A program made the translations under genes and the position numbers. From assembly GCF_004114995.1 (NCBI RefSeq), contig NZ_SDJP01000002.1, forward strand, positions 1 to 64,000: a stretch of DNA of 64,000 bases. The letters run 5' to 3'. Positions 1-64,000 of the stretch are shown piece by piece (the stretch's first letter is position 1; the number at the start of each line of letters is the position of its first letter). Source of the DNA: Halorubrum amylolyticum (GTDB taxonomy: Archaea; Halobacteriota; Halobacteria; Halobacteriales; Haloferacaceae). Under the pieces are notes generated by a model that saw only the letters and a program-made list of their open reading frames with translations, did not search any database and was not told the origin of the DNA.

Positions 1-352
1 GTTCCTCTTCAGTGAGGTGCCGCTTGATTTCTTTCCGTCGGTTTCTCTCCATACAACATGTCTGTCCTCTATCTCCAAAAGTTTTCTCACTCACTATGGC
101 GACCGACTCCCTCGCGCGTGCTCCTCGTGGCCTATCGGCCACTCGGAGGCACGCGCCACCGCCACGTTCGTTTATAAGCGATTGTCACCGTCGCTCACGG
201 GCTTTTAAAGATCGTATTGTTGCCGCCGGAATAACGGTAGCAACTGCTACGGATTTCGACAGAGCAAAAAACGAAACCGGGGGAACGCGAGCGTGCGTGT
301 TCGAGGTGCGGTACGCGGGCCTCTGGAGAGTGAATTGTGACCTATCGGACGC
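1..352. other. Non-coding stretch downstream of the thermosome gene
   Basis: I see no convincing gene here. Open frames lack haloarchaeal codon bias and run into the antisense of the thermosome gene. The stretch contains a strong hairpin (111-162) that recurs at the far end of the window, and a TATA-like box (gtttataag, 170-178) with no recognisable gene after it. It is visibly less GC-rich than its surroundings. Confidence 0.5.
111..162. repeat. 52-bp hairpin repeat, solo copy
   Basis: These 52 bases match the reverse complement of 62274-62325 at every position by eye. They can fold back on themselves: an arm starting gcgcgtgctcc pairs with one ending ggaggcacgcgc across a tatc-type loop. 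At the far end of the window the same hairpin forms one end of a longer dispersed element, so this looks like a solo end module. Confidence 0.7.
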
Positions 353-2008
353 TTACATCGCACCGCCCATGCCTCCCATGCCGCCCATGCCGCCGGCGGG
401 GGCGCCGCCGTCGTCGTCGCCGCCGGTCGAGAGGTCGCCCGCGGAGATGATGTCGTCGATTTTCAGGACGAGGTTCGCGGCCTCGGCGGCGGAGGCGATC
501 GCCTGCTCCTTCGCGTGGGCCGTCTCGACGACGCCGGCCTCGGTCGTGTTCTCGACCTCGCCGGAGAAGACGTTCAGCCCGGCCTCGGTGTCGCCGGCCT
601 CGTGGGCCGCGCGGAGGTCGACGAGCAGGTCGATGGCGTCGAGCCCGGCGTTCTCGGCGAGCACGCGCGGGATCAGTTCGAGCGAGTCGGCGAACGCCTC
701 GACGGCGAGCTGCTCGCGGCCGGAGACGGAGTCGGCGTGGTCGCGGAGCCGACGGGCGAGCTCGACCTCGACGGCGCCGCCGCCGGGGAGCGTGCGCCCG
801 TCGGAGACGGTCGTCGAGACCACGTCGATGGCGTCCTGAATGCCGCGTTCGAGCTCGTCGACGACGTGCTCGGTGGTGCCGTACAGCAGGAGCGTGACGC
901 CGTGGGCGTCCTCGCCCTCGACGTAGAACAGCTCCTCCTCGGTGTCGCGGGTGACCGAGCCGACCGCGAGGTCGTCGGCGGTGAGCGAATCGAGGTCGCT
1001 GACGATCGGCGCGCCGAGCACGTTCTTGAGGAAGGTCAGGTCGGACTTCTTCGTCCGGCGGACCGCGAGGACGCCCTCCTTCGCGAGGTAGTGCTGTGCG
1101 AGGTCGTCGATCCCCTTCTGACAGAAGACCACGTCGGCGCCCGACTCGACGATTTTGTCGACCTTCTCGCGGAGCTGCTCCTCCTCCTGATCGAGGAAGC
1201 GCTGGAGCTGGTCGGGCGACTCGACGTTGACGGCGGTGTCCACGTCGGCCTCCTCGACCTCGATCGGGTCGTTGAGGAGAAGCACGTCGGCCGCCTCGAA
1301 GTCGGTCGGCATGTCCTCGTGGACCGAGTCCTTATCGATGACGGCGCCCGAGAGCAGCCGGGACTGCCCGGCCGCGCGCCCGGTGCGCGTCTCGATGTTG
1401 AGGTTCGCCAGATCGACGACGTGCGAGCCGTCGTCGGCCTCGACGGTGACGCCCTGGATCGCGCGGACGACGAGGTCGGCGAGCACGTCCTTGTCGAGCT
1501 CCGCGCCCTTGCCGGTCATCGACGTCTCGGCGACGCTCTTCAGGGCCTCGGTGTCGTCGGGGTCGACCTCGGTGGCGACCTCGTCGACCTGCTCGCGGGC
1601 GTACTCGCTCGCGAGGTTAAAGCCCTTGATGACGGCCGTCGGGTGGATGTCCTGCTCGAGGAGGTCCTCGGCGGTCTTGAGGAGCTCGCCCGCGATGGCG
1701 ACCGCACTCGTCGTACCGTCGCCGGCCTCGTCCTCTTGGGTCTCGGCGACTTCGACGATCATCTCGGCGGTCGGGTTGTCGATGTCCATCGTCTGCAGGA
1801 TGGTGACGCCGTCGTTCGTGATGGTGACGTCGCCCGTCGAGTCGACGAGCATCTTGTCCATCCCCTTCGGTCCGAGCGTCGAGCGTACGGACTCGGCGAC
1901 GCCGCGCGCCGCGGAGATGTTGTACTCCTGTGCGTCCTTGTCCTTGACGCGTTGGGCGTCGTCGCCCATGATGATCATCGGCTGACCTTGCTGCATTCGC
2001 TGGCTCAT
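353..2008 (-). CDS. ths: Thermosome subunit (group II chaperonin)
   Basis: A 551-residue subunit of the archaeal CCT-like chaperonin, which folds proteins in the cytoplasm inside a double-ring cage driven by ATP. The family signatures are clear: LGPKGMDKML at residues 45-54 and the nucleotide-binding GDGTT at 96-100. The C-terminus carries the Gly-Gly-Met repeats typical of thermosomes. Length is normal. The ATG at 2008 lies about 28 bases from a good TATA box, so the mRNA is probably leaderless or nearly so. Haloarchaea usually carry two or three paralogous subunits; I cannot tell which one this is. Identity as a thermosome is certain. Confidence 0.98.
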   Translation of the reverse strand: MSQRMQQGQPMIIMGDDAQRVKDKDAQEYNISAARGVAESVRSTLGPKGMDKMLVDSTGDVTITNDGVTILQTMDIDNPTAEMIVEVAETQEDEAGDGTTSAVAIAGELLKTAEDLLEQDIHPTAVIKGFNLASEYAREQVDEVATEVDPDDTEALKSVAETSMTGKGAELDKDVLADLVVRAIQGVTVEADDGSHVVDLANLNIETRTGRAAGQSRLLSGAVIDKDSVHEDMPTDFEAADVLLLNDPIEVEEADVDTAVNVESPDQLQRFLDQEEEQLREKVDKIVESGADVVFCQKGIDDLAQHYLAKEGVLAVRRTKKSDLTFLKNVLGAPIVSDLDSLTADDLAVGSVTRDTEEELFYVEGEDAHGVTLLLYGTTEHVVDELERGIQDAIDVVSTTVSDGRTLPGGGAVEVELARRLRDHADSVSGREQLAVEAFADSLELIPRVLAENAGLDAIDLLVDLRAAHEAGDTEAGLNVFSGEVENTTEAGVVETAHAKEQAIASAAEAANLVLKIDDIISAGDLSTGGDDDGGAPAGGMGGMGGMGGAM

Positions 2009-2030
2009 ACACCGTTTGATTGATTGTGAT

Positions 2031-2040
2031 TCTATATAAA
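2031..2040 (-). promoter_or_regulatory. TATA box of the thermosome gene
   Basis: On the minus strand this reads tttatataga, a near-ideal archaeal TATA box centred about 28 bases before the thermosome start codon. That spacing predicts transcription starting at or a few bases before the ATG. A second TATA-like run (tttatat, about 2187-2193) lies upstream without an evident gene. Confidence 0.7.
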
Positions 2041-2327
2041 CGTGTCGTTGAATGGCGTTCGCTCGCGGCCGTCACGGTTCGCGAGATCGGCGGAAAAATC
2101 GCCGGACTACGCGCCCCTCGAACGACTCTCGTGCGTATCGTTACCACGCCACTTCATCGCGATCGTACGCCCTTATCTCGGGAGTTTATATGCGTTTCCG
2201 GGACGGTTGTCGATTCCGGAGGGGTCCCCGCACGGGACGTGTCAAGGCTCGCTGTTGGGCCGTCGCTCTCGGGGCGTCGATACGACTTACCGGACGGGAA
2301 CGGAGAAGCGGGGTCGGCCGCGAGCGG

Positions 2328-2495
2328 TCACCGATCGAGCTCGTCGGTCTCTGTGAGGTACTCCGAGTCGACTTCGTCGATCGTCGGCTCCGGCGGCTCG
2401 TCGGCGGCGTCGAGCTCGCGTCGGTTGAGGTGACTTTCCAGCTGCCGGCGCTTGTTCCTCCCTTTCCGCTCGCGACCTGATTTCGTGTCTGGCAT
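2328..2495 (-). CDS. Small conserved haloarchaeal protein, 55 aa
   Basis: A 55-residue protein starting MPDTKSGRERKGR, strongly basic in its first half (many Lys/Arg) and acidic in its second half. Small proteins with this N-terminus are widespread in haloarchaea, but I know of no assigned function. I chose the ATG at 2495 over a start nine codons upstream because the conserved sequence begins there. The basic-then-acidic layout could suit nucleic-acid or ribosome binding; that is a guess. It stands alone between the thermosome promoter and a repeat region. Confidence 0.75.
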   Translation of the reverse strand: MPDTKSGRERKGRNKRRQLESHLNRRELDAADEPPEPTIDEVDSEYLTETDELDR

Positions 2496-2594
2496 CGTCA
2501 ACCGTGACAACACTACCCACACATATGAGTCTTGTGTCGGTGTGTGGGAACGTCCGTGGCGTGGCCGAACAGCGTCGCTACGCGGGGCTCCGGG

Positions 2595-2817
2595 TTCGTC
2601 GACGCCGGACTCGGTCGTCGCTCCGCTCCTCGCTCGTGGTCGGCGTCGACAGAGAACGCCAGGAGAGGGATTTGAACCTCAGTCGTTCCGCTCTCTCCGC
2701 TCGCTTCACTCCTTGGTTCAAATCTCCGTCTGTGTTCGTCGACGCCGGGCTCGCTCGTCGCTCCGCTCCTCGCTCGTAATCGGCGTCGACAAGAACGCCA
2801 GGAGAGGGATTTGAACC
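2595..2817. repeat. Tandem duplication carrying the tRNA-Ser 3' end
   Basis: Two direct copies, 2595-2678 (84 bp) and 2735-2817 (83 bp), differ at only a few positions. Each begins with an inverted pair (gtcgacgccg and cggcgtcgac) and ends with the last bases of the minus-strand tRNA-Ser gene, including its T-arm sequence. Between them, at 2715-2727, lies an inverted copy of the T-arm motif (ggttcaaatctcc). The second copy overlaps the real tRNA; the first is a tRNA 3'-end remnant. Such remnants are usual at sites where elements integrated into a tRNA gene. Confidence 0.75.
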
Positions 2818-2877
2818 CCCGATCCCGCAAGGGAACACGCTTTCCAGGCGTGCGCCTTACCACTCGGCCATCCTGGC
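2796..2877 (-). tRNA. tRNA-Ser (GGA anticodon)
   Basis: The minus strand folds as a complete 82-base class II tRNA. The acceptor stem pairs gccagga with tcctggc, followed by discriminator G. The anticodon stem cacgc/gcgtg closes a loop ctggaaa with anticodon GGA, which reads UCC and UCU serine codons. The long variable arm (ttcccttgcgggat region) is typical of tRNA-Ser, and the T loop ttcaaat is present. No CCA is encoded and no intron is seen. Confidence 0.95.
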
Positions 2878-2904
2878 CCGGTCTGGGATAATCCGGTGGG
2901 ACTG

Positions 2905-3165
2905 TTAAGTCCTTCTTTTCGCGTGGAGCCGGTGCTCGACCGCGTACGCGATCCCGCCGGACGCGACGGCGATCCCCCCCGCGATCGCGAACAGTCCGGC
3001 GTAGCCGAAGGGGGGGTCGCCGTCGAGGAGGAGATACCCCTGCGCGAGCACGAGGAACGCGAACCCGCCGACGAGCCCCCACAGGGCCGCGGACCGCGCC
3101 CTCGTCCGAGGGGTCGCCGGGACGCCGGACGGGTCTGTGGTCCCCTCGACGGCGTCGTCGGTCAT
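2905..3165 (-). CDS. Small two-helix membrane protein, 86 aa
   Basis: An 86-residue protein with a charged N-terminus, two hydrophobic segments (about residues 28-47 and 53-74) and a short basic tail (HAKRRT) that should stay cytoplasmic. Its ATG directly follows the stop codon of the upstream ridA, so the two are probably one transcription unit. Similar small membrane proteins follow ridA in haloarchaea. I do not recognise a function. Confidence 0.75.
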   Translation of the reverse strand: MTDDAVEGTTDPSGVPATPRTRARSAALWGLVGGFAFLVLAQGYLLLDGDPPFGYAGLFAIAGGIAVASGGIAYAVEHRLHAKRRT

Positions 3166-3546
3166 CTACTCGACGACGGCGACGGCCTCGATCTCCACGC
3201 CGACGCCCTTCGGGAGCGCGCCGGCCTGCACGGCCGACCGGGCGGGCGGCGACTCCTCGAAGTAGCCCGCGTACGTCTCGTTCATCTCGTCGAAGTCGTC
3301 GATGTCGGCGAGGAAGACCGTCGTTTTGAGCACGTCTTCCGGCGCCGCGCCCGCCTCGTCGAGCACGGCAACGAGGTTGTCGAGGGCCTGTTCGGTCTGG
3401 ACCGCGATCGGCGCGTCGTCGAGGAGGTCGCCGTCGGGGGTCAGCGGGATCTGGCCGGCGGTGAACGCGAGGTCGCCGTTCGTCGTCGCCTGACTGTACG
3501 CGCCGACCGCCGCGGGGGCCGCGTCGGTATGGACTGTCTCCTTCAT
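3166..3546 (-). CDS. ridA: RidA family reactive-intermediate deaminase
   Basis: A 126-residue RidA/YjgF/UK114 protein. Family members hydrolyse reactive enamines and imines made by PLP enzymes such as threonine dehydratase and act as homotrimers in the cytosol. Supporting features are the GAYSQA motif near residue 16, the conserved arginine in the PARSAVQ region and the C-terminal VEIEAVAV strand. The frame stays open far upstream, but that part is low-complexity arginine-rich shadow. The ATG at 3546 gives the normal family length. Confidence 0.95.
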   Translation of the reverse strand: MKETVHTDAAPAAVGAYSQATTNGDLAFTAGQIPLTPDGDLLDDAPIAVQTEQALDNLVAVLDEAGAAPEDVLKTTVFLADIDDFDEMNETYAGYFEESPPARSAVQAGALPKGVGVEIEAVAVVE

Positions 3547-3715
3547 ACGCGTCCGCCTTCGACGGGCGTGCATAAAGTGACCGGGGAACGCGGTCGCTCC
3601 CCTCGCGCCACGCCTCTCGTCTCTCCCTCTCGCGGCGTCTCTCGTCTCTCCCTCTCGCGGCGTGTTCCCACCCCCACCGGTGCCCATATAACCTTCGCGT
3701 GCTAACACACGACAT

Positions 3716-4099
3716 ATGACGGGAGCAGAAATCGCCCCGCTCGTCGCGATCCTCGGCGCGGTGGCCCTGATCAACCTCGCGTTCGCGTGGCTGTTCACGC
3801 GCGCGGACCGCGATCCGTCCGACTTCCTCGGGTCGGCGCGCGAGGTGCCCGACGAGGCGAACGCCGATCCGGAGCCGTCCGGCGACGGAGCGACGGGCCT
3901 CACGGTGACCGCGGGGGAATCGGACCCGACGGGCGACCCGCCGCCGCTCGACGCCGACGGCGAGACGGTCGTCTGCCGGTACTGCGGCGCCAAGAACCGG
4001 ACGGGCTACCGGTACTGCCGGTGGTGCGTCCGTTCCGGCTTCGCCGACGACGGTCCCGGCGGGACCGCGGGGACGACGGTGCCGAATCGGTCGCTTTGA
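3716..4099 (+). CDS. Membrane-anchored zinc-ribbon protein, 127 aa
   Basis: The N-terminus (residues 5-28) is one hydrophobic helix. An acidic, Pro/Gly-rich linker follows, then a four-cysteine zinc ribbon (CRYCG and CRWC, about residues 87-104). Haloarchaea have many such single-helix zinc-ribbon proteins of unknown role. The gene converges with ubaA; the two stop codons are separated by one base. The ATG sits close after an AT-rich stretch (cataacc region, about 3690). Function unknown. Confidence 0.8.
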   Translation: MTGAEIAPLVAILGAVALINLAFAWLFTRADRDPSDFLGSAREVPDEANADPEPSGDGATGLTVTAGESDPTGDPPPLDADGETVVCRYCGAKNRTGYRYCRWCVRSGFADDGPGGTAGTTVPNRSL

Positions 4100-4100
4100 G

Positions 4101-4913
4101 TCAGTCCGCGTCCACGCGGCAGCCGCCCGAGTAGTCGATCCCCTCGATCGTCTCGATGCCGTCCTCGCCGCAGACCGGACAGTCGGGGTTGCGCCGGTAC
4201 GGCACGGACTCGAAGGTCATGTCCATCGCGTCGTAGAAGAGCACGCGCCCGGCGAGCGCCTCGCCCGCATCGAGCAGGAGCTTGATCGCCTCGGTCGCCT
4301 GAATGCATCCGACCGTGCCGGGAAGCACGCCGAGGACGCCCGTCGCCGCGCAGTCGGGCACCGTCCCCGGCTCGGGCGCCTCCGGGAACAGACACCGGTA
4401 GCAGGGGCCGTCCGGGACGAGCGTCGTCGCCTGCCCCTCGAACTTGTAGATGGCGCCGTGGACGACGGGGAGCCCCTCGATCCGGGCCGCGTCGTTGACG
4501 ACGTATCGGGTGCGGAAGTTGTCCGCGCAGTCGACGACGAGGTCGTAGCCCGCGAGCAGGTCGCGGACGTTCCCCTCGGTGAGCCGCGTCTCGTGGGCCT
4601 TCACGTCGATGTCGGGGTTGAGCCGGTCGACGTACCGCGCCGCCGACTCGACCTTCGGCTCGCCCACGTCGGCGTCGCCGTGGACCACCTGTCGCTGGAG
4701 GTTCGAGCGCTCGACCACGTCGTCGTCGACGATCCCGAGGGTGCCGACGCCGGCGGCCGCGAGGTACTGGATGACCGGCGCGCCGAGCCCGCCCGCCCCG
4801 AGCACCAAAGCGCGCCCGTCGAGCAGGGCCTTCTGGCCCTCCGGGCCGACCTCGTCCATGATCACGTGTCTGGAGTACCGATCGAGCTGGTCGGCGCCGA
4901 GCGAGAGGCTCAT
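4101..4913 (-). CDS. ubaA: SAMP-activating E1-like enzyme UbaA
   Basis: A 270-residue MoeB/ThiF/E1-family adenylyltransferase. In Haloferax, UbaA adenylates the C-terminal glycine of the ubiquitin-like SAMPs and passes them on for protein conjugation, tRNA thiolation and molybdopterin synthesis. The nucleotide-binding GAGGLGAPV is at residues 39-47. The zinc cysteines are C171, C174, C245 and C248. The catalytic cysteine is C188 (PDCAA), the same number as in the Haloferax enzyme as I recall it. Length is normal. A SAMP2-like modifier is encoded at 28627-28875. Confidence 0.96.
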   Translation of the reverse strand: MSLSLGADQLDRYSRHVIMDEVGPEGQKALLDGRALVLGAGGLGAPVIQYLAAAGVGTLGIVDDDVVERSNLQRQVVHGDADVGEPKVESAARYVDRLNPDIDVKAHETRLTEGNVRDLLAGYDLVVDCADNFRTRYVVNDAARIEGLPVVHGAIYKFEGQATTLVPDGPCYRCLFPEAPEPGTVPDCAATGVLGVLPGTVGCIQATEAIKLLLDAGEALAGRVLFYDAMDMTFESVPYRRNPDCPVCGEDGIETIEGIDYSGGCRVDAD

Positions 4914-5042
4914 GCGTCGATGTGGGGGGTGAGTCGGTATAATCGTGTTCCCGACCCGCTCGCGTTGGGGGACGCGCGGGCGTTCTTCCCGAACGACGAG
5001 GTCGACGATAAATAGTTGACCTCGGCCTAGCGACGAACACCG

Positions 5043-5383
5043 CCAAAGCCCCAGCCGCGACGACTCGCGCGGCTTGCTGCGCTCCTCGCTCGCGTTGCTC
5101 GCTGCGGTGCTTACTGCGCCGTGCTTCGTCCCTTCGGGAGACTTCGTCTCCCGTGCCCCCGCTCGCTTCGCTCGCGGGGATCACGGCTGCCCCTTTGAGT
5201 CCCACCCCGCACAGCACCGCCCCGCACCTCACGCCTCCCCAGCCTCGTCGGCCCCCCTCCGCTTCGCTTCGGGCGGCCGACTCCAGCGAGGGACCGACGG
5301 TCCCTCTGGCAGTCGGGCGAAGCCCGACGACCTCGCGCGCGCTGACTCGCGCCCGGTGGGCGCTCACAGGCGCGCGCCACCGC
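5043..5383. repeat. Dispersed hairpin-rich element, copy A
   Basis: This non-coding stretch aligns, block by block, with the reverse complement of 62274-62588. Conserved blocks (for example around aaagccccagcc, ctgcggtgcttactgcgc, ccctttgagtcccacc, cctcacgcctccccagcctc and ccagcgagggaccg) alternate with variable loops, several of which are self-complementary. The right end is an imperfect hairpin corresponding to the 52-bp module at 111-162. Open frames through it lack haloarchaeal protein character. It fills the gap between ubaA and the dehydrogenase gene. Nature unknown: a MITE-like element or a structured RNA. Confidence 0.7.
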
Positions 5384-5463
5384 GGTAGTCAGTCGGACCG
5401 ATCAACCCTATGCCCGCCGCCGATTCAATAGGCTTGAAGTACCCCTCCGGCAAAGCTTGCGGC

Positions 5464-6543
5464 ATGCAGACGCTGCTTTTGAACGCCGACGACGTCGACG
5501 AGAACGCCCGCATGGACCGCGTCATCGACGCGGTTCGGGGCGCGTTCACGGCCTACGAGCGCGGCAACGCCAAGATGCCCGCGAAGTCGTACATCGACCT
5601 GCCGGAGTACAACGGTGACTTCCGCTCGATGCCCGCCTACCTCGACGTGCGCACCGAGGACACCGCCGAGGACGCGGGCTGGGACGCCGCCGGGATCAAG
5701 TGGGTGAACGTCCACACCGACAACCCCGCCGACCACGACCTCCCGACCGTGATGGGGACGATGATCTACTCCGACCCGGAGACGGCGTTCCCGCTGGCGG
5801 TCCTCGACGGCACGACGCTCACGATGAAGCGCACGGGCGCGGCGGCCGCGGTCGCCACCGACGAGCTGGCGGTCCCGGACGCGACCTCGCTGGGGATCGT
5901 CGGCGCGGGCGTCCAGTCGTACACCCAACTGGCGGCGATCGCGGCAGTCCGCGACATCAAGGAAGTCGTCGTGAGCGACCTCGACGAGGAGCGCGTCGCC
6001 GACTTCATCGCGTCCTTCGAAGACCGGTTCGAGGTCCGGCGGGGCTCTATTTCGGAGGCCGGCCACTGCGACGTGCTCTCGACGGTGACTCCCGTCGAGG
6101 AGCCGATCGTGGGTCCCGACGACGTGGGCGAGCACACGCACATCAACGCGATGGGCGCCGACGCGGCGGGCAAACACGAACTCGACGACGACCTCCTGTT
6201 GGACGCGGCGGTCGTCATCGACGACCACGAGCAGTGCACCCACTCCGGCGAGATCAACGTCCCCTACACCGCGGGGGTCCTGACCGACGACGACATCTAC
6301 GGCGAGATCGGCGAGATCGTCGTCGGCAACCGTCCGGGCCGCACCGGAGCCGGGTTCGAGAGCGGCGGCGCGGAGGCGGGCGACGACAGTGACGATGGCG
6401 CTGATGCCGGCGTCGACGGCGTCACCGTCTTCGACTCCACCGGTCTCGCGATCCAAGACGTGGCGGCCGCCCGCGTCGTCTACGAGCAGGCCGACGACAA
6501 CGACAACGGCTACCCGTTCGACCTCCTCGGGCTCGCGGAGTAG
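5464..6543 (+). CDS. Ornithine cyclodeaminase / alanine dehydrogenase family enzyme
   Basis: A 359-residue NAD(P)-dependent enzyme of the ornithine cyclodeaminase/mu-crystallin family; archaeal members such as Archaeoglobus Ala interconvert alanine and pyruvate plus ammonia. The substrate-pocket arginine and lysine lie in the MPAKSYIDLP and DFRSMPAY regions. The Rossmann motif is GIVGAGVQS near residue 142. The start at 5464 is preferred over one 18 codons upstream because the family begins MQTLLLNADDV. An acidic low-complexity insert (about residues 305-325) looks lineage-specific. Whether it acts on alanine or ornithine cannot be decided from sequence. Confidence 0.88.
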   Translation: MQTLLLNADDVDENARMDRVIDAVRGAFTAYERGNAKMPAKSYIDLPEYNGDFRSMPAYLDVRTEDTAEDAGWDAAGIKWVNVHTDNPADHDLPTVMGTMIYSDPETAFPLAVLDGTTLTMKRTGAAAAVATDELAVPDATSLGIVGAGVQSYTQLAAIAAVRDIKEVVVSDLDEERVADFIASFEDRFEVRRGSISEAGHCDVLSTVTPVEEPIVGPDDVGEHTHINAMGADAAGKHELDDDLLLDAAVVIDDHEQCTHSGEINVPYTAGVLTDDDIYGEIGEIVVGNRPGRTGAGFESGGAEAGDDSDDGADAGVDGVTVFDSTGLAIQDVAAARVVYEQADDNDNGYPFDLLGLAE

Positions 6544-6612
6544 GTCGGTTCCGCTTTCCTTCTTTCCGCCCCCGCCCGACCGATTTTTGTCGCCCGTGCT
6601 CGTAGGGCGCCC

Positions 6613-7155
6613 GTGCAACTCGTCAGCGTCGCGGCGCTCGCGGAGAACCGGGCGATCGGCAGGGACGGCGAGGTGCCGTGGCCCCACATCGAGGCCGACG
6701 TCCGGCAGTACCGCGAGCGCGTCGCGGGCTCGCCGGTGATATTGGGCCGCCGCACCTTCGACTCGATGCGCGACGACCTCCCCGGCGCCCGTCAGATCGT
6801 CGTGAGCCGGAGCGTCGATTCGGTCGACGTTCCGACCGCGGTCGTCGCCGACGGCGTCGAGTCGGCGATCGCGCGCGCCGAGGATCTCGTCGACGGTCGC
6901 GGTGGCGGGAGCGACGACCGGGCCGACGGGGACGGGACCGACGGCGACGCCCCCGTCTACGTCCTCGGCGGCGGGGCGATCTACGAGCTGTTCCAGCCCC
7001 ACCTCGGTCGGATGGTGCTCAGCCACGTCGCGGGGAGCTACGACGGCGACACGTTCTACCCGACGTGGGACCGCGACGAGTGGACCGTCGCCGCCGAGAC
7101 CGAGTTCGACCGGTTCACGCTCCGGGAGTGGGTCCGACGCGGCGCCGCGTCGTGA
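6613..7155 (+). CDS. Dihydrofolate reductase
   Basis: A 180-residue DHFR that reduces dihydrofolate with NADPH. Conserved features are the N-terminal [21 protein letters not shown], split here as [11 protein letters not shown] and VPW, then GRRTFDSM, and the C-terminal [13 protein letters not shown] loop. The catalytic acid is in the ADVRQYRE helix. A Gly/Asp-rich insert (about residues 96-112) is a halophile embellishment. Translation starts at a GTG that fits the family N-terminus. No thymidylate synthase is adjacent. Haloarchaea can carry two DHFRs (hdrA, hdrB); I cannot say which this is. Confidence 0.93.
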
Positions 7156-7176
7156 TCGGAAGCGATCGCCCGCCGT

Positions 7177-9693
7177 CTACCGGGCGTCCGTCCCCGCGCC
7201 CTCGGCGTACGACTGAAGCTGTAGCTCCGCGCTCTCCGTGAGCCTGTCGAGCGCCTCCGCGACCCCGTACTCCCGGGCCTCGACGGAGGCCTCGGCGACC
7301 AGCGTCCGGACGGTGTCGAACGGGCCGATCCGGGCGCCGGTCGTGGCCGCCGACTCCTCGGCGTCAAGCAGCTGGTCCATCGCCGTGCGGTAGCCCGGGT
7401 TCTCGTCGAACCAGCCGTCCCGCGTGAGCCGGTCGACAGCGCCCTCGTGGACCGGGAAGTACCCCGTCTCCCGGTGCCACCGCGCCTGCTGTTCCGGCGC
7501 GGCGAGCCAGCCGAGGAACGCGGCGGCCGCCCGCTGCTGCTCGGCGGACGCCCGGTCGGCGACCCACAGCGAGCCGCCGCCAACGACGACCCCGTGGCGC
7601 TCGTCGGCCACCGGGAAGTACCCGGTTCCGACCGGGAACGACGCGCCCTCGTGAACGTCCACCATCGCCGAGGTCGACCCGATCAGCATCCCGGCGCGCC
7701 CCTCGTGGAACGCCTCCCGGGCCTGCCCTCGGGCCTCGATCCCGGGATCGTGATACAGCCCGTCGGCCGCCATGTCGGCGATCCACTCGTACACCCGCTC
7801 GCCCGCCTCGGCGTCGAAGAACGCCTCCGTCGGCGTCCCCGCCCGTCCGTTGTCCGCGTCGACGAGCAGTTGGCCCGCCTCGGCGAACCACTGCTCGACG
7901 AACCACGAGTAGTTCGCGAACGTGATCCCGGTCTCGACGCCGCCGCGCTCGACCAGCCGCTCGGCGCAGCGCCGGACCTCGTCGAACGTCGCCGGAGGGT
8001 CGTCCGGGTCCAGCCCGGCGCGCTCGAAGGCGGCCCGGTCGTAGTAGAGCACGGGCGTCGACGCGTTGAAGGGGAGCGAGTGGAGCCGGCCGTCGGTCCG
8101 GTAGTAGTTCGCGACGGGATCGAGGAGGTCGTCGGGATCGAGCCGCGCCTCCGCGCCGAGTTCGCCGCCCACGCCGCCCCCGGTCCGGGCGGCGTCCGCG
8201 AGCAGGTCCTCCACCGGGGCGAACGCCCCGCTGTCGAGCGCGCGCTTGGTGCCGATCTCGTAGAGGTGCGCGATCGCCGGCGGGTCGCCCCGCTCGGCCG
8301 CCGCGAGGGTGGCGTCGAACACGCCCCGGTAGCTCCCCTTCGAGGAGGGCCGGATCGAGACGCCCTCGGTCGCCGCCTCGAACTCCTCGACGAGCTCGTC
8401 GAGCAGCCGCGCCTTGCGCCCCCCGAGCGCGTGCCAGAACTCGACGACCGCGTCGTCGTCGTCCGCGGCACCCCCGGCGAGGTCGTAGGCGTCGAGCCGG
8501 TCGTCGAGCGTTCCGGTCCGGTCGTTCAGCGTCGACGCGCCGGCGGCCACCTCCGTCAGCGACGTCTTCTGGGTGTGGGCGATCGTCGTCACCTCGGCGG
8601 CGTCCTCGGCGGTGTCGTCCGCGAGCCCGCCGACCGATTCGACCATGTCGACGGCCTCCTCGATCGCGGCCGCCTGGTCGTCGGTCGCGTCGCTGATCTC
8701 CTCGACCCCGCTCGTGGTCTCCTCGATGTCGTCGGTCAGGTCCGTGAACGCTTCGAGGGCGCTCTCGGCGGTGTCTATCCCCTCTCCGACGCGGTCACGC
8801 ATGTCCGTGATCTCCGCGACGGTCGCGTCGGTCTCGTCGCGCACCGAGCCGATCGACGCCTCGATCTCGGCGGTCGCGTCGCGGGACTCCTCGGCGAGGC
8901 TCTTGACCTCCTCGGCGACGACCTCGAACCCGGCGCCGGCCTCCCCGGCCCGGGCGGCCTCGATCGAGGCGTTCAGCGCGAGGATGTTCGTCTCGTCGGC
9001 GATCTCCCGGATGAGGTCGGTGATGTCTTCGATCGCCGCGACCTCCGACTCCAGCTCCTCGACGCGGTCGAGCGCGGTCTCGGTCCGCTCGTCGACCACC
9101 TGTAGCTCCTCGATCGCCGCGGCGGCGGCGCCGTTCCCCTCGTCGGCGCGCTCGGCGACGTTCGCGGCCGTGGTCGCCACCTCCTCCGCCGACGCCGCGA
9201 CCTGCTCCGTCGCCGCCGAGACGCTCTGCAGCTCTTGGGTCGCCTCCGCGATGTCGTCGCGCTGGCGGATCGCCGCCGTCTCGATCCCGTCGACCGCCGC
9301 GTACACGTCGTCGCTCTGCTCTTTCGCCCGCGCCACGTTCGACCGTACGTGCTCCGAGGCCCCCGCGACCTCGTCGCCGAACCCCTCGGCCGCGGACAGG
9401 GTCTCGGTGACCCCCTCGACGAACGCGTTGAGGTCGCTCGCGACCGCGGCCGCCTCTCCGCTCGCCTCCGCCGCCGGGAAGCGAGCCCCGAGGTCGCCGT
9501 CGGCGAGCCGCGCCGCGACCTCGCGGAACGCCCCGATCGGCGCGTCGCCGCCCGCAGTCGGCTCGGTCCGCGTCGTCCCCTCGTCCGCGGTCCGCGTCGC
9601 CTCCGCGTCGGAACCGTGGCCGTTCGACTCCGCTCCGTCCTCCCGGTGTGTCTCTGCTTCCCTCGGTCGATCTCCCGTGCCGTTGCGATCCAT
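7177..9693 (-). CDS. Soluble chemotaxis transducer fused to a UgpB-like solute-binding domain
   Basis: An 838-residue fusion. Residues 1-48 are a disordered acidic tail, and 50-100 are HAMP-like. Residues 100-400 are a methyl-accepting chemotaxis signalling coiled coil, with the conserved hairpin tip ([18 protein letters not shown]) at 233-250. Residues 416-838 form a family-1 ABC solute-binding domain closest in pattern to UgpB, the sn-glycerol-3-phosphate binder (EFWHALGG, then [13 protein letters not shown]). I find no transmembrane helix, signal peptide or lipobox, so the protein should be cytoplasmic. The C-terminal half would then sense an internal ligand and signal through CheW/CheA. 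Domain calls are firm; the ligand is inferred. Confidence 0.9.
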
Positions 9694-9715
9694 TTACCCT
9701 CCGTTTCACGCGAGG

Positions 9716-9724
9716 GTATATAAC
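9716..9724 (-). promoter_or_regulatory. TATA box of the transducer fusion gene
   Basis: The minus strand reads ttatatacc here, centred about 27 bases before the ATG at 9693, which predicts a leaderless transcript. Confidence 0.65.
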
Positions 9725-9807
9725 CGATCGACGCGAGTTATCGCTCTTAATAACGGATTCGAAGCCCGACGACCCGCCGGTGCGCCCGTGACAGGGGGTG
9801 GTCGACC

Positions 9808-9881
9808 GCCGGCGATTCGTCGGCGCGACCGCCGCCGTCGGCGCGACTGCCGGCTATTCGTCGGCGCGACCGCCGCCGTCG
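9808..9881. repeat. 33-bp tandem duplication at the rlmE 3' end
   Basis: 9808-9840 and 9849-9881 are 33-base copies differing at one position. The downstream copy encodes the last codons and stop of rlmE (minus strand); the other is a duplicate just past the stop. It looks like a local slippage or recombination duplication. Confidence 0.7.
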
Positions 9882-10645
9882 ACGCGCGTCGCGAACCCGA
9901 ACCGCGGCTTGGCGTCGTCGACCTCGACGGTCACGGTCTCGCCCACGTCGGCGCCGGAAACGAACAGCGAGTACCCCTCGACGTACGCGATCCCGTCGCC
10001 CTCGTCGCCGCGTTCCTCGATCGTCACCTCGATCCGATCGCCCGCCTCGACGGGGGCGGTGTTCAGCCCCCTGGCGACGAGGTACACCTCCGAGGAGGAG
10101 TCGCGGGAGGCCGGCGGCGAGACGGTCCGGAGGTACTGGAACTCCGCGCGAACGTCCTCGCGGAACGCGTCCAGGTCCTCGCCTTGGAACACCTTCACGA
10201 CGAAGTCGCCTCCGGGCGCGAGCAGCTCCTCGGCCACGTCGAACGCCTGCCGCGCGAGGTGGACCGACCGGGCGTGATCGAGGGCGTACTCCCCGGTCAT
10301 GTTCGGCGCCATGTCCGAGAGCACCGCGTCCGCGCCGCGCTCGCCGATCGCCTCCCGAAGGTAGTGCCGGGTGCGCTCCTCGGTCATGTCGCCGCGAATC
10401 GTCTCCACGTCGTGGTCTTCGAGGTCGTCGATGCGCTGGAGGTCGACGCCGACGACGGTCCCCGACTCCCCGACCGCCTCGGCGGCGACCTGCAGCCAGC
10501 CGCCGGGCGCGGCGCCGAGGTCGACGACGGTGTCGCCGCGCTCGAACAGGTCCGAGTCCTCGTCGATCTGCTTCAGCTTGTAGGAGGCGCGGCTCCGGTA
10601 CCCCTGCTGTTTCGATCGGTTGTAGTACTCGTCTTTGCCGCTCAT
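9854..10645 (-). CDS. rlmE: 23S rRNA 2'-O-methyltransferase RlmE (FtsJ) with TRAM domain
   Basis: A 263-residue FtsJ/RrmJ-family methyltransferase that 2'-O-methylates a uridine in the ribosomal A-loop. The SAM-binding GAAPGG is at residues 44-49. Catalytic tetrad candidates are K23, D111 (SDMAPN), K151 (VVKVFQG) and a glutamate near 186. Residues about 195-255 form a TRAM RNA-binding domain, a fusion usual in haloarchaea and absent from E. coli RlmE. The ATG gives the MSGKDEYYNRSKQQGYRSRA start typical of archaeal members. Its stop lies inside a 33-base duplication. Confidence 0.95.
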   Translation of the reverse strand: MSGKDEYYNRSKQQGYRSRASYKLKQIDEDSDLFERGDTVVDLGAAPGGWLQVAAEAVGESGTVVGVDLQRIDDLEDHDVETIRGDMTEERTRHYLREAIGERGADAVLSDMAPNMTGEYALDHARSVHLARQAFDVAEELLAPGGDFVVKVFQGEDLDAFREDVRAEFQYLRTVSPPASRDSSSEVYLVARGLNTAPVEAGDRIEVTIEERGDEGDGIAYVEGYSLFVSGADVGETVTVEVDDAKPRFGFATRVDGGGRADE

Positions 10646-10780
10646 CCGTCTCTCCTCCCGTCTCGTGATGCGTTGTGCGCGGAAATCGCGGGCGAAACTG
10701 CGTTCATGACGGCGACTACGCCGCCGACGCGGAAAGGGACATCGGATGTGTGGCCCTCCCGCCCGCGGCCGACTCGGAAA

Positions 10781-10818
10781 GATTTACAAGTCTGGTTTTA
10801 CTCGTACAAATCAGATTG
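10781..10818 (+). promoter_or_regulatory. Promoter and candidate operator upstream of cbtB
   Basis: A TATA-like gatttaca lies at 10781-10788. An inverted pair CAA-N6-TTG occurs at 10807-10818, at the expected transcription start, four bases before the ATG. The same half-site spacing recurs before cbiT (12249-12260). I see no cobalamin riboswitch. Regulation by cobalt or B12 status is inferred only from the genes served. Confidence 0.4.
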
Positions 10819-10821
10819 CTA

Positions 10822-11004
10822 ATGACGGCGAACACGGTTCACGATCGGCTGCGACTCGCGCGAGCGACGCTCACTCCGACACAGGTGTTGTCCGTCCTCC
10901 TCGCGGTGGCGGCGCTCGGCTTCGTGCTCGTGCTGTTTCAGGAGCCGACGGCACACGAGGCGATGCACAACTTCCGGCACGCGGCCGGCGTCGTCTGCCA
11001 CTGA
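10822..11004 (+). CDS. cbtB: Cobalt transporter small subunit CbtB
   Basis: A 60-residue protein with one membrane helix (about residues 20-40) followed by a short histidine-rich tail (H44, H48, H52, H60) suited to binding metal. This matches CbtB, the small partner of CbtA in a B12-linked cobalt uptake system predicted by comparative genomics. The ATG at 10822 is chosen because the family is about 60 residues and a TATA-like box lies 36 bases upstream. It abuts cbtA: the cbtB stop is followed at once by the cbtA ATG. Confidence 0.9.
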   Translation: MTANTVHDRLRLARATLTPTQVLSVLLAVAALGFVLVLFQEPTAHEAMHNFRHAAGVVCH

Positions 11005-11826
11005 ATGATCGCCGCCTACGTGGTGAACGGCGTCAAATCCGGGCTCGTCGCCGGACTCGTCTTCGGGCTGCTCGTGGCGCTCGTGGCGAACCCCCTCGTG
11101 GCGTTCGCCGAGGAGGGCGCGCATGTGGAACACGCGGGCGAAGCGGGCGACCACGAGCACGCCGGCGACCACGAGCACGCCGGCGACCACGAGCACGCCG
11201 GTCACTCCCACGCGGAGGGCGCGCTTCCAGCCTCCCTGACCGACGGCGTGAGCGTGCTCTCCGGCGTCCTCTGGGGCGTGTTCCTCGGCGTCGTCGCCTT
11301 CGGGATCGCCTTCTACTTCCTCGAACCGATCGTTCCGGGGTCCGGGGCGGCCCGGAGCTACGCGTTCGGCGCCGCGGGCTTCCTGACGGTCTCCGTCGCG
11401 CCGTGGCTCGCGTTCCCGCCCGCGCCGCCCGGCGTCGAGCGGGCGCTGGACCCGAACGCGGCGTCGCTCCTCTACGTCGGGCTCGTGGCGGCGGGCGCGG
11501 TCGCGTCCGCGAGCGGGATGTACGCGTACGACCGGCTCCGCGGGGACCACGGTCGTCCGCTCGCCGCGGCGGCGGGCGCTCTCCCCTGGGCGCTGCTCGT
11601 CGCGGTCGCGGTCGCCCTCGTCGGCGTTCCGAGCGTCGCGGTGCCGGCCGGGCTCCCGTCGGATCTGGCGCACGGGCTGGCCGGGCTCGTCGCCTTCGGA
11701 CAGGCGCTCACGTGGCTGGTCATGGCCGGCGCCCACGCGCGGTTCCACGCGAGCGACGATCCGAATCGGAACGCGGGACCGACCGACCCTCCTCTCGCGG
11801 AGGAGGCGCCCGCGGGGAGCCCGTGA
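11005..11826 (+). CDS. cbtA: Cobalt transporter subunit CbtA
   Basis: A 273-residue integral membrane protein with about six or seven hydrophobic helices. Between helices 1 and 2 is a histidine-rich loop (residues 40-70) with the six-residue unit DHEHAG repeated three times (bases 11149-11202), a likely metal-capture site. CbtAB proteins are predicted cobalt importers found with cobalamin genes. The stop overlaps the start of the next gene, a ferredoxin-like protein, in a GTGA arrangement, so the operon is probably translationally coupled. Confidence 0.9.
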   Translation: MIAAYVVNGVKSGLVAGLVFGLLVALVANPLVAFAEEGAHVEHAGEAGDHEHAGDHEHAGDHEHAGHSHAEGALPASLTDGVSVLSGVLWGVFLGVVAFGIAFYFLEPIVPGSGAARSYAFGAAGFLTVSVAPWLAFPPAPPGVERALDPNAASLLYVGLVAAGAVASASGMYAYDRLRGDHGRPLAAAAGALPWALLVAVAVALVGVPSVAVPAGLPSDLAHGLAGLVAFGQALTWLVMAGAHARFHASDDPNRNAGPTDPPLAEEAPAGSP

Positions 11827-12182
11827 ACGAGCGGAGCGAGGCGATTCGGGACGCCGGCTTCACCGACCACGTGTTGGTCTGCACGAACGCCCGCGACTCG
11901 GAGTGCGCCGCCTGTGCGGAGGGGGGCGCCTCCGAGACCCTCGACGCGGTGCGGGCGTGGCTCCGCGACCGCGACGTGTTCTGGTCGCGCGTTCATGTCG
12001 CCGAAACGGGCTGTCTCGGGCTCTGTGGCGCCGACGGCGCCGCGATCGCGGTCCACCCGCGCGGCCGGTGGTTCGCCGACGTGACGCCCGCGGACGTGCC
12101 GGCGCTCATGGCGGACGTGTTCGGCCCCGAGGCGACGGACCTCGGCCGCGGACCGGGCGTGACCGCGTCGGAGGCGGACTGA
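11823..12182 (+). CDS. (2Fe-2S) thioredoxin-like ferredoxin, cobalamin cluster
   Basis: A 119-residue protein starting at a GTG that overlaps the cbtA stop. It has the cysteine layout of the thioredoxin-like 2Fe-2S ferredoxin fold: VCTN near residue 20, and the pair in the segment ETGCLGLCGADG. Similar domains are fused to the C-terminus of CbiX in this window. It presumably carries electrons in corrin synthesis, perhaps for ring contraction or cobalt reduction, but no specific partner is shown. Extra cysteines (CAACAE) lie between the usual positions. Confidence 0.85.
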   Translation: MNERSEAIRDAGFTDHVLVCTNARDSECAACAEGGASETLDAVRAWLRDRDVFWSRVHVAETGCLGLCGADGAAIAVHPRGRWFADVTPADVPALMADVFGPEATDLGRGPGVTASEAD

Positions 12183-12246
12183 GCGCCCCGAGGCGCGAAC
12201 GCAGCGTTCCGAGGCTCGGAACGCTACACAACGAAACTTTTCTTAG

Positions 12247-12262
12247 AACAATCACAATTGTT
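12247..12262 (+). promoter_or_regulatory. Perfect inverted repeat upstream of cbiT
   Basis: The sequence AACAAT-CACA-ATTGTT is a perfect six-base inverted repeat 29 bases before the cbiT ATG, in an AT-rich pocket that also supplies the likely promoter. It contains the CAA-N6-TTG core also found before cbtB. It is a good operator candidate; the regulator is unknown. Confidence 0.5.
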
Positions 12263-12290
12263 ATTACGCGGGCTTCCTCTCGTGGAACCG

Positions 12291-12908
12291 ATGCCTCGAA
12301 CACCGTCGATACGGCTTCCCCACGACGCGAAGGCGGGACCGACGAAGTCCGAGATCCGGGCCGTGACCGTCTCTAAGTTGGGACTTACTCCGGAAGATCA
12401 CTTTGTGGAGGTCGGCTCGTGCACCGGCGCGGTGACGATCGAAGCGGCGCGGCGGGCGGGCCGCGTCACCGCGCTCGAACGCAAGCCCGATCGGCTGGCG
12501 GTGACGCGGAAGAACCTCGCGGCGAACGACGTCGACGGCGCGGCGGTCGACCTCGTCGAGGCCGAGGCCCCCGACGGGCTCCCGGACGACGCGGACGCGC
12601 TGTTTCTCGGCGGGTCGCGGAACTTCGAGGCGGTGCTCGACCACGCGGTCGAAACGGAGGTCGACCGCGTCGTGATGAACGTCTCGCGGCTGGAGGTCGC
12701 CGGGCGGGCCGTCGAGGCGTTCCGCGACCGGGGGGTCCTCGACGAAGTCGTCCAGTTTCAGGCCAGTCACGGCTACGAGCTCGCCGGCGCCACGAGCTTC
12801 GACTCGGAGAATCCGGTGTACGTGATCACCGGCGGAGCCGGAGGCGACACCGACGAGGTCGACGCGGCCGACCCGGCCGACGCGACGACCGCAGGGGGTG
12901 ACGCGTGA
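12291..12908 (+). CDS. cbiT: Cobalt-precorrin-6B C15-methyltransferase / decarboxylase CbiT
   Basis: A 205-residue class I SAM methyltransferase of the corrin pathway that methylates C15 and decarboxylates the C12 side chain. The N-terminal GPTKSEIRAVTVSKLGL block and the SAM-binding VEVGSCTGAVTIEAA (about residues 39-53) match the family. The ATG at 12291 is preferred to one 11 codons upstream because the conserved part begins there and the upstream bases hold the operator. The acidic Asp/Ala tail is lineage-specific. It overlaps cbiL by four bases (GTGA). Confidence 0.93.
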   Translation: MPRTPSIRLPHDAKAGPTKSEIRAVTVSKLGLTPEDHFVEVGSCTGAVTIEAARRAGRVTALERKPDRLAVTRKNLAANDVDGAAVDLVEAEAPDGLPDDADALFLGGSRNFEAVLDHAVETEVDRVVMNVSRLEVAGRAVEAFRDRGVLDEVVQFQASHGYELAGATSFDSENPVYVITGGAGGDTDEVDAADPADATTAGGDA

Positions 12909-13642
12909 CGCTGTACGGCGTCGGCCTCGGCCCCGGAGACGCCGACCTGATCACCCTTCGCGGGAAGCGGGTCCTGGAGTCGGCCGACACCGTCTACACG
13001 CCGGGGCGGCTCTCGCGCTCGGTCGCCGTCGAGCACGTCCCCGAGTCCCGGCTGGGCGACCTCGACTTCCCGATGACGCGCGACCCGGACGAGCTCCGTC
13101 GCGCGTGGCGGACGGCCGCCGACGCGGTCGCGCCCGTCGCCCGCGACGGCGACGCGGCGTTCGTCACCCTCGGCGACCCGAACGTCTACTCGACGTTCGG
13201 GCACCTCCGGCGGACCCTCGACGCGTTCCATCCGGACGTGACCGTCGAGACGGTGCCGGGCGTCTCGGCGACGACGGCGTTCACGACCGCCCTCGGCGTC
13301 GAGGTCGAGGCCGGCGCGGGGCTCGCGCTCCGTGAGGCCGACGCCGGGAAGTCGCCGACCGGGCCGGACCGGATGGTCCTGTTCAAGGTGACCGACGCGC
13401 CGGCGACCCACGAGGGGCTCGTCGAGGCCGGCTACGAGGTGACGTACGGGCGCCGCCTGTTCATGGAGCAGGGCGAGACCGTCGTCACCGACGACCCCGA
13501 GGCGATCGCCGAGCGCGACTACTACACGCTGGCGTACGCACGGCGCCCGGGCGCCGGCTCCTCGCCGGCGACCGCGGCGTTCGCGGAAGCGGGGGAGCCG
13601 GCCGACGACGCCGCCGGCGGGTCCGGGGTGAGCGACGCGTGA
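12905..13642 (+). CDS. cbiL: Cobalt-factor II C20-methyltransferase CbiL
   Basis: A 245-residue tetrapyrrole methylase (class III SAM methyltransferase). The start LYGVGLGPGDADLITL is the family's glycine-rich motif, followed by the LGDPNVYSTFGHL loop and the VPGVSATTAF motif. CbiL methylates C20 of cobalt-factor II. The GTG start overlaps the cbiT stop, and its own stop overlaps the start of cbiF. A short Ala/Gly/Asp-rich tail ends the protein. Confidence 0.93.
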   Translation: MTLYGVGLGPGDADLITLRGKRVLESADTVYTPGRLSRSVAVEHVPESRLGDLDFPMTRDPDELRRAWRTAADAVAPVARDGDAAFVTLGDPNVYSTFGHLRRTLDAFHPDVTVETVPGVSATTAFTTALGVEVEAGAGLALREADAGKSPTGPDRMVLFKVTDAPATHEGLVEAGYEVTYGRRLFMEQGETVVTDDPEAIAERDYYTLAYARRPGAGSSPATAAFAEAGEPADDAAGGSGVSDA

Positions 13643-14565
13643 CCGACGCGCTCCCGGACCCCGCGACCGAGGTGCTGGACGACCGCGAGGGGGTCCCGTT
13701 CGTCGGCGCGGGCCCCGGCGATCCCGGACTGCTGACGGTGCGCGCGCGGGCGCTGCTGGCCGACGCCGACCTCGTCGTTCATGCGGGATCGCTGGTGAAC
13801 AGCGAGCTGCTCGACGCCTTCTGTGACCACGCCGAGCAGGTGAACTCCGTCGGGAAGGACCTGGAGGAGCTGGTCCCGTTGATGCGGGACGCCCACGAGG
13901 CGGGCCGAACCGTCGTTCGGCTCCACTCCGGCGACCCGTCGATCTACGGCGCGGCGTTGGAGCAGATGGACGCGCTGGAGTCCGAGGGGGTCCCGACGTA
14001 CTTCGTCCCGGGCGTCACCTCGGCGTTCGCCGCGAGCGCGACGCTGGACACCCAGCTCACGCTCAACGAGGTCGCGAACCACGTCGCGTTCACCCGCCCG
14101 CAGGGGAAGACCCTGAGTCCGGAGGAGGACCACATCTCCGAGTTCGTGCGGATGGGCGACGTGACGACCTGCATCTACCTCGGCACCCACGCGGTCCGCG
14201 AGACGATGGACCGCCTGCTCGACGACGGCGTCGATCCCGACACGCCCGTCGCGGTGGTGTATCACGCCTCGTGGCCCGACGAGGACGTGATAAGCGGGAC
14301 GGTCGCCGACATCGCCGACGCGGTCGAGGAGGCCGGCTACCGCGCCTCCGCGCTCGTGGTCGTCGGCGAGGCGGTCACCGGTGGCGGCTACGAGCGCTCC
14401 TACCTCTACGGCGATTGGGCCAATGGCGGGAGCGAGGGCGAGGGCGAGGGCGAGCGAGACCTCGATTCGAGCGGGGAACGAAGTGACCCGCGAGATGGGA
14501 GCGAGGGCGAGGGCGAGCGAGACGCGGACGACGCCGACGCGATCACGGAGGGATCTACGAAATGA
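13639..14565 (+). CDS. cbiF: Cobalt-precorrin-4 C11-methyltransferase CbiF
   Basis: A 308-residue tetrapyrrole methylase. PFVGAGPGDPGLLTVRA, HSGDPSIYGA and VPGVTSAFAASA match CbiF/CobM, which methylates C11 in the anaerobic-type pathway. The catalytic part ends near residue 258. The last 50 residues are an acidic, low-complexity tail with a repeated GSEGEGE unit encoded by G-rich repeats (14427-14525). The GTG start overlaps cbiL, and the stop overlaps cbiG by four bases. Confidence 0.93.
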   Translation: MTDALPDPATEVLDDREGVPFVGAGPGDPGLLTVRARALLADADLVVHAGSLVNSELLDAFCDHAEQVNSVGKDLEELVPLMRDAHEAGRTVVRLHSGDPSIYGAALEQMDALESEGVPTYFVPGVTSAFAASATLDTQLTLNEVANHVAFTRPQGKTLSPEEDHISEFVRMGDVTTCIYLGTHAVRETMDRLLDDGVDPDTPVAVVYHASWPDEDVISGTVADIADAVEEAGYRASALVVVGEAVTGGGYERSYLYGDWANGGSEGEGEGERDLDSSGERSDPRDGSEGEGERDADDADAITEGSTK

Positions 14566-15602
14566 GCACGGACGACGACACGGCGAACGCATCGGGCGGC
14601 ACGAACGGATCGGATGACGGCGACGCCGACGGCGACTCCGACAGCGACTCCGGCGGCGGGCATTGTTCGACGCCGGATTCCGACGGCGAGGTGGCCGAGA
14701 CGCTCGGAATCGTCACCTTCGAGCGCAAGCGCGAGACCGCCGAGGAGATCGAGGCGGGGCTCGCCGACCGGTACGACCGGATCGACCTGCTGGAGTACCA
14801 CGGCGGCGTGTTCGCGGAGCACTGGGGCGAGTACGACGTGTTCTGTGGGCTGATGGCCAGCGGCATCGCGATGCGCAAGACCGCGCCGCTGCTCGACGAC
14901 AAGTGGGACGACCCGGCGGTGGTCGTCGTCGACGAGGCGCTGACGTGGGCCATCCCGCTCACGGGCGGTCACCACGGCGCGAACCAGGTGGCCGAGGACC
15001 TCGCCTCGCTGGGCGCGGTGCCGGCGATGACGACCGCCAGCGAGGCGGCGGGCAAGCAAGGCGTCGAGGAGCGCGCGAAGGCGCTCGACGCCCACGTCGT
15101 CAACGGCGACTCGACGGTCGCGACGAACCTCGCCGTCCTCGACGACGAGCTCGGCCCCGTCGCCCGGCTTGACGGCCCGCGGGCGGTCCTCGCCGGCGAC
15201 GACGTGACCGTGCTGAAGCGGAACGGCGATCCCGGCAAGGGCGTCGTCCTCGGGACCGGCAGCGTCTCGGGCGCGACCGCCGAGCAGTTCGAGGCCGCGT
15301 GGGAGCGCGCGCTCGCCGAGGCCGACGCCGAGTGGGGGGACGTGGAGTACGTCGCCACCGGCACCCGCAAGGAGGAGGAGCCGGGGCTGCTGGAGGCGGC
15401 CGAGGCGCGCGGCCTCGGGGTCGTGAGCTTCGAGAAGGAGACGCTGGAAGCGCACGAGGGGCCGACGCCGTCGCGCTCGAAGGAGCTGATCGGCTGGCCC
15501 GGCGTCTCCGAGGCGTCGGCCATCGCCGGCGGCCGCGACCACGAACTCGTCGTCGAGAAGATCGGCCACGAGAACAGCGTCACCGTGGCGGTGGGGCGAT
15601 GA
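14562..15602 (+). CDS. cbiG: Cobalt-precorrin-5A hydrolase CbiG
   Basis: A 346-residue protein. The first 40 residues are an Asp/Ser/Gly-rich leader. After it comes a CbiG N-terminal domain (LGIVTFERKRETAEEI, then the VFCGLMASGIAMRKTAPLLDDKWDDPAV region, given here in pieces) and the mid/C-terminal domain with GHHGANQVAEDLA and the ATGTRKEEEPGL block. CbiG opens the delta-lactone and releases acetaldehyde during ring contraction. Its presence marks the cobalt-early (anaerobic-type) route even though haloarchaea are mostly aerobic. It overlaps both neighbours by four bases. Confidence 0.92.
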   Translation: MSTDDDTANASGGTNGSDDGDADGDSDSDSGGGHCSTPDSDGEVAETLGIVTFERKRETAEEIEAGLADRYDRIDLLEYHGGVFAEHWGEYDVFCGLMASGIAMRKTAPLLDDKWDDPAVVVVDEALTWAIPLTGGHHGANQVAEDLASLGAVPAMTTASEAAGKQGVEERAKALDAHVVNGDSTVATNLAVLDDELGPVARLDGPRAVLAGDDVTVLKRNGDPGKGVVLGTGSVSGATAEQFEAAWERALAEADAEWGDVEYVATGTRKEEEPGLLEAAEARGLGVVSFEKETLEAHEGPTPSRSKELIGWPGVSEASAIAGGRDHELVVEKIGHENSVTVAVGR

Positions 15603-16504
15603 GCGGCGGGACGGGCGACGGGTCGTCACCTGATCGGGCGCCGCTCCCCGACTCGCGCGCGGCCGCCGGCGGCGACCCCGACGGCGAGGTGCCCGAGGGC
15701 TACGGGGCGCTGTACGTCGTCGGCATCGGCCCGGGGCTCCCGGACGAGCTGACGGAGCGCGCCCGGCGCGTCGTCGAGGAGGCCGACTGCGTGATCGCAT
15801 CGAACCTGTATCAGGCGTTCCTCCGCGAGAACGGGACGCTCCCGCCCGAAGACGAGCAGGAGGACGCGGAGCAGGAGCTGGTTCGGTCGTCGATGGGGAA
15901 GCAGGTCGAACTGGCCCGCGAGGCGTTCGAGCGCGTCCGCGACGGACAGGACGTGGCGCACGTCTCCGGCGGCGACCCGAACGTGTACGGCAAATCTGAC
16001 CTGCTGTTCACGATGGCCGAGGCGGAGGCGGCGACCGACGTACCGATCGAGATCGTTCCCGGCGTCACGGCGGGGCTGAGCCTCGCGGCGACGCTCGGCG
16101 CGCCGCTGTCGAACGACTTCTGTACGGTCTCGCTGTCGGACAAGTGGCGCGGCTGGGCGGAGATCGAGGAGAAGCTCCACGCCGCGGCGGTCGCCGACTT
16201 CGTGATCGTCCTGTACAACTGCTGGCGCGACTACGAGCGCGCGATCGAGGCGATACGCGAGGCGCGTCACGACGACGTGCCCGTCGCCATCGTCAACGAC
16301 GCCGGCCGGGGCGACGCCGGCCGCAACGTCGACGGGGAGACGTACACCCTGACGACGCTCGGCGAGGCGACCGACCACGACGAGGAGGTCGGCGGCATGG
16401 GCACGTCGATCCTCGTCGGCACCCACGAGACCGAGGTCTGGCGCAACGACTACCGACCGTACCTCGTCACCCCGCGCGGCGGGCGTGACGTGGAGGACTT
16501 CTGA
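15599..16504 (+). CDS. cbiH1: Cobalt-factor III C17-methyltransferase CbiH, first copy
   Basis: A 301-residue tetrapyrrole methylase, one of two adjacent CbiH/CobJ homologues. CbiH methylates C17 and contracts the ring. Family motifs: YVVGIGPGLPDELTERA, HVSGGDPNVYGKSD, VPGVTAGLSLAATLGAPL and the IVLYNCWRDYER segment. The ATG at 15599 overlaps the cbiG stop. Haloarchaeal genomes commonly carry two copies annotated cbiH1 and cbiH2. This copy has an unusually acidic loop with clustered glutamates (EDEQEDAEQE) at about residues 82-91. Confidence 0.9.
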   Translation: MSGGTGDGSSPDRAPLPDSRAAAGGDPDGEVPEGYGALYVVGIGPGLPDELTERARRVVEEADCVIASNLYQAFLRENGTLPPEDEQEDAEQELVRSSMGKQVELAREAFERVRDGQDVAHVSGGDPNVYGKSDLLFTMAEAEAATDVPIEIVPGVTAGLSLAATLGAPLSNDFCTVSLSDKWRGWAEIEEKLHAAAVADFVIVLYNCWRDYERAIEAIREARHDDVPVAIVNDAGRGDAGRNVDGETYTLTTLGEATDHDEEVGGMGTSILVGTHETEVWRNDYRPYLVTPRGGRDVEDF

Positions 16505-16518
16505 GGACACACCACACA

Positions 16519-17469
16519 ATGAGCGACGCATGCGGCGGCACGACTGACGAGACGGACAGCACGGAGACCGAGACGGAAACGACGACCTGCGGCGCGTCGG
16601 CGGACGCGACGGGCGCCGACTCCGCGAGCGCCTGCGGCGGCGCCTCCGACGACACGAAAGAGAAGGTGGAGGCGACCGTCGACGACTTCGACGCCGACCC
16701 CGGCCGGCTGGTCGCCGTCGGGCTCGGCCCCGGCCACGCGGAGGGCATGACCGCGCGGGCGAAGTCGTCGCTGGCGGACGCCGACCACATCGTCGGCTAC
16801 ACCACCTACATCGACCTCATTCCCGACGAGATCACCGAGGAGGCGGACGAGCTGTACGACACGCCGATGTGCGGGGAGGTGTCCCGCACCGAGGAGGCGA
16901 TCGACCGCGCGCTCGCCGGCAACGACGTGGCGATCGTCGGCTCCGGCGACCCGAACGTGTACGCGCTGGCGGGGCTGGCGCTGGAGATACTGGAGTCGAA
17001 GGGCGCGACCGCCTCGGCGGTCGACTTCGAGGTCGTCCCCGGCGTCCCCGCGGCGCAGTCGTGCGGCGCGCGGCTGGGCGCGCCGCTGGTGAACGACTCC
17101 GTGTCGGTGTCGCTCTCGGATCACCTCACCCCGATGGACGAGATCGAATCGCGGCTCCACGCCGTCGCCGGCGAGGGGTTCACGATCACCGTCTACAACC
17201 CGTGGAGCCGCAAGCGCCGAGAGAACTGGGAGACGGCCTGTGAGATCCTCCGCGAACACCGCGCAGACGACACCCCGGTCGGCATCGTCCACGGCGCCGG
17301 CCGCGACGACGAGGAGATCGAGATCACCACGCTCGGCGAGCTGGAGTCGTACGGCGAGACCGACCTCGTGGACATGACGACGACCGTCGTCGTCGGTAAC
17401 GAGGAGACGTACGTGTGGGACGGCCGGATGGTCACGCCGCGCGGCTACGAGACGAAGTACGACTACTGA
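16519..17469 (+). CDS. cbiH2: Cobalt-factor III C17-methyltransferase CbiH, second copy
   Basis: A 316-residue CbiH/CobJ paralogue with VAVGLGPGHAEGMTARA, VGSGDPNVYALAG, VPGVPAAQSCGARLGAPL and TVYNPWSRKRRENW. The first 55 residues form a Thr/Asp/Ala-rich extension with three spaced cysteines in CGG/CGA settings (C5, C24, C39), absent from the first copy and from most CobJ proteins. It might bind metal or a cluster; that is speculation. It follows cbiH1 by 14 bases and precedes a ferredoxin by one base. Confidence 0.9.
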   Translation: MSDACGGTTDETDSTETETETTTCGASADATGADSASACGGASDDTKEKVEATVDDFDADPGRLVAVGLGPGHAEGMTARAKSSLADADHIVGYTTYIDLIPDEITEEADELYDTPMCGEVSRTEEAIDRALAGNDVAIVGSGDPNVYALAGLALEILESKGATASAVDFEVVPGVPAAQSCGARLGAPLVNDSVSVSLSDHLTPMDEIESRLHAVAGEGFTITVYNPWSRKRRENWETACEILREHRADDTPVGIVHGAGRDDEEIEITTLGELESYGETDLVDMTTTVVVGNEETYVWDGRMVTPRGYETKYDY

Positions 17470-17470
17470 G

Positions 17471-17809
17471 ATGAGCGAGCCAACCACTGCGACGAGCGAC
17501 TCGACCGGCTACGCGGTGACGGTCGACCGCGACGCCTGCGACGGCGTGTTCGCGTGTCTCGTCCGCGACCCCCGGTTCGTGGAGGACGACGACGGGCTCG
17601 CGGCGTTCGACCCCGACGCCGCCGAGGCGGTCGAGCGAACGGAAACGAGCGTGACGGCGACGTTCGCGGACGACCGGATCGACGACGCCCGCGGAGCGGC
17701 CGCGGCGTGCCCGCTCGACGCGATCGCGGTCGCGCCGGCGGAGAGAGACGACGCTGCCGCGCCGGCGGAGGGGGAAGGGGAGGAGGAAGGGGAGGGGGAG
17801 GCCGAATGA
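17471..17809 (+). CDS. Small ferredoxin of the cobalamin cluster
   Basis: A 112-residue ferredoxin-like protein. After a short Thr/Ser-rich leader, the core VTVDRDACDGVFACLVRDPRF, written here as RDACDGVFACL, carries two cysteines five apart, and a third lies in AAAACPLDAI. This three-cysteine set fits a single-cluster ferredoxin (3Fe-4S or modified 4Fe-4S). The C-terminus is a polyglutamate-rich tail encoded by G-rich repeats. It lies between cbiH2 and a LAGLIDADG-like gene, overlapping the latter by four bases. It may serve the reductive step that usual cbiJ/cobK would perform; that is inference. Confidence 0.82.
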   Translation: MSEPTTATSDSTGYAVTVDRDACDGVFACLVRDPRFVEDDDGLAAFDPDAAEAVERTETSVTATFADDRIDDARGAAAACPLDAIAVAPAERDDAAAPAEGEGEEEGEGEAE

Positions 17810-18615
17810 GCGAGCACGCGGACTGGACGGACGACCCGCTGCCGGAGGCGCCGGACGACCTCCTCGCCGCGTCGCCGCAAGCCGCGTACCTGTGGGGACG
17901 CGTGGCCGCGGACGGCGCGGTCGACGGCGACGCGGTCCGGGTTCGGGTCGGCGGCGCGCCGGCGGCCGAGCGGGTCGCGGCGCTGTTCGGCGCGCGCGAC
18001 GTGGACCGCGAGCGCGAGGTGACGGAGCGGGCGTACGCCCACGACACCGACGTGACTCGCACGAGCGACGAGTACGTCGTCGCGGCCGAGACGCCCGCGG
18101 CGCGCCGGGGGGCGGCCGCGTTCGGGCTCCCGACCGGCGGTGAGGCGTCCGGTAGGGGCGCCTCTGACGGGGGCGCCTCCGGCGGCTACCGCTTCTCGGC
18201 GCTCGACGACCACCGCCGCCAGCTCCTCCGCGGGATCGTCGAGGGCTGCGGGACGGTCTGCTACAAGTCCGAGGCGAACGCGGTCGGGATCTCGGTCGTC
18301 CACGACGACGAGGCGCTACTCGCGACCGTCCGCCGCCACCTCGACGCGGCGCCCGTCGACGCGCCCTACGGGGACCTGAACGAGTCCTCGTCGGGCGGGT
18401 ACTGGTTCGGCGTCGCCGACGACGCCGGCCCCGCGCTCGGCGAGTGGCTGTACGAGGGGAGCGCGGCGTCCGGCCTGTTCGCTCCCCTCCGGCGGCGCAA
18501 GACCCTCCGGAGCGTCGAGCGCGTCCGCGGGGGAGCCGGCGACGGACGGCGGGGAGAGGAAGAAAAAGAGGAGGGGGAAGAGGAAGGGGAAGAGAAAGAG
18601 GTGGGTCCGTCGTGA
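17806..18615 (+). CDS. Cobalamin-cluster protein with two LAGLIDADG-like motifs
   Basis: A 269-residue protein annotated in related genomes only as a cobalamin biosynthesis protein. I see two similar halves. Each has a helix reading like a degenerate LAGLIDADG homing-endonuclease motif (LWGRVAADGAV at about 29-39 and LLRGIVEGCGTV at about 143-154) followed by beta-strand-like sequence. The last 35 residues are a Glu/Lys-rich tail. It overlaps both the ferredoxin and cbiX by four bases, so it is tightly held in the operon. A domesticated LAGLIDADG fold in corrin synthesis would be unusual. Function unknown. Confidence 0.75.
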   Translation: MSEHADWTDDPLPEAPDDLLAASPQAAYLWGRVAADGAVDGDAVRVRVGGAPAAERVAALFGARDVDREREVTERAYAHDTDVTRTSDEYVVAAETPAARRGAAAFGLPTGGEASGRGASDGGASGGYRFSALDDHRRQLLRGIVEGCGTVCYKSEANAVGISVVHDDEALLATVRRHLDAAPVDAPYGDLNESSSGGYWFGVADDAGPALGEWLYEGSAASGLFAPLRRRKTLRSVERVRGGAGDGRRGEEEKEEGEEEGEEKEVGPS

Positions 18616-19841
18616 GCAGCGACGCCGCCCCGACCCCCTCGTCGCTGTCGGACGAGGCGGTGCTGCTCGTCGGCCACGGCTCCCGGCGCGAGAAGTCGAA
18701 CGAGCAGGTGCGGACGCTCGCGGCCGACTTGGAGTCGCGGCTGGGCGTCCCCGTCGACGCCGCGTTCCTCGAACTCGCGTCGCCGGCCGTCGACGAGGGG
18801 ATCGATGGCCTCGCGGGAACCGTCTCCCGCGTGTCGGTGGTCCACCTCTCGCTGTTCGCGGCGAGCCACGTCAAGAACGACGTGCCGCTCGCGGTGAAGC
18901 GCGCGCGGGCCGAACACCCCGATCTGGAGATCCGGAACGGCTCGCACCTCGGGGTCCACCCGGCGCTGCTCGACCTGCTCGACGACCGCGCGGCGGCCGT
19001 CGAGCGCGATCTGGGCGTCGACCGCGCGGACGACGAGGTCGCGGTCGTGCTGTGCGCTCGGGGCTCCTCGGACCCCGACGCCAACGCGGACGTACACAAG
19101 CTCGCCCGGCTCCTGTACGAGGGTCGGGACTTCGCGGACGTGCGCGCGACTTTCATCGGCGTGACCGACCCGGTCCTCGGCGAGACGCTCCACCGGGTCG
19201 CCCGTCAGCGGCCGGACGCGGTCGTCGTTCTCCCGTACATGCTCGGCGACGGCGTGCTCACCGGCCGGATCGCGGAGGGCGCCGAGGCGTTCGACGAGGA
19301 GTACCCCTACGTCGCCGCGGCGCCGGGCGAGCCCCTCGGGACGGACCCGCGGCTGCTCGACGTGCTCTCGGACCGCTGGCAGGAGGCCCGGACCGGGAGC
19401 GTCGAGATGTCCTGTGACACCTGCAAGTACAAGGTGGAGCTCGACGGGTACGAGGCCGACGAGGGCGGCGCGCGGGCGATGCTCCGCGCGCTGACCCACG
19501 ACGCGGCCCACGCCGACCGCGAGAACGTCGACGACGACCCGCACGCCCACGACGCCCCCGCCCACCACGTCGCGGTCTGCACGAACCAGACCTGCGCGGC
19601 CGCGGGGTCGCCCGCCGTGCTCGAACGACTCCGGCAGGCCGTCCGGGACTCCGACGCCTGCGACGCGCGCGTCACCCGGACCTCCTGTCTCGACCAGTGC
19701 GGCGACGGCCCGATGGTGGCCGTCTATCCCGACGGCGTCTGGTACGGCGGCGTCGGCGAGGCCGACGCGGACCGCATCGTCTCCTCGCACCTCGACCGCG
19801 AGCGCATCGTCTCCGATTTGGTCCACGACACGCTACAATAA
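18612..19841 (+). CDS. cbiX: Sirohydrochlorin cobaltochelatase CbiX fused to a 2Fe-2S ferredoxin domain
   Basis: A 409-residue fusion. Residues about 15-130 (LLVGHGSRREKSNEQV) and 137-250 (VVLCARGSSDPDANADV) are two tandem CbiX-type chelatase lobes that insert cobalt into sirohydrochlorin, with metal-binding histidines such as H20 and those in the HLSLFAASHVKND segment. A linker (about 265-310) carries CDTCKYKVELDG and a His-rich stretch (HAHDAPAHH). Residues 312-400 form a thioredoxin-like 2Fe-2S ferredoxin (CTNQTCAAAG, then CLDQCGDGP). The GTG start overlaps the preceding stop. Confidence 0.92.
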   Translation: MSSDAAPTPSSLSDEAVLLVGHGSRREKSNEQVRTLAADLESRLGVPVDAAFLELASPAVDEGIDGLAGTVSRVSVVHLSLFAASHVKNDVPLAVKRARAEHPDLEIRNGSHLGVHPALLDLLDDRAAAVERDLGVDRADDEVAVVLCARGSSDPDANADVHKLARLLYEGRDFADVRATFIGVTDPVLGETLHRVARQRPDAVVVLPYMLGDGVLTGRIAEGAEAFDEEYPYVAAAPGEPLGTDPRLLDVLSDRWQEARTGSVEMSCDTCKYKVELDGYEADEGGARAMLRALTHDAAHADRENVDDDPHAHDAPAHHVAVCTNQTCAAAGSPAVLERLRQAVRDSDACDARVTRTSCLDQCGDGPMVAVYPDGVWYGGVGEADADRIVSSHLDRERIVSDLVHDTLQ

Positions 19842-19842
19842 C

Positions 19843-20214
19843 ATGAGCTGTCTCGAACTCGAAGCCCTACGACTCGGCCTGATGAACGTTCTCGGCACCG
19901 ACGACCGCGCCGCGCGCGAGCACGCCGAGAAGGAACTGGACGGCGAGCTTGCGGGCCCCATCGAGGGGCTCGCGACCGCCGAAACGCTCGACGAACTGCG
20001 TCGACACCTCGACGCCGCGCTCGTCGACTTGGAGGAGGAGGTGGCGACGCTCGACGCGGACGACCCCGAAAGCGACTACGTCCGCGGCCGACTCGTCGCC
20101 GTCCGCGACGCCGAGCGGAGCCTCGCCCGCCTCGCGACCCACGGCGACGGCCTGCTCGACGGGCTGGGCGAGACCCACCACGACCTCCACGACGCGTTCC
20201 CCGTCGAGGAGTGA
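19843..20214 (+). CDS. DUF3209 family protein
   Basis: A 123-residue acidic, all-helical protein starting MSCLELEALRLGLMNVLG, the hallmark of DUF3209, a family found in haloarchaeal cobalamin clusters. No catalytic motif is evident, and its role is unknown. The single cysteine (C3) and conserved acidic helices could suit a metal-handling or scaffold role, but nothing shows this. It begins one base after the cbiX stop and converges with the chelatase ATPase gene 19 bases later. Confidence 0.88.
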   Translation: MSCLELEALRLGLMNVLGTDDRAAREHAEKELDGELAGPIEGLATAETLDELRRHLDAALVDLEEEVATLDADDPESDYVRGRLVAVRDAERSLARLATHGDGLLDGLGETHHDLHDAFPVEE

Positions 20215-20233
20215 GCGGCGCGGGCGAAGCCGA

Positions 20234-22510
20234 CTACCGCTCCGTGGCCCGGTCGCCCGTCGCTCCGCCGAGTTCACGGTCGACCCGCTCGGCCGACAGC
20301 GTCGATAAGGGCACGCGCTCTCCGCCGGTCGCGTCGACGAGGGTCGCCACGACCCCGTCCCCCTCGCCGGCGTCGACCACCAGCGTTCGGTCGGCGGCCT
20401 CGCGGAGCCGACCGCCGGCATCGCGGGCGGCCCCGGTGGGTCGGTCCGCGCCGTTGGCCCCGCCGTCGGTGACGACGACCGCCAGCGACACGTCGGCGTC
20501 GGCGCGAGCGATCGCGTCCGCCGCGGTCTCCACCCCCGCCGCCAGCGGGGTGCGGTCGCCCGTCGGGAGGTCCTTCAGGTGCCGGGCCGCCCGTCCCACG
20601 TCGTCGGTCGGCGGGAGCAGGACGGCGGCGTCGTCGCCGGCGAACGCCACCAGCGAGACGGCGTCACGGTGCTCGTAGGCGTCGCGGAGCAGGTCGATCG
20701 CGGCGCCCTTCGCCGCCCTCATCGGCCCCCGCATCGACGCGGAGGCGTCGACGGCGAAACACACCAGCGTCTCCGCGTCGGCGGCGCGGACGGACCGCCG
20801 GAGGTCGCGCTCCTCGACCGCCCGCCCGCCGCGCTCGGCGGCCGCCCGGATCGAGGCCCCCGCGTCGATCCGGTCGTCCGCGGTCGTGCGCTCGGTCCGG
20901 ACCCGCGCCCCGGCCCCGCGTGCCGAGGGGGCGGCGCTCCCCCGACCAGCGCCGTCGCCCGCGGTCGTCGCCCCGGCGTCGGGCGCCTCCACCTCCGGCG
21001 CGACGGCGTCGCCGACGCCGGCCCGTTCGCTTCCCGGAACCAGCGGCGTCGCCTCGTCGTCGCCGCCCTCGTCGCTTCCGTCGTCACACTCACCGCCTTC
21101 GTCGCCCCTATCGCCGTCGTCTCCACCATCCTCGGCTCCGCCGTCGCCACCGCCGGCTTCCCCCGCCTCGGCAGAGCCGGAATCGGATCGCCGTTCCGAG
21201 CCGGAACCGGGTCCCCGTTCCGAATCGCCGTCTCCGGCCGCCGGGCGCTCCTCCTCGCCGGTCCCGTCGTCGGCCTCGTCGCCCTCGCCGTCGGCCCCGC
21301 TTTCGTTGGGATCGCTTTCGCCGGGCTCGTCACCGTCGGATTCGCCCTCGTCGAGGTCGCCTTCGTCGGATTTACCTTCACCGGGTTCGCTCTCGTCGGA
21401 TCCGGCCTCGTCGCGGTCCTCACCTTCTCCCTGTCCTCCGTCGTCGAGGTGGTCGTCGATCAGTTCGTCGGCGTCCGCCTCCTCCTCGAAGGGGTCGGTG
21501 CGCAGGCGGTGCGGGAGCGCCCACGATGCGGCCTCGCGCAGGTCGCCCTCGATCACCCGCGTCCGCCCGTCCAACGCGGCGAGAGTGCGGGCACACCGGG
21601 CGGTCGCGATGTCCGCCCGGTGCCCATCGGCGCCGGCGTCGCGACATAGTTCCACTAGATCGCGGACGAACAAATCCGGCAGCGTCACGTCTGGGAGGCG
21701 GTCGCGGGCGTCGGCGATCGCCGCGGCCGGGTCGGAGAGGGCGGGTTCCGGGGAGTCGCCTTCCGCCCCATCGCCTCCCGCCTCGTCGCCTTTTGCCCCA
21801 CCGCCTCCCGCCCCGGAGCCGCGGCCGAGCGCCCGGTCGACCACCGCCATCCGGTCCTCGGTCGCGTCGAGGCCGGTCACGTCGATAGCGAGGTCGAACC
21901 GGTCGCGAAGCTGCGGCCTGAGCGCCCCCTCCTCCGGGTTCATCGTTCCGATCAGCGTGAACGACGCGGGATGGGTCAGCGAAACCCCGTCGCGCTCCAC
22001 CGCGTTCACGCCCGATGCGGCCGCGTCGAGCACCACGTCGACGAGGTGATCGCCGAGGAGGTTCACCTCGTCCACGTAGAGGACGCCCCGGTTCGCGCGC
22101 GCCAGCAGCCCCGGATCGAACGCGGCGTCGCCGTCGAGCGCGTCCGCGACCGACAGCGAACCCACGATCGATTCGCGGGTCGTTCCCAGCGGCAGGGTGA
22201 CGAAGGGCGCCCGCCGGGTCGCGGCCGGGAGGCTCGCCCGCCGCCGACACCGCTGACACTGCCGGCTCGGGTCGCCGGGCGGACAGCCGTACCGGCAGTC
22301 CGCGACGACGCGCCGCTCGGGGAGGGCCGACGCGAGCGCGCGGGCGAGTGTCGACTTCCCGGTCCCCTTCTCGCCGCAGACCAACACGCCGGAGAGCGCG
22401 TCGTTGCTGCCGGCGGCCGCGAGCGCCCGCTTCAGCTCCGTCTGCCCGACCACGTCATCGAAACCGGCGTCCGGCGTCGGTGGGTTTTTGTTCCTACCTT
22501 CGTCAAGCAC
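20234..22510 (-). CDS. Chelatase AAA+ ATPase / VWA subunit (ChlI-ChlD fusion type)
   Basis: A 758-residue fusion. Residues 10-330 are a BchI/ChlI-type AAA+ domain with Walker A GEKGTGKST (46-54) and a cysteine-rich insert (four Cys in DCRYGCPPGDPSRQCQRC, about 72-89). A very acidic, repetitive linker spans about 350-520. Residues about 560-740 are a VWA domain with the metal-ion motif DASASM. Such proteins power CobN- or ChlH-type chelatases. It is divergent from cobN, from which only 34 bases separate it, so it is probably the cobaltochelatase motor. The start codon is GTG, 26 bases from a TATA-like box. Confidence 0.9.
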   Translation of the reverse strand: MLDEGRNKNPPTPDAGFDDVVGQTELKRALAAAGSNDALSGVLVCGEKGTGKSTLARALASALPERRVVADCRYGCPPGDPSRQCQRCRRRASLPAATRRAPFVTLPLGTTRESIVGSLSVADALDGDAAFDPGLLARANRGVLYVDEVNLLGDHLVDVVLDAAASGVNAVERDGVSLTHPASFTLIGTMNPEEGALRPQLRDRFDLAIDVTGLDATEDRMAVVDRALGRGSGAGGGGAKGDEAGGDGAEGDSPEPALSDPAAAIADARDRLPDVTLPDLFVRDLVELCRDAGADGHRADIATARCARTLAALDGRTRVIEGDLREAASWALPHRLRTDPFEEEADADELIDDHLDDGGQGEGEDRDEAGSDESEPGEGKSDEGDLDEGESDGDEPGESDPNESGADGEGDEADDGTGEEERPAAGDGDSERGPGSGSERRSDSGSAEAGEAGGGDGGAEDGGDDGDRGDEGGECDDGSDEGGDDEATPLVPGSERAGVGDAVAPEVEAPDAGATTAGDGAGRGSAAPSARGAGARVRTERTTADDRIDAGASIRAAAERGGRAVEERDLRRSVRAADAETLVCFAVDASASMRGPMRAAKGAAIDLLRDAYEHRDAVSLVAFAGDDAAVLLPPTDDVGRAARHLKDLPTGDRTPLAAGVETAADAIARADADVSLAVVVTDGGANGADRPTGAARDAGGRLREAADRTLVVDAGEGDGVVATLVDATGGERVPLSTLSAERVDRELGGATGDRATER

Positions 22511-22515
22511 AGTTG

Positions 22516-22540
22516 ACTTACAACAATGGTGCTTTACAAA
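22516..22540. promoter_or_regulatory. Overlapping divergent promoters of cobN and the chelatase ATPase gene
   Basis: In the 34-base gap, acttacaa (22516-22523) lies 25 bases before the cobN ATG, and tttgtaaagc on the minus strand (22531-22540) lies 26 bases before the GTG of the ATPase gene. Each transcript would be leaderless, and the two TATA boxes interlock, so binding at one should affect the other. Based on spacing only. Confidence 0.5.
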
Positions 22541-22544
22541 CCTT

Positions 22545-25500
22545 ATGACGACGATCGGATTCTACACGGCGACTGAGAACGAGCTCGGGTCGGTAGCCGC
22601 CGCGGCGGGCGAGACGGAGGTCGACCTCCTCGCCCGGTCAAAGGGAGACCTCGACGACCCGACGGACGTGGACGACTTCCTGTCGGAGCTGGTGGCGGCG
22701 GACGCCGCGGCGGTCGTGCTGTGGCTCCACGGCGGCACCGACAGCATGCCGGGGTACGAGCGCGCGACGGAACGGCTCCGCGAGGCGGGTGTCCCGGTCG
22801 TCGTGAAGGCGACCGGCGACGCGTTCGCCGCCGAGGACACGACGGCCGACGCCGAGCTCGCGACGCGGACTCGCGAGTACCTGGAGCACGGCGGGACCGC
22901 CAACCTCATGAACCTCCTGCGGTTCCTCGCCGACGCCTACGGTGCGGCGGCCGACGCGCCTCCCGGCGGCTACGAGCACGACGACCCGGTCGCGCTGCCG
23001 TCGGAGGGGGTCTACCACCCCGACCACCCGGGCGCGAGCTACGAGGAGTTGACCGCGACGTTGGACCCGGAGACGCCGACGGTCGGCGTCTGGTTCTACG
23101 CGTCCCACTGGACCCACGAGAACACCCGCTACGTCGACGCGCAGGTGCGCGCGCTGGAGGAGCGCGGCGTCGACGCGCTCCCGGTGTTCTGCGACCCCGC
23201 GGGCGACGAGGAGGGCTGGGACGCCGAGCGCGTCACCGACGAGTGGCTGCTCGACGACGACGGCGACCCGGTCGTCGACGCGATGTGCTCGTCGTTCATG
23301 TTCGCGCTGTCGATGGACGAGCGCGGCCGGAACGCGAGCGACGAGGGCGACGGCGCCGCGGAGGTGTTCCTCGACCGCCTCGGCGTCCCCGTGCTTCAGA
23401 CCGTGACGACGATGCGCTCGCGCTCGCGCTACGAGGCCAGCGACACGGGCGTGATGGGGTTCGAGCTCGCGCTCTCGGTGGCGCTGCCGGAGTTCGACGG
23501 CAACGTGATCACCCACCCCGTCTCGGGGAAGGAGCGCACCGAAGACGAGGCGGGGATCGGATCGGCTCCGAAACGGCACTTCCCGATCGACGACCGGATC
23601 GACCACGTCGCGTCGCTGGCGGTCAACTGGGCGCGGCTCCGGCACCTCCCGAACGACGAGGCGCGGGTGGCGGTCGTCCTCCACAACTACCCGCCGAGCG
23701 ACGACGGGATCGGGACCGCGTTCGGACTGGACACCCCCGAGAGCACGGTGAACCTCCTCGCGGAACTGGACGACCGCGGGTACGACCTCGGAGAGACCGG
23801 CGGAATCGACGGCAGCGACGGGGACAGCGGCGCCGCGGCCGCCGGACCCCCGACCGACGGCGAGGCGCTCATGGACGCGCTCACGTCCCAGCTCACCCTC
23901 GACGACCGCTGGGTCGCCCCGGAGGACGTCCGCGAGCTGAGCGTCGACACGGTCGCGCCCGACGCCTACCGCGAGCGGTTCGCGGGCCTCGATTCCGACT
24001 TCCGCGAGGCCGTCCTCGCGGAGTGGGGCGACCCGCCCGACCGCCCCTTCGCGATCCCGGGCGTCGAGTTCGGGAACGTCCTCGTGACGGTCCAGCCCCC
24101 GCGCGGATTCGGGATGGACCCCTCGAAGGTGTACCACGACTCCGACCTCCAGCCGCCCCACGACTACGTCGCCTTCTACGGCTGGGTCCGCGAGTCGTTC
24201 GACGCCGACGCGGTCGTCCATATGGGCACGCACGGTTCGCTGGAGTGGCTCCCCGGGAAGACCGTCGGGCTGGACTCGTCGTCCGCCCCCGACCAGCTGG
24301 TCGGCGACCTCCCGAACGTCTACCCCTACGTGATCAACAACCCCGGCGAGGGGACGCAGGCGAAGCGCCGGTCGTACGCCGCCGTCGTCGACCACCTCAC
24401 GCCGCCGATGGCGAATGCCGGGACGTACGACGACCTTGCGGAGCTGGAGGAGCTGGCCGACCAGTACCGCGAGGCCGGGACGATCGACGCGCGCCCCGAC
24501 GACGGCGAGCGACTCGAACGCCGGATCCGCGAGGCGGTCGACGATCTGGACCTCGCGGTCGAGCTGGGGGTCGTGGGCGACATCGATCAGAAGGCCGACG
24601 TGCGCGGCCCCGAGGAGGCCGGCTCCACGCTCGCGGCGGGCGAGGTGGCGGGTGACGAACTCCCGATCGACGACCTCGTCGAGCGAGTCCACGAGTACCT
24701 GACCGACGTGAAGACCACCCAGATCCGGATGGGGCTGCACACCCTCGGCGAGCCGCCCGCGGGCGACCGGCTCGTGGAGTACCTCGTCGCTCTCACCCGG
24801 CTGGAGAACCCCGGGGCGCCGAGCCTCCGCGAGTCGGTCGCGGGCGTCCTCGGCGTCGACTACGACCGGATGCGCGAGCGACCCGGCGCCTACGACGAGG
24901 CCCTCGGAATGACGTACGCGGCCGCCGCCGACCGCGTCCACGAGGTGAGCTGCGACCTCGTGGCGACGCTCGCGGCGCACGACTTCGACGTGCCGGCGTC
25001 GGAGCGCGAGGCCGACCCCGACGACGAGGTCAACATGAACCTCCTCGTCGTCGACGTCGACACCCTCGGCGACGGCCGGGCGAAGTCGGGCGCCCACGAC
25101 GACCTCCGCGAGGCGCTCCGCTACGTCTGCGAGGAAGCCGCTCCGCGCGTCGGCGGCGCTCGCGCGGAGGTCGGCAACGTCGCCGACGCGCTCGCCGGCG
25201 GGTACGTCCCGCCGGGCGGCAGCGGCGCGCCCACCCGCGGCGGCGTCGACCTGCTCCCCTCGGGGCGGAACTTCTACACGCTCGACCCGCGGAAGGTGCC
25301 CGCCCGCGCCGCGTGGGACGTGGGCAGGGAAGTCGCCGAGGGGATCTTGGACCGCCACGTAGATGACGCGGGAGAGTACCCCGAGGAGGTCGGCGTCGTC
25401 GCGTGGGGGACGCCCACCGTCCGGACGCGGGGGGAGACCGTCGCGCAGGTGCTCGCGCTGATGGGCGTCGAGCCGGTGTGGTCCGACGCCGGCCGCGTCG

Positions 25501-26513
25501 AGGACGTGGAGCCGATCCCGCTGGACGAACTGGGTCGCCCGCGGATCGACGTGACCACGCGGGTCTCCGGGCTTTTCCGGGACGCGTTCCCCGCGGCGGC
25601 GGGAGCGATCCACGACGCCGTCGACGCCGTGGTCGATCTGGACGAGCCGCACGACCGCAACTACGTCAAGAAACACGTCGAGGAGGAGGCCGACGAGCTG
25701 GCTGAGGCCGGGATTGACGACCCCGAGTCGGCCGCCCGTCACCGGGTGTTCACGACGACGCCCGGCGGCTACGGCGCCGGCACGAACAAGGCGGTCGACG
25801 AGGGCGAGTGGGAGGACCGCTCGGACCTCGCGGCGGTGTACACCCAGTGGGGCGGCTACGCCCTCGGGAAGCGCGGCCGCGTGAGCGAGGCGCATGACGC
25901 GTTCGAGCGCCGCCTCTCGAACGTCGAGGCGACCGTGAAGATCGAGGACACCGACGAGCAGGACGAGTTCGACTCCTCCGACTGGTACGCGTTCCACGGC
26001 GGGTTCATCACCGCGGTCACGGAGCACGCGGGCGCCGAGCCCGCCTCCTACGTCGGCGACTCATCGGACCCCGACGACGTGCGCATCTATACCAACGAGG
26101 AGAAGGTCCGGAAGGCGATGCGCTCGCGCGTCCTGAACCCGCGCTGGCTCGACTCGATGGAGGAGCACGGCTACAAGGGCGCTGGCGACCTCTCCACGAC
26201 GGTCGACGTGGTCCTCGGCTGGGACGCCACCACCGGCGTCGTGAGCGACACCCTCTGGGAGGCCGTGGCCGACGAGTACGCCTTCGACGAGGACCGCCGC
26301 GAGTGGCTGGCGGACGTGAACCCGTGGGCGCTCGACTCGATCACCGACACGCTGCTGGAGGCGATCGACCGCGGCCTCTGGGACGCCGATTCGAGGACCG
26401 AAGAGCGCCTGCGCGACCTGAACCTCCGCGCCGAGGGAGCGATCGAAGAGCGCGAGTCGCGGGACGCCGGCGAGGCGGACGCGCTCGCGGGACACCCGGA
26501 AGCGGGCGAGTAA
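22545..26513 (+). CDS. cobN: Cobaltochelatase large subunit CobN
   Basis: A 1322-residue CobN/ChlH-family protein that binds the corrin and inserts cobalt with ATPase/VWA partners. CobN signatures appear throughout: FRKP-like substrate regions, MGTHGSLEWLPGK, YPYVINNPGEGTQAKRR, GGYGAGTNKAV and a C-terminal EVFRxW-type block. The ATG at 22545 starts MTTIGFYTATENELGS and fits both the family and the promoter; the frame is open farther upstream but without homology. Its partner is divergently transcribed. CbiX in the same cluster also inserts cobalt. Confidence 0.95.
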   Translation: MTTIGFYTATENELGSVAAAAGETEVDLLARSKGDLDDPTDVDDFLSELVAADAAAVVLWLHGGTDSMPGYERATERLREAGVPVVVKATGDAFAAEDTTADAELATRTREYLEHGGTANLMNLLRFLADAYGAAADAPPGGYEHDDPVALPSEGVYHPDHPGASYEELTATLDPETPTVGVWFYASHWTHENTRYVDAQVRALEERGVDALPVFCDPAGDEEGWDAERVTDEWLLDDDGDPVVDAMCSSFMFALSMDERGRNASDEGDGAAEVFLDRLGVPVLQTVTTMRSRSRYEASDTGVMGFELALSVALPEFDGNVITHPVSGKERTEDEAGIGSAPKRHFPIDDRIDHVASLAVNWARLRHLPNDEARVAVVLHNYPPSDDGIGTAFGLDTPESTVNLLAELDDRGYDLGETGGIDGSDGDSGAAAAGPPTDGEALMDALTSQLTLDDRWVAPEDVRELSVDTVAPDAYRERFAGLDSDFREAVLAEWGDPPDRPFAIPGVEFGNVLVTVQPPRGFGMDPSKVYHDSDLQPPHDYVAFYGWVRESFDADAVVHMGTHGSLEWLPGKTVGLDSSSAPDQLVGDLPNVYPYVINNPGEGTQAKRRSYAAVVDHLTPPMANAGTYDDLAELEELADQYREAGTIDARPDDGERLERRIREAVDDLDLAVELGVVGDIDQKADVRGPEEAGSTLAAGEVAGDELPIDDLVERVHEYLTDVKTTQIRMGLHTLGEPPAGDRLVEYLVALTRLENPGAPSLRESVAGVLGVDYDRMRERPGAYDEALGMTYAAAADRVHEVSCDLVATLAAHDFDVPASEREADPDDEVNMNLLVVDVDTLGDGRAKSGAHDDLREALRYVCEEAAPRVGGARAEVGNVADALAGGYVPPGGSGAPTRGGVDLLPSGRNFYTLDPRKVPARAAWDVGREVAEGILDRHVDDAGEYPEEVGVVAWGTPTVRTRGETVAQVLALMGVEPVWSDAGRVEDVEPIPLDELGRPRIDVTTRVSGLFRDAFPAAAGAIHDAVDAVVDLDEPHDRNYVKKHVEEEADELAEAGIDDPESAARHRVFTTTPGGYGAGTNKAVDEGEWEDRSDLAAVYTQWGGYALGKRGRVSEAHDAFERRLSNVEATVKIEDTDEQDEFDSSDWYAFHGGFITAVTEHAGAEPASYVGDSSDPDDVRIYTNEEKVRKAMRSRVLNPRWLDSMEEHGYKGAGDLSTTVDVVLGWDATTGVVSDTLWEAVADEYAFDEDRREWLADVNPWALDSITDTLLEAIDRGLWDADSRTEERLRDLNLRAEGAIEERESRDAGEADALAGHPEAGE

Positions 26514-26540
26514 ATTCGATTACGACCATTATCAACGCAC

Positions 26541-27293
26541 ATGAACGACGCATCCGACACGACGACGCACGACGACAAAAACGACGCATCCGACACGACG
26601 ACGCACGACGACACGGACGACAGCGAGGCGTACGCCGACCTCGGCGCGACGACCGAGGCGGCGATGGACATCGCCGAGACCAGCATGGACCGGGTTCACG
26701 AACTCGTTCCGCAGGAGACGCTCGCGGACCGGCTGCGCGCGAAGTCGGTGCACGCGACCGGCGATCCGGAGTTCCAGCACCTCGTCCGGTTCACCGGCGG
26801 CGACGAGAGCGAGCCGGTCCGCGCCGGCGCGCGGGCGGTGCTCGACGAGCGACCGATCGTGACGGACATCACGATGGTGAAGTCCGGGATCACCGGTCGG
26901 GGGCACGGCTGCGCGGTGCGGAAGGCGATCGGCAACGGCGCCGAGCTGGCCGCCGAGACCGGGATGACGCGCACCGCGGCGGCCGTGCTCGAACTCGACC
27001 GCGAGGGCGTCTACGACGGGGCGATCGCGGTCGTCGGAAACGCGCCGACCGCGGCGCTCGCGCTCGCGGACTGCATCGAGAGCGGCACCCGACCGGCGGC
27101 CGTCGTCGCGACGCCCGTCGGGTTCGTGAAAGCCGCCGACTCGCGCGAGCGGATCCGGGCGATCTGCGCCGCACACGGCGTGCCCGCGGTGACGAACGTC
27201 GGCCGCCGCGGCGGGAGCGGCCTCGCGGCCGGGCTGACGAACGAACTCGTCCACGTCGCCAGCGACGCCCGCGACGGAGCGGTCGAGCTGTGA
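26541..27293 (+). CDS. cbiC: Cobalt-precorrin-8 methylmutase CbiC
   Basis: A 250-residue CbiC/CobH enzyme that moves a methyl group from C11 to C12, giving hydrogenobyrinate or cobyrinate. Family blocks: ITDITMVKSGITGRGH-type segment near residue 110, CAVRKAIGNGAELA and PVGFVKAADSRE. The catalytic histidine is in the GRGHGC segment. The first 24 residues are a perfect 12-residue unit (NDASDTTTHDD plus one) given twice, encoded by a 36-base tandem repeat. The GTG of cbiE overlaps the stop. Confidence 0.94.
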   Translation: MNDASDTTTHDDKNDASDTTTHDDTDDSEAYADLGATTEAAMDIAETSMDRVHELVPQETLADRLRAKSVHATGDPEFQHLVRFTGGDESEPVRAGARAVLDERPIVTDITMVKSGITGRGHGCAVRKAIGNGAELAAETGMTRTAAAVLELDREGVYDGAIAVVGNAPTAALALADCIESGTRPAAVVATPVGFVKAADSRERIRAICAAHGVPAVTNVGRRGGSGLAAGLTNELVHVASDARDGAVEL

Positions 27294-28111
27294 CGGGCGA
27301 CGAGACGGGTGACGAGCCGGACGACGAGGCGGACGACAAGGCGGACGACGAGCCGAATCCACCGACGCTTCCGGATCGCCCGGCCGAGACGGCGAGCGCG
27401 ACGCCGGAGCCGCCGCGGACCGGTTCTGGGGGCGAGGAACTCGTCCACGCCGTCGGCATCGGCCCGGGGAACACCGAGCTGCTGACGCGGCGCGCGGGGC
27501 GGCTGCTCCGAGACGCGGATGTCGTCGTCGGCTTCGAGACGGTCGTCGACTTCGTCGCCGACGAGACGGACGCGGAGCTGATCACCTGCGGCTACCGCGA
27601 CGAGCCCGAGGCGCTCGGGCGGTTCGCCGACCGCGTCGCCGACGGCGCGCGCGGGGTCGCCGTGCTCATGGGCGATCCGAACCACTCCGGCTACCAGTTC
27701 CTCGGGAAGGTCGAGGCCGCGGTCGACGCGCCGGTCGCGGTCGTCCCCGGGATCTCCTCGGTGCAGGTCGCCGCGAGCCGGGCGCGAACGCCGCTGGAGG
27801 AGTCGGTCTTCGAGACGCTCCACGTTAGGGGCGACGTTTCGCCCGCTCTCGCGCGCCTCGGCCGGGCCGTCGGCGACCGCAACCTGATCGTGATCCCGCG
27901 TCCGTACGACTGGATGCCCGAAGACATCGCGGCCGAACTCGTCAGCGGGGGCGCGGACCGGGGCCTCGACGCGCTCGTCTGCGAACGGCTGACTCACTCC
28001 GACGAGCAGATTACGCGGACCGACCTCGGGACGCTGGCCGACGGCGCCGGCGGCGACGACCCGGCCGACAGCGCCTTTTCCGACCTCACCGTGCTCGTCG
28101 TCCGCGCCTGA
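27290..28111 (+). CDS. cbiE: Cobalt-precorrin-7 C5-methyltransferase CbiE
   Basis: A 273-residue tetrapyrrole methylase. After a disordered acidic leader (about 50 residues with GDE/DDE/DDK repeats) come HAVGIGPGNTELLTRRA, LMGDPNHSGYQFLG and VPGISSVQVAASR, the CbiE/CobL-N pattern. CbiE methylates C5 and works with CbiT, which is separate here (the two are fused in CobL). It is the last gene of the cluster, ending 63 bases before a convergent gene. No cbiA, cbiB, cbiD or cbiJ is seen in the window. Confidence 0.92.
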   Translation: MTGDETGDEPDDEADDKADDEPNPPTLPDRPAETASATPEPPRTGSGGEELVHAVGIGPGNTELLTRRAGRLLRDADVVVGFETVVDFVADETDAELITCGYRDEPEALGRFADRVADGARGVAVLMGDPNHSGYQFLGKVEAAVDAPVAVVPGISSVQVAASRARTPLEESVFETLHVRGDVSPALARLGRAVGDRNLIVIPRPYDWMPEDIAAELVSGGADRGLDALVCERLTHSDEQITRTDLGTLADGAGGDDPADSAFSDLTVLVVRA

Positions 28112-28174
28112 TCCGGGAAGGTCGACGCGGAAGATCCGCCTGCTCAGTCGCGCCGGTGGTCGGGGGTTCCGAAG

Positions 28175-28630
28175 TCACCCCTCGTCGACTCGACGGCGAC
28201 CCCGCAATCGGTCGGACTCGTCGGAGCCCGTCGCCGACATCGCGTCGAACCCGAGGTCCCGGTAGAACCCCTCCAGTTTCGGGTCGAACTCGGCGGTGAC
28301 CGCGGCGACCTCGGGGTCGCGCTCGGCGCGTCGCACCGCCGCGGCGACGAGCGCGGAGCCGATCCCCCGCCCGCGACGCGCCCGCCTGACCGCGACGGCG
28401 TCGACGTGGAGCCGCTCCGGCTTCGGGCGCGTCGCGACCAGCGCGCCGACGACCGCGTCCGTCCTCTCGAACCGCGCGACGAGGGCGTCATCCGCGCCGA
28501 TCGCGGCGTCGACGGCTTCGGGGGTCGTTTCCAGCATGGCGGCGTCGAGCACGCGGAGAACATCGAGGCGATCGTCCGGCGAGGGCGTCTCTATCGCGAT
28601 GCCCTCTGGCGGGTCGCGCTCCCCGCTCAC
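28175..28630 (-). CDS. GNAT family N-acetyltransferase
   Basis: A 151-residue acetyltransferase of the GNAT fold. The acetyl-CoA-binding motif is ARRGRGIGSALV (about residues 84-95), followed by the beta-5/alpha-4 region ending EGFYRDLGFD, typical of the family. The substrate is unknown. The GTG start overlaps the stop of the SAMP2-like gene by four bases, so the two are probably translationally coupled, which raises the chance that it acts in the same process. The last 15 residues are charged and probably disordered. Confidence 0.85.
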   Translation of the reverse strand: MSGERDPPEGIAIETPSPDDRLDVLRVLDAAMLETTPEAVDAAIGADDALVARFERTDAVVGALVATRPKPERLHVDAVAVRRARRGRGIGSALVAAAVRRAERDPEVAAVTAEFDPKLEGFYRDLGFDAMSATGSDESDRLRGRRRVDEG

Positions 28631-28875
28631 GCGCCGCCGTCCGCCGGGCTATCGTTCGCCGGGCTGCCGCCCGTCGATCCGCCCTTAATCAGCCGGAGCA
28701 GCCGAACTTCCTCTGCGTCGACGACGCGGTCGCCGGGAACCGGCGAGCCGTCGACCAGCGCCGACGCCTCCTGCGGGTGGTAGCCCGCTTCGCGGATGAG
28801 GTCGGCGTAGGTGGCGTCGTCGGGGAGGTCGTACTCCGCCGTCCCCTCGCCGACGACTTCGACGGTGACGTTCAT
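28627..28875 (-). CDS. samp2: SAMP2-like ubiquitin-like small modifier with a C-terminal extension
   Basis: An 82-residue beta-grasp protein. Residues 1-66 (MNVTVEVVGEGTAEYDL to RLLRLIKGG) align with Haloferax SAMP2, which is 66 residues long and ends in the diglycine that UbaA activates. Here the frame continues 16 residues past G65-G66 with a Gly/Ser/Pro/Asp-rich tail ending GGA. As written, the diglycine is internal and would need cleavage, as for eukaryotic ubiquitin precursors. It lies 34 bases after gatB on the same strand and overlaps a GNAT gene. Confidence 0.88.
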   Translation of the reverse strand: MNVTVEVVGEGTAEYDLPDDATYADLIREAGYHPQEASALVDGSPVPGDRVVDAEEVRLLRLIKGGSTGGSPANDSPADGGA

Positions 28876-28909
28876 CGGCGCGCGGCCTCGATGCGGGTAC
28901 TCACGGAAG

Positions 28910-30397
28910 TTACTCGTCCAGCTCCTCGCGGAGCAGCCCGTTCACCTCGCCGGGGTCGGCGCTCCCGCCCGTCGCCTGCATCACCTGTCCGACGAGGAAG
29001 TTGATCGCGCTCTCGTCGCCGTCGTGGTAATCGTCGACCGCGTCGGGGTTGCCGTCGATGGCGGCCGCGACGGCGGCCTCGACTTCGCCGGAGCCGGCGA
29101 CGCCGAGCCCCTCGCGCTCGATGACGGTCTCGGGGTCCTCGCCCTCGTCGAGCATCTCGCGGAGGACGACCTCCTCGGCGTTTTTCACCGTTAGCTCCTC
29201 GGCGGCGACGAGTTCGATGAGGCGTGTGAACTCGTCGAGCCGGTCCTCCACGTCCGTGATCGACATCTCCCGGTAGTTGAGCTCGCCGAGCAGGTTGTCG
29301 GCGACCCACGTCGCGGCGAGTTCGGGATCGAACGATTCGGCCACGTCCTCGAAGAAGTCTGCGACCGCCTTCGTGGAGGTGAGCTTCGAGGCGGACTCGC
29401 GGTCGAGCCCGTACGCCTCGCGGAAGCGCTCGCGGCGGGCGTCGGGCAGCTCCGGGATCGGAATCTGCTCTTTCCAGTCGGAGACTTCGAGGGCGGGAAG
29501 GTCGGCCTCCCGGAAGTAACGGTAGTCCTTCTCGGCCTCCTTCGAGCGCATCGAGACGGTGACACCGCGCGCTTCGTCCCAGTGGCGGGTCTCCTGTTCG
29601 ATCTCGCGGCCGCGCCGGAGCACGTTCTCCTGTCTGGTGACCTCGTACGCGAGCGCCTGCTCGGCGCCCTTGTGACTGGAGATGTTCTTCACTTCGGCGC
29701 GGTTCACGTCCGCGAGCGCGTCCCCGGTGATCGTCCCGTCGTCGGCGACCGCGCTGTCGGGGACCAGCGAGACGTTGGCGTCGACGCGCAGGCTCCCGTC
29801 GCGTGTCGGGTCGAAGACGCCGAGGTACTCCAGTACCTCTTCGAGTTTCGCGAGGAACGCCCGCGTCTCCGCCGGCGACCGGAAGTCCGGCTCGGTGACG
29901 ATCTCCATCAGGGGCGTCCCGGCGCGGTTGTAGTTGACGAGGGTGTGCGTCGCCGACTCGATGGAGCCGCCGGCGTGCTGGAGGCTCCCGGGGTCCTCTT
30001 CGAGGTGCGCGCGGGTGATCCCGATGGTGCGGGCCTCGTCGCCGACGCGGACCTCCAACTCGCCGGACTGGCAGATCGGGGCGTCGTACTGCGTGAGCTG
30101 GAAGTTCTTCGGCAGGTCGGGGTAGTAGTAGTTCTTCCGGTGAAACGTGGTCGTCTCGGGGATGTCGGCGTCGATCGCCTTCCCCACCTTCACGGCGGCC
30201 TCGACGGCGGCCTCGTTGAGGACCGGCAGCGCGCCCGGCAGCCCGAGGCAGGTCGGGCACGTGCGCGTGTTCGGCTCCTCGTCCTCTTCGGGCTCCGTCG
30301 AGCAGCCGCAGAAGATCTTCGTGTCGGTCTCGAGCTGGACGTGGACCTCCAGCCCGATCACGACCGTCCGCTCCTCCGTCGCGGCCTGAGTGCTCAT
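28910..30397 (-). CDS. gatB: Asp/Glu-tRNA amidotransferase subunit B
   Basis: A 495-residue GatB, the tRNA-binding and kinase subunit of GatCAB, which converts Asp-tRNA(Asn), and in some lineages Glu-tRNA(Gln), to the amide. The signature VVIGLEVHVQLETDTKIFC (near residue 12), the zinc cysteines (CGCST and CPTCLGLPG) and the LVNYNRAGTPLMEIV block are all present. The C-terminal YqeY-like tail ends VNGLLREELDE. The ATG at 30397 gives the normal family start; upstream codons are low-complexity. gatA and gatC are not in the window. Confidence 0.97.
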   Translation of the reverse strand: MSTQAATEERTVVIGLEVHVQLETDTKIFCGCSTEPEEDEEPNTRTCPTCLGLPGALPVLNEAAVEAAVKVGKAIDADIPETTTFHRKNYYYPDLPKNFQLTQYDAPICQSGELEVRVGDEARTIGITRAHLEEDPGSLQHAGGSIESATHTLVNYNRAGTPLMEIVTEPDFRSPAETRAFLAKLEEVLEYLGVFDPTRDGSLRVDANVSLVPDSAVADDGTITGDALADVNRAEVKNISSHKGAEQALAYEVTRQENVLRRGREIEQETRHWDEARGVTVSMRSKEAEKDYRYFREADLPALEVSDWKEQIPIPELPDARRERFREAYGLDRESASKLTSTKAVADFFEDVAESFDPELAATWVADNLLGELNYREMSITDVEDRLDEFTRLIELVAAEELTVKNAEEVVLREMLDEGEDPETVIEREGLGVAGSGEVEAAVAAAIDGNPDAVDDYHDGDESAINFLVGQVMQATGGSADPGEVNGLLREELDE

Positions 30398-30526
30398 TAC
30401 CGACCCGTTGCGGGCGGGCCACCTAAATCGTGTCGGGACCGACACGCGGCGTCCCGGCGCGGGACCGCCGAGCCTCGGGCGGTGCGCCCGCCCCGGGGAC
30501 GAGGGCCGCCGCCGTCCCGGGGCGCG

Positions 30527-30534
30527 CTTTTTAA
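30527..30534 (+). promoter_or_regulatory. TATA box of the phosphoesterase gene
   Basis: Cttttta is the only AT-rich run in a GC-rich region and is centred about 28 bases before the ATG at 30559, giving a leaderless transcript. Confidence 0.55.
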
Positions 30535-30558
30535 GCCCGGGGCGGGCCGAACGGGACC

Positions 30559-31077
30559 ATGCTCGTCGTCGTTTCCGACACGCACGCACGCGAGGAGTCG
30601 AAGCTCCAGGGCCGGACCCTCGACGCGGTCCGGGAGGCCGAGATCGTCGTCCACGCCGGCGACTTCTACCGCGAACCGGTGCTCGACGCGTTCGAGTCGA
30701 CCGCCCGGACCCTGCGAGGCGTGTACGGAAACAACGACGACGCGGCGATCCGCGATCGGCTCCCGGAGGTGCGGACGGTGGAATACGCCGGCGTCCGGTT
30801 CGCGGTCACCCACCGGCACCGCAACGGCGACACCGGACTCGCGATGCTCGCCAGGGAGCGCGACGCGAACGCCGTGATCTGCGGCCACAGCCACCGTCCC
30901 CGGTTCGACGACGGCGGCGGGCTCCCGATACTGAACCCGGGGAGCCACGCGCAGCCGCGGGGGAACCGCCCGGCGCACGCGGAGTTCGAACCGACCGCCG
31001 GGGACGAGAACGCCCTGAGCGGTCGGCTCGTCACGCCGGACGGAGCGGTCTTCGAGGAGTTCCGGATAGCGCCGTGA
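30559..31077 (+). CDS. YfcE/MJ0936-type metallophosphoesterase
   Basis: A 172-residue calcineurin-like phosphoesterase. Metal ligands follow the family order: D7 and H9 (VSDTH), D35 (HAGDF), the GNND motif at 57-60, histidines in VTHRH, and the terminal GHSH. Archaeal members of this size act as phosphodiesterases in vitro, but natural substrates are mostly unknown. The C-terminus is the usual NPGS strand and a short beta extension. It is divergent from gatB. Confidence 0.9.
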   Translation: MLVVVSDTHAREESKLQGRTLDAVREAEIVVHAGDFYREPVLDAFESTARTLRGVYGNNDDAAIRDRLPEVRTVEYAGVRFAVTHRHRNGDTGLAMLARERDANAVICGHSHRPRFDDGGGLPILNPGSHAQPRGNRPAHAEFEPTAGDENALSGRLVTPDGAVFEEFRIAP

Positions 31078-31446
31078 GCTGCGGGATCAGGCGTGACGCC
31101 GTCTCGGAGCGACGGTCGGGACCGCCGCCGGTCGTCGGAGACGTGACGCCCGCCGAACGGGGAACGTCGGCGGGCGACGGCGACGCCCCGCGGGTCGGTC
31201 GACCGGTGGAAGAGGGGGGCAGGGGATCGGGAGAGAGATCCGAACGGGCGGACATCGCGTGCCGTCTCGATCGATGGCCGACCGAGGAGTGAGGGCCGAA
31301 GCGGGGGTCGCGTCGATACCTTGTGCCGGCGATAGCTTATAGCTAGCTTAGGCACAAAAGCGCGTTTTAGTCACCGCCCGGAGGGCGGGCGACCCGGCGG
31401 ATCGTGGTGCCGAAACGCATAACACCGTTCCGACGGATTCGAGTGT
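31078..31446. other. Intergenic stretch, 369 bp
   Basis: No gene is evident. The first 240 bases are GC-rich with only shadow frames. An AT-richer pocket at about 31325-31370 contains tagcttatagctagctta, partly self-complementary, and aaaagcgcgttttag. It is a candidate terminator or promoter for the small gene at 31447, though it sits about 80 bases away from it. Confidence 0.4.
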
Positions 31447-31575
31447 ATGCTCCCGGTCGAACCGTTGTTTGTCGTGATCCTCGTCGCCCTGCTCGGGTTC
31501 TTCTTCTTCGGGTTCCTTCTCGTCCGGCGCACCCTGACTGGACTCCGCGAAGGGTACGAAGACGGGCAGCAGTAA
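31447..31575 (+). CDS. 42-aa single-helix microprotein before the phosphate transporter
   Basis: A 42-residue protein starting MLPVEPLFVVILVALLGF. It has one hydrophobic helix (residues 5-26, with five phenylalanines) and a basic-then-polar tail ending YEDGQQ. It ends one base before the ATG of the Pi transporter, so the two are almost certainly co-transcribed. Similar tiny proteins occur in this position in other haloarchaea as far as I recall. A role as a small transporter subunit or regulator is plausible but unproven. Confidence 0.8.
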   Translation: MLPVEPLFVVILVALLGFFFFGFLLVRRTLTGLREGYEDGQQ

Positions 31576-31576
31576 G

Positions 31577-32752
31577 ATGATCATCGTAACCGTCGCCACC
31601 CTCGGGGTGGCCGCCGCCGCCAGCCTCTTCATGGCGTGGTCGATCGGCGCCGGCTCCTCCGGGTCGACCCCGTTCGCTCCGGCGGTCGGCGCCAACGCCA
31701 TCTCGGTGATGCGCGCGGGGCTCGTCGTCGGCGTGTTGGGGCTGCTCGGCGCGATCCTGCAGGGCGCGAACGTGACGGAGGCGGTGGGGACCGAGCTGAT
31801 CGGCGGCGTCACCCTCACGGCCGGCGCGGCCATCGTCGCGCTCCTCACCGCGGCCGCGCTCGTCGCGATCGGGGTGTTCGCCGGCTACCCGATCGCGACC
31901 GCCTTCACGGTCACCGGCGCCGTCGTCGGCGTCGGGCTCGCGATGGGCGGCGACCCCGCGTGGCCGAAGTACACCGAGATCCTCACGCTGTGGGTGCTCA
32001 CCCCGTTCGCCGGCGGCGGCGTCGCCTACGTCGTCGCGCGCGGGCTCATCGGCGATGTGCTCCCCGAGCGACCGCTCACCGCCGCGCTCGCCGGGCTGGT
32101 CGGCGCGATCGTCGCGAACGTCGGGTTCGCGCTACTCGGGCCGGCCGGCGAGCAGGCGTCGCTGTCGGAGGCGCTCGGTCCCGGGCTCGGGGTCGGCGAG
32201 GCCGGGAGCGCGCTCGTCACGGCCGCGGTCGCCGCGGTCGTTGCGGTCGCGGTGTACGCCGACCTCGGCCGCGACCGCGAGGGCGCGCAGCGCCGGTTCC
32301 TCCTCGCGATGGGCGGGCTCGTCGCGTTCTCGGCCGGCGGCTCGCAGGTCGGCCTCGCGATCGGCCCGCTCGTCCCGATCTTCAGCGACGTGGGGGTCCC
32401 GCTGTGGGCGCTGCTCGTCGGCGGCGGCGCTGGGCTGCTCGTCGGCTCGTGGACCGGCGCGCCGCGAATGATCAAGGCGATCTCGCAGGACTACGCCTCG
32501 ATGGGGCCCCGGCGGTCGATCTCGGCGCTCATCCCGTCGTTCGCGATCGCGCAGATCGCCGTCGCGTTCGGGATCCCCGTCTCGTTCAACGAGATCATCG
32601 TCTCCGCCATCGTCGGCGCCGGGTACGCCGCGGGCGACGCCGGTGTGAGCCGCGCGAAGATGGGGTACACCGTGTTCGCGTGGATCGCGTCGCTCGTCGG
32701 ATCGCTTGGGCTCGGGTTCGGCGTGTACACGGCCGCGCAGTTCGTAGTGTGA
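31577..32752 (+). CDS. PiT family inorganic phosphate transporter
   Basis: A 391-residue membrane protein with roughly ten or eleven hydrophobic helices and two inverted halves. Each half carries the PiT-type loop: ANAISVMRAG in the first half and, in the second, the GAPRMIKAIS/SFNEIIVSAIVGAGYA region. PiT proteins import phosphate driven by H+ or Na+. The classic GAND is GANA here, as in many archaeal members. It follows a 42-residue membrane microprotein by one base. No PhoU-like gene is adjacent. Confidence 0.88.
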   Translation: MIIVTVATLGVAAAASLFMAWSIGAGSSGSTPFAPAVGANAISVMRAGLVVGVLGLLGAILQGANVTEAVGTELIGGVTLTAGAAIVALLTAAALVAIGVFAGYPIATAFTVTGAVVGVGLAMGGDPAWPKYTEILTLWVLTPFAGGGVAYVVARGLIGDVLPERPLTAALAGLVGAIVANVGFALLGPAGEQASLSEALGPGLGVGEAGSALVTAAVAAVVAVAVYADLGRDREGAQRRFLLAMGGLVAFSAGGSQVGLAIGPLVPIFSDVGVPLWALLVGGGAGLLVGSWTGAPRMIKAISQDYASMGPRRSISALIPSFAIAQIAVAFGIPVSFNEIIVSAIVGAGYAAGDAGVSRAKMGYTVFAWIASLVGSLGLGFGVYTAAQFVV

Positions 32753-32899
32753 CGGGCGACGCGATCGGCGCCGAGTCGGTTCGCCCGCCTGACTCGTATA
32801 CGCGGCGGCGGACGCGTTCGCCGACGAATAGACCCGTCGGAACCGGCGGTCGGTCCCCGAAGGGTTGCCTTTATCAGCGCGCCGGGCCAACGGAGCGTA

Positions 32900-33631
32900 A
32901 TGCGAACACCGACTGGCGACCTCTCCGACGGGCCGGCCGAGGAGCTAGGCCGCGACCAGCCCGTCTTCGGACCGGAGATCGGCGAGTTCGAACACAGCGA
33001 ACGCCGCGCGGCGCAGGCCGACGGCGAGGGCGAGATGAAGACCGGCACCACGACGGTCGGCATCAAAACCGCCGACGGCGTCGTGATGGCGACCGACATG
33101 CGCGCCTCTCTCGGCGGCATGGTCTCCTCGAAGGACGTCCAGAAGGTCGAGGAGGTCCACCCCCGCGGCGCGCTGACCATCGCCGGCTCCGTCTCCGCCG
33201 CCCAGAACCTCATCTCGACGCTGAAGGCCGAGACGAGCCTCTACGAAACCCGCCGCGGCAAGGACATGTCCATGGAGGCGCTGTCGACGCTCACCGGGAA
33301 CCTCCTCCGCTCCGGCGCGTTCTACATCGTCCAGCCGATCCTCGGCGGCGTCGACGACGAGGGCGCCCATATCTACTCCATCGACGCCCTCGGCGGCACG
33401 ACCGAGGAGGAGTACACCGTCACCGGCTCCGGCTCCCAGTACGCCCTCGGTGTCCTCGAACAGGAGTACCACGACGACGTGACCGTCGACGAGGCGACCG
33501 AGATCGCCGCGAAGGCGATCCAGTCCGCCGTCGAGCGCGACCTCGCGTCCGGCAACGGGATCAACGTCGCCGTCGTCACCGACGATGGCGTAGACATCAC
33601 CCGCTACAAGGACTTCGACGACCTGCTGTAA
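32900..33631 (+). CDS. psmB: 20S proteasome beta subunit
   Basis: A 243-residue beta subunit. Residues 1-49 are an acidic propeptide removed by autocatalysis at KTG/TTTVG; T50 becomes the N-terminal nucleophile. The mature part shows D17 (MATDMRAS) and the conserved SGSQYALG loop bearing the S/D of the active site. The 49-residue propeptide equals that of the Haloferax beta subunit as I recall it. The proteasome degrades SAMP-modified and other proteins. A TATA-like ctttatc lies at about 32869-32875, 28 bases before the ATG. Confidence 0.97.
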   Translation: MRTPTGDLSDGPAEELGRDQPVFGPEIGEFEHSERRAAQADGEGEMKTGTTTVGIKTADGVVMATDMRASLGGMVSSKDVQKVEEVHPRGALTIAGSVSAAQNLISTLKAETSLYETRRGKDMSMEALSTLTGNLLRSGAFYIVQPILGGVDDEGAHIYSIDALGGTTEEEYTVTGSGSQYALGVLEQEYHDDVTVDEATEIAAKAIQSAVERDLASGNGINVAVVTDDGVDITRYKDFDDLL

Positions 33632-33732
33632 GGCGGTCCGCGGAGCGTCCGCGAACTCGTTTTGCGATCCGCTCCGACCCGTTCTGCTCTGCTCCGATTC
33701 CGCGTTCTCCCGTCACGCGACACGGCGACAGC

Positions 33733-34545
33733 CTAGGCGCCGCGGTCTTCGGCGGCGTCGGCGTCAGTCGCGTCGGCCGCTTCTGTCGCGTCGGCCGCTT
33801 CCGTCGCGTCACCCACGTCCTTCGGCGACCGAATCCCGTCGCCCCAGTAGAACCGCGGGCCGAGGACGAGGTAGCCGACGGAGAGGAACAGCAGCGCGAA
33901 CGCGAACCCCTCGCCGATCCACGCGGGGAGGAGGCTCGTGGCCATGTGGCCGATCGGAGTGAGGATCACGGCCGCCTGCACGACCCCCATCACGAGCGCG
34001 TCCTGTGCATGGAGGTCGGGGTACGTGACGGTCGACCCCATCAACAGGGCGAACGCGGCGGTCGCCGCGACGAGCAGCGCGGGGGCGGTGTAGCCGGCGA
34101 TGACGGCCGCGGCGAGCACCGTGGCCGCCAGCGTCGTCGGCACGCCCACCGTCTCGCGCTCGCCGGTGTCGTAGGCCGTGTACATCCCGAGCCGGGCGAC
34201 CGCCATCGAGACGAACAGGGCCGCGACGCCGAGGCCGGCGGCGACGAAGACCGGATCGGCCGCGAACGACCGCGCGTCGAGGACGACGAACGCAACGAGC
34301 GCGGCGGGCGCGACCCCGAACGACGCCACGTCGGCTAGCGAGTCGAGGTACGGCCCGGCGTCGGTGGAGCCGCGGTGGCGCGCCACGACGCCGTCGAGCC
34401 CGTCCGCGACCGCGGCGAGCAGGACGAGGCGGGCCGCGAGCCGGGGGTCGACGGCGGCGGCGACGGTCGCGAGGAACCCGACCGCCGCGTTCGCCACCGT
34501 CACCGCGTCCGCGAGGCCGAGCCGCCCGACGAACCGCAAATGCAT
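33733..34545 (-). CDS. CDP-alcohol phosphatidyltransferase, probable archaetidylserine synthase
   Basis: A 270-residue membrane enzyme. The CDP-alcohol phosphotransferase motif DGxxAR...GxxxDxxxD is present (D51, G52, A55, R56, G64, D68, D72), followed by five or six further helices. By its PssA-like pattern it probably joins CDP-archaeol to serine. The C-terminus is a repetitive acidic tail (DATEAA units). The ATG at 34545 gives the family N-terminus; the frame is open upstream without homology. Which alcohol it uses cannot be proven from sequence. Confidence 0.85.
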   Translation of the reverse strand: MHLRFVGRLGLADAVTVANAAVGFLATVAAAVDPRLAARLVLLAAVADGLDGVVARHRGSTDAGPYLDSLADVASFGVAPAALVAFVVLDARSFAADPVFVAAGLGVAALFVSMAVARLGMYTAYDTGERETVGVPTTLAATVLAAAVIAGYTAPALLVAATAAFALLMGSTVTYPDLHAQDALVMGVVQAAVILTPIGHMATSLLPAWIGEGFAFALLFLSVGYLVLGPRFYWGDGIRSPKDVGDATEAADATEAADATDADAAEDRGA

Positions 34546-34687
34546 ACGGGATCGGTCGCCGAGCCGGGTTTTAGGGTTTGTTATCTGCGGAGCGCGCGGA
34601 CCGGCCGGGAGCGGTCGGAGCCGCGTGGTGCGCGAAACTCGCCGCGTGGGGAGAAGTATTAAGAACGGGATGGCCCAAGTTCGGGGC

Positions 34688-35830
34688 ATGGATCCGATCA
34701 CCCTCCAATCCGGCCTCGGGTTCGGCCTAGTGAGCGTCGGGCTGCTCTTCCTGCTGCTCGTGGTCGTCACGCTCTGGCAGTCGTTCGAGATCGTCGACGC
34801 CTACGAGAAGAAGACGCTCACCGTCTTCGGCGAGTATCGCAAGCTCCTCGAACCGGGTATCAACCTCATCCCGCCGTTCGTCTCCCGCACGTACCCGTTC
34901 GACATGCGCACGCAGACGCTCGACGTCCCCCGCCAGGAGGCGATCACGCGGGACAACTCGCCGGTGACCGCGGACGCGGTCGTCTACATCAAGGTGATGG
35001 ACGCGAAGAAGGCGTTCCTCGAAGTGGACGACTACAAGAAGGCCGTCTCGAACCTCGCGCAGACGACCCTCCGGGCCGTTCTCGGCGACATGGAGCTCGA
35101 CGACACGCTGAACAAGCGGCAGGAGATCAACGCGAAGATCCGCAAGGAGCTGGACGAGCCGACCGACGAGTGGGGAATTCGCGTCGAGAGCGTCGAGGTC
35201 CGCGAGGTCAATCCCTCGAAGGACGTCCAGCAGGCGATGGAGCAGCAGACCTCCGCCGAGCGCCGCCGCCGCGCGATGATCCTCGAAGCGCAGGGGGAAC
35301 GCCGCTCCGCGGTCGAGCAGGCGGAGGGTGACAAGCAGTCGAACATCATCCGCGCGCAGGGTGAAAAGCAGTCCCAGATCCTCGAAGCGCAGGGGGACGC
35401 GATTTCGACCGTCCTCCGCGCGCGCTCCGCCGAGTCGATGGGCGAGCGCGCCATCATCGAGCGCGGCATGGAGACCCTCGAAGAGATCGGCAAAGGCGAA
35501 TCCACCACGTTCGTGCTCCCGCAGGAACTCACCAGCCTCGTCGGCCGCTACGGCAAGGCGCTCTCCGGCTCCGACGTGCAGCAGATGGAGGGGCTCGACG
35601 GCAAGGAGTTCGACGACGACACCCGCAAGATGCTCGGGCTCGACGATATCGACGAGATCCTCGGCCAGATCGAGGAGTCCGCGGAGATGGACGTCGAGGA
35701 GTTGGAGAAGGAGGCCGAGGCGGTCAAGGCCGGCGGCGCCGGCGCGGACATCAAGTCGGCCGACGAAGTCATTCAGGAGATGGACGAGGAGGCCGTCGAC
35801 GGCGACGTGGAGACCGAACGCGAGGGCTGA
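34688..35830 (+). CDS. SPFH/band-7 (stomatin-like) membrane protein
   Basis: A 380-residue protein. One N-terminal helix (residues 9-30) anchors it. The SPFH domain follows (about 33-190, with PFDMRTQTLDVPRQEAITRD-type core), then a long Ala/Glu/Gln coiled coil (about 190-260) that drives oligomer rings. The final 100 residues are acidic and helical. Such proteins organise membrane microdomains and often regulate membrane proteases; no NfeD partner is next to it. An ATG six codons upstream is possible, but the TATA-like attaag (about 34655) fits 34688 better. Confidence 0.93.
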   Translation: MDPITLQSGLGFGLVSVGLLFLLLVVVTLWQSFEIVDAYEKKTLTVFGEYRKLLEPGINLIPPFVSRTYPFDMRTQTLDVPRQEAITRDNSPVTADAVVYIKVMDAKKAFLEVDDYKKAVSNLAQTTLRAVLGDMELDDTLNKRQEINAKIRKELDEPTDEWGIRVESVEVREVNPSKDVQQAMEQQTSAERRRRAMILEAQGERRSAVEQAEGDKQSNIIRAQGEKQSQILEAQGDAISTVLRARSAESMGERAIIERGMETLEEIGKGESTTFVLPQELTSLVGRYGKALSGSDVQQMEGLDGKEFDDDTRKMLGLDDIDEILGQIEESAEMDVEELEKEAEAVKAGGAGADIKSADEVIQEMDEEAVDGDVETEREG

Positions 35831-35966
35831 CTGACGGGCTCTCCTCGATTTCGTCGCCGGCAACCCCGTGGCCGGCGACGACCCGGCGGCCGACGCCCGG
35901 GGCGCGAAGCGGTCCGACACCGCCCCGAACGAAGTGCTTTTGTCGAGTCGACGATTATCTTGTCTC

Positions 35967-36593
35967 GTGACCGACGGGATCGACGGACGGAAACGCGAGA
36001 CGCTCCGGCGGTTCGCCGCCGTCGGAGCCGCCGCGCCGTTCGTCGGGACCGCGAGCGCCGAGGCCGGAAACGACGACTCCGAGCGAACCGACGCGAACGA
36101 GACCCGCGAGGCGATCCGCGGGTACGTGCCGACGACCCCCGGTGCCCACTTCTCGAAGCTCCGCGACGACCTCCGGCTCGGGACCGGCGAGGCGCAACAC
36201 CACCTCCGGAAGCTGGAGGAGGCCGGCGAGATCGAGTCGGCGAAGGACGCCGACTACCGGCGGTACTTCCCGGCCGACAGGTTCGACGACCTCGACAAGC
36301 GCGCGCTCGGGTACCTCCGGCGCGACACGCCCCGCGGGATGATCCTCGCGCTGTTGCGCGACCCGGAGGCGACCGGCGCGGAGCTGGCCGCCGAGCTCGG
36401 TGTCTCCCGGCCGACCGTGAGCGCCGCGGCCGCCGACCTCGACGAGGCCGGCCTCCTCGACCGGACCGACGGCTACGCGCTGACCGAATCGGAGCGGCTG
36501 CTCACGCTCGCGGTCCGATACGCCGACTCCTTCGACGCAGACGCCGTCGCCTTCGCGGACGACGCGGCCGATCTCGTCGCTTACGACCCGTAG
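35967..36593 (+). CDS. Winged-helix transcriptional regulator with a Tat-like or membrane N-terminus
   Basis: A 208-residue protein with a GTG start. Residues 9-32 read as a signal or anchor (RRFAAVGAAAPFVGTASA, preceded by Lys/Arg). Two winged-helix units follow: 45-105 (YVPTTPGAHFSKLRDDL, then HHLRKLEEAGEIES) and 115-190 (ATGAELAAELGVSRPTVSAA). The pattern matches haloarchaeal two-wHTH regulators. A Tat-like leader on a DNA-binding protein is odd; it may be a membrane tether. A TATA-like gattatct lies just 10 bases upstream, so the true start could be downstream. Confidence 0.75.
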   Translation: MTDGIDGRKRETLRRFAAVGAAAPFVGTASAEAGNDDSERTDANETREAIRGYVPTTPGAHFSKLRDDLRLGTGEAQHHLRKLEEAGEIESAKDADYRRYFPADRFDDLDKRALGYLRRDTPRGMILALLRDPEATGAELAAELGVSRPTVSAAAADLDEAGLLDRTDGYALTESERLLTLAVRYADSFDADAVAFADDAADLVAYDP

Positions 36594-36618
36594 CGGGCGG
36601 CGCTCGCGGGCGTCTCGC

Positions 36619-36879
36619 CTACGCCTCCCCCGTGACCATCCACGTCGTCCCCGACGAGTACCCCCACTTCTCGACGTCGATGTCGGCGGCCGCGTCGGCG
36701 ACCGCGCCCATGTTCGCGCCGACCTCCTTCGCGGAGAGGTCGAGCTCGTCGGCGATCAGCCGTGACTTGAAGTACGTCCGATCGCCGGCATTCTCGCGCA
36801 GGTAGCGGAGGATTCGCGCCTGCTTCGCGGAGAGGCCGGCTGACTCGACGGCGACCGCGTCGGGTTGGACCGTGCTCAT
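36619..36879 (-). CDS. Small winged-helix-like haloarchaeal protein, 86 aa
   Basis: An 86-residue protein with a helix-turn-helix-like core (SAKQARILRYLRENAG, then SRLIADELDLSAKEVGANM). The family is widespread in haloarchaea, and I believe it corresponds to DUF7123 (unverified). The C-terminal VEKWGYSSGTTWMVT segment looks like a wing. It may be a small DNA-binding protein. The ATG at 36879 gives the family start. Confidence 0.8.
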   Translation of the reverse strand: MSTVQPDAVAVESAGLSAKQARILRYLRENAGDRTYFKSRLIADELDLSAKEVGANMGAVADAAADIDVEKWGYSSGTTWMVTGEA

Positions 36880-37031
36880 ACCGGACACAGGTCGCGTCCC
36901 CCCATAAGGCGGTTGGTAGACCGAGTTAACACGCCGCAGTCGTGCGGTTTCGCTCACTGACGGTGGTCGCGGCGGCGGATAGGCGCCGCGTTTCGGTACG
37001 ATCCTCGAACGTCGGGCGTGGCCGGTTCGAC

Positions 37032-37592
37032 TCAGTACAGGTCGGAGACGAACGGGCCGAGCGCTCCCGCCACCGCCGCCGCCAGCGCGTCGGCGCGGTC
37101 GACGCGGCCGGCCGTGAACGCCCCCGCGGCGCCGCCGCGCCTCGCGATCCCCGTCGTGTCGAGCACGTCGTCCATCACGGGACCGAGCTCCTCCCCTTCC
37201 TCGATCCGTGCGGCCACGTCGGTCGGGAGCGCGACGCTCGGCCCCGCGCCGCGGCCGAGTCGGGACCCGTCCGAGACCGCCGCCCACATGACGAGGAAGA
37301 GCCCGTCCGCGCCGTCGAAGCGCGCGACGCCGCCCTCGATGCCGACGCCGAGGTCGTACGCGCCCGGCTCCGCGTCGAGAGCGGCTTCAGCACGGTTCTC
37401 CGCGCCGGCGACCGTCTCGGCGTGGCCGGTCGGCTGCTCGCTCACCCCGGACGGGACGGGGACCGACTCGATCGCGACGGTCGCCCGGTCTCCGGCGGTC
37501 TCGCCGGCGAGGTCGCGTCCCCGCGACGACTCCAGGACCCGTTCGACCGCGCGCCGCTTCACCGGGTTGCCGCTGCCGACGCCGACTCGCAT
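37032..37592 (-). CDS. DUF84 family non-canonical purine NTP phosphatase (YjjX-like)
   Basis: A 186-residue protein beginning RVGVGSGNPVKRRAVERVL, the nucleotide-binding start of the inosine/xanthosine triphosphatase family. It continues with VPSGVSEQPTGHAETVAGA-type and GVGIEGGV motifs. The family hydrolyses ITP and XTP to keep them out of nucleic acids. It ends in the PVMDDVLDTTGIARRGGAAG region that matches archaeal members. It lies 20 bases after the cobalamin-binding-protein-like gene on the same strand and may be co-transcribed with it. Confidence 0.88.
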   Translation of the reverse strand: MRVGVGSGNPVKRRAVERVLESSRGRDLAGETAGDRATVAIESVPVPSGVSEQPTGHAETVAGAENRAEAALDAEPGAYDLGVGIEGGVARFDGADGLFLVMWAAVSDGSRLGRGAGPSVALPTDVAARIEEGEELGPVMDDVLDTTGIARRGGAAGAFTAGRVDRADALAAAVAGALGPFVSDLY

Positions 37593-37612
37593 ACCCGTGA
37601 TCGAGCGACGGG

Positions 37613-38422
37613 CTACGAATAGCTCTCGATCCCCGGATGGAACAGTCCGGCCAGCCGCTCGACGCCGTCGATCAGGGCGGGGCTCGGCTGGTTCAAGAGG
37701 GAATCGTCGATGACGTGGACGGGAGCGTCGACGTCCCAGTCGCGCCCCTCGACGGTCGCGGGATCGATCCGGTCCCCGTGCCCGCAGACGTGGACGACGA
37801 CGTGGTCGGGGTCGGCCCGCTCGATCGTCGCGAGGTCGACCTCGCGGGAGCGCTCGCCGGGGTCGACGAAGGGGTATCGGCCGCCGGCGGCGCGCACGGC
37901 GCCGGGGACCCAGTTGCCCGCGGCCATCGGCGGGTCCGACCACTCCTCGCAGTAGACGGTCGGGCGCGGGCGGTCCGCGACCGCGTCGGCGACTCGGTCG
38001 AGGCGCTCTCGGGCCTCGGCGGCGAGGCGCTCGCCGGCCTCGGGCCGACCCACGTCGGCGCCGCGGGCGGCGAAGGTCGCGACCGCCTCGTCGAGCGTCG
38101 CCGGCTCGCGGTGACGGACGGCGAACCCCCGCTCGCGGCAGTCGTCGGCGAGATCACCCTGGAGCCCGTCGCTGGTGAGGACGACATCGGGATCGAGACC
38201 GGCGACGCGGTCGAGGTCGGGGTTGAGCCAGCCGCCGACGGCAACGGGGGGGTCGTCGTCCGTCGGCGTCGGGTCCGAGTGCGCGGCGCCCGCGTGCGCT
38301 TCGCCCGTGCCGTCCGGGGGCTCGCAGTGGTGCGTGACGCCGACGAGCGCCTCGGCGGCGCCGAGGGCAGTCACGGTCGCCGTCGCGCTCGGGGCCAGCG
38401 AGACGACGCGTGGGGTGCTCAT
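37613..38422 (-). CDS. Cytoplasmic BtuF-like (helical-backbone) corrinoid/metal-binding protein
   Basis: A 269-residue protein of the BtuF/FecB helical-backbone receptor fold. It starts directly with the first strand (RVVSLAPSATATVTALGA) and lacks any signal peptide or lipobox, so it should be cytoplasmic. Middle features: GGWLNPDLDRVAGLDPDVV and PTVYCEEWSDPPM. Signal-less relatives are known in archaea and bacteria as cobalamin-binding proteins of unclear role. The ATG at 38422 is preferred to one 10 codons upstream because the fold starts there. No BtuCD genes are nearby. Confidence 0.85.
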   Translation of the reverse strand: MSTPRVVSLAPSATATVTALGAAEALVGVTHHCEPPDGTGEAHAGAAHSDPTPTDDDPPVAVGGWLNPDLDRVAGLDPDVVLTSDGLQGDLADDCRERGFAVRHREPATLDEAVATFAARGADVGRPEAGERLAAEARERLDRVADAVADRPRPTVYCEEWSDPPMAAGNWVPGAVRAAGGRYPFVDPGERSREVDLATIERADPDHVVVHVCGHGDRIDPATVEGRDWDVDAPVHVIDDSLLNQPSPALIDGVERLAGLFHPGIESYS

Positions 38423-38629
38423 GAGGAACGGGTCGGTGCGCCACCGGCCCAAGCGTTTCGGTCGTCTCCAACGTCGGGAACCGCGACGAGATCCCCGAAA
38501 ACCCGTGATAGATCGTGTCCTTTCGTCGGGATTCCGGCGACGCGTTCCGGTCGTTTTAAGTTCGGTTCCGCTGTCTATCGGACAAGATCGCTCTCGGGCC
38601 GTGTTCAGTTACCGAGAGGGGGTTTAGCC

Positions 38630-39604
38630 ATGAGTGAACGATTACACACGCGGGGGAGTCGCTCCCGAACGGAGACGGACGAGACAGAATCGGAACAGAC
38701 CGACGAGACGCTGAGTTGTCCGGAGTGCGACGGCAACGTCATCAACGACGAGGAGCACGGCGAGAGCGTCTGCGCCGACTGCGGGCTCGTCGTCGAGGCC
38801 GACTCGGTCGACCGCGGGCCGGAGTGGCGCGCGTTCGACTCCCGCGAGAAGGACGAGAAGAGCCGCGTCGGCGCCCCGACGACCAACACGATGCACGACA
38901 AGGGGCTCTCGACGAACATCGACTGGCGCGACAAGGACGCGTACGGTCGGTCGCTCGGCGCGCGCCAGCGCCAGAAGATGCAGCGGCTCCGTAAGTGGAA
39001 CGAGCGGTTCCGCACCCGCGACTCGAAGGAGCGCAACCTGAAGCAGGCGCTCGGCGAGATCGACCGGATGGCCAGCGCACAGGGGCTCCCGGACAACGTC
39101 CGCGAGACCGCCTCCGTCATCTACCGCCGCGCGCTCGACGAGGACCTGCTTCCCGGTCGCTCCATCGAGGGCGTCTCCACCTCCTGCGTGTACGCCGCCG
39201 CCCGGATGGCCGGCGTCCCGCGCAGCCTCGACGAGATCGCCGACGTGTCCCGCGTCGAGAAGGCCGAGATCGCCCGGACGTACCGCTACGTCGTCCGCGA
39301 GCTCAAGCTCGAAGTGAAGCCGGCCGACCCCGAACAGTACGTCCCGCGGTTCGCCTCCGATCTGGAGCTCTCCGAGGAGTCGGAGATGCGCGCGAAGAGC
39401 CTCCTGCGCAACGCCAAGGACAAGGGCGTCCACTCGGGCAAGTCGCCGGTGGGCCTCGCGGCCGCCGCCGTCTACGCCGCCGCCCTCCTCACCAACGAGA
39501 AGACGACGCAGGCCGCGGTCTCGGAGGTCGCCGACATCAGCGAGGTCACCATCCGGAACCGGTATCACGAGCTGTTAGAGGCCGAGGACGGCCTCGTCGC
39601 GTAA
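38630..39604 (+). CDS. tfb: Transcription initiation factor IIB (TFB)
   Basis: A 324-residue TFB that bridges TBP-DNA and RNA polymerase. The zinc ribbon uses C30, C33, C48 and C51. The B-finger/linker region follows (GPEWRAFDSREKDEKSRVG in part). Two cyclin folds occupy about 125-215 and 220-315, ending in the helix-turn-helix that contacts the BRE (VADISEVTIRNRYHEL). Haloarchaea have many TFB paralogues with different promoter preferences; I cannot assign the letter. A G-rich Shine-Dalgarno-like gagggggt sits about 8 bases before the ATG, unusual beside the many leaderless starts here. Confidence 0.97.
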   Translation: MSERLHTRGSRSRTETDETESEQTDETLSCPECDGNVINDEEHGESVCADCGLVVEADSVDRGPEWRAFDSREKDEKSRVGAPTTNTMHDKGLSTNIDWRDKDAYGRSLGARQRQKMQRLRKWNERFRTRDSKERNLKQALGEIDRMASAQGLPDNVRETASVIYRRALDEDLLPGRSIEGVSTSCVYAAARMAGVPRSLDEIADVSRVEKAEIARTYRYVVRELKLEVKPADPEQYVPRFASDLELSEESEMRAKSLLRNAKDKGVHSGKSPVGLAAAAVYAAALLTNEKTTQAAVSEVADISEVTIRNRYHELLEAEDGLVA

Positions 39605-39693
39605 GCGCGACCGGACGGCGATTTTCTGCACCTGTCGATTCAGTTCCACCCCGGACGCACACAGCTAAGTCCCCGGCCACGGTATGCCGCCGT

Positions 39694-40401
39694 ATGTTCG
39701 AGGAGTTCGTCCTGACCGCGAGCACGGCCGACCTCGCCGAGGAGCCGCGCGCCCGCGAGTACGCCGACGCCGTGGAGTTCCGGATGGATCTGGCGAGCGA
39801 CCCGCTCGCCCAGCTCGACGCGTACGACGGCGAACTCCCGCTGCTTGTCACGAACCGGGCGTCGTGGGAGGGCGGCGAGGCCGACGACCTCGGCCGGTAC
39901 GACGCGCTCTCGACCGCGCTCGGCCGAGACGCGGTCGCCGCCATCGACGTCGAGCTTGCGGCCCTGCGCGGGACGCACCCGGAGCCGTCCGAGGAGTCGC
40001 GCGCGGCAGCGCTGCGCGACACGGCCCGCGAGGAGGGGGTCGCGGTTGTCGCGTCCGTCCACGACTTCGAGTCGACCCCGGAGCCCGCGGCGCTCGTCGA
40101 CCTGCTCGCCGACGCGGCCGCCGAGGGCGACGTGGGAAAGCTGGCGACGGCCGCGACGGCCCCGGCGGACGCGCTCGCCATGATCGAGGCGACCCACGAG
40201 GCGACCGCGGCGGGCCACCGCGTCGCGACGATGTGCATGGGCGAGCCGGGCCGGCACACCCGCGCGGTCACCCCGCTGTACGGCTCGCGGATCGGGTACG
40301 CACCCGTCGACCCCGCGAACGCGACCGCGCCCGGTCAGTTTCCCCTCGCCACGCTCCGGGACCTCGTCGACGGGCTGGGCGGCGGCGACGCGGACGACTG
40401 A
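39694..40401 (+). CDS. aroD: 3-dehydroquinate dehydratase, type I
   Basis: A 235-residue type I dehydroquinase of the shikimate pathway, a TIM barrel that forms a Schiff base. E28 and R30 (VEFRMD), H122 (SVHDFE) and the Schiff-base K148 (GKLATAA) match the family catalytic set, and the C-terminal SRIGYAPVDPANATAPGQ loop closes the site. The ATG at 39694 gives the family start. No other shikimate genes adjoin it. Confidence 0.95.
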   Translation: MFEEFVLTASTADLAEEPRAREYADAVEFRMDLASDPLAQLDAYDGELPLLVTNRASWEGGEADDLGRYDALSTALGRDAVAAIDVELAALRGTHPEPSEESRAAALRDTAREEGVAVVASVHDFESTPEPAALVDLLADAAAEGDVGKLATAATAPADALAMIEATHEATAAGHRVATMCMGEPGRHTRAVTPLYGSRIGYAPVDPANATAPGQFPLATLRDLVDGLGGGDADD

Positions 40402-40474
40402 TCCGGACCGAGCGGGCGGCGGGACCCACGCTCGGATCAACATATTCACTACAGGCCGTCACGAACCGGGGTGT

Positions 40475-41113
40475 ATGAGCACGGACGACGTCTCTCGGCG
40501 CACGTTCATCCGGACCGCCGGCGGCGCGGCCGGCGTCGCGGGAGCGACGGCGGCGACGACCGGGACCGCGGCGGCACAGGAGGAGCAGCCGGTCTGGCCG
40601 AGCGGGGCCAGCAGCGGGAACGTCGGATCGTACCAGGACGCCCGCGGCGAGAGCGAGGTCACCGTTCAGGTCGGCGCCGGCGACCAGGGGCTCGCGTTCG
40701 ACCCGACCCTGCTGTGGGTCGACCCCGGCACGACGGTCACGTGGGAGTGGACCGGGAGCGGCGGCTCCCACAACGTCCAAACCGTTGAGGATGGCGGCCC
40801 GGCCAGCCTCGACAGCGGCGACCCGATCGGCGAGGAGGGACACACCTACGAGTACGAGACGAGCGAGGAGAACGTAGGGATCACTCACTACCACTGCGTG
40901 CCGCACACCACGACCGGAATGCACGGCGGCCTCGCCGTCGGCGAGGACATCGAAACCGAGTCCACGGGCGGTGGCGGCGGCTCGGACGCCGTGTTCGTCC
41001 CGCAGGGCGCCCGCGCGCTCAGCGTCGCGACGTTCGTCGCGATGGTGAGCACGCTCGGGCTCGCCTTCGTCTTCATGAAGTACGGCGGCACGATCACGCG
41101 AGACGAAGAGTAG
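40475..41113 (+). CDS. Halocyanin-type blue copper protein, Tat-exported, membrane anchored
   Basis: A 212-residue cupredoxin. The Tat motif SRRTFIRT (R8, R9) with a hydrophobic stretch to about residue 34 directs folded export. Copper ligands are H99 (SHNV), C141, H144 and M149 (YHCVPHTTTGMH). After a Gly-rich linker a C-terminal helix (about 183-203) anchors it outside the membrane. Halocyanins shuttle electrons to terminal oxidases or denitrification enzymes. No oxidase gene is next to it, so its partner is unknown. Confidence 0.94.
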   Translation: MSTDDVSRRTFIRTAGGAAGVAGATAATTGTAAAQEEQPVWPSGASSGNVGSYQDARGESEVTVQVGAGDQGLAFDPTLLWVDPGTTVTWEWTGSGGSHNVQTVEDGGPASLDSGDPIGEEGHTYEYETSEENVGITHYHCVPHTTTGMHGGLAVGEDIETESTGGGGGSDAVFVPQGARALSVATFVAMVSTLGLAFVFMKYGGTITRDEE

Positions 41114-41155
41114 TCGCTCGGCGCGGTTCGCGCGTTTCTCGTCTTCGGTTTCGGT

Positions 41156-42205
41156 TCACTCCTCGTTCCGGAGTTCCCGGTACGCGTCGACCACCCGGTC
41201 GAGCACCGCGTCGTGGTCGTAGGACGCGAAGTCGCGCTCGACGGCCTTCCGACCGAGGTCGCTGACGGCGACGAACTCGTCGGCGAGCTCGGCCGGGCTC
41301 GTGACGAGCCGCCCGCGCCGGCGGCCCTCCACGAGCTCGTGCGCGCTCGAGTCCGCCTGGTACTCGACGAGGGCGACGCAGCCGCACGCCAGCGCCCACA
41401 GCAGATCGGTCGCGAACGTCTCCCACGTCGCCGTCGCCACCGCGACGTGGGTCCCCTTGAACAGCGCCACCCGCTCGCGGAGCGGGAGGTCGCCGAGGAA
41501 CGACACCCGGTCGTCGATCCGGAGGTCGCTCGCCACCGATTCGATCCGGGCGCGCTCCGGACCGTCGCCGACGACCGCGGCGGTCCAGTCGCGGTCGCGG
41601 AGCTCCGCGAGCCCGAGCAGGAACGTCTCGACGTTGGCGTGGCGGTCCAGCCGGCGCGCGTACACCGCGTCGAACCGCTCGTCGACGTCGGCCGATTCGA
41701 CGAGGTCGAAGTCGATGCTCTCGGGGATCACCCGCACGTCGCCGCCGTCGGCGCCGTGCTCTCGGACCCGCGTCTTGACCGTCCGCGACGGGACCGTGAC
41801 GGCGTCGTCCCGCCGGGCGAGCAGCCGGTACCGCCGGCGGGAGTCGGCGGGGTGGTCGCGCCACCAGTCGACGGTCACGGGGACTCTGGAGACGGTCCCC
41901 GCGACCGTCGCGGCGACGCCGGGCGTCGGCGGGGTGTTGACCGCGTGGACCACGTCGGGGTCGACCCGGCGAAGCGCGGCCGGGAGCCGGGCCGCGAACG
42001 CCGACGGCGACGGTTCGGCGGTCACCGACCGGTACGCGATCCCGTCGTCATCGAAGGCGTCGTGGTCGCCGCCCCACCAGCGGGCACAGAGCCAGATCAC
42101 GTCGTGGCCGCGCTCGGCGAGCCCCTGAGCGAACCGTCGCGTTCGCGACCGCGCCGGCGTGTCGCCGTGACCGGGTGCGAAAAGCGAGACGAACGCGACG
42201 CGCAT
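41156..42205 (-). CDS. GT4-type glycosyltransferase
   Basis: A 349-residue GT-B fold glycosyltransferase. The N-terminal Rossmann domain begins RVAFVSLFAPGHGDTPARS, and the C-terminal domain has the VVGDGPERARIES nucleotide-sugar loop and VSFLGDLPLRERVALFKG. The family's usual EX7E region is altered (WETFATDLLWALACG). It could act in N-glycan or exopolysaccharide synthesis, but the donor and acceptor are unknown. The ATG at 42205 matches the first strand. No other glycosylation gene adjoins it. Confidence 0.88.
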   Translation of the reverse strand: MRVAFVSLFAPGHGDTPARSRTRRFAQGLAERGHDVIWLCARWWGGDHDAFDDDGIAYRSVTAEPSPSAFAARLPAALRRVDPDVVHAVNTPPTPGVAATVAGTVSRVPVTVDWWRDHPADSRRRYRLLARRDDAVTVPSRTVKTRVREHGADGGDVRVIPESIDFDLVESADVDERFDAVYARRLDRHANVETFLLGLAELRDRDWTAAVVGDGPERARIESVASDLRIDDRVSFLGDLPLRERVALFKGTHVAVATATWETFATDLLWALACGCVALVEYQADSSAHELVEGRRRGRLVTSPAELADEFVAVSDLGRKAVERDFASYDHDAVLDRVVDAYRELRNEE

Positions 42206-42371
42206 ACGGCGACCGGACGGCTGGGGCGGATAAAAAGACACGGCATCCGGCGGAGGGAGGAAGGACGGACGGCGGAACGGCGGACGGCCGGCCGATCGGC
42301 GACCCGCTCACGGCCGTGCGACCGGTTCCCCCACCCGAAACGGTTTCACACAGCGCTCGGAACCGGACCCC

Positions 42372-44234
42372 ATGCACCGGTACGACATCGAGCGATACCT
42401 CAACGTGCGGAACGCCGGCGGGGCGGACCTGGGGCCCGACGGGCGGCTCTCCTTCCTGTTGAACACGACCGGCACCGGACAGGTGTGGTCGCTCGACGAG
42501 CCCCTCGGGTGGCCCGAACAGCACACGTTCTTCGAGGAGTCGGTCTCGTTCGTCGACTCCTCGCCGGAGCGCGCGGAGGCCGTTTTCGGCATGGACGAGG
42601 GCGGTAACGAGCGCGCCCAGCTGTACCTGCTCAACTACGAGTCGGGCGAGATCACCGACCTCACCGATCGCCCGGAGGCGAAACACCGGTGGGGCGGCTG
42701 GGACGGCGAGGGCGACCGCTTCGCGTTCGCCTCGAACCGCCGCGACGAGGCCGTCTTCGACGTGTACGTGCAGGACCGAGACGCGACCGGCGACGACGCC
42801 GAACTCGTCTACGAGGGCGACGGCTGGCTCTCCGTCGCCGGCTGGTCGCCGAGCGACGATCGGCTGATCGTCCACGAGGCGCACTCCTCGTTCGACCACG
42901 ACGTGTACACCCTCGACGTCGCTACCGGCGACCTGACCCACCGCACGCCCCACGAGGGGGACGTGCGGTACGGCAGCCCGGAGTGGGGGCCCGACGGCGA
43001 GTCGCTCTACCTCGTCACCGACCGCGACAGCGACACGCTGCGCTTGGAGCGACTCGACCTCGCGAGCGGCGAGTTCTCCGTGGTCGCGTCCGGCGAAGAC
43101 GAAGCCGGGGCGGGAGATGCGGGCGACACCGCCGCGAAGCCCGGCGGCGACGACGGCTGGAACGTCGACGGCGTCGCGGTCCACGAGGAGTCCCGGCGCG
43201 TGGTGTACTCGCGGAACGTCGACGGTTACACCGAGCTCGCGGTCGGCGAGCTGGTCGAGCCGGACCGGATCGACCCGTTCCCGACCCCAGACCTCCCCGG
43301 GGGCGTCGCCGGCGGCGTGAGCTTCGGGCCCGACGGGAACCGCTTCGCGGTCACCGCGACCGGCAGCACCCACAACGCGAACGTCTACGTCGTCGACGCG
43401 ACGACCGGCGAGGTGGAGCGCTGGTCCGCGGCCTCGACCGCCGGCATCCCGCCGGACACGTTCGTCGAGCCGGAGCTGGTCCACTACCCCACGTTCGACG
43501 GGCGGGAGATCCCCGCCTTCTTCTCCGTACCGGAGACGAAGCCGCCCGAGGACGGCTACCCCGTGGTCGTCGACATCCACGGCGGCCCCGAGTCGCAGCG
43601 CCGCCCCTCCTTCGCCTCGGTGAAACAGTACCTGTTGAACAACGGGTACGCCGTGTTCGAGCCGAACGTCCGCGGGTCCTCTGGGTACGGCAAGGCGTAC
43701 TCCGCGCTCGACGACGTGGAAAAGCGGATGGACTCGGTCGCGGACATCCGGGCCGGCGTCGAGTGGCTCCACGACCACCCCGAGGTCGATCCCGACCGCG
43801 TCGCCGCGATGGGCGGCTCCTACGGCGGCTTCATGGTGCTTGCCGCGCTCACCGAGTACCCCGAGCTGTGGGCCGCCGGCGTCGACGTCGTCGGCATCGC
43901 GAACTTCGTCACGTTCTTGGAGAACACCGGCGACTGGCGCCGCGCGCTCCGGGAGGCCGAGTACGGGTCGCTCGAAGACGACCGGGAGTTCTTGGAGTCG
44001 ATCTCGCCGATCAACAACATCGAGGCCATCGAGTCGCCGCTGTTCGTCCTCCACGGCGCGAACGACCCCCGGGTGCCCGTCGGCGAGGCCGAACAGATCG
44101 TCGAGCGAGCGCGCGAACAGGGCGTGCCCGTGCGCAAGCTGATCTTCGACGACGAGGGACACGGCTTCTCGAAGCTGGAGAACCGCATCGAGGCGTACCG
44201 CGAGGTCGTCGGCTTCCTCGCGGAACACGTCTGA
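42372..44234 (+). CDS. S9 family serine peptidase (acylaminoacyl/prolyl oligopeptidase type)
   Basis: A 620-residue cytoplasmic peptidase. Residues about 20-360 form a beta-propeller gate with WD-like repeats. Residues 380-620 are an alpha/beta hydrolase domain with catalytic S483 (GGSYGG), D565 (HGANDPRVP) and H597 (DDEGHGF). A Gly/Ala/Asp-rich insert lies near residues 241-255. These enzymes cut short peptides or acylated N-termini. No signal peptide is present. Confidence 0.94.
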   Translation: MHRYDIERYLNVRNAGGADLGPDGRLSFLLNTTGTGQVWSLDEPLGWPEQHTFFEESVSFVDSSPERAEAVFGMDEGGNERAQLYLLNYESGEITDLTDRPEAKHRWGGWDGEGDRFAFASNRRDEAVFDVYVQDRDATGDDAELVYEGDGWLSVAGWSPSDDRLIVHEAHSSFDHDVYTLDVATGDLTHRTPHEGDVRYGSPEWGPDGESLYLVTDRDSDTLRLERLDLASGEFSVVASGEDEAGAGDAGDTAAKPGGDDGWNVDGVAVHEESRRVVYSRNVDGYTELAVGELVEPDRIDPFPTPDLPGGVAGGVSFGPDGNRFAVTATGSTHNANVYVVDATTGEVERWSAASTAGIPPDTFVEPELVHYPTFDGREIPAFFSVPETKPPEDGYPVVVDIHGGPESQRRPSFASVKQYLLNNGYAVFEPNVRGSSGYGKAYSALDDVEKRMDSVADIRAGVEWLHDHPEVDPDRVAAMGGSYGGFMVLAALTEYPELWAAGVDVVGIANFVTFLENTGDWRRALREAEYGSLEDDREFLESISPINNIEAIESPLFVLHGANDPRVPVGEAEQIVERAREQGVPVRKLIFDDEGHGFSKLENRIEAYREVVGFLAEHV

Positions 44235-44380
44235 CGGGCGCGAACCCCGCCGAGTCGTGGCGGGCCTCTGCTTCCGCCGGGGGACCGCCTTCCGGGACGA
44301 GCCGGCGCTGTGACCGCCGAAGACACCACGAACGTGCATATAGAAAAGCATTAGAACCGGCTCGATAACCACGTAAGTGA

Positions 44381-46660
44381 ATGAGTCTGTCCGAGCCGGA
44401 CCACGAGCTCGTCGTCGCGGAGCTCGGTCGGGAGCCGACGACCGCCGAGGCCGCGCTGTTCGAGAACCTCTGGAGCGAACACTGCGCGTACCGCTCCTCG
44501 CGGCCCCTGCTGTCGGCGTTCGAGAGCGGGGGCGACCAGGTCGTCGTCGGCCCCGGCGACGACGCCGCGGTCCTCGCGCTGCCCGATCCCGAGGCCGCGG
44601 ACGCGCCCGCGTCGGAGCGCGACGCCGACGACTACGGCGACCAGTACGTCACCTTCGGCGTCGAGAGCCACAACCACCCCTCCTTCGTCGACCCGTTCGA
44701 CGGGGCGGCGACGGGGGTCGGCGGCATCGTCCGCGACACCATGTCGATGGGGGCGTACCCCATCGCCTTACTCGACTCGCTGTACTTCGGCGACTTCGAC
44801 CGCGAGCGCTCCCGCTACCTCTTCGAGGGCGTCGTCGAGGGGATCTCCCACTACGGCAACTGCATCGGGGTCCCCACCGTCGGCGGGAGCGTCGCCTTCC
44901 ACGACGGCTACGAGGGGAATCCCCTCGTCAACGTCGCCTGCGTCGGCCTCACCAACGAGGACCGGCTCGTGACCGCGACCGCACAGGAGCCCGGGAACAA
45001 GCTCGTGCTCGTCGGCAACGGCACCGGCCGCGACGGGCTCGGCGGCGCCTCCTTCGCCTCGGAGGACCTCGCCGAGGACGCCGAGACCGAGGACCGCCCC
45101 GCGGTGCAGGTTGGCGACCCCTACGCCGAAAAGCGGCTGATCGAGTGCAACGAGGCGCTCGTGGATGAGGACTTGGTCCTCTCGGCCCGCGACCTCGGCG
45201 CGGCGGGTCTCGGCGGCGCCTCCTCCGAACTGGTCGCGAAGGGCGGGCTCGGCGCCCGGATCGACCTCGACAGCGTCCACCAGCGCGAGCCGAACATGAA
45301 CGCGACGGAGATCCTGCTCGCCGAGAGCCAGGAGCGGATGTGCTACGAGGTCGCGCCCGCGGACGTGGACCGCGTCGCGGCGCTCGCCGAGCGGTTCGAC
45401 CTCGGCTGCTCCGTCATCGGCGATGTGACCGACGGGAACTACGTCTGCGAGTTCGCGGGCGCGGGGAAGGGCGACGACGCGGACGACTCCGACGCGGAGT
45501 CCGAGGTCGTCGTCGACGTGAACGCCGAGTACCTCGCCGACGGCGCCCCGATGAACGACCTCGCGAGCGACCCGCCCGCGCAGCCGGACCGCGACTTCCC
45601 GGCCCCCGAACCGTCCCTCGACGAGGCGGTCGAGTCGGTCGTTTCCGCCCCCTCGACGGCGAGCAAGCGCTGGGTGTACCGCCAGTACGACCACGAGGTC
45701 GGCGTCCGCACCGCAATGAAACCCGGCGACGACGCCGCGGTCATGGCGATCCGGGAGACCGAATCGGCGTCCGAGTCCGCCCCCGGGTCGGCGGGCGTCG
45801 GCCTCGCGCTCTCCTCGGGCGCGAACCCGAACTGGACCGAGACCGCGCCCTACGAGGGCGCCCGCGCCGTCGCCCTCGAAAACGCGACCAACCTCGCCGC
45901 GAAGGGCGCGGTCCCGCTCGCGGCGGTCGACTGCCTCAACGGTGGCAACCCGGAGAAACCGGACGTGTACGGCGGCTTCAAGGGGATAGTCGACGGGCTC
46001 GCCGACGCCTGCGACTCCCTCGACACGCCCGTGGTCGGCGGCAACGTCTCGCTGTACAACGACAGCGTCGAGGGACCGATCCCGCCGACGCCGACCCTCG
46101 CGCTGATCGGCACCCGGAAGGGGTACGACGCGCCGCCCGCCGCCCTCGACGCCGACCGCGCGGGCGACTCCGAGCTCCTGTTGGTCGGCGCCGGCGGCGC
46201 CGACGGCGGCGCGCTCGGCGGCTCCGAGTACCTCGCGCAGGCGGGCGGAACCGACCGGTTCCCGACGCTGCCGGACGCGGAGGGCGAGGGACTCGGCGGT
46301 CTCGGAGATCTCGTCGCGTCGCTCGCGGCGGTCGCCCGCCACGAGTCGACGCTCGCGACACACGACGTGAGCGACGGGGGGCTCGCGGTCGCGCTCGCGG
46401 AGCTGGTGACCGACGACGCGGGCGCCGACGTGACCCTCCCCGACCGCGTCGCCGCCTTCGAGGAGACGCCCGGCCGCCTCGTCGTCCAGACGACCGACCC
46501 CGAGGCGGTCGCCGAACTCACGGACGATCTGCCCGTCCTCCGGCTCGGCGAGGTGACGACCGACGGGACGCTCTCGCTCTCGGTCGGCGACGACGAGATG
46601 GCGCTCGACGCCGACGCGATCCGGGAGCTTCGCGGCGTCATCGAGCGCGAACTCGCCTGA
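44381..46660 (+). CDS. purL: Phosphoribosylformylglycinamidine synthase subunit PurL
   Basis: A 759-residue small-type PurL (synthase II), which makes FGAM from FGAR with ATP and ammonia supplied by PurQ, with PurS as linker. Signatures: [44 protein letters not shown] and [13 protein letters not shown]. Acidic inserts near 80-95 and 365-380 are halophile additions. purS and purQ are not adjacent. A TATA-like catatagaaaag lies at about 44337-44348. Confidence 0.96.
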
Positions 46661-46737
46661 GTCGGTCTCGCGAACCGGTTCTCGGACGAGACATCCACCG
46701 CCCCCGCGTTATCGCTGCGGGGGAGCGAGCGATACGC

Positions 46738-46755
46738 TTTTAGGTTTTCCTAAAA
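46738..46755 (+). promoter_or_regulatory. Iron-box-like palindrome upstream of an ABC ATPase gene
   Basis: TTTTAGG-TTTT-CCTAAAA is a perfect seven-base inverted repeat with a four-base spacer, 50 bases before the ABC ATPase ATG. The same half-sites occur at 56964-56981. The pattern agrees with binding sites of haloarchaeal DtxR/Idr-type iron regulators as I know them (TTAGG...CCTAA). Confidence 0.7.
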
Positions 46756-46805
46756 TACGTAGTCTCAGTTACGGGACGCCGGTCGGCCCGGCGCCCGACA
46801 CACCG

Positions 46806-47975
46806 ATGTCTCACACGCAATCAGTCGAACGGACGCATTCGCCCCGGGACGCGAGCGAGCCGTCCGCGGACGCGAACGAATTGGGCGCCGACGCGACCGA
46901 GTCACCCGCCGCGGCGTCGGCGGACCCCGTGCTGTCGCTGTCGGGCGTGACCAAGGATTTCGGCCCGGAAACCGCCGTCGACGGCGTCTCGCTCGACGTC
47001 AGGCGGGGGGAGCTCCTCACCTTCCTCGGGCCGTCGGGTTGCGGGAAGACGACGACGCTCCGGACCATCGCCGGACTGGAGGAGCCGACCGAGGGGCAGA
47101 TCACCCTCGGCGACGAGACCGTCTCCGGCGACGGCGCGTTCGTCCCGCCCGAGCAGCGCGACGTGGGGATCGTCTTCCAGAACTTCGCGCTGTTCCCCCA
47201 TCTCACCGTTCGGGAGAACATTGCGTTCGGGCTCGACGACGGCGCGGACGCGACCGCGGCCCGCGTCGACGAGCTGCTCGATCTCGTCGACCTGCCCGAA
47301 CACGGCGAGAAGACGCCGGACCAGCTCTCCGGCGGGCAGAAGCAGCGCGTCGCGCTCGCGCGGTCGCTCGCGCCGGAGCCCGAGGTGCTCCTCCTCGACG
47401 AGCCGTTCTCGAACCTCGACGTGCGGCTCCGCGTCGAGATGCGCGAGGAGGTCCGCCAGATCCTGAAGGCGGCCGGCGTCACCGCCGTCTCCGTCACCCA
47501 CGACCAAGAGGAGGCGCTCTCCATCTCCGACCGCGTCGCCGTGATGAACGACGGCCAGATCGAGCAGGTGGGCCGCCCCGAATCCGTGTTCGAGCGCCCC
47601 GAGTCGAAGTTCGTCGCCTCCTTCCTCGGGCGGGCGTCGTTCCTCGAAGGCCACCTCCGCGACGGTAAGGTCGAGACCGGGATCGGCCGGTTCGACGCCG
47701 TCACGCTGGAGGGATACGACACCGTCTACGACGGGACGCCGGTCGACGTCTTGGTGCGACCCGACGACCTCCGGGCGAGCCCCGCGAGCGCCGAACTGGC
47801 CGACGGGACCATCGTCTCGCGGCAGTACGTCGGCCCCTCCTTCATCTACCGGGTCGAGCTCGATTCCGGGGAGGTCGTCCACTGCCTCCACAACCACGTC
47901 GAGGAGTTCGACCTCGACGAGCCGGTGAGCCTCGAACTCACCGCCGCGCACCCGCTGGCGTGGTACCCGCGGTAG
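46806..47975 (+). CDS. ABC transporter ATP-binding protein, Fe3+/PotA-like
   Basis: A 389-residue ATPase of the CUT1/FbpC/PotA group. After an acidic leader, Walker A GPSGCGKT lies at 75-82, the signature LSGGQ at 174-178 and Walker B LLLDE at 195-199. A TOBE-type C-terminal domain covers about 280-385. The group powers importers of ferric iron, spermidine or sulfate-like solutes. The iron-box palindrome upstream favours iron. No permease or binding-protein gene follows; the next genes are on the other strand. Confidence 0.9.
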   Translation: MSHTQSVERTHSPRDASEPSADANELGADATESPAAASADPVLSLSGVTKDFGPETAVDGVSLDVRRGELLTFLGPSGCGKTTTLRTIAGLEEPTEGQITLGDETVSGDGAFVPPEQRDVGIVFQNFALFPHLTVRENIAFGLDDGADATAARVDELLDLVDLPEHGEKTPDQLSGGQKQRVALARSLAPEPEVLLLDEPFSNLDVRLRVEMREEVRQILKAAGVTAVSVTHDQEEALSISDRVAVMNDGQIEQVGRPESVFERPESKFVASFLGRASFLEGHLRDGKVETGIGRFDAVTLEGYDTVYDGTPVDVLVRPDDLRASPASAELADGTIVSRQYVGPSFIYRVELDSGEVVHCLHNHVEEFDLDEPVSLELTAAHPLAWYPR

Positions 47976-48047
47976 GCGAATCGCGGTAGCCCGGCCGCTA
48001 CCGGCGGTTCTCCGTGAGCCGACTGAAGCTGCGAGCGACCGCGTCGC

Positions 48048-48197
48048 TCAGAACGTGAAGAGGAACGGGATGACGTACGCGATCAGCAGGCCGACGAGCG
48101 TGACGGCCGCGCCGATGCCGACCTCGCGGCTGCCGAACCCCTGCATGGGGGCGGTCACGCGTTTGTCCGGATCTGGTTCGTGAGAGTGGTCGTCCAT
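48048..48197 (-). CDS. Small single-helix membrane protein, 49 aa
   Basis: A 49-residue protein with a charged N-terminus (MDDHSHEPDPDKRVTAPMQG) and one C-terminal helix ending IPFLFTF. Similar short proteins are common in haloarchaea (DUF7550 in my recollection, unverified). The ATG at 48197 was chosen because the upstream frame is arginine-rich repeat shadow. Function unknown. Confidence 0.7.
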   Translation of the reverse strand: MDDHSHEPDPDKRVTAPMQGFGSREVGIGAAVTLVGLLIAYVIPFLFTF

Positions 48198-48283
48198 GCG
48201 CGGGGATGCGTACGGGGGACACATAAGCCCATCTGAACGGTCCGGAGATGCCGCAACGGGATCGATATCAGCCGACGTGCAGA

Positions 48284-48847
48284 TCAATCGCCTTCGGTGT
48301 CGTCTTCGTCGGTTTCGTCGTCTTCGTCGTCTTCGTCGTCTTCGTCGGTTTCGTCGTCTTCGGTGTCGTCTTCGTCGTCTTCGTCGGTTTCGTCGGCTTC
48401 CTTGCACCTAATTACGAACGTCCGTGTTTTTTCCACAGAGGCTCCGTTGGTGTCCCCGCTGAACTGCAGCCTAAACTCCGCCTTCTCGGGCCGTACGCAC
48501 GTGATCGATACCGACGTGCTCTCCCCCGGACCGAGTTTGAGCGAGAACTCGTCGCCGAGGTCTTCGTCTCCAACTGCGACGCCGTCCACCACCTCGTTCG
48601 TGTTCTTGACGGTCACGTCGAGCGAGAGAGTGTCGGCGAAGCTATTCGTGATCTCCACGACCTCGGCCGGTCGGTTGACGGTCGCGATCTCGCTTTCCGC
48701 TTCCAGCCCCAGATACGCCTCGGCATCGTCGACGACGTTCACCTCCACGCCGCGCTCGGCCTCGACGCTGCTGAACGCGCCGGTACCGGCGCTCAGCGCC
48801 CCAGAGCTTGCGCCGCCGAGCAGCAGGATGGCGTGCCGTCGTTTCAT
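48284..48847 (-). CDS. DUF1102 family surface protein with an acidic repeat tail
   Basis: A 187-residue exported protein. The leader MKRRHAILLLGGASSGALSAGTGAFSSVEA, quoted here only as MKRRHAILLLGG and GTGAFSS, matches SipW-type and haloarchaeal DUF1102 signals. Residues 31-150 are a beta-rich domain (VEVNVVDDAEAYLGLE start) with two cysteines. The last 40 residues are Asp/Glu/Thr repeats (DEDDE, TEDDE, ETDE) encoded by a tandem trinucleotide-rich tract (48290-48400). It is a paralogue of the gene at 49993 and a likely substrate of the signal peptidase at 53920. Confidence 0.85.
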   Translation of the reverse strand: MKRRHAILLLGGASSGALSAGTGAFSSVEAERGVEVNVVDDAEAYLGLEAESEIATVNRPAEVVEITNSFADTLSLDVTVKNTNEVVDGVAVGDEDLGDEFSLKLGPGESTSVSITCVRPEKAEFRLQFSGDTNGASVEKTRTFVIRCKEADETDEDDEDDTEDDETDEDDEDDEDDETDEDDTEGD

Positions 48848-48947
48848 GTCGAGCGGAGTCGCACTCTGCGTTTACTTCTCACAACACCTTCCGATCTAAG
48901 GTTATGCGGCGCCGGAAACCGAGTAAGCGCCGCTTGAAACCCTCACC

Positions 48948-49529
48948 TTAGGCCAATTCTGGAGGCTCCTCCGGCTCGCCGACCTTCATCTCCGCGGTGT
49001 AGTACTTGTGCGTGAGCGCGGAGAACGCGAACGCCACGACGATCGCGACCGTCCACGCGAACTCCGGGAGCAGCGTGAACGGCCAGGCGCCGACCCAGAC
49101 GGCGACGGCGAGCGCGACGGCGGCCCCCGAGAGCCCGAGGTAGTAGTCGCTCCACGGGATCTCCCTCCCCTCGACTACGTCCATGTACACGTCCATGTCG
49201 GTCAGGGCGGGCGTCGGCTCGATGACCCCCCGATCCTTGTTGAACTCGACGACGCCCGCGTCGTCCATCTTCGGCAGGTGCGACTGCTGGAGGGCCGTAT
49301 AGACGCGCTTGCGCTCGTTGCCCGTGATCTCCGCCGTATCGATCTCGTTTTCCCACGCCGCGATCTGCTCGGCCATGTCCCCGATCGCGATCGAGTCGTC
49401 TTCCTCGCGTTTCAGCAGATGGACCGCGAACCGCCGGCGCTGATTCGCCAGCACGTCGAACAACTCGTCCTCGGACACCTCCGTTGTCGGTTCTACCCCT
49501 CCCCCGTCAATCTGCTGTCCCGACGACAT
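48948..49529 (-). CDS. DUF7344-type winged-helix regulator with two membrane helices
   Basis: A 193-residue protein. Residues 18-115 form a winged helix typical of haloarchaeal DUF7344 (SEDELFDVLANQRRRFAVHLL, in part SEDELFDVLANQRRRF; YTALQQSHLPKMDDAGVVEF). Two hydrophobic helices follow (about 131-150 and 153-172) with a short acidic tail. It should be a membrane-tethered transcription regulator. It lies back to back with the DUF1102 gene at 49993 and next to the one at 48284, so it is a good candidate regulator of this surface locus. The ATG at 49529 gives the family start. Confidence 0.85.
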   Translation of the reverse strand: MSSGQQIDGGGVEPTTEVSEDELFDVLANQRRRFAVHLLKREEDDSIAIGDMAEQIAAWENEIDTAEITGNERKRVYTALQQSHLPKMDDAGVVEFNKDRGVIEPTPALTDMDVYMDVVEGREIPWSDYYLGLSGAAVALAVAVWVGAWPFTLLPEFAWTVAIVVAFAFSALTHKYYTAEMKVGEPEEPPELA

Positions 49530-49992
49530 TCTGTCTGACACATATGAACACGCCAACATAAATCCCGTGGTCGTGATAACTATCCAAAGCTTCTCGCCGT
49601 TCAAACAGTAGACAGACGAAACTCGCTATTTCCCCGTGTCAGGGTTTGATGGTGCTGAAAACCGGATAATCCGAGCTGACAACCCGGATGCTTCGGTCGC
49701 CGTTCGTCTGTTTTCATCAGACAGATCTCATCTACACGGAAACGAATTCGGCTTCAGCGCCGCCGTGAACGCGTTGCGAGTGTGTCTCAGGCCGGACCTG
49801 AAGCGATCGGATCGGCTTCAGGCGGGGGCGGAACCCGCGGGTCGAGTTTTCAGTCTCGCTCGGAAGTGTTTCTGGAAAATCATAACGATATGGGATAGGG
49901 TCTATGGGTGTGACAGAGCGACCTCGGGTGACGCGGGATGTCCCGCGTCGGCGGCCCGCGGGTCGCGTGCGGACAACACGAGGTCAACAACA
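49530..49992. other. AT-richer divergent intergenic region, 463 bp
   Basis: No gene is seen, though a frame stays open ahead of the DUF1102 ATG. The region separates the divergent regulator and DUF1102 genes and is clearly AT-richer than the window average. It holds several possible promoter pieces: cataacgatatgggatag at about 49880-49897 on the plus strand, and tttatgttgg near 49551-49560 read on the minus strand. A long upstream region like this fits a regulated surface gene. Confidence 0.45.
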
Positions 49993-50520
49993 ATGGCAAA
50001 CCGACGCAAGTTCATCGCCGGTCTGGGCGCATTGGCTACGGGTAGTGCGGCTGCAATGGGTACGGGGGCGTTCACGAGTGTGGAAGCCCAACGTAGCGTC
50101 TCCGTCAATACGGCGGGCGATGCGAATGCGTACCTCGGCTTCTCTAGTGATAACGACTTTGTCACCAACGACAACGGAGATCAGCTCTCGATCGACTTGG
50201 GTGGTCCTGGAAACGGTGAAGGTGGACTGGGATTCAACCGGAATGCAGCGACCGTCGTCCCTGAAGTGTTCAGGATCACCAACCAAGGACAGGACCCAGT
50301 CGATGTCTCGCTGGAATATTCCGGTGATGGTAGTGTCGTCGAGGAAGTCGACGACGTAGGCCTTGATAATTCCGAAGGCGTGTACTTCGAAGTGTCAGAC
50401 GACGGTGGTGAAAGCACTATTTATCCGGGCAACTACACCACGGTGGATGTTGCTGTCGTTCAAAAGAATGGTAACTCCGTTTCCGGCGGAACACTCACGA
50501 TCAACGCTGACAAATCCTAG
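49993..50520 (+). CDS. DUF1102 family surface protein with SipW-type signal
   Basis: A 175-residue exported protein. The leader NRRKFIAGLGALATGSAAA followed by GTGAFTSVEA matches SipW-dependent signal peptides (the GTxAxFT pattern). Residues 35-175 are a beta-rich, threonine/serine-rich domain with few charged clusters (AYLGFSSDND, then VFRITNQGQDPVDVSLEY). Codon use is less GC-rich than in the neighbours. Such proteins are relatives of TasA-like fibre subunits by the signal and fold pattern; fibre formation here is inference. A TnpB relic follows immediately. Confidence 0.85.
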   Translation: MANRRKFIAGLGALATGSAAAMGTGAFTSVEAQRSVSVNTAGDANAYLGFSSDNDFVTNDNGDQLSIDLGGPGNGEGGLGFNRNAATVVPEVFRITNQGQDPVDVSLEYSGDGSVVEEVDDVGLDNSEGVYFEVSDDGGESTIYPGNYTTVDVAVVQKNGNSVSGGTLTINADKS

Positions 50521-50559
50521 CGAATCTCATTTTTCCAAGGGACGGTCCGCACGGCGACA

Positions 50560-51130
50560 CCCGACCACGTTCCACGGTGACGTTCAAAGCAGACGGGTTC
50601 AAGCACGATCCTGAAACCAATCGCGTCCGACTCTCGAAAGGCAAGAACCTGAAAGACAGTCGTGCAGACTTTCTCTTGTACGAGTACCAGACTCGCCCGG
50701 ATGTTACACTCTCAGAAGTCAACAGCGTACAGAACGTTCGGGCAGTCTAGACTGGTGAGAGATGAGAACTCCACTTCGTCTGCAAAGTCGAACTCGAAAC
50801 AGCGGATTCGGCTGGCGACGGCGTCGCAGGAATCGACCCCGGCATCACGAACATCGCCACGGTCGCGTTCCCCGACGAATACGTGCTGTACCCCGGCAAC
50901 TCCCTCAAAGAAGACAAACATTACTTCACTCGAGTAGAGTACGACACTGAGGGAGAGAACGGCCCCTCGAAGAAGTCGATGTGGGCGCGTCGGAAACTCG
51001 CAGATCGTGAGAGTGCGTTGAGCGCGGTGTTGGAACGCCCGCCGTGAGTTGGCCTGAAGACGTGCGTGAGTCAGATTGGGGCAAGACCGGCAAATATCCC
51101 AAATGCGGTACGGGACGCCTCGCCGTTTAC
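50560..51130 (+). pseudogene. Decayed TnpB (IS200/IS605-family) gene
   Basis: The plus strand encodes recognisable TnpB pieces: TVTFKADGFKHDPETNRVRL, ELHFVCKVELETADSAGDG, AGIDPGITNIATVAF, VLYPGNSLKEDKHYFTR, SMWARRKLADRE, then in another frame CVERGVGTPAVSWPEDVRES and DWGKTGK. Two in-frame stops (50748 and 50763) sit where intact relatives have tryptophan. An internal deletion with frameshift joins RKLADRE to the CVERG segment, and the zinc-finger end is missing. No start, TnpA or clear element ends are seen. It is dead. Confidence 0.88.
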
Positions 51131-51233
51131 CGCGAAGAGGATGTCACTTTCACCCATCAAGCACCCCCTTCAACGTCTTCAATCACCACATACTCAATAA
51201 CCTCCTGCGTGTAACCTTTCCACAATAACTAGT

Positions 51234-52796
51234 ATGCCCACCGCCCGTCGCACCCTGATCCTCGCCCTGCTCCTCGTAGCGGCGGGCTCTCTCATTTTCA
51301 CCACGGGCGCGGCGGTCATCGACGGCGACGCCGACACCGTCGCGGACGGCGACCTCGCGGTCCAGCCGGCCGACGGTCCGAACGGGCGGTACGCCTTCTT
51401 GAACGACGACGAGATCGCGATCGACGTCTCGGCGTCGAACCCGAACATCGAGGACCCCTCGTTCGAGGGCGTGAACGTCGGAGCAACCGGAACGATCGAC
51501 GACGTGTTCACGATCACGTACACCGGCGACGAGTACGCGCACGTGTGGATCGGCTACCCGACCGAGTCGGTCACCTTCGTCGCCGACGGCGACTCGATCG
51601 AGGGCGAGGCGAACAACGTCACGCTCGCGACGAACCAGACGGTCACGGTGGGACTCGCGCTCGACACGCGCGGCGCGGCCGTCGGGGCGCAGTTGGGCGC
51701 CGACGAGTTTACGATCAACGCGACGCTCGCGGAGTCCGAAGAGACGGGAGCGATGGGCGCATCGACTCAGCGGGCGGGCGGCGGCCCGACCACGACGGTC
51801 ACGTCCCCGAGCGCGGACCACCGCGAGTTCGTCGCGAGCGACGTCGACCGCGGCGGGTCGGTCCAGTTCGTGGCCGACGGAATGCACCTCGGCGGAGATA
51901 ACGTCACGCTCGACGGGATCGACCTGGAGGGCGTCGAGAACGAGCACGTCGAGCTGGACGCGGAGGGGAGCGCGGACGTCTTCGAGAACGGGAGCGCGGT
52001 GACCGCGCCGACGACGCCGCGCTCGATGGCGTACCTCGCTCTGGAGCACGACTTCGCCCCTGACGCGGTCGACGCGATGACGATCCGGTTCAGCGCGGAC
52101 CGGGACCACCTCAACTCGACCGACACCGACCCGGAGAACGTGACGCTCTACCGCCAGACCGACTCGGGCAACTGGACCGAAACGGACGCCAGCGCCGTCG
52201 CCGACGACGCGGTCCGGATGCGGGGGCTCTCGAAGGACCGCGTCCACTTCCGATCGACGACGAAGGAGTTCTCCACGTTCGCGGTCGCGGAGCGCGTCCC
52301 ACGCTTCGACGTGACCGAGACGGCCCTCGATCCCCCGGCGGTCGACCCCGGCGAGGAGGCGACCGTGCGGGCGACACTGCGGAACGGCGGCGGCGCGGCG
52401 GGCGAGCGGACGGTGGCGCTGACGGCCGACGGCGAGCCGGTCGCGAGCGAGACGGTCGCGCTGGCGCCGAACGAGACCGCGACCGTCGGGCTCGCGGACA
52501 GGTTCGAGACTCCGGGCGAGTACGACTTCGCGGTCGCCGGGGCGGATGCCGGAACCCTGCTCGTCGGCGATCCCACGGGCGACGACGGGGGCGCTGGCGG
52601 CCAGGACGCCGGGACCGGAACGGGGTCGGTGACCGACGGGGACGCGGACGGAACCGGAGACGGACCGGGCGAGAGCGCCGAGGGGCCGACCGAGGAGCCG
52701 GCCGGCGTCGACCTCGCCGAGCTGGGCGGCCTGCTGGCGCTCGTCGCGCTCGCGCTCGCCGGGACCGCGCTCCTCCGCCGGACGGCTCTGTCGTGA
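51234..52796 (+). CDS. Large DUF1102-like anchored surface protein
   Basis: A 520-residue cell-surface protein. Residues 1-26 are a Sec-type signal. Residues 27-165 resemble DUF1102 (DGDLAVQPADGPNGRYAFL). Residues about 195-350 resemble the PGF-pre-PGF domain (SVQFVADGMHLGG, then TIRFSADRDHL). Residues 355-445 look like a CARDB-type beta domain (PPAVDPGEEATVRATLRNGG). A Gly/Asp/Thr-rich spacer and a C-terminal helix (about 494-513) anchor it. Many Asn-X-Thr/Ser sites suggest N-glycosylation. It starts the gene run leading to the rhomboid-like, signal peptidase and DUF5305 genes. Confidence 0.8.
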   Translation: MPTARRTLILALLLVAAGSLIFTTGAAVIDGDADTVADGDLAVQPADGPNGRYAFLNDDEIAIDVSASNPNIEDPSFEGVNVGATGTIDDVFTITYTGDEYAHVWIGYPTESVTFVADGDSIEGEANNVTLATNQTVTVGLALDTRGAAVGAQLGADEFTINATLAESEETGAMGASTQRAGGGPTTTVTSPSADHREFVASDVDRGGSVQFVADGMHLGGDNVTLDGIDLEGVENEHVELDAEGSADVFENGSAVTAPTTPRSMAYLALEHDFAPDAVDAMTIRFSADRDHLNSTDTDPENVTLYRQTDSGNWTETDASAVADDAVRMRGLSKDRVHFRSTTKEFSTFAVAERVPRFDVTETALDPPAVDPGEEATVRATLRNGGGAAGERTVALTADGEPVASETVALAPNETATVGLADRFETPGEYDFAVAGADAGTLLVGDPTGDDGGAGGQDAGTGTGSVTDGDADGTGDGPGESAEGPTEEPAGVDLAELGGLLALVALALAGTALLRRTALS

Positions 52797-52844
52797 AGGG
52801 ACCTCGCCGACAGGCCTTAACCGCTGGTCTGCGACGGTCAGAGC

Positions 52845-53777
52845 GTGACGGCCTCTTCGGACGCGCGGGGCGATCGGACCGCGGCGGAGCGGGGCGCCGC
52901 CGACGCCGGGTTCCGTCGCGAGCTGCTCGCGCGGGTCCGGCTCGCGGACCTGCTCGTGCTCGCGGCGGTGCCGGCGGCCCTCGGCGCCGTCTTCGCGCTG
53001 CCGGAGTCGACGCGCCGCTCGCTCGCGTTCGCGTACGCCGAGCCGACGGTGCGGACCGCCTTCACCGCCCACTACGTCCACCTCGACGCCGGCCACCTCG
53101 CCGGCAACGTCGTCGGGTACTGCCTCCTCGCCGGCGTCGGGTACGCGCTCGCGGTGTTGGCCGGCTACCGGCGGTTCTTCATGGTCGCGTTCGCGACGTT
53201 CCTCGCCGCCTTCCCGGTCGTCCTGTCGGCGCTGAACCTCGCCGTCCCGCGGAACGCGATCGGCTTCGGCTTCTCCGGAATCGACATGGCGTTCGCGGGG
53301 CTGCTCCCGCTCCTGCTCGGCGTGTACGCCCGCGAGCGGTTCTTCCCGGGGGCGTCGATCCGCGCGCTCCCCGCGGCCTTCTTCCCGCTCGTCGGCTGGA
53401 TGGCGGTTCTGGCGCTGCCGGTCTCGCCGCGCGCCCTCGACGGCCCCGGGCTCGCCGGGCTCGCCGGGCTCGCCGGGCTCGCCGGGCTCGCGACGGCGGT
53501 CGCCGGACTCTTGCTCGGGCTGTTGTACGCGACGAGCACCGGGGTCCGGGTCCGGGAAGCGGTCAGAGAGGCGGTCCGCGCCGCGGTCTCGAACCCGGGG
53601 TACGGCGACCTGTTCGCGGTCGGAATCGTCTTGGTCGTCGGCTATCCGATCGTCGGGTTTCCCGGCGATCCGACTGGCTCTGGCGGCGTGGTGAACCTGT
53701 ACGTCCACCTGCTCGGCTTCTGTCTCGCGTTCATCGGGCCGTTCGCCCTGCTCGCGGCCGGGGCGTTCGAGGGATGA
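52845..53777 (+). CDS. Rhomboid-like intramembrane protease candidate
   Basis: A 310-residue membrane protein with about seven helices and a GTG start. It shows rhomboid landmarks: HLDAGHLAGN (H84, N88), GFSGIDMAF with candidate nucleophile S144, and a late helix NLYVHLLGF with candidate base H288. A run of GLA triplets (about 202-216) is encoded by a nine-base tandem repeat at 53450-53491. If active it would cut membrane helices. It lies 48 bases after the anchored surface protein, a possible substrate. A catalytically dead relative is also possible. Confidence 0.75.
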   Translation: MTASSDARGDRTAAERGAADAGFRRELLARVRLADLLVLAAVPAALGAVFALPESTRRSLAFAYAEPTVRTAFTAHYVHLDAGHLAGNVVGYCLLAGVGYALAVLAGYRRFFMVAFATFLAAFPVVLSALNLAVPRNAIGFGFSGIDMAFAGLLPLLLGVYARERFFPGASIRALPAAFFPLVGWMAVLALPVSPRALDGPGLAGLAGLAGLAGLATAVAGLLLGLLYATSTGVRVREAVREAVRAAVSNPGYGDLFAVGIVLVVGYPIVGFPGDPTGSGGVVNLYVHLLGFCLAFIGPFALLAAGAFEG

Positions 53778-53919
53778 GCGAATCTCACCGCGCTGCACCG
53801 AACCACGAATTTATAACGTATCGATGACATTCTCGGATGACGACTGATCGGCGATCGATCGCGACTGCGGGCCGCCGATCGGCGACGGACCGCGCCGTCC
53901 GACCACCGAGACAGGACCC

Positions 53920-55083
53920 ATGTCCCTCAAACGCACCCTTTCGATAACGCTGCAGGTCGCGGCCGTGCTCGTCGTCGCCTCGCTGATCGTGGGGCAGTAC
54001 CTCGGGCAGCCGGTGCTCCTGAGCTACGTCGAGACGGGGAGCATGCAGCCCGTGCTCGATCCGGGCGACGGGTTTGTCGCGATCCCCGCGCCGCTCGCCG
54101 GCGGGATCGGGGTCGGCGACGTGGTGACCTTCGACGCCCAGGAGATCGAGGGCGGCCGGCTGACGACCCACCGCGTCGTCGAGGAGACGGAACGCGGGTA
54201 CGTCACGCGCGGGGATAACAACCCGTTCACGGATCAGGACGGCGGCGAGCCCGTCGTGCAGAATGCCGATGTCGTCGCGAAGGCGCTGACGGTCGGGGGA
54301 AGCGTGGTCGTCATCCCGCACCTCGGCACCGTCGCGATGGGGTTCCAGTCGGCGCTGGACTCCGTCCAGACGTGGCTGGCGGTCACGCTCGGAGTTCGGT
54401 CGCTGCAGGGCACCCAGGGGCTCGCGTACATCCTCTTCGGGCTCTCAGGCGCCGCGTACGCGGTCGACTGGTACCTCGACAGGGGAAGCCGGGAAACGCG
54501 GGAGCGCGACCGCTCCCGCGACGACGGCACCTCGGTGTTCGCGATCGTCGGCGTGCTCGCGCTGGTGTTGATGGCGACCGCGACCGCGGCGATGGTCGTT
54601 CCGGGCGGGACGCAGGAGTACGGCGTCGTGAGTGCCGAGTTCGAGTCCGAGAACCCGACCGTCATCGAGCACGGCACGAGCCAAGAACTGGAGTACGTCG
54701 TCCCCAACGCCGGGCTGGTCCCGGTGTACGCGTACGTCGGCCCGCAGAGCCCGGGCGTCGATGTCCAGCCCGAGCGCGTCGCCGTCGGCGGGCGGAGCGA
54801 GGCGTCGACGACCGTGACGCTCACGGCGCCCGACGAGACCGGTTACTACCGGCTGTTCGTCGCCGAACACCGGTATCTCGCCGTGTTGCCGCCCGGCGTG
54901 ATAGACGAGCTGTACGGAGTCCACCCGTGGGCGCCGCTTGTCGCGATCAACGGGCTCCTCGGCGGCGGCACCGTCGGGCTCGGACTGCTGCTGCTTCGCG
55001 GCGAGCCCGCGCGGATACGCTCCCGAGAATCGCGCGCCAAACCGCCGCTGTACCGCCGCATCCTCCGCGAGATCTACAGGTGA
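53920..55083 (+). CDS. Signal peptidase I, ER/SipW type, with extended C-terminus
   Basis: A 387-residue membrane enzyme. The first helix (residues 11-28) leads to catalytic S41 (TGSMQP), H84 (TTHRVV) and D99 (RGDNN), the Ser-His arrangement of the Sec11/SipW class that lacks the bacterial catalytic lysine. Unusually, the chain continues: a helix near 163-180, another at 205-222, an extracellular beta domain (about 228-325, DUF1102-like character) and a final helix. SipW-type enzymes process TasA-like fibre subunits. It is five bases from the DUF5305 gene. Confidence 0.9.
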   Translation: MSLKRTLSITLQVAAVLVVASLIVGQYLGQPVLLSYVETGSMQPVLDPGDGFVAIPAPLAGGIGVGDVVTFDAQEIEGGRLTTHRVVEETERGYVTRGDNNPFTDQDGGEPVVQNADVVAKALTVGGSVVVIPHLGTVAMGFQSALDSVQTWLAVTLGVRSLQGTQGLAYILFGLSGAAYAVDWYLDRGSRETRERDRSRDDGTSVFAIVGVLALVLMATATAAMVVPGGTQEYGVVSAEFESENPTVIEHGTSQELEYVVPNAGLVPVYAYVGPQSPGVDVQPERVAVGGRSEASTTVTLTAPDETGYYRLFVAEHRYLAVLPPGVIDELYGVHPWAPLVAINGLLGGGTVGLGLLLLRGEPARIRSRESRAKPPLYRRILREIYR

Positions 55084-55087
55084 CCGA

Positions 55088-56515
55088 ATGAGTCAAACTC
55101 CCCCCAGCGAAACTCGACTGCGCCTTCGAGCGGCACTGAACGCACAGTTCACCGCGATCCTCGCCGTCTGTCTCGTCGCCGCGGCGGTCGGGGGCGGGCT
55201 CGTCTACACGACCCACGTCGACCCCGGGACCGAGACCGAGACGCGGACCGTCTCGTCGCTGACCGTCGAGACGGAGTACGTCCACTCCGCGGAGGTGACC
55301 GAGCCGAACCCCGTGTTCGACACCGGGCGGATGCTCGACGACCGGACCACGTACTTCACGCGGGTCGCGCCCGTGCTCGACGTCCGACTGGAGACGAGCT
55401 ACGCGGCGGGCGCCGCGAGCGACGTGGACGTCTCCGCCGACTCGGTGCTCGTCGTCAGGAACGTCGGCAGCGAGGACGGGACCGTCTACTGGGAGGAGCG
55501 CGAGACGATGGCGACGGAGGCCGTCTCGGGCGTCGAGCCCGGGGAGACGGTCGCGACGTCGTTCGCGATCAACGGCTCCGAGGTCGCCGCGACCGCGGCC
55601 GCGATCGAGTCGGACCTCGGTGCCTCGCCCGGCGAGACGGAGACGGTGGTCGCGACGGACGTGACCGTCGAGGGGACGATCAACGGCGAGCCGACCTCGT
55701 ACGCGCGGACGGCCGAGATGACCTTGGACGCCGGCGAGGACACCTACACCGTCTCGGACCCGGGAGTTCAGTCTGACACGACCGAACGGACCGAACAGGT
55801 CTCGGTCGAACGGAGCTACGGTCCCCTCCGATCCGCGGGCGGGCCGCTCCTGTTCCTCGTCGGGCTCGCCGGGACCGGCGGGCTGGCGTACGCCCGCCGC
55901 GAGGGCGGGATGGCGCTCACCCCGGCGGAGCGCGAGTACCTCTCGTACCGAGACGACCGCGCCGAGTTCGCGGAGTGGATCACGGCGATCCGGCTCCCGA
56001 AGTTGGTCCACGAGCGCCCCGAGGCCGAGGCGTCGACCCTCCGGGACCTGATCGACTTCGCGATCGACAACGGCACCGGCGTCGTCGAGGACCCGGCGAC
56101 CGACGCGTACCACGCCGTGACCGACGAGTTCGTGTACACCTACGTTCCGCCGGCGCTGGCGGTCCGGGGGGGCGACGGAAACGAGGTGCCCGAGGCGGAC
56201 GCCGCGGCCGACGCCCTCGACGAGGCGGCCGCCCCGGAACCCCCGGTCGAGGGTCGCGGGGCGGTCGGCGGCTCCGCGGCGATCGACGACGACGTGACTC
56301 TCGCCGGCGCGTGGACGCGGGCCGGACACGACCCGGGGACCCTTCCCGACGGCCGGCTGTCGGCCTCAGATCGGGCCGAGTCGCGGTCGTCGCTCGACGA
56401 CGGAGGGACGTGGGTAGACGCCGACGTGGGGTCGGCGTCGACGCCCGACGGTCGCGATCGCGGCAGCCCCGATCGCGACGCCGACGGGTTCGACCCCTCC
56501 GACGGGGCGAACTGA
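55088..56515 (+). CDS. DUF5305 family membrane protein
   Basis: A 475-residue protein. One helix (about residues 24-43) precedes a large extracellular beta domain (about 45-240, with the DUF5305 pattern). A second helix (about 247-263) is followed by a cytoplasmic domain (270-350, AEREYLSYRDDRAEFAEWIT) and a long acidic disordered tail. DUF5305 proteins occur beside SipW-type peptidases in archaea, so a role in assembling or anchoring surface fibres is likely but unproven. It starts five bases after the peptidase stop. Confidence 0.85.
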   Translation: MSQTPPSETRLRLRAALNAQFTAILAVCLVAAAVGGGLVYTTHVDPGTETETRTVSSLTVETEYVHSAEVTEPNPVFDTGRMLDDRTTYFTRVAPVLDVRLETSYAAGAASDVDVSADSVLVVRNVGSEDGTVYWEERETMATEAVSGVEPGETVATSFAINGSEVAATAAAIESDLGASPGETETVVATDVTVEGTINGEPTSYARTAEMTLDAGEDTYTVSDPGVQSDTTERTEQVSVERSYGPLRSAGGPLLFLVGLAGTGGLAYARREGGMALTPAEREYLSYRDDRAEFAEWITAIRLPKLVHERPEAEASTLRDLIDFAIDNGTGVVEDPATDAYHAVTDEFVYTYVPPALAVRGGDGNEVPEADAAADALDEAAAPEPPVEGRGAVGGSAAIDDDVTLAGAWTRAGHDPGTLPDGRLSASDRAESRSSLDDGGTWVDADVGSASTPDGRDRGSPDRDADGFDPSDGAN

Positions 56516-56651
56516 CGAGGATGGTCGCCATGGGAGGCGGTCGGCGAGCGTCACACGTCACTCCGGCGATCCGTCGGGGGCGTGCGGTCGGCCGTCGGTG
56601 AAGGGTCGGGAAAGTAACCTACTTGAGTGCGGGCGGGTAACCGTCGAGTGC

Positions 56652-56802
56652 AGTCCCGTGGTGTAGTGGCCAATCATAATGGCCTTTGGAGGGAATCCGT
56701 CCGCGTCCGCGGCTGAGACGGGATCACGGTCCGTCTCTTCGGAGACGCCCGTCGGGTGCCCGAAGTCAGCCATTGACGGCGGTTCGAATCCGCCCGGGAC
56801 TA
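56652..56802 (+). tRNA. tRNA-Gln (TTG anticodon) with a 78-base intron
   Basis: Exons 56652-56689 and 56768-56802 join to a 73-base tRNA. The acceptor stem pairs agtcccg with cgggact, followed by discriminator A. The anticodon stem atggc/gccat closes loop ctttgga with anticodon UUG (glutamine). The intron (56690-56767) begins after position 37, the canonical archaeal site, and contains its own hairpin-forming pair (gagacgggatca region with gtccgtctcttcgg). tRNA-Gln introns are known in haloarchaea. Confidence 0.9.
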
Positions 56803-56963
56803 TGTTCGCTTTGACTCGGCTCCCCTTTTTGCGTATTCTGATCCGTTGAGTCCGCAGAGGGGGAGCATATCGCGTCGCTCTGAAGGTGGAAGGAAGTCGA
56901 AGAGCCGAGTATGCTTAGACTCCCCCTTCGGTTCGTTAAGCGAGAATCGAAAGCACTATTAAT

Positions 56964-56981
56964 TTTTAGGCTGGCCTAAAA
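56964..56981 (+). promoter_or_regulatory. Iron-box-like palindrome overlapping the start of a receptor gene
   Basis: TTTTAGG-CTGG-CCTAAAA is a perfect seven-base inverted repeat ending three bases before the ATG at 56985. A TATA-like ctattaat (56957-56964) abuts it, so the palindrome covers the predicted transcription start of a leaderless mRNA. A bound repressor should block initiation. The half-sites equal those at 46738-46755. Confidence 0.75.
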
Positions 56982-56984
56982 TAC

Positions 56985-58178
56985 ATGTCAAACGATTCCA
57001 GCGGTCACAAGAAGCCGACGCGGCGTGACTGTATGCGATACGGCGGGACGATCGTGAGTAGCGGCCTGCTTGCCGGCTGTTCGAGCACTCCCCAGTCGGA
57101 GAATTCGTCTGCGGAGTCAGCCGCTCCGTCGACACAGTCAGACATCTCTGAGGCGGATGAAGAGAGTGCAGCAACCGAGTCGTACACCGTTACAATCGAA
57201 CCGATGGGTGACGTTCAGTTCGACGGCCCGCCCGAGCGGTGGACCGCGTTATTACCAACTTTTGCGGATATGGGGTTCGCACTCGGCGGTGGACAAACGC
57301 TCGGAATTCAGAACCACGGCCGCTTTGCGAACGAAGCCTTCGAAGCGCTTCCGGGGATGGAATTCAACGCGGATGACATCGTTGAGCTGGTTGGAAACAA
57401 CGTGAGTAAGGAACTGTTCTATGAGCTAAATGCGGATGTTCATTTCATAGACCCTCATCTGCTGCGACTCTGGTACGGCTGGGATCAGTCTGATGTCGAT
57501 GAGGTTGCGGACAACCTCGGTCCCTTCTTTGGCAACTTCATCCGCCGCCACAGCGATGATTGGCACGATTATCGGTACTACACCCTGTATGAGGCCTTCG
57601 AGCTGATGGCTGAGGTCTTCCGGGCACAGGATCGCTACCAAGCTTTCGTCGAGCTCCATGAGGGAATGCTCGAATTGCTCGATGAACACCTGCCTCCGGC
57701 CGACCAGCGGCCGAGCGCCTTACTGATCTATCCAGCCGACGGACCGGGCTTTCAGTTCTATCCGTTTCGGTTTGATGATGGCGGGATCAGTACCAAGCAG
57801 TGGCGCGATCTCGGTCTAACCGATGCGCTGTCGACGACAGATGTGGGGCACTACAGCTTCTCTGACAGGGGGACACTCGACCTAGAAGGGCTGATCGAGA
57901 TCGACCCCGAGGTACTGCTGGTTCGAAACCACGGGGGAGCGTCCGAATCTGAGTTCCACACGGAAGTTGTCGAACCATTACAGGCGGAGTCCGGATCGAA
58001 TGGCATACAGGCAGTTCAGGACGGTGCCGTCTACAATGCTGGCTATCTCGACCAAGGACCGATCATTAATTTCTATCACACCGAGCGGGCGGCAAGAGAT
58101 ATCTACTCGGATTCGTTTGAGGACGTGACGCTGTTTGATCGTGAACGCGTCGCAGAGATCGTCGCAGGGAATGTCTGA
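56985..58178 (+). CDS. Tat-type lipoprotein, FecB/siderophore-type ABC receptor
   Basis: A 397-residue substrate-binding protein. R13-R14 with a hydrophobic stretch and the lipobox LAGC (C32) give a Tat lipoprotein anchored outside the membrane. A Ser/Ala/Glu linker precedes a helical-backbone receptor domain (about 66-397), the fold that binds siderophores, haem or cobalamin. No permease or ATPase gene adjoins it. The iron-box palindrome at its start makes an iron-chelate ligand likely. Codon use is visibly AT-richer than in most of the window, consistent with transfer. Confidence 0.87.
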   Translation: MSNDSSGHKKPTRRDCMRYGGTIVSSGLLAGCSSTPQSENSSAESAAPSTQSDISEADEESAATESYTVTIEPMGDVQFDGPPERWTALLPTFADMGFALGGGQTLGIQNHGRFANEAFEALPGMEFNADDIVELVGNNVSKELFYELNADVHFIDPHLLRLWYGWDQSDVDEVADNLGPFFGNFIRRHSDDWHDYRYYTLYEAFELMAEVFRAQDRYQAFVELHEGMLELLDEHLPPADQRPSALLIYPADGPGFQFYPFRFDDGGISTKQWRDLGLTDALSTTDVGHYSFSDRGTLDLEGLIEIDPEVLLVRNHGGASESEFHTEVVEPLQAESGSNGIQAVQDGAVYNAGYLDQGPIINFYHTERAARDIYSDSFEDVTLFDRERVAEIVAGNV

Positions 58179-58523
58179 ACCCCTTCGTCAGTCAATTTCA
58201 CCGTCTCTGTGCTTCGTTGAATCCGATGACGGCGTCGAGGTACCGCTCGATGGCTTGTACGAAGATGTAGACGACGGGGGTCACCACGGATTTGCGAAAC
58301 TCGCGGTAGAGCGCTTGAGACAGCGAATCGACTTGCTAACGAAGCGAGAGTAAATCGGTCACATTCGACTCTCCCGCTTCCTACTACCTTCAGAGCGACA
58401 CTATACCGCCGCTCCTACGAACTCAACAGAGCGGATCATCCCTTTTTGCCGGTGGTTCTTGGGCGGGGCAGCGTTGGCCATCCCATGAATGTCATTTTTT
58501 ACCATGCAGGTCGTGGGATCGCC
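58179..58523. other. AT-richer stretch with decayed coding sequence
   Basis: No intact gene. On the minus strand 58198-58335 encodes an uninterrupted 46-codon piece without a start (core: QALYREFRKSVVTPVVYIFV) that looks like real protein, perhaps a transposase remnant; I could not place the family. A plus-strand frame over the same bases is probably its shadow. The remainder up to 58523 shows nothing. Confidence 0.4.
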
Positions 58524-58994
58524 ATGGACCCGACGCAGTACCGCGACGCGGTCGTCGCGAACCGGCGGGAGCACGGCTTCGAGGCGATCGACGCGCACGC
58601 GAACGGTTTCGACCCGGTGTGGGCGACCCGCGACGACGATCCCTCGGTGGGGGAGTGCGTGGCGCTCGCGACGCTCGTCGACGAGCCGGACCCCGATCCC
58701 GCCGACCTCACCGCGACCGCCGACGAGTTCCGGGACGTGCTCGTCGAACGGGTCGACGACCGGCGGGGGTCGACGACGCCGCTCGGCTACGTCGCCTTCG
58801 CGGTGCCGGACCCCGACCGCTCGGTCGTCGACGCGGCGCGGTCGTACACGGTCGCCCGCCGCCGGACCAACGTGTTCCCGATCCTGTACGACTGCGAGGC
58901 GGAACGGCTGCACCGACACGAGGTGCCGCGGCTGAAAGGGCGGGGGATCTACCGCAGACAGGTAACAGACGCCGAACGGCTGTTCGAGGTGTGA
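58524..58994 (+). CDS. Conserved haloarchaeal protein of unknown function, 156 aa
   Basis: A 156-residue acidic soluble protein starting MDPTQYRDAVVANRREHGF. A helical first half (about 1-75) is followed by a strand-rich half (PLGYVAFAVPDPDRSVVDAA, then TNVFPILYDCEAERLHRHEVPRL). I recognise no catalytic motif. High GC and codon use match the core genome, unlike the AT-richer segment just upstream. The ATG at 58524 was chosen because upstream codons have different composition. Confidence 0.75.
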   Translation: MDPTQYRDAVVANRREHGFEAIDAHANGFDPVWATRDDDPSVGECVALATLVDEPDPDPADLTATADEFRDVLVERVDDRRGSTTPLGYVAFAVPDPDRSVVDAARSYTVARRRTNVFPILYDCEAERLHRHEVPRLKGRGIYRRQVTDAERLFEV

Positions 58995-59028
58995 AAAAGC
59001 GAAAGACCGTGAGGTGCGAGTCGCCCGC

Positions 59029-60084
59029 TCAGATCAGGCGCTCGGCGATCCGCCCGGCGCCCTCGGCCGCGGCGGTCGCGGGGTCGTCGGGGGAGACGAC
59101 CTCGACGTCGCGGTCGAGCTCGGCCGAGAGCCGCGTCTCGAACTCCTCGGCGAGCCCGGGGATGCAGGCCATGCCGCCGGTCGCCGCGATGGGGCGGCCC
59201 AGCGTGAGCTGGTAGGGTTTCATGTGGTCGTTCGCGAGCTCCGGGAGGAACTCGTTAGCGACGACGTCGACCGCCTCGTCGATGTACCGGTCGACCGGCT
59301 CTCGCACGCCGCGGTCGACGGTGAACTCGTGGCTCCCGCCGCCCGGCTGTTGGATCACGTCCGTGAACGGCTCGAAGTCGTACACGTCGGCGTGCTCCTC
59401 CTTGTACTCCCGGGCGGTCGTGCGGTCGATGTGGACGCGGCCCTGACTCTCCTCCTCGACGGCGGCGACGATCCGACGGTCGACCTCGTTGCCCGTCACC
59501 GAGCCGGTCGAGAACGGCGAGAGCTGCTCGCCGCGCCGGTAGGCGCACGCCTCCAGCGTCGTCGACCCCATGTTGATGGAGACGAACACCTCGTCGATGG
59601 CGGAGAGGTCGTCGCCGTAGGCGGGGATCGCCCCGCACAGCGACTCCGGGTAGCTCCGCGTCTCGACCCCCCCGATGGAGGAGCCCTCGATCACCGACTT
59701 GAGGTTGTTCACGCCCGCCTCGTTGTCGATGGTGGGGACCGCGTAGACGACCGCGCTGTCCTCGGGCACGTCGTGAGCGTCCACGAGCGCCTCGAAGAAG
59801 CGCTCGGCGTCGGCGACGCTCTCGTCGTCCTCGGGGAGCCCCGACCGGAGCATAAAGCGCACCGTGTCGGGGTACTCGATCGCGGCCTCGTGACCGAACA
59901 GCACCTTCTCTTCGCCCGTGATGGCGTCCTCGTAGGTCGCCAGACACGTCAGCGTCGAGTGTCGCTCGCGGCCGCCCCGTCCGTCGGGGAGGTCGAGCAC
60001 CGTCCGGGTGCTGCCGAGTTTCACGCCGACCGCTGCGGGGCCGTCTGTACCGTTGATGTCCGTGGATTCGTCGTCGTCGCTCAT
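59029..60084 (-). CDS. Actin-superfamily protein resembling salactin
   Basis: A 351-residue actin/MreB/FtsA-fold ATPase. The N-terminal phosphate-1 strand reads AAVGVKLGSTRTVLDLPDG. The phosphate-2 segment is VFVSINMGSTTLEACAYR, and the adenosine region is RPIAATGGMACIPGL. It resembles salactin, the dynamically unstable actin homologue described in Halobacterium, which forms filaments from the poles and affects chromosome partitioning in low phosphate. The ATG overlaps the stop of the upstream ArlD/E-domain gene (ATGA), so the two are probably co-translated. Confidence 0.85.
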   Translation of the reverse strand: MSDDDESTDINGTDGPAAVGVKLGSTRTVLDLPDGRGGRERHSTLTCLATYEDAITGEEKVLFGHEAAIEYPDTVRFMLRSGLPEDDESVADAERFFEALVDAHDVPEDSAVVYAVPTIDNEAGVNNLKSVIEGSSIGGVETRSYPESLCGAIPAYGDDLSAIDEVFVSINMGSTTLEACAYRRGEQLSPFSTGSVTGNEVDRRIVAAVEEESQGRVHIDRTTAREYKEEHADVYDFEPFTDVIQQPGGGSHEFTVDRGVREPVDRYIDEAVDVVANEFLPELANDHMKPYQLTLGRPIAATGGMACIPGLAEEFETRLSAELDRDVEVVSPDDPATAAAEGAGRIAERLI

Positions 60085-60578
60085 GATTCACTCGCACACG
60101 AAGCGATCCGGACGATGGAGACGAGGCTGATCCGATGGTCCGCGGGGGTGAAGGGCCGGTCGTACCGCGGGGCGTCGAACCCCTCCAACCGGCGCCGGAG
60201 GGCCTCGACCGCGCCGTCGTCGACCCAGCCGAGCTCGGCGTAGTACGACAGCGCGTCCCGGCTCCGCACGTGGCCGCCCACGTCGACGAGGTAGCCGAGC
60301 CAGTCGCCGATTTCGCGTTCCGCCTCCGGCGAGGCCGGTACCGCCTCCAGATACGGGCGGTCGCCCGCGTCGGCGTCGGTCCGATCGCCTGAGAGCCGCT
60401 GTCCCCGCTGACGCTGGAGCAGTTCGGTGAACGCCGCCGAGCGGGCGGCCTGCTCCGCTCGGCTTCGGTTCGGTTGACGAAGCGACCGCTCCCGAGGCGC
60501 TTCGTCGGCGCCGTCCCGCGGTGCGTCCGCGATCCGGCGCAGCTCCCGTACGTCGTACTGCCGTGGATTCAGACTCAT
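60081..60578 (-). CDS. ArlD/ArlE (FlaD/E) domain protein upstream of the actin homologue
   Basis: A 165-residue protein. Residues 1-75 are charged and disordered. Residues about 75-158 match the archaellum FlaD/E domain: YLEAVP, the GDWLGYLVDVGG helix, ALSYYAELGWVDDGAVEAL, and FTPADHRISLVSIVRIA. In archaella this domain belongs to the cytoplasmic switch complex that links to CheF. Here it stands apart from any arl gene and overlaps the actin homologue by four bases, suggesting a filament- or pole-related role. A TATA-like catatatcc (minus strand, about 60621-60629) lies upstream. Confidence 0.8.
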   Translation of the reverse strand: MSLNPRQYDVRELRRIADAPRDGADEAPRERSLRQPNRSRAEQAARSAAFTELLQRQRGQRLSGDRTDADAGDRPYLEAVPASPEAEREIGDWLGYLVDVGGHVRSRDALSYYAELGWVDDGAVEALRRRLEGFDAPRYDRPFTPADHRISLVSIVRIASCASES

Positions 60579-60696
60579 GTTCCGTCCGTCGTTCGCGTCC
60601 GTACCGGACCCTCACCGCCGGGATATATGATAGTTGCTACGCAGTTATCAGGGGTGAGAAACTACCGCGGACGGCGGCGCCGTCGTCCGGCCGGGG

Positions 60697-61224
60697 TCAC
60701 TCCGCGTCGGCCCACGGGAGCGGCTCGGTACACCAGTGACAGAAGTCGAGGTCGGCGTCGGTCTCCTTGCCGCAGTGCGGGCACTCGACCTCCGTCGGTC
60801 CCGCGTCACCCCGGGAGTCGGTCGCGACCGGGACCGCGGCGTTCGCGCCGGAGGGCTCGGCGGTCGCCTCGCCGTCGTCGCTCGCGGCGCGGCGGCGGAC
60901 CGCCTCGGCGGTCGCGTCGGCGCGCCGCCGCTCGGCGATATCGGCTCGCCCGACGAGGTAGGCGTCGACCGCGGAGAGGCCGTACAGGACAGCGATCGGG
61001 AGGGTCACGTCCGTCGGGAGCGCCGCGGCCGTCTCGGCGGCCTCCGTCACCGAACCCGTCGATCCGACGGGCACGTCGTAGAGGGCGAACAGCGCCACCC
61101 CGCCGCCGACGATCGTCAGGTGCCACAGCAGCGCCCGCCCCCACCGGCGCAGGGTGAGGTGGCCGAGGCCCGGCAGCGCCATCGCCAGTAGCGCGGCGAG
61201 CAGGGGACGGAACTGGTCTCGCAT
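60697..61224 (-). CDS. Membrane protein with C-terminal zinc ribbon, 175 aa
   Basis: A 175-residue protein with three or four hydrophobic helices (about 7-22, 28-48 and 73-88) and a cytoplasmic charged stretch. The C-terminal zinc ribbon has CPHCG and CHWC (about 149-166). The first part (LLAALLAMALPGLGHLTL) resembles small TM2/DUF-type membrane modules. Widespread in haloarchaea; function unknown. The ATG at 61224 fits the first helix. Confidence 0.78.
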   Translation of the reverse strand: MRDQFRPLLAALLAMALPGLGHLTLRRWGRALLWHLTIVGGGVALFALYDVPVGSTGSVTEAAETAAALPTDVTLPIAVLYGLSAVDAYLVGRADIAERRRADATAEAVRRRAASDDGEATAEPSGANAAVPVATDSRGDAGPTEVECPHCGKETDADLDFCHWCTEPLPWADAE

Positions 61225-61370
61225 ACCTCGTCGGTTCGGCCGGGCGATACTTAGGTCTGCGGTGTCGGCGCCGCCCGCCGGCAGCGGGGTCCGTCGGTTC
61301 TCACGACGCGGTCGTCGCCTCGCCGGCGCGGATAACAACCGTTAATCGACGGCCACCCCTCCGACTCGCC

Positions 61371-62261
61371 ATGAGCAGGCAGCGGGCGACCGCGTTCGTT
61401 CCCGGTCACGTCACCGCCTTCTTCAGCGCGCACCCGGCCGAGCGCCCCGCGGCCGCCGGCTCGCGCGGCGCGGGGGTGACGCTCACCGACGGAGTGACGG
61501 TTCGGGTGTCCGCCGCGGACGAAGCGGGTACGAGCGACGAGTCGGCCGGCTCCCGCACCATCGACGGCGAGCCGGGGACGGTCGGCGCGGTCGAGGACGT
61601 GCTCGCGGAGCTGGGAGCTACCGAGGTCGACATCGCCGTCGAGACGGCCCTCCCGATCGGCGCCGGCTTCGGCGTCTCGGGCGCCGCTGCGCTCGGCGCC
61701 GCGCTCGCCGCGAACGACGCCCTCGACCGCGGGCGCTCCGGGAACGAGCTGGTCCGGATCGCCCACGAGGCGGAGGTGGGTCGCGGGACGGGGCTCGGCG
61801 ACGTGGTCGCGCAGGCTCGCGGCGGGGTTCCGATCCGGTTAGAGCCCGGCGCGCCGGGCGTCGGCGAGCTCGACGGGGTCCCGGCGAGCGAGCGCGTGGA
61901 GTACGTCACGTTCGGCGAGCTGTCGACCGAGGCGGTGTTGGGCGGCGACACTACTGCACTCTCCGCGGCCGGCGAGGACGCGCTCGACCGGCTCCGCAGG
62001 GACCCACGGCTCTCGACGATGATGGACGCGGCCCGCGGGTTCGCCCGCGAGGCGGACCTCCTCGCTCCCGCGGTCGCGGAGGCGATCGCGGCGGTCGAGG
62101 AGTCGGAAGGCGATTCGGACGAGGGGTCCCGCGGCTGCGGCGCCGCCATGGCGATGCTCGGCCGCACCGTCTTCGCGCTCGGCACCGGGCTCTCGGACGC
62201 GGGCTACGACCCCGAGGTCTGTCGGATCGACGCCGCGGGCGCGCGGCTTGTTGAGCAGTAG
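61371..62261 (+). CDS. Pantoate kinase (GHMP family)
   Basis: A 296-residue GHMP kinase. The start AFVPGHVTAFFSAHP and the ATP loop LPIGAGFGVSGAAALG (about residues 92-107) match archaeal pantoate kinase, which phosphorylates pantoate in the archaeal coenzyme A route before phosphopantothenate synthetase. The C-terminal GCGAAMAMLGRTVFALG segment fits the family. The partner synthetase is not in the window. Expected to be essential where present. Confidence 0.9.
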   Translation: MSRQRATAFVPGHVTAFFSAHPAERPAAAGSRGAGVTLTDGVTVRVSAADEAGTSDESAGSRTIDGEPGTVGAVEDVLAELGATEVDIAVETALPIGAGFGVSGAAALGAALAANDALDRGRSGNELVRIAHEAEVGRGTGLGDVVAQARGGVPIRLEPGAPGVGELDGVPASERVEYVTFGELSTEAVLGGDTTALSAAGEDALDRLRRDPRLSTMMDAARGFAREADLLAPAVAEAIAAVEESEGDSDEGSRGCGAAMAMLGRTVFALGTGLSDAGYDPEVCRIDAAGARLVEQ

Positions 62262-62273
62262 TGAGGTTCTTGT

Positions 62274-62588
62274 GCGGTGGCGCGTGCCTCCGAGTGGCCG
62301 ATAGGCCACGAGGAGCACGCGCGAGGTCGCCGGCGCTACGCGTCGGCTGCCAGAGGGACCTCCGGTCCCTCGCTGGACGCCGCGAGCGACGTGGACGACC
62401 GAAGGGAGTCCCAAGCGAGCGGCGAGGCTGGGGAGGCGTGAGGTGCGGTTGCGGTGCTGTGCGGGGTGGGACTCAAAGGGGCAGCCGGGAGGGCGAAGCA
62501 CGGCGCAGTAAGCACCGCAGCGAAGGAGCGCCAGCGACTGAGCGAGGAGCGCAACAAGCCGCGCGAGTCCTCCCGGCTGGGGCTTTGG
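62274..62588. repeat. Dispersed hairpin-rich element, copy B
   Basis: The reverse complement of this stretch aligns with 5043-5383 in shared blocks (ccctttgagtcccacc, cctcacgcctccccagcctc, ccagcgagggaccg and others), with different sequence in the loops between. Its first 52 bases equal the solo hairpin at 111-162. It fills the gap between the pantoate kinase stop and the srp54 promoter. Frames through it are repeat shadows. In both copies the element lies between genes without interrupting one. Confidence 0.7.
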
Positions 62589-62737
62589 AGGCCTTCACCG
62601 ACGATCCACAGTTCCCGACCGCGTACTACCGAGCGGCTTGGGCTGTGGCGGTATCCCTCGTCGATCTACAATCACAGACGTATCCCGCGCCCGCCGACGA
62701 ACAAAGCTTTACCGCGTCGACCGCCTAGCTCCGGCAA

Positions 62738-64000
62738 ATGGTACTCGACGACCTCGGTACGTCCCTCCGGAGCAGCCTCGACAAGCTCCAAGGGAAGTCC
62801 CGACTCTCCGAGAGCGACGTCGAGGAGATCGTCAAGGAGATCCAGCGCTCGCTCCTCTCCGCCGACGTCGACGTCTCCCTCGTCATGGAGCTGTCGGACG
62901 CGATCAAGACCCGTGCCCTCGAAGAGGAACCGCCGGGCGGCACGACCGCGAAGGACCACGTTCTCAAGATTGTCTACGAGGAGATGGTCGAGTTCGTGGG
63001 CGACTCCACCGAACTCCCCCTCGAAAACCAGACGATCCTCCTCGCCGGCCTCCAGGGGTCGGGGAAGACCACCTCCGCCGCCAAGATGGCGTGGTGGTTC
63101 TCGAAGAAGGGGCTCCGCCCCGCCGTCATCCAGACCGACACTTTCCGGCCGGGCGCGTACGACCAGGCCAAGCAGATGTGCGAGCGCGCCGAGGTCGACT
63201 TCTACGGGAACCCCGACAACGACGACCCGGTCGAGATCGCGCGCAACGGGCTCGAAGCGACCGAAGACGCCGACGTGCACATCGTGGACACGGCCGGGCG
63301 TCACGCGCTCGAAGACGACCTCATCGCCGAGATCGAGGAGATCGAGCGGGCGGCCGACCCCGACCGCTCGCTCCTCGTGTTAGACGCCGCGATCGGGCAG
63401 GGCGCCAAGGATCAGGCCCGCCAGTTCGAGGCGTCGATCGGCATCGAGGGCGTGATGATCACCAAGCTCGACGGGACCGCGAAGGGCGGGGGCGCCCTGA
63501 CGGCGGTCAACGAGACCGACTCCTCCATCGCCTTCCTCGGGACCGGCGAGACGGTCCAAGACATCGAGCGGTTCGAGCCCTCCGGGTTCATCTCGCGGCT
63601 GCTCGGGATGGGCGACCTCAAGCAGCTCTCCGAGCGCGTCGAGCGCGCGATGGAGGAGGCCCAAGAGGAGGACGAAGACTGGGACCCCGAGGACATGCTG
63701 CAGGGCGAGTTCACCCTGAAGGACATGAAAAAGCAGATGGACGCGATGAACCGGATGGGTCCCCTCGATCAGGTGATGGACATGATCCCGGGCATGGGCG
63801 GCGGGATGATGGACCAGCTCCCGGACGACGCGATGGACGTGACCCAAGACCGGATGCGCCGCTTCGAGCGCATCATGGACTCGATGACCGAGGAGGAGCT
63901 GGAGAACCCCCGCGTCGTCGGCCAGTCCCGCACGGAGCGGATCGCGCGCGGCTCCGGCACCGACACGGAAACCGTTCAGCAGCTGCTCGAACAGCACTCG
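62738..64000 (+). CDS. srp54: Signal recognition particle protein SRP54 (partial at window end)
   Basis: 421 codons are present and the frame is open at the window end, so the C-terminus is missing. The N domain (1-90) is followed by the GTPase G domain: G1 GLQGSGKTT near residue 105, [11 protein letters not shown], and G3 DTAGRH. The methionine-rich M domain that binds 7S RNA and signal peptides begins near 300 ([12 protein letters not shown]). SRP54 targets membrane proteins to the translocon. A TATA-like gctttacc lies at about 62706-62713, roughly 28 bases before the ATG. Confidence 0.97.

Follow-up and report, generated by a model that had tools for sequence, protein, structure and literature searches.

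A methyl-accepting chemotaxis protein (MCP) signalling hairpin and an ABC-type binding protein normally meet across the membrane. What, then, could a transducer sense that carries both on one polypeptide? The question is raised by a gene in a 64,000-nucleotide stretch of the Halorubrum amylolyticum genome (contig NZ_SDJP01000002.1, positions 1 to 64,000; hereafter the window). A sequence-only reading had proposed that this gene encodes a cytoplasmic taxis sensor for glycerol metabolism with a UgpB-like domain as its ligand-binding part. Our analysis supports the fusion as a real, conserved and new form of cytoplasmic transducer and strengthens that proposal. We assign a probability of about 0.7 to the reading that it is a cytoplasmic transducer for sn-glycerol-3-phosphate (G3P) or a close glycerol-phosphate, linking taxis to glycerol catabolism.

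A signalling hairpin and a binding domain in one open frame

The fusion gene runs from an ATG at 9693 to a stop codon at 7177-7179 and encodes 838 aa without an internal stop; the plus-strand frame over 7177-9693 is interrupted by stops. A genome search places an in-frame stop immediately upstream of the ATG, so that the open frame comprises exactly 838 codons and a longer start concealing an N-terminal anchor is ruled out. The features of the encoded protein are collected in Table 1.

Table 1. Features of the fusion gene and of its product in the window.
Feature	Residues	Position	Strand	Basis
Fusion ORF, soluble MCP-UgpB transducer	838 aa	7177..9693	minus	single-frame homologues and domain searches
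Low-complexity acidic N-terminus, predicted disordered, without signal peptide	1-50	9544..9693	minus	pLDDT <50; sequence and hydropathy
HAMP-like stretch, motif ADGDL, under Pfam cut-off	51-94	9412..9543	minus	HAMP E=0.002; G66-D67-L68
MCP helical signalling hairpin	80-405	8479..9456	minus	PF00015 2.8e-38; helix 80-405 in model; invariant tip residues
Low-confidence linker, hairpin to binding domain	395-410	8464..8511	minus	pLDDT <50 for 395-410
Complete UgpB-like two-lobe solute-binding domain	416-836	7186..8448	minus	SBP_bac_8; UgpB 4aq4; AF2; Foldseek
Predicted ligand-pocket residues	Y455, E479, S545, N594, W597, S673, G706, Y745, R796	7306..8331	minus	alignment to Phaeobacter UgpB

The claim that a complete MCP hairpin and a complete UgpB-like domain share this one intact frame is borne out by the domain search it had called for, in which Pfam MCPsignal (PF00015) matches residues 194-354 (2.8e-38) and SBP_bac_8 matches residues 433-767 (2.4e-38). 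The hairpin tip lies around [19 protein letters not shown], and an alignment of the fused family shows invariant residues there (T235-N236, L238-A239-L240-N241-A242, I244 and A246-A247-R248). Two putative methylation-like motifs, recognized by pattern, are located near residues 163 and 170 of the hairpin. The HAMP match at residues 51-94 scores 18.8 bits against a Pfam cut-off of 25 (E=0.002), and its G66-D67-L68 is nearly invariant in the family alignment.

For the C-terminal half, the best NCBIfam match is UgpB (2.8e-66, 223.9 bits), under the equivalog cut-off of 411, by which the domain can be called UgpB-like and is not assignable to UgpB itself. E. coli UgpB (4aq4) matches the fusion protein with 2.7e-57, and the best solved relatives are the E. 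coli and Phaeobacter UgpBs, the latter with ~34% identity to the fused domain.

Distribution and cellular location of the fusion

Full-length matches were counted in 41 of 293 sampled Halobacteriales genomes. None was found among 148 sampled genomes of the phylum outside this order, and a wider contig scan gave full fusions from haloarchaea only. The closest named orthologues of the window protein are those of H. halophilum, H. lipolyticum and H. kocurii. Among Halorubrum, both halves of the fusion are under purifying selection, with dN/dS of the binding domain at 0.14-0.23. In a tree of binding domains, all 45 fused domains form one clade (100/100), and its sister is a group of secreted haloarchaeal UgpB-like Tat lipoproteins (sister fork 94/86, slightly under the starred level). 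These secreted proteins (L081, L082, L085, L093) share the pocket letters of the fused domains; unlike the fusion, they carry a Tat signal with an RR motif and a lipobox Cys, and are encoded in ugp-type ABC operons with permeases, an ATPase and a glycerophosphodiester phosphodiesterase (GDPD). One fused clade placed beside such operon-borne proteins indicates a single capture of a ugp-type binding protein, with loss of its export signal.

An assembly or frameshift error uniting two genes, named beforehand as an outcome that would speak against the fusion, has a negligible probability and is rejected. The fusion is split in a few genomes (L050, L084, G017), hence local decay or error does occur; against this, ~40 named haloarchaeal loci from separate projects and independent assemblies carry it in a single frame, in Halorubrum, Halohasta, Halonotius, Haloarcula, Halomicrobium, Haloferax and Halobiforma. 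Almost as improbable is ordinary extracytoplasmic chemotaxis in the manner of BasB/BasT, with the binding domain somehow outside the cell. Relatives of UgpB are usually secreted, but here the domain is covalently joined to the C-terminal side of an MCP hairpin, which has to contact CheA within the cell, and neither a TM helix nor a Tat or Sec signal occurs in any fused homologue aligned through both halves. The highest mean hydropathy over 19 residues is 0.81 for the window protein and does not exceed 1.37 in these homologues. We found no membrane helix, signal peptide or lipobox in the window protein by sequence and hydropathy, and no TM segment in its model. The absence of a membrane helix and export signal stated by the sequence-only reading thus stands, and with the upstream frame closed a hidden anchor or signal was rejected.

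We also observed frame breaks in the fusion copies of Halorubrum distributum and one MAG (L050 5803-8362 and L084 5722-8056), and a decayed copy between glpA and glpK in genome G258 (L104 4010-5592).

The predicted pocket retains eight of nine UgpB ligand residues

An AF2 model of the binding domain (pLDDT 94, pTM 0.92) was compared with UgpB, as had been suggested, and predicts the two-lobe UgpB fold. The best four Foldseek matches in the PDB are chains of G3P/G1P-binding UgpBs, including the Phaeobacter complex with G1P and the E. coli substrate complex; 6x84 gives TM 0.90/0.92 with the modelled domain, and UgpB structures overall about 0.85-0.9. The model of the full-length fusion is only moderate (pLDDT 79, pTM 0.55); its domain geometry is too uncertain to read and it is silent on signalling.

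In Phaeobacter UgpB, the ligand phosphate is contacted by Y64, S143, S266 and Y342 and the hydroxyls by E88, G303 and R393, with W188 and W191 as the clamp (PMC12718374). By alignment, the window protein has Y455, S545, S673 and Y745 at the phosphate positions, E479, G706 and R796 at the hydroxyl positions, and N594 and W597 at the clamp, in the same order. Eight of the nine residues are identical in the fusion and do not vary within the fused family. Only clamp W188 is replaced, by Asn or Thr among the fused proteins and by Asn in their secreted haloarchaeal relatives, and the missing Trp may leave the pocket wider than in G3P-specific UgpB. Invariance is enriched at the pocket positions (p = 1.1e-5), since the fused family shows it in only 75 of its 387 aligned columns. 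Loss of the pocket residues, set in advance as evidence against a sensor, did not occur, and pocket decay was rejected.

The same genome encodes a secreted UgpB-like paralogue (L002 1501-2631; C23:183820-184950) in which E88 is replaced by Ser and R393 by Gln, and which probably binds a different ligand. Owing to these two replacements, the glycerol-phosphate pocket is better preserved in the fused domain than in the paralogue.

The fusion is part of glycerol gene clusters in other haloarchaea

Gene context, located outside the window, is the strongest new and most telling evidence. In Haloarculaceae (L062-L066, L068-L070, L086), glpB and glpA lie on one strand, followed by the fusion, by glpK ~150 bp downstream and then by a membrane protein gene. 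Halohasta and Halonotius (L054, L056, L058-L061, L102, L105) have glpA, glpK, the membrane protein gene, an Orc1/Cdc6-like ATPase gene and the fusion, and two further glycerol-cluster arrangements containing the fusion are found at L100 and L101. The identities of GlpK, GlpA and GlpB in these clusters are backed by NCBIfam. Genera with the fusion in such a cluster include Haloarcula, Halomicrobium, Halohasta and Halonotius. That it occurs there in several arrangements points to a functional link and not simply to one order passed down by descent. Overall, glpK is found within 4 kb of the fusion in 21 of the 41 fusion genomes and in 6 of 10 genera, where ~0.2% would be expected by chance for a genome of 3.6 Mb.

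GlpK is encoded in all fusion genomes (41/41, as compared with 246/293 overall), by itself weak evidence because GlpK is common and the species are related. CheA (PF02895) is encoded in the window genome (G000) and in 41/41 fusion genomes. In the window there are no glp genes near the fusion, whose neighbours are ornithine cyclodeaminase-like, DHFR and FtsJ/RlmE-like genes, and the glp cluster of the same genome (L103) contains no MCP gene. The fusion likewise lies away from glp genes in Halorubrum generally and in most sampled Haloferax-like genomes; in Halorubrum the gene has left the glycerol cluster. No ABC transporter partner gene was found beside the fusion in the loci read.

Two other components of these clusters were observed. 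The membrane protein encoded after glpK (330-380 aa; e.g. L069 10012-11157) is matched by no family in Pfam or NCBIfam. Halomicrobium katesii instead encodes a MIP/GlpF aquaporin at this position (L066 9927-10694, 1.6e-42), and there the fusion, glpK and this GlpF-type aquaporin are consecutive on the same strand (L066 5698-10694); the replacement suggests that the membrane protein is a candidate unrelated glycerol facilitator. An Orc1/Cdc6-like AAA ATPase is encoded next to glpK and the membrane protein (L103 10493-11710, L063 11111-12292, L058 4305-5558, L100 11142-12359) in Halorubrum, Haloarcula, Halohasta and one Haloferax-like genome, and its role may lie in regulating the glycerol cluster and not in replication.

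Comparison with known transducers and binding proteins

The Halobacterium salinarum transducer Car (Htr11) is a soluble, cytoplasmic arginine transducer (PMC3579733). The fusion resembles it as a soluble transducer without TM helices that is proposed to read a cytoplasmic metabolite tied to catabolism, and differs from it in the proposed ligand. To our knowledge, neither a UgpB domain nor one of any other ABC binding protein is present in Car. In the Halobacterium pairs BasT/BasB and CosT/CosB, a separate periplasmic binding protein serves a transducer with two TM helices (PMC3579733). As in these pairs, an ABC-type binding protein would provide ligand recognition for the transducer; unlike them, the fusion is a single soluble polypeptide inside the cell with no separate extracytoplasmic partner. 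The fusion would unite the cytoplasmic transducer of the Car type with binding-protein sensing of the BasT/CosT type, the binding protein having become internal and covalent. UgpB itself, the binding protein of the G3P ABC importer (E. coli 4aq4/6x84; Phaeobacter 9lff/9lfj), shares fold and most pocket residues with the fused domain. The fusion differs from it in having no export signal, no ABC operon in the loci read, a position behind an MCP hairpin, and the substitution at W188.

A proposed glycerol-phosphate sensor

We infer for the fusion protein its ligand, the direction of its signal, control of CheA and an attractant response. As incoming glycerol is phosphorylated by GlpK, intracellular G3P would rise, and the two lobes of the internal UgpB domain would close on G3P or a very close glycerol-phosphate. 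Closure would be relayed by the linker (395-410) to the hairpin base and alter CheA activity at the hairpin tip, which would bias archaellum switching. Cells would thereby track glycerol through its first metabolic product. This proposal, already made from the sequence-only reading, gains support from the retained predicted pocket and from the position of the fusion beside or between glpA and glpK in other genomes, and is consistent with the presence of both GlpK and CheA in every fusion genome and with the GDPD-containing ABC operons of the nearest secreted relatives. G3P is the probable main ligand; that another glycerol-phosphate takes this role is rather unlikely.

Archaea make G1P for their lipids. 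As bacterial UgpB is reported not to distinguish G1P from G3P and to bind both alike (PMC12718374), a G3P signal would be blurred in such cells unless the domain is selective or the affinities are tuned; this, with the absence of one clamp Trp, is the source of doubt over the ligand. The same cytoplasmic transducer might instead have G1P or a glycerophosphodiester (e.g. glycerophosphoglycerol) as its main ligand and report lipid turnover or imported diesters, not glycerol catabolism. The Trp pair reportedly appeared with the change of GPC-binding pockets into G1P/G3P-binding ones (PMC12718374), one Trp of that pair is lost here, and secreted sisters with the same pocket adjoin GDPD genes. In the loci read, however, the fusion is linked to glpK and glpAB, which make and use G3P, and not to lipid or GDPD genes, and we consider this alternative unlikely. 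Less probable still is a UgpB domain that no longer binds a small ligand and has a purely structural or protein-interaction role. The domain is outside its usual compartment and has no ABC partner gene alongside, and we have nothing else in favour of such a role. Against it, few positions are conserved as strongly as the pocket residues, the low dN/dS extends to the binding domain, and the fusion has kept two pocket residues that the secreted paralogue of its own genome has changed. Sensing of G3P or a close glycerol-phosphate therefore stays our preferred reading. The fuller account, in which the binding protein of an ABC importer was internalised once in haloarchaea, became the sensor of a glycerol-operon transducer and lets cells navigate by the G3P pool made by GlpK, has in our view an even chance.

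Implications for haloarchaeal taxis

Glycerol from Dunaliella is generally regarded as a main carbon source in salterns. In the open-access literature, to which our search was confined, we found no description of such a fusion, of haloarchaeal glycerol taxis or of a receptor for it. With a defined gene, a predicted pocket and linkage to an operon, glycerol taxis and its metabolic dependence become testable. If the proposal is true, the fusion would clearly exemplify the conversion of a periplasmic-type binding protein into an internal sensor, and its archaeal domain must either distinguish G3P from G1P, which bacterial UgpB reportedly does not, or tolerate G1P. The fusion raises the question of G3P/G1P selectivity where the two lipid chemistries meet.
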